Shown here: positions 1 to 21,325 of the stretch, one piece after another | Layout of the letters: each line of letters starts with the position of its first letter | How positions within the stretch are numbered: position 1 is the stretch's first letter | IMG/VR virus record: IMGVR_UViG_3300025687_000397 | Coordinates: 1 to 21,325 of that record | Source: a virus | Length of the DNA: 21,325 bases | Reading direction: 5' to 3' (one strand) | The notes under the pieces: model-generated | Seen by the model: the letters and a program-made list of their open reading frames with translations, nothing else | Database searches by the model: none | What the model was told of the DNA's origin: nothing | Position numbers and translations under genes: made by a program

Positions 1-772
1 AAGTACGCTGACCATACCAGTACATCATCTCACACTCTTCTTTAAACTCAAGCATGTGCTGGTACTCTTCATAATCCATCCAAAGCTTAGTAGTACCGCC
101 TCCTTTCTTAGGTAGAGAGAACTCGGCTACAAAGTCCTTAGCGTTTCCAGACATGTGGTAAGACTTACGTACAGTAGTAAGTTTGTTACGAACAAGTCCA
201 GGTGCTTGCCAGTTAGAAGCATTTCCACGAGAGAAATCAACTCCTACAGGAGCAAACAATTGAGCCCAAAGATCTCCTGCAGTAAAACCAGTGGTCAATA
301 CTGTAGCAGCTGTAGGGCTTACAAGTTGTAGGGTGTATACCCATCCCTGTCCTGTAGAAGAAGGTACAGGCTCACGCATAATACGTGCCTGCTCTCCAGC
401 TCCGTTTACAAGAACGTAAGGGTGAACAAACCACTTGTCAGGGAAAGTAAGCTCGAAAGTAGCTCCTCCTTGACCGATGTTTGCACCTCCGTTAGTAACG
501 GCTACAGGTCGGGTCATTAGTTTACGGGTAGCTACTCGGTACTCATACTCAAGACGGTCAATAGACTGTACGTTTCCAACACCTTCAGACATGAAAGTAA
601 GTGGGAATCGTAGGTCGTCTTTACCTGCGAGGTGAGTAATAACCGGAGATAGCTCTGTCGGTTTTGACAAGAATGCGTTAGCCAGACTGTTCATGTCTGT
701 CATCTGCGCATCGTTGAAAGTTGTGCGTACCACGGAAATGTTACTTCCGCGATTTGATGGTCCATTAATCAT
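1..772 (-). CDS. Major capsid protein, crAss-like (partial, C-terminus off the left edge)
   Basis: The first 257 residues of a probable HK97-fold major capsid protein, which forms the icosahedral head shell. It starts at ATG 772-770 (MINGPSNRGSN) and stays open to the window edge. The segment with NASNWQAPGLVRNKL followed by KSYHMSGNAKD resembles, from memory, capsid proteins of crAss-like phages. Codon choice is biased towards GGA, GCT, GTA and CGT, unlike the other late genes, as expected for the most abundant virion protein. It follows the acidic scaffold-like gene with a gap of 25 nt and sits at the end of the terminase-portal series, the usual place for the capsid gene. The bases before the start (gagaaaaaATG) are purine-rich but not a clear Shine-Dalgarno. 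The family call rests on recognition plus position. Confidence 0.8.
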   Translation of the reverse strand, partial: MINGPSNRGSNISVVRTTFNDAQMTDMNSLANAFLSKPTELSPVITHLAGKDDLRFPLTFMSEGVGNVQSIDRLEYEYRVATRKLMTRPVAVTNGGANIGQGGATFELTFPDKWFVHPYVLVNGAGEQARIMREPVPSSTGQGWVYTLQLVSPTAATVLTTGFTAGDLWAQLFAPVGVDFSRGNASNWQAPGLVRNKLTTVRKSYHMSGNAKDFVAEFSLPKKGGGTTKLWMDYEEYQHMLEFKEECEMMYWYGQRT

Positions 773-797
773 TTTTTCTCAATTTAAGGGTCGGAGA

Positions 798-1910
798 TCA
801 GCCTCCTAGATTAGAAAAGTCAAGGTCGATAGACTCCAAGTCATTATTAGAACTATTACTTGCAGTTCTTACGCTCTTGGCTCTCTTACTATTATTTTCT
901 AATTTTTCTTTTAGGGTTTTGGCAGCTTTAGTGCTTGCTTTCTTCCCAATAAATTTATTTAAGTCAAAACCTTTAAACATCAAAAAGTCCATTGCTAGTT
1001 TTACATCTAGATCGGCTTTTTGCATATCTACATCTCTTTGGGTGTTACCATAAGAGTCTATAGGTTTTGATATATAATCAAAAAATTTATTCTTATCTCT
1101 TTGTGAAATAGGAATACCAGACAGGTCTGTAGCATCGGTTATAGTGTTACCTATATCCTCCCACATTTTCTGTGTTGCTTCTTGCTGCTGTATATATTGT
1201 TCTCTTTGCTGTGCAAGTGTTGCTTCTCTCTGTGCAACTTGTGCATCTGATAGTGCTTTTTGCGCAGCAATTGCTTTATCTTTCAAAGTACCTTTATCTT
1301 CATATGACTCTAGCATATCTCCGATAAAATCTTTTTCAGTACCTCTAGCTATAAAGTACTCTGTAAGTATCTTTTTTTGCGATGCAGTATCATCTTCTTT
1401 AATCTCCATTGTAGAGTAGTCTACTTCTGGAGTAAAAGCCCTCATAAACTCATTAGGGTCACCTCCTTGTTGTACATACTCTAAATGTCGTTGTACAGTA
1501 GGAAATTTTTCAAATAAGCTATCTAAAGTTTCTATCGCAAGTTTTTCAGATAAGACTTGAGTGAGCTGAGTAAGCCCTTCAGTCGTATCTTCAAATTCTT
1601 CATCAATGTCATCATATCCAAATTTTTGAATAATTTCTTCTACTACTGTAGTACCTTCTTCTGCTGCAGCTTCAGGTTCTTCAGGTTCTGTAGCTTCCTC
1701 TATAACTTCTTCTTTTTCAGCTACAGGCTCTTCTACTTTTTCTTCTACTTCTTTTTTCTCTTCTTCAGAGTCAATATCTGCAGGTACAATATCTGCAGCG
1801 GGTTCTTGTGTTTCTACAGCTTCTTCCTTAGCAGGCTCTTCCCTTACCGGCTCAGGTGATAAGATATCATCGATCTCGATATCTATCGGCTGTATTTGGT
1901 CTTTATCCAT
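798..1910 (-). CDS. Acidic, coiled-coil-rich head scaffold-like protein
   Basis: A 370-residue protein. Residues 1-95 are extremely acidic and low-complexity (Glu, Val, Ala, Pro runs). A helical middle and a Gln-rich coiled-coil stretch follow near residues 215-250, and a basic tail (KAAKTLKEKLENNSKRAKSV) sits before the last 20 residues. This layout and the position immediately upstream of the major capsid gene are typical of phage scaffolding or capsid-assembly proteins, which act inside the prohead and are lost on maturation. No protease motif is visible. The family is not recognised by sequence; the role is inferred from composition and neighbours. A TAnnTTTG promoter box ends only 4 nt before the ATG, so this gene and the capsid gene may have their own transcript, possibly leaderless. 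Confidence 0.7.
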   Translation of the reverse strand: MDKDQIQPIDIEIDDILSPEPVREEPAKEEAVETQEPAADIVPADIDSEEEKKEVEEKVEEPVAEKEEVIEEATEPEEPEAAAEEGTTVVEEIIQKFGYDDIDEEFEDTTEGLTQLTQVLSEKLAIETLDSLFEKFPTVQRHLEYVQQGGDPNEFMRAFTPEVDYSTMEIKEDDTASQKKILTEYFIARGTEKDFIGDMLESYEDKGTLKDKAIAAQKALSDAQVAQREATLAQQREQYIQQQEATQKMWEDIGNTITDATDLSGIPISQRDKNKFFDYISKPIDSYGNTQRDVDMQKADLDVKLAMDFLMFKGFDLNKFIGKKASTKAAKTLKEKLENNSKRAKSVRTASNSSNNDLESIDLDFSNLGG

Positions 1911-1914
1911 ATTA

Positions 1915-1922
1915 CAAAATTA
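1915..1922 (-). promoter_or_regulatory. TAnnTTTG promoter box upstream of the scaffold/capsid genes
   Basis: On the minus strand the box reads TAATTTTG, an exact match to the Bacteroidota -7 consensus TAnnTTTG. It is embedded in ATTAATTTTGTAA, a 13-mer also present in front of the late leader RNA (box at 15324-15331). A TTGG lies about 20 nt upstream, near the expected -33 TTTG position. Only TAAT separates the box from the ATG at 1910, so transcription would begin at or next to the start codon. Confidence 0.5.
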
Positions 1923-1986
1923 ATTTGACTATTTCATTATAGCCAATAATATTCCTTTTTAAAAGTGTAGTTATAATATAACATTT

Positions 1987-4410
1987 TTACCAGCTTCCTC
2001 CAGCTCCAGGTACGGTTGTTCTATACCTATCGGTATCATAATTATACCTGATATATCCTGGACGGATACTTCTCATTTCCTGTATGTATTCATCAGGAGT
2101 TTTATTAGCTTGTCTTTTACCTGCTCCATATTTAGACGGAAACACATCTGATAAAGGTTTTTTATCTCTTACATGATATCCAAGATATTCTCTTGTACCC
2201 TGTCTTCCTAAAAGATTTACCATACCTGCTACATCCATAGGACCGTACTCTTTTTCTTGTATTTGAGGTCTGTACTGCTCGTATAAATCTTCTAAGTTTC
2301 TAGAGGTGCTTGGGATACCTGGTAATCCTTCTTCAAATCTTTTATTGTATATCTGATTCTGTAAAGTTGTATCTGCAGCAAATTGATCCCTACTTATACC
2401 TTTCATTTCAGGAAGATTTTGTACCTCGCTAAATAGCTGCCCGTAAAACCCTGTAGCAGTGCTTTCTGGATTTTTCATAAGAGTTCCATCTGCACTTTCT
2501 ACAAGCTTTACTTCATTTCTATGTTGCTGCATTAACTCTGCAGGTATTTGATATTTTCCTCCGGTTTGATATCTTGGGGTATACATACCTCCATTTCTAT
2601 ATTTATTTTTTGCGAATGCATCTCCATGCTTTCTAACCCTACCTATATAGGTCTCATGTCCTTCAGGAAATTCTATATCATAAGCTAAATCTCCAAGTGC
2701 TCCAAAGTATTTATACTTTGTAGAAGATACGTCTCTGGTTCTTCCTTCTTTTAAATCTCTTATAGACTCTACTTCTTCAGCCATTGATTTTGATGGATTT
2801 AAGTACCCTAGGTTTTTTAGCCTGCGAGTACCTTGATTATGTGCTAGTGTTGCTAATGCGCGTACGTCATCCTCTTCTAACTCTAACTGAGGATTTTTTT
2901 CTGCGTAACTTTTAAAAAGAGAATAGTTTTTTAAATACAGGTAAGTTGCAGCTTTAATTGAAGTTTCATCATCATTTATAGTAGATTCATTTAATCCTAA
3001 AAAAGCTTTCTCTCTAGGAGAAAATGTATCTAACTTCATTTTTGCAATGCCTTGAGATACATTGTTGATATCTCCAGTTCTTGACAGTCTTTTAATTTTA
3101 GCATTTCTTTCGACCTGTTCTGCAGAAGGCTTATACTTTCCTGCACCGGTTTCTAATTTTAAAATTCCATATACATCTTTTTCTATATCTTTTACAGGAA
3201 GATCCTTTATTTGAAGATCCTCTGCCATATTGTTTACATAGGTTCTTACTATTTTAGCAGGATCTGCACCTGTAAGATCTGTATCTTCTGTGTCTTTAGG
3301 AAGCTCGTATGCAGAAGTTAGTTTTTCTGCAGGTGTTCCTACCCATCCAATAGTTAGCCTATTGTACGGTACGTGTTTTAGATCTCCTTTTAAATTATGA
3401 GAAATAATAGGGATACCGTCCTTTATAGAAGTGACTACTCCTACGTGTGTGTTTTTTGTACCTCCTTTACCCCTATCTATAGCCACACTATGGTAATCAC
3501 TTCCTTTCCAAAATATGCCTACTACATCTCCTACATCAAAAAGATTTTTTGTAGCTACATTTTCTTTTTTAACCTTTTCAGTGTTTATTAAAAGGTTTGA
3601 AACAGTTTGAGCACTTTGTAATCTAGGGTCATCGTAGATGTTATACTTTATCTTTCCTCCCCTATCTTCAATGTCTGCTTTCATTTCCCAGGCATCTCCA
3701 AGCACTGTGTTTTGAAGTACATCTGATACATACTCAGCACATCCTTCTTGAGTGCATTTAGTTCTTGAAGACTGTGCTGCCAGTTTGTTTATCTTAGGAG
3801 ACATTGTATCTTCTAAGTATTTAGTATATGCTGCTAATGTCTCATCTCCAAACTTTCCATCTGCTCCATACTTAGGCAGATCGTACCCTTCTTTTAGCAG
3901 CATGTTTTGTAAAGCAAGTGTATCTTTTTTTGTTTTAGGAGAATACTGCTTATACAAAGAGTCTACTTTATCTTGCGCTTTTGTGACTACAGTATCTGTA
4001 TAGGTATCTATTAGACTTATCTGTTCAGGTTCATTTCTAGGAGTAACAGCTTTATCTATAACATTTTTAGTAATTCTTTCAGGAGTTTCTGAGAATAGAG
4101 GTTTTACATATGTAGACTCTGCTTGAGCTACTGCTGGAGGAACAGAAATATCTATAGAGTAGTTAGGTTTTTCTGGAGCTTTTGGCGCCATATTAGAATA
4201 TCTTGTAGCACTTCCTGCAGATCTTGGAGGTAGTGGAGGTGCTGTAAGAGGAGAAGTATCTGTGGGTTTAGATTTTTGAGGAGTATAAGGTCTTCCTGGA
4301 TTTATATACCCAGGGACTACATTAGGAGTTAAAGCTTCATTTGGAGGAGCTACAAACTCACTTATATCTTTAAGTGTAGATTTTTTAGGAGATATTCTAC
4401 CTTTTCTCAT
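1987..4410 (-). CDS. Large virion protein with cysteine-peptidase-like and lytic-transglycosylase-like segments
   Basis: An 807-residue protein. Residues 1-130 are Pro/Thr-rich and probably disordered. Residues 165-200 resemble a peptidoglycan-binding repeat (YGADGKFGDETLAAY near 181-195). Residues 215-360 look like an NlpC/P60 or CHAP type cysteine amidase or peptidase: a candidate Cys in EGCAEYV (C224), then a GDVVGIFWKG strand, THVGVV (H322) and IPIISHNL (H338). Residues 400-620 are helical, with a Glu in ILKLETGAG and LATLAHNQG, which would suit a lysozyme or transglycosylase-like fold, but this is weak. The C-terminal 170 residues are unrecognised. It lies between the portal-linked 151-aa gene (14-nt overlap) and the scaffold gene, so a virion-associated wall-penetrating enzyme or ejected internal protein is likely. 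No experiment or search supports the catalytic assignment. Confidence 0.55.
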   Translation of the reverse strand: MRKGRISPKKSTLKDISEFVAPPNEALTPNVVPGYINPGRPYTPQKSKPTDTSPLTAPPLPPRSAGSATRYSNMAPKAPEKPNYSIDISVPPAVAQAESTYVKPLFSETPERITKNVIDKAVTPRNEPEQISLIDTYTDTVVTKAQDKVDSLYKQYSPKTKKDTLALQNMLLKEGYDLPKYGADGKFGDETLAAYTKYLEDTMSPKINKLAAQSSRTKCTQEGCAEYVSDVLQNTVLGDAWEMKADIEDRGGKIKYNIYDDPRLQSAQTVSNLLINTEKVKKENVATKNLFDVGDVVGIFWKGSDYHSVAIDRGKGGTKNTHVGVVTSIKDGIPIISHNLKGDLKHVPYNRLTIGWVGTPAEKLTSAYELPKDTEDTDLTGADPAKIVRTYVNNMAEDLQIKDLPVKDIEKDVYGILKLETGAGKYKPSAEQVERNAKIKRLSRTGDINNVSQGIAKMKLDTFSPREKAFLGLNESTINDDETSIKAATYLYLKNYSLFKSYAEKNPQLELEEDDVRALATLAHNQGTRRLKNLGYLNPSKSMAEEVESIRDLKEGRTRDVSSTKYKYFGALGDLAYDIEFPEGHETYIGRVRKHGDAFAKNKYRNGGMYTPRYQTGGKYQIPAELMQQHRNEVKLVESADGTLMKNPESTATGFYGQLFSEVQNLPEMKGISRDQFAADTTLQNQIYNKRFEEGLPGIPSTSRNLEDLYEQYRPQIQEKEYGPMDVAGMVNLLGRQGTREYLGYHVRDKKPLSDVFPSKYGAGKRQANKTPDEYIQEMRSIRPGYIRYNYDTDRYRTTVPGAGGSW

Positions 4411-4852
4411 TCCTTAGCTTCTTATATCTTTCGATTTTTTCAGCAAAGGATAGGTTACTCATTCCACCCTTTTTATACTGGGTAGGATTTTCTATGACCG
4501 TACTTACTTTAGGTCCCATAGGTATACTATCTATACCTGGAGGTACTGCCTCATAAGATCTTACAAGTCCTCCTTCATTATCAAACCCTTGTATATCTAT
4601 AGGGTAGTCCATACCCATAGTGTTAAAATCTTGTCCCTGTGTATCAGGAAATACCATAGGTCTTGGCGGTCCTTGTGTAAGTCCTACCTGCTGTTCTTGT
4701 GGTGTAACTGCTATATCTAGAGCTTCTTGCTCCTGTATTTGATCTTGTGCTGCAGCTAATTCTTCTTGTACTATAAGCTCACTTATACTTCCGGTAAAAG
4801 GAGGGTCTTGCTGACCATAAGCCTGCTTCATTATTTCAATAGGTGGAATCAT
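4397..4852 (-). CDS. Small protein coupled to the portal gene, unknown function
   Basis: 151 residues with a Gln/Pro-rich, probably disordered body and a basic C-terminus (FAEKIERYKKLRNEKR). The ATG overlaps the portal stop codon in an ATGA arrangement, and its own end overlaps the 807-aa gene by 14 nt, so it is translated in step with both. No domain is recognised. In head modules a small protein between portal and capsid genes is often a minor head, connector or internal virion protein, but nothing in the residues decides this. Confidence 0.65.
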   Translation of the reverse strand: MIPPIEIMKQAYGQQDPPFTGSISELIVQEELAAAQDQIQEQEALDIAVTPQEQQVGLTQGPPRPMVFPDTQGQDFNTMGMDYPIDIQGFDNEGGLVRSYEAVPPGIDSIPMGPKVSTVIENPTQYKKGGMSNLSFAEKIERYKKLRNEKR

Positions 4853-7050
4853 TTATTGTCAGAATCTTTTTTTCTAGCAATATCTTCTTTTGCTCTATTA
4901 GAACGTTCATTTTCTTTTACCTGCATCTCTTTGATGTCGTTAGCTCTGTTCTTAGCGCTATCATCAGTTACAGTTACCTCTCTATCTCTATTATAGATCT
5001 CAGCTATCTCTAGCTTATTATCTCTGTCAAGCTGCTTATTCATATTCTCATTCTGAACTTCAGCTTCTTTCATCTGAATCTCTGCTTGACGTAATTGTTG
5101 TTCAGCCTGACTTTGTGCTGCCTCAAGTTCTTGACGAGATGCTTCTGCCTGCTTGATCTTATCCTTCATCATAACGAAGTTTTCAGAATCAACTATATCT
5201 GCTACCGTACTTGGAGGTGTGCCATTCTGTAGCATACCCATACCGAACTCTCTCATAAGATTCAGTTTTTCAAGCTCTTTAGTAGCATCTGATACAAAGA
5301 TTCCTAGATCAGATTCGAGATAAGGGAGGGGATCAATTGCGAAGAACTCTGTAGTACCATCAGGCATTACATACTGTGCTTCTTTACCTGTTATCCATGC
5401 TTCCTTAGAGTAGTCAAGAAGTGCTTGCAGATCTCTTTGTTCTACACCGGCAAACTTCCTGTATAGGTCCTCAGTTGTATGAGCACTTTGTACAATTGCC
5501 TGCTGGCTTGTAGCCTTACCGTCATATTGGGACATCCCACCCATTCTTTGACGATTTACTCCAGATACTCTTTCCCACTCCATCTGTATAGAGTTCAATA
5601 ACTCTACATACATACCCATTGTCTTCATTGACAGGTCAAGTACGGATTGATGCTGCGGACTCAGTTTTACTCCTTCTTTGTTGTAGTCTATCCATGCAAT
5701 CCCAGTACCTTCTACATAGTACATGAACTTGTCCATATCCCATTTTTTAGGGATCATGTTTATATCAAGCTGTGCGATTATGTCTTTTGACCTGGCAATA
5801 GCCAATTCCAATCGATATTTGTATACGTTATAGTTTAACTGATAAGGTATACCTAGCATCACTAATGAGATGTTATTGGTATTTATATCAGAGTACTTAC
5901 GTCCGTTTATAGGGAGTTTATTCTTAGAAGGATTATTGATCGACATCCTTTGATTGTCAAAAGGACGCATGTTTATGTAAATATCCTCTCCTATGCATAT
6001 TCCTTGATAGACAAGGTTATGCCATTCCCACTCCATCTTTGCTCCAAGATCTTTTAGTTCTGGAGGTAGTCTATACCCGTCTTCTACATCAAACATTTCC
6101 ATGCTCCCTGTTTCAGGGTCATAATAAGACACGAATCCCGTTCTTTGCATAGACTGCCAGTACAGAATGCGTACTCTTACAAGTCTATCTCTAAGGTCAT
6201 CTTGCCTATCCATGTAAGTAGAGTCATAGATAAAGCTACCTGATCCTGCGCTTTGGAATACCTGATCTATTTGATCTGGTTTAAGATCTCTACCAAAGGC
6301 TTCAATTACAGATGATGGGTGCATGTATTTAGTTACCATTGCCCAATCCCCATCTTCTACGTAGTCTAGATCCGGATCAAGATCATAGTCTACATCTAAC
6401 GGATTTAGTATATCGTAGAATACCTCCCCGTTTCTTACTCCCCTTTCTGTATAGCATTCTCCCGATACAAGAAAATGAAACCATGCCTTTTGCAGTTTTT
6501 CATGAACCTTGCAATCTTGCATAATATAGTTCATGCCTTTCTGTCCTAGAATGGCTCTTGTATCTGTATAGCTCCTTTCAAACATGTTTGCCAGTTCTTC
6601 AGGGAGCTGTATATCTTGTGTGGGCACTCCTGTATCCATGCCCATCATGTTCATTTCATTTACGAACATCTGTTTCATGGAGTTAAGTACAAGTGTTTTT
6701 TTCTCTTCCTCCATACGGGAAACGGAGTCCGAATTTTGTACGGTCACTGAGTAGTTCAATGGACGTTTAGCTTTTTCCCCCAGAAGTAGGTCTACGATAG
6801 GTTTGATAAGGGGATAGTTGCGCATTTTTGAAGGGAAGTTCTTACGGGCTTTGCCATAAGGCTGCACAACATAGCGATAGTCGTCATCATGGATCACCCC
6901 ATTGTAGTAATCATACAATTTCCGGAGCTCCTCTTTCCTGTTAGTTCTTCCAAAGTCAGCTAGAGAAAAATAGGCCTCCATCGTATTGATGGCCCATTCT
7001 CTGGTTTTTCTTGACTGTGGTATACGTTGGTTTGGGATTTCGCTGTACAT
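4849..7050 (-). CDS. Portal protein
   Basis: A 733-residue protein that I recognise as a portal of the crAss-like type. It would form the dodecameric ring at the special vertex through which DNA enters and leaves the head. The N-terminal region has RKLYDYYNGVI, PYGKARKNFPSKMRNYP and LIKPIVDLLLGEKAKRP, a block typical of these portals. The body contains long helices and Trp-rich segments. The last 120 residues form a charged Gln/Glu/Arg/Lys coiled coil (EAAQSQAEQQLRQAEIQMKE), as seen in the tail of many portals. The gene lies directly downstream of TerL. A 74-nt gap precedes it, holding a TAnnTTTG box whose last base is 5 nt from the ATG. Confidence 0.85.
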   Translation of the reverse strand: MYSEIPNQRIPQSRKTREWAINTMEAYFSLADFGRTNRKEELRKLYDYYNGVIHDDDYRYVVQPYGKARKNFPSKMRNYPLIKPIVDLLLGEKAKRPLNYSVTVQNSDSVSRMEEEKKTLVLNSMKQMFVNEMNMMGMDTGVPTQDIQLPEELANMFERSYTDTRAILGQKGMNYIMQDCKVHEKLQKAWFHFLVSGECYTERGVRNGEVFYDILNPLDVDYDLDPDLDYVEDGDWAMVTKYMHPSSVIEAFGRDLKPDQIDQVFQSAGSGSFIYDSTYMDRQDDLRDRLVRVRILYWQSMQRTGFVSYYDPETGSMEMFDVEDGYRLPPELKDLGAKMEWEWHNLVYQGICIGEDIYINMRPFDNQRMSINNPSKNKLPINGRKYSDINTNNISLVMLGIPYQLNYNVYKYRLELAIARSKDIIAQLDINMIPKKWDMDKFMYYVEGTGIAWIDYNKEGVKLSPQHQSVLDLSMKTMGMYVELLNSIQMEWERVSGVNRQRMGGMSQYDGKATSQQAIVQSAHTTEDLYRKFAGVEQRDLQALLDYSKEAWITGKEAQYVMPDGTTEFFAIDPLPYLESDLGIFVSDATKELEKLNLMREFGMGMLQNGTPPSTVADIVDSENFVMMKDKIKQAEASRQELEAAQSQAEQQLRQAEIQMKEAEVQNENMNKQLDRDNKLEIAEIYNRDREVTVTDDSAKNRANDIKEMQVKENERSNRAKEDIARKKDSDNK

Positions 7051-7055
7051 TCCTA

Positions 7056-7063
7056 CAAAGTTA
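7056..7063 (-). promoter_or_regulatory. TAnnTTTG promoter box upstream of the portal gene
   Basis: The minus strand reads TAACTTTG followed by TA, matching the Bacteroidota -7 consensus TAnnTTTG and the extended form TAnnTTTGTA seen at three other gaps in this block. It lies in the 74-nt gap between terminase and portal. Only 5 nt separate it from the ATG, so a transcript from here would have almost no leader. No clear TTTG is visible at the -33 distance, which lowers confidence. Confidence 0.4.
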
Positions 7064-7124
7064 CTTGTTACCGTTTATAGCTTTGAATATAACTATATTT
7101 TAGCTACCTATATATAATAGCACA

Positions 7125-9101
7125 CTAACCATACTGTTGATCGAACCAATCATCTATAGATCTATCCCCTATAACTTCTGATACTTCAGAGTTATAAAGT
7201 TCCTGTGAATGGTACATTCCTATCATAAACGCCATTACTCTATCGAAGTTTCCTTTATGATTGAACTTTATAAGTTCCTGGAGTAGTGCTGGATCATATA
7301 TCCTATGCACATTGTATAACTGATTACCGTCTGCGTCTTTACCTCTAGGGGTCTGTAACCAATCTCTTATGTATAACTCTCCTTGCCGTTTACGTGCTTC
7401 GGTCATGTGCATACCGTAGTTACGTTTTACAGTTCTAGACTGCAGTTCTTTCTTCTGCAGCATCTCAAACTCCTCTTGTAGGAAGTGTAGTTTCCTAAAT
7501 CTTTTAGCAAAGCCTATAACATCACCACGATCATTCTCAAATCCTATTTTGGCATTGTAATACTGCGCAAGTAAGAACATGGTGTTGTTATAATCATCCT
7601 GAGAGTTAGGTCTACCTACGTATGATGCTACTATCATATCGTCAGGTTTAGACATGTTATTTACTCTTTTGATAACATATGCTGCCCCTAATGATCTGGA
7701 GTCACTTGATTGATTCTGTCCATACGGGTCATGACATAGAAAGTATAGTAGGTTGGGGACCTTACCTTCTACCTTGTGAGGGGTTTCATATACTACAACG
7801 GTGCCTTTTACATCATCACCTTTTCTATGAGGATATTTATAAATAGGTTTTGCATCTCCGTTAGGTTTGAATAATACCTCTCCTTTTGTACCTAGACTCA
7901 TGTCCCCGGCTGTACCTACTACATGCAGTGCTTTTGCTCTTACTTTATTATACTGTTCCTGTAACATAGCAAGATCGAATAGATTACTTGATACTTGTAG
8001 TGTAGCTTCTGCAGGACAGAAAGGATGTTCAGCTAGGTATTGATCATAGGCACTTGCATCATTTCCTCCTCTTTTCTTTTCTCTTTCTGCAGACTCAAAC
8101 TCTTTAGCCTCCTCTATAAGTGAGTTTCCGTCGTCATCTATAAAGCCGTCTAAGATCTCATAGATAGGTACAAAGTACCCGCACTTGGTCCCCTGGAGCC
8201 CTTCGTCCCATTCGTTTTCAAATTCCAGACAGTCATAGGTCTCAGGGTGATAAAACAGTTCTTCCAATGCTTCAAACCCTTCTCCCTCTGTACCACCTGT
8301 ACCAAAAGCTATCATAGTACCCAGTGTTTTAGATCCCTGTCGCATAGTAGGCATAGCCATACCCCATGCTTCTAATAGACCAGGAAATGCTCCCGCTTCT
8401 TCAAAGAATATGAGTTCACCGGCTTTACCTCTTACCTTATCAGGGTCATCTTTCAGTGATACTCCTGCTATAGATGATTGTGTACCTGCTTCTATAAACT
8501 GCCCACCTACCTTCTTTTTGTACCCGGTTGTCTTAGCCATAGCTGTATCTAACAGTCTAGGTTGAGTCCATGCAGTGTTACCGTCTATGAAGTTTACGAT
8601 CTCCCAGGTCTTTGTAAGGATGGCGTCGACACCTGTTAAGTATTCTTTCATACCTGCAAATACAAAGTTCTTAGAGCCTTTTATAAGAAAGTAGTTCCTT
8701 GCAAGCATAGATGCAGCTTTATATGAATAACCTTTACGACGTGCTTTCAGCACAACCATATGCTTATCCTCATTCCTGCATCTTTCCAGGTTTGTAAAAT
8801 ACTCGTAATCGTTATCGTAAAATCTAGGCCAGTACTGTTTCCTTATAGGTCTTACTGTACCATTAGGTAGCACTTCATCTTTTACTACTTTGATACGGCA
8901 GTAGTTAAGATAGAAATAATGAAACCCTGAAATTGTTATATCTCCTTCCGGAGTTGTATATCCGTATAAACATCTGTCTCTTTCTTTATCCCAAAAGTCA
9001 TAGTAGGCTTTAGTTCCTTTGGGAGCAGATGTATAGAAACCGTTCTCGTCAAAGTAGTTGGCTGCAGGTGATAGTCTATGTGTATTTTTAAATTTACTCA
9101 C
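7125..9101 (-). CDS. terL: Terminase large subunit
   Basis: 658 residues. This is the packaging motor: an ATPase that pumps DNA into the prohead through the portal, plus an RNase H-fold nuclease that cuts concatemers. The ATPase half shows a deviant Walker A (KARRKGYSYKA, residues 119-129), a Walker B with catalytic acids (ELIFFEEAG, 229-237) and a coupling motif (FGTGGTEGEG, about 266-275). The nuclease half has the acidic positions in CHDPYGQN, FENDRGDVIGF and FDRVMAFMIG. The N-terminal block GFYTSAPKGTKAYYDFW and SGFHYFYLNYC resembles, from memory, terminases of crAss-like and related Bacteroidota phages. The start is GTG, overlapping the upstream gene by 8 nt. It is the anchor for calling this block the packaging/head module. 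Confidence 0.93.
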   Translation of the reverse strand: MSKFKNTHRLSPAANYFDENGFYTSAPKGTKAYYDFWDKERDRCLYGYTTPEGDITISGFHYFYLNYCRIKVVKDEVLPNGTVRPIRKQYWPRFYDNDYEYFTNLERCRNEDKHMVVLKARRKGYSYKAASMLARNYFLIKGSKNFVFAGMKEYLTGVDAILTKTWEIVNFIDGNTAWTQPRLLDTAMAKTTGYKKKVGGQFIEAGTQSSIAGVSLKDDPDKVRGKAGELIFFEEAGAFPGLLEAWGMAMPTMRQGSKTLGTMIAFGTGGTEGEGFEALEELFYHPETYDCLEFENEWDEGLQGTKCGYFVPIYEILDGFIDDDGNSLIEEAKEFESAEREKKRGGNDASAYDQYLAEHPFCPAEATLQVSSNLFDLAMLQEQYNKVRAKALHVVGTAGDMSLGTKGEVLFKPNGDAKPIYKYPHRKGDDVKGTVVVYETPHKVEGKVPNLLYFLCHDPYGQNQSSDSRSLGAAYVIKRVNNMSKPDDMIVASYVGRPNSQDDYNNTMFLLAQYYNAKIGFENDRGDVIGFAKRFRKLHFLQEEFEMLQKKELQSRTVKRNYGMHMTEARKRQGELYIRDWLQTPRGKDADGNQLYNVHRIYDPALLQELIKFNHKGNFDRVMAFMIGMYHSQELYNSEVSEVIGDRSIDDWFDQQYG

Positions 9102-9609
9102 TGTATCTATCTACCTGTACTCCACCCCATGTGTCACTTACCTCTGACTCTTTACGTACAGCTTCCTCCAGATCCTTTAGACCGTTAGTAGTCTTCCCCA
9201 TTGTTTCAAGTATTCTTACATGTTTTGTAGGGTCGTAGTCTTCGTCAGTCACATCTATATTCTCTAACCACTCTTTTAAATAAGCTATTGAGTTTCTTGC
9301 AGCTTTCAGTAATGCCATAGCAGAGGTATCATGACGATCATACTCTTCCATAGCTGCTTTTACATACTTATCTACCTTATAGGTTTTACCGAACAATGCT
9401 TTAGATACCTCTATATGTTTCTGCTTGTTCTCATAAGCACTATAAATAGAATGTACGTCGCACATAAAGTATACATAAGACAATCTTTTTACAGCCTCTT
9501 CCTGATCAAAGTTGTCTACAATATCTTTAAACTGCTTTACAGTTAAACAGTATGCTGTAGGCTCAACTTTCAGATTGTCCTTTGTCTGCAGTAGACTTTT
9601 TCTTAGCAT
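9094..9609 (-). CDS. Protein immediately upstream of terL, possible small terminase-like subunit
   Basis: 171 mostly helical, charged residues. No family is recognised with confidence. It overlaps the start of the large terminase gene by 8 nt and is overlapped by the HU-like gene on its other side (47 nt). A small helical protein directly before TerL is where a small terminase is expected, but I see no clear helix-turn-helix, and the small terminase of crAss-like phages is not easily recognised by sequence. The internal segment SALFGKTYKVDKYVKAAMEEYD and an acidic patch (DVTDEDYDPTK) are the main landmarks. The function is left open. Confidence 0.7.
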   Translation of the reverse strand: MLRKSLLQTKDNLKVEPTAYCLTVKQFKDIVDNFDQEEAVKRLSYVYFMCDVHSIYSAYENKQKHIEVSKALFGKTYKVDKYVKAAMEEYDRHDTSAMALLKAARNSIAYLKEWLENIDVTDEDYDPTKHVRILETMGKTTNGLKDLEEAVRKESEVSDTWGGVQVDRYSE

Positions 9610-9802
9610 CCGTTATATATTTTACTCTGTTCTTATTTACTCTGAATACTCCAAAGAATGGGAGTCTTACTGCCTCAAACCTGCCTTCTGACATGGTTTT
9701 AGCCACTAATTTAAACTGAGAGTTCACTATCTTTTCCACCTCGTTAAGTGGAAGATCATACTCAGTCGCTAGTAGCTGTATCAGCTTTCTCTTCTCCTCC
9801 AT
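9563..9802 (-). CDS. Small HU/IHF-like DNA-binding protein (tentative)
   Basis: 79 residues. The central pattern (SQFKLVAKTMSEG, then EAVRLPFFGVFRVNKNRV) matches the helix plus GFGxF-type strand of HU/IHF proteins, here shortened and without the long beta arm. A conserved short family of this kind, with LPxxGxF, occurs in many Bacteroidota and crAss-like phages next to packaging genes. A role in DNA bending during packaging or genome condensation is plausible but inferred. The start lies inside the 3' end of the zinc-binding gene (41-nt overlap), and its end overlaps the next gene by 47 nt in another frame. Confidence 0.6.
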   Translation of the reverse strand: MEEKRKLIQLLATEYDLPLNEVEKIVNSQFKLVAKTMSEGRFEAVRLPFFGVFRVNKNRVKYITDAKKKSTADKGQSES

Positions 9803-10043
9803 TTGTTTTTACATTCACCCATCTAGGAGGGTTATCTGGACACACGCTTGTTCTCCATCTAGCTTTAACAGGCATATAGCATCCACATAGATTACATGTT
9901 TGCCTCTCTGAAAAGTTAGGGCACTTTGTGCACATCTCTATTCTTTCAGCATATTTGGATATGCTTACATTTTTAAATCCATCATTACCGTGCTTCTTCA
10001 AAGCTTCGGCAAAGTCCCACACCATTTTAGCTAGTCCTTTCAT
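9762..10043 (-). CDS. Small zinc-binding protein
   Basis: 93 residues. Cysteines at 38, 41, 50, 53, 55 and 68 (EMCTKCPNF, TCNLCGCYM, TSVCPDNPP) form a zinc-ribbon or treble-clef-like knuckle, followed by a conserved-looking PPRW. Similar short proteins are common in Bacteroidota phages near terminase genes; their function is unknown to me. The start codon overlaps the stop of the upstream gene by one base (TAATG), which points to translational coupling. Confidence 0.75.
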   Translation of the reverse strand: MKGLAKMVWDFAEALKKHGNDGFKNVSISKYAERIEMCTKCPNFSERQTCNLCGCYMPVKARWRTSVCPDNPPRWVNVKTNGGEEKADTATSD

Positions 10044-10183
10044 TATTCTGCAGCTTCTAATATTATTTGTAAAAGTTTTCCTGTGTTGCTATAAGTAACG
10101 CTTACAACAGAGTCTTCATCTGTAAATACTACAACTATATTATTTGAACTAAAATCACCTAAGTATATCGATCTCCACTCCAT
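10043..10183 (-). CDS. Short hypothetical protein, start uncertain
   Basis: About 46 residues from the ATG at 10183, or 60 from an ATG at 10225. The longer form would overlap the upstream gene by 71 nt, so the shorter start (29-nt overlap) is preferred. The sequence is beta-rich (NIVVVFTDEDSVVSVTYSN) and ends in a TAATG junction with the zinc-binding gene. No family is recognised. It fills an otherwise empty 110-nt stretch within a densely packed operon, which is the main argument that it is real. Confidence 0.45.
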   Translation of the reverse strand: MEWRSIYLGDFSSNNIVVVFTDEDSVVSVTYSNTGKLLQIILEAAE

Positions 10184-10478
10184 CAAAATCTGAAAATAAC
10201 TTTGAGTATGAATACTTTTTATCATTATAAGATACTGCTTTTTTATCTTTTAATCTTTTGATGTAAGTATTTATAGCTGCTATAGGCATTTCGGTATCCT
10301 TAGATACTGCCTCTCTATGATCTCTGTCACAAAACTCTTTATACGGTTGGTCTATAAAGGAAGATAGTACAGTCATTTCTTTATCTGTAAGGTTGAATAT
10401 ACCATTCCACAGACTTACTCTTTGGTATGTACTTTTTACCGGGATCTTTAGTTTGAGTATTTTGCTATCAGTCGACAT
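10155..10478 (-). CDS. Possible winged-helix or helix-turn-helix protein
   Basis: 107 residues. Residues about 30-85 read LTDKEMTVLSSFI, then REAVSKDTEMPIAAINTYIKRLKDKKAV, then a short YNDKKYSYS hairpin. This resembles the helix-helix-recognition helix-wing order of winged-helix DNA-binding proteins. It lies among small late genes upstream of the packaging module, where a regulator or a DNA-handling factor would both be reasonable. The start overlaps the end of the upstream 81-aa gene by 31 nt. The fold call is by eye and tentative. Confidence 0.6.
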   Translation of the reverse strand: MSTDSKILKLKIPVKSTYQRVSLWNGIFNLTDKEMTVLSSFIDQPYKEFCDRDHREAVSKDTEMPIAAINTYIKRLKDKKAVSYNDKKYSYSKLFSDFDGVEIDILR

Positions 10479-10693
10479 CGTTCAGGTGTTACTTCTAATT
10501 TAGATAGTGAATCAGGTAATCTGTTATAACTTTCAGCTATCAGTCTCATATCGTTGGTCTTTGCCATATGCTCGAGGAGTCTAGATACTTCCCTATCCAG
10601 ATCTCCTGCGAGCTTTTTAGCTTTAACCCCTACTTCTGAGTTTTTTTGAAGAGTTTCAAAATCCTCTAAGGATATTGTAACTGTTCCCTTCAT
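10448..10693 (-). CDS. Small helical protein, unknown
   Basis: 81 residues, with a short beta start (MKGTVTISLEDFETL) followed by charged helices (AKKLAGDLDREVSRLLEHM). The ATG overlaps the stop codon of the GroES-like gene by one base (TAATG), so the two are probably co-translated. No domain is recognised; a helical oligomerising partner would fit, but nothing specific can be said. Confidence 0.6.
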   Translation of the reverse strand: MKGTVTISLEDFETLQKNSEVGVKAKKLAGDLDREVSRLLEHMAKTNDMRLIAESYNRLPDSLSKLEVTPERCRLIAKYSN

Positions 10694-10986
10694 TACTCTA
10701 CCATCATAATCTGGTTTTCTTGTACAACCAGATATCCCTTTTCATTCTTATCATGCACTACGGCAAAAGGCATTCTAGGGTCTACAATTACATTTTTACC
10801 TGCCTCGATAGATTTATCTAGAACTCGCTCCCCTACAGAGTGTACTTCAAGAATGTTTGTTTTGATCTCATCTACCTGGTCCTCTTCCATAGAAGCTTTT
10901 GCTTCTTTAGATAGGTGGATAATAGGTTTTTCTTTTTTTGGCTCTCTTGGATCTACTAAGGCGATCCACGTTCCCGTAGCTTTCAT
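10693..10986 (-). CDS. GroES-like co-chaperonin (tentative)
   Basis: 97 residues, the normal size for a 10-kDa co-chaperonin. The C-terminal 55 residues follow the GroES pattern: ILEVHSVGERV, then IEAGKNVIVDP, FAVVHDKNEKGYLVVQ and the ending ENQIMMVE, comparable to the ILAVG, VKVGDIVIF, EEVLIMSESDILAIVE order of GroES. The N-terminal part carries a likely mobile-loop segment around residues 20-40. T4 gp31 is the known precedent: a phage cap for host GroEL that helps the capsid protein fold. A late gene in the head operon is a fitting place. It is the first gene after a 42-nt gap holding a TAnnTTTG box. Divergence is high, so this is a structural guess. Confidence 0.5.
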   Translation of the reverse strand: MKATGTWIALVDPREPKKEKPIIHLSKEAKASMEEDQVDEIKTNILEVHSVGERVLDKSIEAGKNVIVDPRMPFAVVHDKNEKGYLVVQENQIMMVE

Positions 10987-11012
10987 TATAAAATATGTTA
11001 TTGATTTGATTA

Positions 11013-11020
11013 CAAATCTA
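11013..11020 (-). promoter_or_regulatory. TAnnTTTG promoter box upstream of the GroES-like gene
   Basis: The minus strand reads TAGATTTG followed by TA, an exact match to TAnnTTTG, inside the 42-nt gap between the exonuclease gene and the GroES-like gene. The predicted start point leaves a leader of about 20 nt. No convincing -33 TTTG is seen. Confidence 0.45.
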
Positions 11021-11028
11021 GTAATATT

Positions 11029-11847
11029 TTATTTATCGTTAAGCTCTGCCTGTTTTGCGTTCCAATCCTGTTCAAGCTTCTGTTGCCAGACTTTATTAGA
11101 GATTGTAAAGTATCTTTGACACTTTTTAACTAAGCACTGCAATTGATGTTTAGGGATACCCGAAGCACTGTATCTTGTCTTTCTTAACTTGACTTTTTTT
11201 GATCCACATGATGGGCATGAAAATCTTCCGTAACCTGTCTGCGCACCTGCATGTATGTTGTGGTTTACATAAGGTTGTAACTTGTGGAATACATCTTCTA
11301 ATAGCTCTACATCTTTCTTGCAGTACTCTACCATCTTATCCAACGCCTCTTGGTCATTGTTCAAGGTTATTTTAACCCAATCACTAAAACCTACTGGGCT
11401 TTTACCTTTATCAAAGAACAGTTTACCTAGATAATCAAGTTTGTTACTGTTGAATCTGAAATGTGTACGTGCTTTCTTAAGTGTGTCGTAACTGTTCAGT
11501 TTAGGTGGGCATGATATACCGTGTATAAGACATCGTGTACGTATCCACTTTTCATCAAACCTATCACCATTATGTGCTACAAGTTCATCAGCAAGGCTTG
11601 CTACCTCCATAAAATGTGAAAGGAGCGCTTTATCACACCCCTCTTCCCAACTCAAACTATGTACTTTGCTTTGCCCTTCCCACTTATAACAGATGCATAT
11701 GATCGCTCTTTCTTTTATTATGTTATCCGGTGGGATACTTACTTTATACCCAGAACTCCAGAAGAATCCTATGTTTGGGGATGTTTCTATATCGTAGAAC
11801 AGACGTTTAAATCCATCTGGAGGCATTACAAAGTTTAGTAGTTTCAT
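11029..11847 (-). CDS. DEDD-type 3'-5' exonuclease with C-terminal zinc ribbon
   Basis: 272 residues. The N-terminal 190 form an RNase H-like DEDDy exonuclease of the YprB / polymerase-proofreading type: Exo I FYDIETSP (D19, E21), Exo II LVAHNGDRFDEKWI (N93, D95 or D98), Exo III YCKKDVELLEDVF (Y175, D179). A zinc ribbon follows, CPSCG (C211, C214) and CLVKKC (C238, C243), with basic residues between, which would bind nucleic acid. It has no polymerase domain, so it is a free-standing nuclease. It is encoded with the late structural genes, whereas the DNA polymerase is on the other strand; a role in resolving or trimming DNA before packaging, or in RNA turnover, is possible. The start overlaps the 69-aa gene stop as ATGA. 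Confidence 0.8.
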   Translation of the reverse strand: MKLLNFVMPPDGFKRLFYDIETSPNIGFFWSSGYKVSIPPDNIIKERAIICICYKWEGQSKVHSLSWEEGCDKALLSHFMEVASLADELVAHNGDRFDEKWIRTRCLIHGISCPPKLNSYDTLKKARTHFRFNSNKLDYLGKLFFDKGKSPVGFSDWVKITLNNDQEALDKMVEYCKKDVELLEDVFHKLQPYVNHNIHAGAQTGYGRFSCPSCGSKKVKLRKTRYSASGIPKHQLQCLVKKCQRYFTISNKVWQQKLEQDWNAKQAELNDK

Positions 11848-12053
11848 TTGTCCTGAGGCATTATTCTCTCTCTGTAGAATTTGATATCCAGGGTTTTGAT
11901 CTTAGCTGCAATTTCCATCCACTTATTATTAGCGGCTTTTCTTTCCTCGTCTGTGCTGTCTATTCCAAGGTTAGCTTGTATAGATGCGTTCTGTCTTAGT
12001 AGATTGTCTATCTTTTCCTTGATATCTTCTTCAGTGTAGTAGTAGTATGTCAT
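11844..12053 (-). CDS. Small coiled-coil protein, unknown
   Basis: 69 residues, predominantly helical and charged (EEDIKEKIDNLLRQN, KWMEIAAKIKTL). It overlaps both neighbours by 4 nt in ATGA arrangements, so it is translated as part of a chain running from the spanin-like gene to the exonuclease. No family is recognised. Confidence 0.65.
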   Translation of the reverse strand: MTYYYYTEEDIKEKIDNLLRQNASIQANLGIDSTDEERKAANNKWMEIAAKIKTLDIKFYRERIMPQDK

Positions 12054-12655
12054 CTATTGATAAAGTTACGTCCGACTCCTACCATTATAAAGTGATCGCT
12101 GTTATATGCGTAACTACCGCTAATATAAGTATTTTTTATAGTAGTATGCAGGCCTAACCCGAATAATGGTTTATAAGATCGGTTAAAATCGCTTTGTAAT
12201 CCGGCTATACCATGTAATCCTAATGACCATGTGGTCCTAGTCTTTACCGGGGTGTGTGTTACTTTGAGGTTCTCAGATACATTCTGATAGTTCTGCCACT
12301 TCAGGTTTACAAGAGAGGTTGTAAAATCCAGTGTGGTGTCGTACTTATTTACTTCTGTAAGCCACGTTTCTATGATAGATATTGTATCTACTTTGAATAC
12401 TGTGTCCTTACGTATAATGTTGTTGGTTATGGTATCGTAATGCGTTACGATCTCCCTCTCTACAAATCTAACAGTATCAGTCTGCCATCTATCTACATAC
12501 TCTGTAACATAGACAGGTTTTTTTACCTCTATAGTTTGTGTTACAGGTTTACCGCTACTTGTACCGCACCCTTTCCAGGCTACAACCACTCCTAGAAGGA
12601 ATGCTATTAAATACGGTAGGTACTCTTTTATCAGATTTACAACGATCAAGTTCAT
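12050..12655 (-). CDS. Membrane-anchored spanin-like protein
   Basis: 201 residues. Residues 9-27 form a membrane segment (EYLPYLIAFLLGVVVAWKG) followed directly by a Cys. A periplasmic, Thr/Val/Asp-rich stretch with heptad-like spacing comes next. The C-terminal 60 residues are glycine-rich amphipathic strands ending in MVGVGRNFINR, resembling the terminal strands of an outer-membrane barrel protein. Together with an adjacent amidase and holin, and the partly overlapping membrane gene upstream, this fits a spanin that bridges inner and outer membrane at the end of lysis. The Cys could be lipidated, although the residues before it (WKGC) do not match a good lipobox. The role is inferred mainly from context. 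Confidence 0.6.
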   Translation of the reverse strand: MNLIVVNLIKEYLPYLIAFLLGVVVAWKGCGTSSGKPVTQTIEVKKPVYVTEYVDRWQTDTVRFVEREIVTHYDTITNNIIRKDTVFKVDTISIIETWLTEVNKYDTTLDFTTSLVNLKWQNYQNVSENLKVTHTPVKTRTTWSLGLHGIAGLQSDFNRSYKPLFGLGLHTTIKNTYISGSYAYNSDHFIMVGVGRNFINR

Positions 12656-12749
12656 TTTCGAGTTTTTCTACTTTAACCCCTAATAATACTATAACTATTA
12701 AGAATGCAAAGGAAAGACCGTAAAATAACTTTGTTTCAAAGTCTTTCAT
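12555..12749 (-). CDS. Short inner-membrane spanin-like protein, overlapping the next gene
   Basis: 64 residues: a cytoplasmic start, one membrane helix (residues about 9-26, LFYGLSFAFLIVIVLLGV), then a coiled coil (VEKLENELDRCKSDK). This is the plan of an Rz-type i-spanin, although short. The ATG overlaps the amidase stop as ATGA, which supports expression. Its 3' 101 nt overlap the next gene in another reading frame, like the Rz/Rz1 overlap in lambda. Neither start can be moved much without losing its membrane segment, so the overlap looks genuine. Confidence 0.6.
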   Translation of the reverse strand: MKDFETKLFYGLSFAFLIVIVLLGVKVEKLENELDRCKSDKRVPTVFNSIPSRSGCSLERVRYK

Positions 12750-13159
12750 ATGTCCTTATATTCTTCCCTAGCGTCAAATGACGGGCATGCTTTACTTGAT
12801 ACATCTCTATGCCCTATAATCTGTGCCTGTGGGTACCTATCTTTAAGGTCTTCCAATATACACCTTAAAGTTTCTTTCTGTGCATCTGTACGTGTATCCT
12901 TTGGATCTAGATTCTTATCTACACCTCCTACGTAACATACCCCTATAGAGTTCTTATTGAATCCTTTTGCGTGAGCTCCGTTCCTATACTCAGGCCTTCC
13001 CTCTTCTAAAGTACCATTTAGAGTTACAACCCAGTGATATCCTATATCAGACCAATTACGGTCTTCTACATGCCACCTTCTGATCTCATCTACACCTACA
13101 TCTCTACCTTCAGGGGTAGCACTGCAGTGCACAATGATCTTATTGATTTGTCTTTGCAT
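12746..13159 (-). CDS. N-acetylmuramoyl-L-alanine amidase (T7-lysozyme type endolysin)
   Basis: 137 residues of an Amidase_2/PGRP domain that cuts the bond between muramic acid and the peptide stem. The zinc ligands are visible: H11 (IIVHCSAT), H117 (IIGHRDV) and C125 (KACPSFDA). The catalytic Tyr and Lys of T7 lysozyme correspond to Y41 (GYHWVV) and K123. There is no signal peptide, so release depends on the holin encoded just upstream. Length and layout match single-domain phage amidases. It lies between the holin/small Cys-rich ORF and the spanin-like pair, forming a lysis cassette. Confidence 0.93.
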   Translation of the reverse strand: MQRQINKIIVHCSATPEGRDVGVDEIRRWHVEDRNWSDIGYHWVVTLNGTLEEGRPEYRNGAHAKGFNKNSIGVCYVGGVDKNLDPKDTRTDAQKETLRCILEDLKDRYPQAQIIGHRDVSSKACPSFDAREEYKDI

Positions 13160-13277
13160 TTTTCTTTGGGGTTATTCCTTTAACTGAACAGTTACCTGTC
13201 TTTAAACACCTAGGATCACATTCTCTAGGTGATATGTCACACCATATTTTCTTAGGCTCTTTTCGACCAGCCTTCAA
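13140..13277 (-). CDS. Small Cys-rich ORF with TTG start in the lysis cassette
   Basis: A 45-codon frame bridging the holin and amidase genes, which otherwise leave an unusual 92-nt gap. It has no ATG; a TTG at 13277 is the only likely start, 26 nt inside the holin 3' end, and the TAA overlaps the amidase start region. Four Cys are spaced WCDIS, ECDPRC and GNCSVKG, and the tail is basic (TPKKNAKTNQ). The regular Cys pattern and snug fit suggest a real small protein, perhaps metal-binding or disulfide-bonded. No family is recognised. Confidence 0.4.
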   Translation of the reverse strand: MKAGRKEPKKIWCDISPRECDPRCLKTGNCSVKGITPKKNAKTNQ

Positions 13278-13647
13278 TCTTGCTTATCAAGTGTTTCCAG
13301 ATGTCAACTCCTGTGATGCTTGCGATGTTTTCCATATTACTCTTGAACTCCACGACCGCAATATAACCAGCAGTCAGCTTGGCTACCGGAATCCATTCCA
13401 TGAACGATACCTCCATCACTCTGCTCAGGATGATTGCTATGGAGTAGAAGATGATCTTGCTCACCGTCCGAGCCATTCGGTTAGAGCGTATTTCCTCACC
13501 TCTCAGCTTGGCAGCTCTGCATCCTGTAAGGACATCTGCAAAAATCAGAACTCCAAGTCCGATAATAGCAGCCGTTATTGGCGCAAAAAAGAAAACCAAG
13601 TAAGGCACTCCCAACTTCACTATTGTTCCAATTTCAAATGCTTTCAC
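13252..13647 (-). CDS. Phage holin (holin 4 / toxin-secretion holin family)
   Basis: 131 residues with two or three membrane helices (about 11-40 and 66-82, plus a weaker one near 88-102). The family signature is IFADVLTGCRAAKLRGEEIRS followed by RMARTVSKIIFYSIAI, with the Asp-Thr-Gly turn between helices. It permeabilises the inner membrane to release or activate the endolysin. The start is GTG, overlapping the previous stop as GTGA. Base composition here is clearly more GC-rich than the amidase downstream, and codon choice differs, so the holin and the two genes before it may have come in together. Confidence 0.85.
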   Translation of the reverse strand: MKAFEIGTIVKLGVPYLVFFFAPITAAIIGLGVLIFADVLTGCRAAKLRGEEIRSNRMARTVSKIIFYSIAIILSRVMEVSFMEWIPVAKLTAGYIAVVEFKSNMENIASITGVDIWKHLISKIEGWSKRA

Positions 13648-13880
13648 AATCCAAGTCCAATCGTTATTCTACTGCTCCACTCCTCTTCTGTGAATACCGC
13701 CTCGAAGTCCTCAATGGTCAATGGATCATCAGGAACTAAAAGTCCAGCCTGCCCCTCATAGGTAATGGTAGCGAATATTGCTGTTGTTTTGCCATCAAGT
13801 CCTCCGAAATGCTCGATTGCAATCTCTCTATCTCTTGCCGTAGCGATAGCCTCGCTGTCGTATGGTATCAAGTAACTCAT
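13644..13880 (-). CDS. Small acidic protein, unknown
   Basis: 78 residues, acidic (DDPLTIEDFEAVFTEEEWSS), starting MSYLIPYDSEAIATARDREIAIEHFGG. It overlaps the 271-aa gene by 4 nt (ATGA) and the holin by 4 nt (GTGA), so all three are coupled. Small proteins of this kind often accompany tail or fibre genes in Bacteroidota phages as chaperones or structural accessories, but I do not recognise a family. Confidence 0.6.
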   Translation of the reverse strand: MSYLIPYDSEAIATARDREIAIEHFGGLDGKTTAIFATITYEGQAGLLVPDDPLTIEDFEAVFTEEEWSSRITIGLGL

Positions 13881-14692
13881 AGTGCGTATGCGCTTATCAT
13901 TGTTGCTAAATCAACTGCGGGTGGTGCTGCTTTCCAAATTGTAATAGAACTAACTTTTGGGTCGCCTTGATATGCTAACTGCAAGGTAGCCGTTGCCCAT
14001 GTTGCATCGGCTGTCCAATCAATGTTAGTGATGGCTAAAACAACATCGTTACCGCTTGTCTGCGTGTGCAGTTCGCCCCTTGTTTTTGGAGTCATCACAG
14101 AGCCGTTAACCTCGTAGTCAGGATTTCCAACGTCTTGGAAACAATCCGAAGTATTACCAACAAAAGTGATGAATGGCGCATCATTGCCAGCCTTCCACAA
14201 GAATCGGTAACTTATGTCTGCACCGCCTTTTATTTTTAGCAACACCACTCCATCCGTTCCGTTCAATCCGAGAGCAGTCTTCTCTAAGCCGTATCCGTTA
14301 ATCATCTCCATCGCCCTACTCCCGTTGTTCATTGTGACTTGAGTAGTGTCAATGTAAACAGGCATCCGCGAAAGGATAGTAGTAGACCAATCGTTACCGT
14401 TGCCGCTTTGGTCATACATATCGGTAATAACCGCTTTTGTATCGGTATTCCACGTTGCAACATCTCCAGCCTCTACACTATCACCCGTAAAGTTACGATC
14501 TACTCCTGAGGTAAACATCCTCGCTCCCAAAATAGCGTTGGTATCTGCGTAGGTACTCGCAAAGGCTTTCTCAACAGACCAAGACCCTACCAAGTTGGTA
14601 GTGTCCGTAAGGCTATCAATTGGGTAGGAAGCCCCACCACCTCCTCCTCCCATGCTAGTGAAGGGGAGTCCTATGCCGTTACCTATAGCCAT
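13877..14692 (-). CDS. Putative receptor-binding or fibre protein with arabinofuranosidase/lectin-like domain
   Basis: 271 residues. A Gly-rich start (MAIGNGIGLPFTSMGGGGGG) resembles the virion-attachment end of Bacteroidota phage fibre proteins. The body has SWSVEKAFASTYADTNAIL, VATWNTDTKAVITDMYDQSGNGNDW and a jelly-roll-like series of strands. The YDQSGNGND motif is typical of alpha-L-arabinofuranosidase B type catalytic or concanavalin-like domains. Such domains in phage structural proteins bind or trim host surface glycans. It lies near the start of the late operon beside the lysis genes. Codon use is GC-richer than in the packaging genes, consistent with exchange of a host-range module. 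The enzymatic activity is not shown. Confidence 0.6.
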   Translation of the reverse strand: MAIGNGIGLPFTSMGGGGGGASYPIDSLTDTTNLVGSWSVEKAFASTYADTNAILGARMFTSGVDRNFTGDSVEAGDVATWNTDTKAVITDMYDQSGNGNDWSTTILSRMPVYIDTTQVTMNNGSRAMEMINGYGLEKTALGLNGTDGVVLLKIKGGADISYRFLWKAGNDAPFITFVGNTSDCFQDVGNPDYEVNGSVMTPKTRGELHTQTSGNDVVLAITNIDWTADATWATATLQLAYQGDPKVSSITIWKAAPPAVDLATMISAYAL

Positions 14693-14695
14693 ATC

Positions 14696-15013
14696 TTACA
14701 GCATATAGATTATACAATCACCACTAGCCATAGTAATAGCTGTGATCTGATCTCCTTTAGGTACCGGTAAGTATGCTCCTGCCTTTACAGTTACTCCTGA
14801 CAATCCATAATCAGAAAGCTTTGCTACGCCATTAACAGTAAATACTGTAAACACTGTATCCGTGTTAGCTACAATAGCGTATCCTGTCAATGAAGTGTGA
14901 GCTCCCGTACCAGTAAGCATTTTAAAACCTCCTGTACCTACAATGTTATTAAGGTCTGTAGAGTTTATAGAGGTTGTTCTTAAATATTGTTCTGATGGTG
15001 TTGTTGCTGCCAT
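14696..15013 (-). CDS. Small beta-rich structural protein, first gene of the late block
   Basis: 105 residues, Thr/Ala/Gly/Val-rich and low in charge, with regular beta strands (GYAIVANTDTVFTVFTVNG, GVTVKAGAYLPVPKGDQI). This suggests a small decoration, head-fibre or tail-sheath-like component rather than an enzyme. It is the first gene after the late leader RNA; a TAnnTTTG box lies 17 nt upstream of the ATG. Only 3 nt separate it from the putative fibre gene, so the two probably act together. No family is recognised. Confidence 0.6.
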   Translation of the reverse strand: MAATTPSEQYLRTTSINSTDLNNIVGTGGFKMLTGTGAHTSLTGYAIVANTDTVFTVFTVNGVAKLSDYGLSGVTVKAGAYLPVPKGDQITAITMASGDCIIYML

Positions 15014-15030
15014 TTTAATTAGTCTTTGTT

Positions 15031-15038
15031 CAAAGATA
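15031..15038 (-). promoter_or_regulatory. Second late promoter box directly before the first late gene
   Basis: The minus strand reads TATCTTTG, an exact TAnnTTTG match, within a small palindrome (CTTTGAACAAAG). It would start transcription about 10 nt before the ATG at 15013. It lies just after GGGACTTTTT, which could be a weak terminator of the leader RNA. No -33 TTTG is seen at the expected distance. Confidence 0.35.
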
Positions 15039-15039
15039 T

Positions 15040-15320
15040 AAAAAGTCCCTTGAGAGTTTTACGTCTCTTAACTATTTCAATCGGGATTTAGACCTGACCA
15101 GTGCTTCCTTTCGGATACCTAGGGTTGACCTTCTTGGTGTTACTTCACCTACACTTACCTATGTGTTGCCTTACTGGCAGTCAACCCAAATCGGGCCCTA
15201 TATTCCGTCTCTTCTGTATCCTATCGGAGAAAACTCCACCTCTATTTAAGGCTACAATCCGACTTCTGACCCAATACTGCTCTTTCGATCCTCTTGGGTG
15301 ATCACTTGCGTGGGATACGG
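15040..15320 (-). ncRNA. Branched structured leader RNA of the late transcript
   Basis: About 280 nt without a gene, starting just downstream of a Bacteroidota-type promoter. An 8-bp perfect stem GGGUUGAC/GUCAACCC (15187-15180 with 15129-15122) encloses three consecutive hairpins: 15179-15167 (UGCC/GGCA), 15166-15151 (ACAC/GUGU) and 15149-15136 (GGUG/CACC), giving a four-way junction. Upstream are ACCCAA/UUGGGU (15299-15294 with 15274-15269) with a possible GAAA loop inside, and GUAUCC/GGAUAC (15318-15313 with 15221-15216). Downstream is a UCC-GAAA-GGA hairpin near 15117-15108. The 3' end has AGAG/CUCU inside a weak UCCC/GGGA stem followed by five U. It does not match a family I know. It could act in cis on late gene expression or be released as a separate RNA. 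Confidence 0.65.
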
Positions 15321-15323
15321 TTA

Positions 15324-15357
15324 CAAAATTAATATAAAAAATTCCTAATCCACCAAA
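15324..15357 (-). promoter_or_regulatory. Late promoter, Bacteroidota type
   Basis: The -7 box TAATTTTG lies at 15331-15324 and a -33 TTTG at 15357-15354, 22 bp apart, within the loose range for Bacteroidota promoters. The predicted start point is around 15319, exactly where the structured leader RNA begins. The 13-mer ATTAATTTTGTAA recurs before the scaffold/capsid genes. Confidence 0.6.
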
Positions 15358-15388
15358 AATTTTTTGAAGTGGGAAAATTTGTGTGAGT
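15332..15388 (+). promoter_or_regulatory. Divergent promoter region for the early block
   Basis: A very AT-rich stretch between the late promoter and the early 5' UTR structure. On the plus strand AAAATTTG at 15374-15381 differs from TAnnTTTG by one base. No -33 element is clear. The early promoter must lie here or just upstream for the 5' UTR fold at 15389-15452 to be transcribed. Confidence 0.35.
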
Positions 15389-15452
15389 GATGCCCTACCC
15401 TATAGAACACCCCGGGCGATAGGCGACTTTAAAACAGCCCGTGGCATCGGGC
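15389..15452 (+). promoter_or_regulatory. Candidate pseudoknotted riboswitch-like 5' UTR element
   Basis: Outer stem GAUGCC (15389-15394) pairs with GGCAUC (15443-15448). The inner stem CGGGC (15413-15417) pairs with GCCCG (15437-15441), stacked one base away from the outer stem. CCUAU (15399-15403) can pair with AUAGG (15419-15423) in the inner loop, giving a pseudoknot. GCCCG can instead pair with a second CGGGC (15448-15452), leaving a hairpin 16 nt before the ATG at 15469; the two folds exclude each other. No known ligand class is recognised. Confidence 0.5.
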
Positions 15453-15468
15453 GCAAAACAAAAAGCAA

Positions 15469-15786
15469 ATGCAAGAAAATACAGTACAGCTGGAGACAGC
15501 ACAGCAAAGAGGCAACCTAAAGTTCGTAGAAACCTACACAGTTGCACAGTTCAAAGAGAAGAATGGTTACGCCAAGATTGGAGTAGCAACCACCTCAAAG
15601 GATAGGCTCGCAATGATTGACCCAACAAAGGAGGGTATAGCCCAGCTTATAGGTTCGGTAGCAAACAGCTTAGACCGCAGTAAAGAAATGGTAGTAAGTC
15701 TATGCGAAAAGGAAGACGGTAGCACAATGCACATGCTTCACAATGCATCTACATTGGAAAAGCTAGAGTCTATATTCGAGCTATAG
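15469..15786 (+). CDS. Early protein, unknown, first gene of the plus block
   Basis: 105 residues, mixed alpha/beta, well charged, with no membrane segment. The segment FVETYTVAQFKEKNGYAKIGVATTSKDRLAMI starts a likely compact fold, and the C-terminal part is helical. Codon use is clean and moderately GC-rich, suggesting strong expression. It is the first gene to the right of the divergent promoter, preceded by a switch-like 5' UTR and followed directly by a 17-bp hairpin with a UUCG loop. This is where an early host-takeover protein would be expected. No family is recognised, and the preceding bases (aaaaagcaaATG) show the A-rich context common in Bacteroidota rather than a Shine-Dalgarno. 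Confidence 0.75.
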   Translation: MQENTVQLETAQQRGNLKFVETYTVAQFKEKNGYAKIGVATTSKDRLAMIDPTKEGIAQLIGSVANSLDRSKEMVVSLCEKEDGSTMHMLHNASTLEKLESIFEL

Positions 15787-15791
15787 TAACA

Positions 15792-15832
15792 TCACAAGGG
15801 AGAGGAGCTTCGGCTCTTCTTCCGTATTGTGA
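15792..15832 (+). terminator. Long hairpin with UUCG tetraloop after the first early gene
   Basis: GGGAGAGGAGC (15798-15808) pairs over 11 bp with GCUCUUCUUCC (15813-15823) across a C(UUCG)G loop. The flanks UCACAA and UUGUGA add 6 bp with a 3-nt bulge. G-U pairs fit a plus-strand RNA. There is no U-tract, so it may stabilise or mark the 3' end rather than terminate by itself. Confidence 0.5.
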
Positions 15833-15846
15833 ACAAGATTGTGAAC
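15826..15846 (+). repeat. Tandem direct repeat ATTGTGAAC
   Basis: Two perfect 9-nt copies at 15826-15834 and 15838-15846, 12 nt apart in register, in the 222-nt gap between the first two plus-strand genes. The spacing of about one helical turn would suit a DNA-binding protein. The rest of the gap holds the hairpin above and a UAUGUG/CACAUA hairpin (about 15944-15964). Confidence 0.35.
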
Positions 15847-16008
15847 TTATAGCATGTAGTGTATGTGTGATAACATATTCTGTAATAAAGAGCGTGTGAG
15901 TGGGGTAACTACATCACATTCACCCATTTTCACCACAATTTCCTTATGTGTTACGATGGCACATATTGTAATAACTATAACATTTAAACCCTAAAAATCA
16001 TAATAATC

Positions 16009-16266
16009 ATGGACTATTATTCAATAGAGAATGTCATACTCGTAGCGCATTCTAAAGAACTTAATTACATAGCTACGTTAATACTTTCAACAGGTAAATT
16101 AACCAGTGGAGCAGCAGATGAAAACAATCTTGTACGAGAGTTAATTAAAAATTGCAATGGAACAGACCCTAAAACATTTCAGGAGTTTATTGCAAAGCCT
16201 GTAAACAGTATGGATGCTGAAGAAATAGTAGCTTATTACAAAACCCTTGAAAATACTAAGTCATGA
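16009..16266 (+). CDS. Small helical protein, unknown
   Basis: 85 residues, acidic and helical (GAADENNLVRELIKNCNG, MDAEEIVAYYKTLENTK), soluble. Its stop overlaps the ATG of the following 70-aa membrane protein as ATGA, so the two are translated together and may act as a pair. The 5' UTR is AT-rich with a hairpin about 45 nt upstream. No family is recognised; such cytoplasmic-plus-membrane pairs in early phage blocks include superinfection-exclusion and toxin-like systems, but this is speculation. Confidence 0.65.
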   Translation: MDYYSIENVILVAHSKELNYIATLILSTGKLTSGAADENNLVRELIKNCNGTDPKTFQEFIAKPVNSMDAEEIVAYYKTLENTKS

Positions 16267-16475
16267 GAAGAATAGGTGTATTTTTATTTATATCAGCAGT
16301 TCCTACATTACTTATAAGTGCTGCTTGGATAGTATCAATAGGTATGTTTAACTGGATGGAAGCAGTAAGGTCTGAAGTGGCTTTTATGTTTACCATTTTT
16401 AGTATTCTATTTGCATTTCTGATAACTTGTTCAATGAGCAAGTATGAAGTTTGTGAATTTTACAAAGGATTTTAA
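16263..16475 (+). CDS. Small membrane protein with two predicted helices
   Basis: 70 residues with two membrane segments, about residues 5-27 (GVFLFISAVPTLLISAAWIVSIG) and 41-57 (FMFTIFSILFAFLITCS), joined by a short loop, with a charged C-terminal tail. The start overlaps the previous stop by 4 nt. It is followed by an 11-bp hairpin and then by the large structured RNA. Its function is unknown; an inner-membrane location is the only safe statement. Confidence 0.65.
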   Translation: MRRIGVFLFISAVPTLLISAAWIVSIGMFNWMEAVRSEVAFMFTIFSILFAFLITCSMSKYEVCEFYKGF

Positions 16476-16496
16476 CTTGGTAAAGTTTTAGATAAA

Positions 16497-16524
16497 ATAG
16501 GGGAGGTTATTTGACCTTCTCTAT
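16497..16524 (+). terminator. 11-bp hairpin between the membrane-protein gene and the large RNA
   Basis: AUAGGGGAGGU (16497-16507) pairs completely with ACCUUCUCUAU (16514-16524) across a UAUUUG loop. Two G-U pairs make sense only in a plus-strand transcript. It is followed by UUC only, so termination would be weak. It probably marks the end of the upstream mRNA or the boundary of the large RNA. Confidence 0.5.
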
Positions 16525-16689
16525 TTCAAACCTATAAAAAATTCATCTGAGAACAGTAAACAGTGATATTCAGTTAAGATATCGTAGGGAGGCTTGATCT
16601 GACCTCATATCACAGCTCTGCCAAAGAGCGTTGTCTGTTGTTCTGTGTGGAGCAAACGTGGCACTAACAGGTAGTTAGGTCGAGAACGT

Positions 16690-16712
16690 ACCGTTCGATT
16701 CGGTTGTTGTGA
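16690..16712 (+). other. tRNA-like T-arm and acceptor half inside the giant RNA
   Basis: ACCG (16690-16693) and CGGU (16701-16704) close a 7-nt loop UUCGAUU that fits the tRNA T-loop consensus. The following GUUGUGA (16706-16712) can pair with UCACAGC at 16610-16616 like an acceptor stem. The enclosed length (about 100 nt) and missing anticodon arm argue against a working tRNA. Confidence 0.4.
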
Positions 16713-17690
16713 TGAAGCATTCAGAGTGGCATCTGGCAGGTGATAATTTATTGAGAGATAGACATGTTCGTGTACTTGAAACCATCGAAGAACATGTTGA
16801 TAGCCATGCCGTCCGCCAGGCATTAAGAGTAGTGGAAGACATGGCTTTTCTCTCATCTTATTGAAACCGTTCTGATTCATTACAGACAGATAAGAGATAC
16901 CGTGTAGGTGAGCTTTAATGCGCTTATCAACACTATCCAAGAAGTGTTTAGGTTTGAATGGATGTATTAAGTAAAGTTATTCCCCATGGAATCTGGGGAT
17001 TTATGGTGTGGTTTAATTCCACCTTGTAGTTTAAGGATAGAACGAGACTTTACAATTTAATATTCCTCAATTGGAGAGGACAGAATGGTTTCTTTTTATT
17101 AGTAAAGGTCAAACCTACGACCTTGTGATTAACTAGTAGTTCGCAATACCGTGCAAGAACGATAGATCGGTGTTAATCACTAAAAGAAGATAAAGGAAAT
17201 AATCAACGATGTATTAATGTTAGTCACAAGTGTTGCATTTAATATAGAATATGGGAGGAGGCACTTCCTATAACTTTATCCAGTGTACCCTTGAAATGCC
17301 ATTTGAGAGGGAAACCAACATACAGTTTGCGTTGAAAGGATATATTACGCACATTAACCATGAAGTTGGAACCTACACTGAGGAGTTGGCAGCAAAGAGA
17401 TAATTACCCAGGCGCAGGGCACAGCGTATCGATATCACTTATGTACAAAGTGGTTAGAGTGAGTTATTATCTCGTGACCATTTATAGTAGTTTACTATTA
17501 TAGATGGTGCTAAAACATGAGGGATTGTGGGTTAACTCTTGACACCTACAATTGCCTCCAGGCGCATGTAAAATATCGGGCATGTTGCTGGTAAAACAAC
17601 CGTGATGGGATAGACCCTCATCAACTAAAACAGTAAGAACCTGGAGTCAAGCTGGTTCTGAATCATAGTAGTACGTAATGCTATGAACGG

Positions 17691-17724
17691 ACACATATGG
17701 TAGGCTATTGCCTATGTGTTTTTT
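17691..17724 (+). terminator. Intrinsic terminator of the giant RNA
   Basis: ACACAUA (17691-17697) pairs with UAUGUGU (17713-17719), with an inner GGC/GCC (17703-17705, 17710-17712) and a UAUU loop, followed by six U (17719-17724). This is the clearest rho-independent terminator in the window, and it fixes the 3' end of the structured RNA 37 nt before the next gene. Confidence 0.8.
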
Positions 17725-17761
17725 GTATTGTAATTATTCACCAAAATCATATATTTAAAGC

Positions 17762-18073
17762 ATGAAAACAGTAGGAGAGTTCTTACAAATGTTGCCGGAG
17801 CCATATGCTTCCGCTGCAATCCTTGCTACTTCAATAGAAGAGGTAGTAGATAATCCGTGTAGTAGTCTTTCAGACGCTATAATCAGCTTCGATTGGAATG
17901 AATGGGCCATAGATGATGCTGATAAAACGTGGCCTGAGTTATACTCAATGGCATTAATTACGGAGACCGACACCGACACTATGTGGGATATACCACAAGA
18001 AAATATTATTGAGGCACAGTTAACTGCCTTAGAAGATATGGGCTTTAGAATAAGAGGCATATATCTTAATTGA
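17762..18073 (+). CDS. Acidic protein, unknown
   Basis: 103 residues, strongly acidic (EEVVDNPCSSLSDAIIS, DDADKTWPELYSMALITETDTDTMWD), with no membrane segment. Acidic early phage proteins are often DNA mimics or inhibitors of host enzymes, but nothing specific is recognised. It starts 37 nt after the giant RNA's terminator, so it needs its own promoter in the AT-rich gap or read-through. The TGA stop is followed in frame by 22 more sense codons (INPEHLDIFRKAIDLIGILRTP) before TAA, which look protein-like; see the findings. The 147 nt to the next gene also hold a 6-bp hairpin AGGUGU/ACACCU (18156-18171). Confidence 0.7.
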   Translation: MKTVGEFLQMLPEPYASAAILATSIEEVVDNPCSSLSDAIISFDWNEWAIDDADKTWPELYSMALITETDTDTMWDIPQENIIEAQLTALEDMGFRIRGIYLN

Positions 18074-18220
18074 ATTAACCCTGAACATCTGGACATCTTT
18101 AGAAAAGCCATTGATCTCATAGGCATTCTAAGAACACCCTAAACTGAAAGGTTATAGGTGTGGTGACACCTTAAGTCACTAAACAATTATTCATTTTTAT
18201 AATCATTTAAATTCATTATT

Positions 18221-18805
18221 ATGAGTTCTATTAATTCATTAGTACCAGGACAGTGTTTATTGACACAAGCTATTAAAACCAACAGTGACAAGATTCAGCT
18301 TGAATTTGCCGAAGTATTGTCTAGCAATGGTTCTAACCCTCTTTCAATGTTTAACAAGTCTGATGAAAGATTCAGAACCCGTGCACGTAGAGCATGGATG
18401 ACTGTTGAACTTCAAGATGCTTCAGAGCTATTGGGTGTTAATCTAGGAGATGACGCTGGATGGGAGCTTGCACCTAACGGTAAGGATGTTCTACCATTGA
18501 ATATTCTTAATCCTAATGTTCATGGTCTGTATTTAAGAGTAAAGGTTATTGAGTCATGTGAAGGAGATGCTAACTCAGGTCTTATTGGAGAGTATCGTTT
18601 GAATAACGTAGAGACTTCAGCTAAAAGACGTGGTGCAGGTGGAGATTTCATTACTAAGAATGGTAAATACATCTTCTCTATCCCTAGTGTTACATTCTGT
18701 AAAGAAGGAGAATCACCTGAGCATGTTTTCATTACTGACGTTGATTCAGTGACTGCACCAGCTGCAGCTACTACAATGAAAGTTATGGATGAAGTAGGAT
18801 TGTAA
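18221..18805 (+). CDS. Probably abundant early protein, unknown (possible ssDNA-binding role)
   Basis: 194 residues, mixed beta and loop, soluble. Landmarks are RFRTRARRAWMTVELQD, PNVHGLYLRVKVIE, VETSAKRRGAGGDFITKNGKYIF and an acidic Val/Ala-rich tail. The basic segments between strands plus an acidic C-terminal part, and the location in the replication-side block, would be compatible with a single-stranded DNA-binding protein, but I do not recognise a known SSB signature. Regular codon choice similar to the capsid gene, a separate AT-rich upstream region and its own downstream hairpin suggest a highly expressed single-gene unit. Confidence 0.75.
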   Translation: MSSINSLVPGQCLLTQAIKTNSDKIQLEFAEVLSSNGSNPLSMFNKSDERFRTRARRAWMTVELQDASELLGVNLGDDAGWELAPNGKDVLPLNILNPNVHGLYLRVKVIESCEGDANSGLIGEYRLNNVETSAKRRGAGGDFITKNGKYIFSIPSVTFCKEGESPEHVFITDVDSVTAPAAATTMKVMDEVGL

Positions 18806-18839
18806 TCGTTGTATGCAGTTTTAAAGTCAGCTGTGATAT

Positions 18840-18866
18840 GGGGGAGGTTGACAACGAGCCTCCCCT
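18840..18866 (+). terminator. GC-rich hairpin after the 194-aa gene
   Basis: GGGGAGG (18841-18847) pairs with CCUCCCC (18859-18865), extended by G18840-U18866, across a loop that can itself form GUU/AAC. It is followed by UUCA, so the U-tract is poor. The purine-rich 5' arm is like those of the hairpins at 15798 and 16497. Confidence 0.55.
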
Positions 18867-18887
18867 TCACAGTATAAAATTACTATA

Positions 18888-19214
18888 ATGAGCTATAGAC
18901 CTTTACCAACTTACGTTACAATCAAAGAATCTCAGATAGAAGGTCTGGGAGTTTTTGCAACTGAAGAGATTTACGAAGACATATGCTTGGGTGCTACTCA
19001 TGTGTATGATATTCGATTTGAAAATAGTCTTATAAGAACACCTTTAGGTGGATTTATAAATCATAGTGATACTCCTAACTGTATTATTAGGCAGGAAGAA
19101 GAGGGATCATCTTATTTGGAAAAAGGTTTTCCGGTAAGAAGTTATCTATACTCTCTTAGAAACATACAGCCTGGAGAAGAACTTACTGTTTCATATACAA
19201 CATATAAAGTGTGA
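18888..19214 (+). CDS. SET-domain protein
   Basis: 108 residues covering a minimal SET fold, the lysine-methyltransferase domain that uses S-adenosylmethionine. The three hallmark blocks are visible: EGLGVFATEEI (residues 18-28, cofactor strand and loop), GGFINHSDTPNCII (54-67, the NHS knot with the cofactor-binding Asn-His), and RNIQPGEELTVSYT (91-104, ending in the catalytic-region Tyr). There is no pre-SET or post-SET cysteine cluster, although C65 follows the NHS motif. Substrate unknown; a host or phage protein lysine is the usual inference. It leads a tight string of small genes ending in the polymerase, with its TGA overlapping the next ATG by one base. Confidence 0.8.
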   Translation: MSYRPLPTYVTIKESQIEGLGVFATEEIYEDICLGATHVYDIRFENSLIRTPLGGFINHSDTPNCIIRQEEEGSSYLEKGFPVRSYLYSLRNIQPGEELTVSYTTYKV

Positions 19215-19393
19215 TGAAAGAATATTACGGAATACTTACAACATACAATCCATACACTAAAAAGTGGTATGCATTTGACAATGGATCTGTATCAGATTTC
19301 TTTTCACATCCTCACAAAGTTGTATATGCAGAAGGTAAAAAACCTATAAATGCAATTAAGAACTATTTAAAGATTAAAAATGAGTCTAACTAA
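19214..19393 (+). CDS. Small protein, unknown
   Basis: 59 residues from the ATG at 19214, which overlaps the SET gene stop (TGATG). A GTG three bases earlier is possible but less likely. The sequence is Tyr/Lys-rich (KEYYGILTTYNPYTKKWYAF) with a basic C-terminus. It overlaps the next gene by 14 nt. No family is recognised. Confidence 0.6.
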   Translation: MKEYYGILTTYNPYTKKWYAFDNGSVSDFFSHPHKVVYAEGKKPINAIKNYLKIKNESN

Positions 19394-19721
19394 ACGGCAC
19401 GCGGAAAAGATGGGTTGGTTTGATGACCAAGGCTATCATGAGTATGGAGATACTATAGGTGATTACATAGAGTATCAATCGCGTAGTAATCCAGAACTTA
19501 ATACAATACTTAGACACGACTATATACAGCAGCTTGGGTTTGAAGGTGGCTTTCCTCTTGGATATAAGAAAGGTAAGATTGCTATTTCTATCTATGAGGA
19601 TGAAGATACACTCGACAAATTCATGGTATATGTAGACGACATTAAAGTAGGTTTGGCTAAAACACGCTATGACCTACATGAAATTATTGACCAATTCGAT
19701 GAAAATGAAAATTTTGAATAA
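19380..19721 (+). CDS. Hypothetical early protein
   Basis: 113 residues. The N-terminal part is charged (SLTKRHAEKMGWFDDQGYHEYGDTIGDYIEYQ) and the C-terminal part is acidic and helical, ending ENENFE. No membrane segment and no recognised domain. It overlaps the preceding gene by 14 nt and the following one by about 20 nt, consistent with one polycistronic message from the SET gene to the polymerase. Confidence 0.65.
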   Translation: MSLTKRHAEKMGWFDDQGYHEYGDTIGDYIEYQSRSNPELNTILRHDYIQQLGFEGGFPLGYKKGKIAISIYEDEDTLDKFMVYVDDIKVGLAKTRYDLHEIIDQFDENENFE

Positions 19722-20040
19722 ACTTTTTAATATGGTGATTGAAAAAGACACTGTAGACTCAGTTCTTAAAAAAGAATTGACTGAAGAACAGTATGTGCAA
19801 GCTATAACATATGCAGATAAAGTAATTCTAACTCATACACCTTATTCACGATCACAAGCACTTAGATGGGCTTTTGATTGGAAAGATACTCCTGAAGGAT
19901 TTGCTTACTGGGAGAGGATACATGACCAATTATGGTTGAAAGATAAGATGAGCAAAAGAGTATCTAAGATCCGTAAAGGAGTTATGATATGTGCTATCAT
20001 AATCTTTATAGTGTGTACGTATAAAATAATCATGCTATGA
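19699..20040 (+). CDS. Small protein with C-terminal membrane helix, unknown
   Basis: About 113 residues from the ATG at 19699 (another is at 19705). An upstream ATG at 19669 would give 123 residues but a 53-nt overlap, so the internal start is preferred. The soluble part (KELTEEQYVQAITYADKVIL, RWAFDWKDTPEGFAYWERIHDQLW) is helical and Trp-rich. The last 20 residues form a membrane helix (GVMICAIIIFIVCTYKIIML), giving a tail-anchored layout with the bulk in the cytoplasm. The stop overlaps the MazG-like gene as ATGA. Function unknown. Confidence 0.65.
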   Translation: MKMKILNKLFNMVIEKDTVDSVLKKELTEEQYVQAITYADKVILTHTPYSRSQALRWAFDWKDTPEGFAYWERIHDQLWLKDKMSKRVSKIRKGVMICAIIIFIVCTYKIIML

Positions 20041-20345
20041 GTAAAGATTATTTTGAATTAGAAGTATGTGTACAACAGTGGGCTAAAGAGAAAGGCATAT
20101 TTGATAAAGCCACACCTCTTAAGCAAGCTCTTAAGACACAGGAAGAGTTAACCGAGCTTATCAATGCTATTGTAGATGATAACAAGTTAGATATTGAAGA
20201 CGCCATAGGAGATATTATGGTGACGATGATCATCCAGGCTGAGATGCAAGGTGTAACTATTGAAGAATGCCTAAACAGTGCTTATGATATTATAAGTAAA
20301 AGGACAGGTAAAATGATTAACGGACAATTTGTAAAAGATGAGTGA
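20037..20345 (+). CDS. MazG-like nucleoside triphosphate pyrophosphohydrolase
   Basis: 102 residues of an all-alpha NTP pyrophosphohydrolase. The metal-binding EExxE is at 36-40 (QEELTEL) and the second acidic helix at 54-59 (EDAIGDIMV), followed by the typical ECLNSAYDIISKRTGKMINGQFVK ending. The family hydrolyses (d)NTPs to monophosphates. In phages it is thought to sanitise or rebalance nucleotide pools during replication; lowering host (p)ppGpp has been proposed in cyanophages. It lies two genes before the DNA polymerase, a common phage arrangement. Confidence 0.85.
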   Translation: MSKDYFELEVCVQQWAKEKGIFDKATPLKQALKTQEELTELINAIVDDNKLDIEDAIGDIMVTMIIQAEMQGVTIEECLNSAYDIISKRTGKMINGQFVKDE

Positions 20346-20520
20346 ATCAGAAATTGTAAATAAGATCAATACAGAATTTAATAATAAAGTTCGTAAGAAA
20401 CCTGTGTGGTCACGCACTGAGTTGTTTCAATTGCATAGAAGTGTATGTAATTTTTATTTAAATCCTGTACGGCAAAGAAATCTTGCACTGCTGAATAGGT
20501 CTTATGATGATGCAAACTAA
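20338..20520 (+). CDS. Small basic protein next to the polymerase, unknown
   Basis: 60 residues, basic (NNKVRKKPVWSRTELFQLHRS, NPVRQRNLALLNRSYDD), overlapping the MazG-like gene by 8 nt and ending directly before the polymerase ATG. The charge suggests nucleic-acid or polymerase contact, but no family is recognised. Confidence 0.6.
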   Translation: MSESEIVNKINTEFNNKVRKKPVWSRTELFQLHRSVCNFYLNPVRQRNLALLNRSYDDAN

Positions 20521-21325
20521 TGGATGTACGATTCATAGGGCCGGACAGACAGTTCTCTAAATTCTCTTCTGCTACTATAGAAGAGTGTGTAGAGTATTGT
20601 GCAAGTAAACGTATTCTTGGTGTAGATACTGAGACTGAAGGTTTCAGTTTTATTACTAAGAAGATGATCATGTTCCAAGTGGGTGATATGGATCGACAGT
20701 ATGTAATTGATACACGCTTTCAATCTATTGAACCACTAAGACATGTTCTAGAGTCAGAGACTATAGTTAAGGTGTTTCATAACGCTAAGTTTGACTATAA
20801 ATTCATACGTGCTGTAGGTATATGTACTGAGAATGTATGGGATACATTTCTTGTAGAGAAGATATTACATTGTGGTAAGGACAACGTTAGGCTCAGTCTT
20901 GCACACGTAGTTAAAAGGTATCTTAACAAGACTCTTAGTAAAGAGGTACGTAATCAGTTTGTAGGGTTGACAGGTCAGCCATTCACTGATAATCAGGTGT
21001 TATATGGTGCTAAGGATGTAGTATATCTCCTCGGTATCGTTGAACATCAGCAAGAACTCCTTGATAGGTATAATCTTAACGATGTTGCAAAGCTTGAGAA
21101 TGACGCTGTTTTAGCATTTTCAGATATAGAGTTTGAAGGTATGCATATAGATCAGCAAGAATGGCTAGCTATAAGCTCTGAAGTAGAGGTTAATATGAAA
21201 GAGGTAGAGAAAGGAATGGATGATACTATACTTGAAGATAAAAGGTTTGAAAGTTTTGTATCTGATTATGTCCAGGGGGATCTCTTTACAGACTTTAAAG
21301 ACCTTAGAAAGATAGATGTAAGTTG
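20521..21325 (+). CDS. Family A DNA polymerase, N-terminal exonuclease part (partial)
   Basis: 268 residues, open to the right edge. The 3'-5' proofreading exonuclease of a PolA-type replicative polymerase is complete: Exo I GVDTETEGF (D36, E38), Exo II FHNAKFDYKF (N88, D92), Exo III YGAKDVVYLL (Y162, D166). The later segment FSDIEFEGMHIDQQEW matches the start of the polymerase thumb region in phage and bacterial PolA (the ExxGxxID pattern). The palm and fingers lie outside the window. It starts with ATG immediately after the previous stop. Together with the MazG-like gene it identifies the right-hand block as replication genes. No 5'-3' exonuclease domain precedes it, as is usual for phage replicases. 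Confidence 0.9.

Follow-up and report, generated by a model that had tools for sequence, protein, structure and literature searches.

The early region of an environmental crAss-like phage contains a gene-free stretch that ends in a conserved structured element of about 200 nt, located at positions 17511-17727 on the plus strand. Comparison of its sequence among phages supports the reading of this core as a noncoding RNA well, as it is conserved in three phages with differing flanking genes and its hairpins are kept through sequence changes. We estimate a probability of about one half that the core is the conserved 3' domain of a trans-acting phage RNA whose 5' segment is lineage-specific. The window analyzed here is the whole of an IMG/VR virus record, 21,325 nt in length. 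Its terminase is about 40% identical to terminases of human-gut crAss-like phages, and its closer relatives (65-95%) are other IMG/VR contigs. Late genes occupy the minus strand and early genes the plus strand; the RNA stretch sits in the early genes, flanked by a 70-aa ORF (16263-16475) and a gene for a 103-aa protein (17762-18073, plus strand). The p18221 gene is present in every relative record that reaches the RNA locus, and the predicted fold of its product (pLDDT 73) has no PDB match at E <0.001 and offers no clue to the RNA. A small SET-domain protein gene lies at 18888-19214 on the plus strand, while in many relatives its homologue is found directly 3' of the terminase gene, a difference in location which indicates that the gene has moved.

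Between 16476 and 17761 we identified no credible gene. ORFs inside the stretch have no PHROG family matches, three-base periodicity is absent across 16886-17710, and only a stop-free run of 123 codons on the minus strand falls at the 95% edge of shuffles. The stretch closes with a terminator-like hairpin and U-run (17689-17727, plus strand), visible in the sequence and in a terminator scan. On both points, the absence of genes and the strong intrinsic terminator at the end, the sequence-only reading of this DNA was correct.

Exact motif scans of IMG/VR uncovered only two other carriers of the core, the contigs G001 and L103, the latter found with a 16-nt core motif; the known core sequences are therefore three, and the G001 contig ends within the terminator hairpin. 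No carrier turned up among 84,980 bacterial and archaeal genomes scanned with a degenerate core motif, and the L103 core used as a DNA query against INPHARED and PLSDB returned chance matches only. Relative to the window, the core is 84.0% identical in G001 and 90.1% identical in L103, as against 64.4% for the gene after the core in L103; the proteins encoded by the 103-aa gene are 84% (G001) and 50% (L103) identical. Conservation reaches 97.7% between the window and L103 over the last ~90 nt, and 55 nt of the core contain two differing positions among the three phages. The three-sequence alignment fits five hairpins followed by the terminator. Hairpin 1 (17524-17552), with CUUGAC in its loop (17538-17543), has one compensatory and two one-sided changes, while hairpin 2 (CAUGU/GCAUG, 17565-17584) and hairpin 3 (GAUGGG/CUCAUC, 17604-17622) have two one-sided changes each; all of these are paired in all three phages. 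Hairpin 4 (AGAAC/GUUCU, 17636-17659), with GUCAAG in its loop (17646-17651), has an invariant stem, and hairpin 5 (17663-17686), an 8-bp stem with the octaloop GUACGUAA, is nearly invariant and identical in three relatives. All five lie on the plus strand. The alignment is compatible with this structure, as the 51 pairs are formed in 98.0% of cells, but proof by covariation is weak because only three sequences are available, with one double-sided change and several consistent one-sided changes, and because 174 of 500 shuffles equal the pairing score. The folding z-score of the core is about -2 to -2.9.

Two longer-range contacts may organize these hairpins. The GUCAAG of the hairpin 4 loop is the exact complement of the CUUGAC of the hairpin 1 loop, making a 6-bp kissing interaction possible; the match is compatible with such a contact, yet it offers no covariation test since both loop strings are invariant. 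A further tertiary contact is proposed between the terminator loop UGGUAGGCU (17698-17706) and the complementary strand UGCCUCCA (17553-17560), a pairing formed in 87.5% of cells, with three of its eight pairs broken in G001. We propose that the stretch would serve as a noncoding-RNA slot in the early operon of this phage, with the five hairpins and terminator of the core as its working part. The core would be copied with the early genes, the terminator setting its 3' end, and would probably be drawn together by the kissing loop and by the pairing of the terminator loop with the upstream strand. It would then most likely act in trans as a stable structured RNA, whether as a scaffold, a decoy or a regulator that binds a factor of the host or of the phage. 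The ~980 nt that precede it would be a lineage-specific 5' extension, presumably co-transcribed with the core in a single transcript and dispensable for the role of the core in relatives.

Weighing against action in trans, the arrangement of a conserved element with a terminator shortly 5' of a gene would fit a leader or attenuator just as well. The main rival explanation, which we consider rather unlikely, is that the core acts in cis as an attenuator or riboswitch-like leader, controlling transcription into the gene at 17762 and later early genes through terminator formation. Such a leader would account for an intrinsic terminator that precedes members of one gene family in three phages, for the complementarity of an upstream core strand to the terminator loop, and for the presence of a second conserved noncoding element 3' of the same gene (18078-18186). 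However, the loop pairing spares the lower terminator stem and thus provides no classical antiterminator, and it is the pairing disrupted in G001. An additional 70-aa ORF separates the core from the homologue of the 103-aa gene in L103, and the RNAs of relatives at this locus end in ribozymes, not switches.

The segment upstream of the core (16527-17510, plus strand) is noncoding and found in this phage only, and its structure is putative. In G001 (83,756 nt) the only matches to the window are to 17511-17709 and, immediately upstream, to 16498-16526, and the ~980 nt between them are missing; in L103 the core lies directly 3' of an upstream gene, again without the kilobase. The shared upstream portion includes a short hairpin, GGGGAGGTT-ATTT-GACCTTCTC (16500-16522, plus strand), at the 3' end of the upstream coding module, which in G001 is found 3' of two genes (L091 3168-3193 and 3530-3552), the second copy directly 5' of the RNA core. 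G001 and L103 are at least 91% identical over most of the polymerase region, and each is 82-85% identical to the window; with the window as the most distant of the three, a single loss or a single gain may explain why these two lack the kilobase. An assembly error across the unique kilobase may also be involved.

Structure in this segment is no richer than expected by chance. More than a dozen stems had been read from the sequence, and stems of 5-14 bp do exist, but their counts in 16530-17509 equal those of dinucleotide shuffles, both for local stems of at least 6 bp (115 vs 111.5) and for those of at least 8 bp (17 vs 16.3). Among the stem measures only the longest stem is unusual, a 14-bp hairpin at the junction of the unique segment and the conserved core (17477-17508, plus strand) that 4% of shuffles reach. 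For sliding 160-nt segments the mean folding z-score is -0.83 (plus strand) or -1.33 (minus strand), within the range of coding DNA. The 490-nt z-scores, -1.9 to -2.8, overlap those of the genes of this phage (+0.3 to -4.9) and are also near those of the covariation-supported type-A RNAs described below, and folding energy is non-discriminating because the genes score as low. The plus strand folds about 20 kcal better than the minus strand, and similar strand differences are found in the genes of this phage, so the earlier argument from G-U pairs does not establish a plus-strand RNA.

These results bear on two further explanations. The first takes the whole of 16530-17724 as one large and ornate RNA, a new class comparable to GOLLD or ROOL, as the proposal of a single ~1.2-kb molecule implied. 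Although the phage is tightly packed and the segment noncoding, with a G+C content slightly above that of the early genes (0.392 vs 0.361), we regard this as improbable given stem counts equal to shuffles, gene-like folding energy and two relatives with the core alone; what survives of the proposal is the last ~200 nt, as conserved noncoding RNA. Searched as DNA, the whole region had no match among INPHARED phages or PLSDB plasmids. The kilobase had no homologue in any collection searched, nor does it show homology to the type-A or other RNAs of relatives. The second explanation, compatible with either role of the core and in our view possible though not favored, is that the kilobase is debris of genes in a fast-changing early region and that the core alone is functional. 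Each of the three phages has different genes upstream of the core, which shows that the region turns over, and both the absence of a structure signal and a 111-aa minus-strand ORF at the edge of chance would be in keeping with decayed genes. On the other hand, no protein family is matched, most of the kilobase lacks three-base periodicity, and debris of ~1 kb would be unusual for a tightly packed phage genome.

Returning to the trans-acting RNA, we compared the locus in crAss-like contigs, from the late-gene start to the p18221 homologue. Several relatives carry noncoding RNAs here that are unrelated in sequence to that of the window and to each other. The type-A RNA, of ~440 nt, was found in environmental crAss-like phages at L041 1501-1948, L118 565-1004, L114 1029-1479, L115 8719-9208 and L117 1869-2315 (all minus strand) and at L116 7661-8108 (plus strand). 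Six distinct sequences (L041, L073/L118, L114, L115, L116 and L117) in a 493-column alignment give a consensus of 117 pairs with 98.3% of cells paired. Both sides differ in 37 of the pairs, a score that no shuffle out of 500 reached. Twister-P1 matches at its 3' end score 55.3 bits (E 9.5e-10) and 41.9 bits (E 7e-6), short of the family gathering score of 67.2; the twister was found by pattern scan too, and its P1 and P2 stems (helices 18 and 19) covary. As a whole the type-A RNA is not in Rfam. Its closing helix ends just 5' of the expected cleavage site, from which we infer, on the basis of established twister chemistry, that cleavage would release a closed RNA. Self-cleavage would free the RNAs of these relatives from downstream mRNA, which fits free trans-acting RNAs. 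Elsewhere, a noncoding stretch at the locus ends in a hammerhead-like motif (L026 5226-5277 and L015 about 4155-4210, both minus strand; E 0.085), with consensus core sequences present and the hammerhead also found by pattern scan in both. Three further contigs (L013 6640-6784, L035 about 6001-6127 and L022 about 3894-3986, all minus strand) carry a small ~130-nt RNA whose long closing stem, AATAACAACAGTAAG / CTTACTGTTGTTATT, appears to be compensated in L022. In L070 no large RNA is evident at the same locus.

Because related phages carry unrelated structured RNAs here, the locus looks like a slot for swapped noncoding RNAs with independently made 3' ends. More tentatively, unrelated structured RNAs of 130 to 1,200 nt may be exchanged like cassettes in a dedicated slot of the early operon, each forming its 3' end in its own way, by a twister, a hammerhead, a closing stem or a terminator, and all sharing one task, e.g. 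as host-factor decoys, the window RNA being the largest. The window RNA is linked to the ribozyme-tailed RNAs by position, not by sequence. Rfam records no structured RNA class for this locus, and none is described for crAss-like phages in the literature searched; the core itself is a compact, testable RNA. The ribozyme-tailed and strongly covarying RNAs at the same locus suggest that early in infection these phages use large RNAs as regulators or decoys. If so, phage self-cleaving ribozymes would have a clear job in cutting noncoding RNA out of an operon transcript.

The search also uncovered conserved elements and motifs outside this locus. A noncoding element of ~230 nt lies just upstream of the first late gene at 15013 (15070-15275, minus strand). 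With 40 matches in relatives (for example at L070 5141-5369), it is conserved in nearly every crAss-like relative whose sequence extends this far. Across 25 sequences its 41 pairs are 94.1% formed, 21 of them changed on both sides, and 0 of 500 shuffles scored as high, which by sequence comparison is the strongest support for anything in the window; it looks like a structured leader of the late transcript. Rfam at gathering score matched it in none of the loci scanned, and INPHARED contains no match. Another element, of ~109 nt (18078-18186, plus strand), lies between the 103-aa and 194-aa genes, contains hairpins and is also found in G001; identity to L103 is 92% across 18073-18211, and Rfam has no match for the element. 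A structured RNA adjoins tRNA genes in L095 (5915-6095) and L097 (1640-1812), both plus strand, which are phage contigs of 92 kb and 376 kb from one metagenome. This RNA and the window core have the octaloop GUACGUAA in common, on a partly different stem, and the link is only suggestive because several contigs have the 16-mer AGTAGTACGTAATGCT within coding DNA and one of them, L099, extends the stem by chance. Scored with a covariance model of the 3' core, the L095/L097 RNA is at chance level (E 5-7), and the L097 RNA as a DNA query gave chance matches only in INPHARED and PLSDB. Twister-like motifs not reaching the Rfam gathering score occur in Roseburia phage Shimadzu (L119, about 2511), in two copies in an unverified faecal phage scaffold (L121, about 2505 and 2924) and, in partial form, in Bacteroides phage C3_41T2LP (L120, about 2501-2541).

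With respect to known systems, Rfam at gathering score has no match in the window, including GOLLD, ROOL, OLE, HEARO and group I and II introns. With the threshold relaxed to E 10, the region 16400-17800 gave unrelated sub-threshold matches only, far below the gathering scores of their families. Homo-oligomeric assembly is a trait of GOLLD, ROOL and OLE. GOLLD and ROOL are often found near tRNA islands, and ARAGORN identified no tRNA gene in the 21-kb window; the suggestion of a divergent GOLLD, ROOL or OLE is thus not borne out. The stretch resembles ROOL as a large structured phage RNA of unknown function, but differs in its lack of an Rfam match and of a tRNA island. With attenuator and riboswitch leaders it has in common a structured element with an intrinsic terminator ahead of a gene, whereas no known class is matched and no conserved antiterminator would dissolve the terminator stem. 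The type-A RNA is likewise noncoding and structured and occupies the same early-strand slot upstream of a p18221 homologue, yet its 3' end is a twister ribozyme, not a terminator. Pattern scans found no self-cleaving ribozyme core (twister or hammerhead) in the window, the type-A profile (nhmmer) found nothing at the window RNA and one chance-level match (E 6) elsewhere in the window, and the type-A covariance model R2 gave nothing better than E 2 against L001. GOLLD is a large phage-borne RNA with a conserved 3' region, a divergent 5' region and kissing loops (PMC12286853). The window stretch differs from it in having no Rfam match, no nearby tRNAs and a 5' part that is wholly missing in two relatives, but the layout of a conserved 3' part and a variable 5' part is found here too, with the core in three phages and the kilobase in one, a resemblance and not membership.
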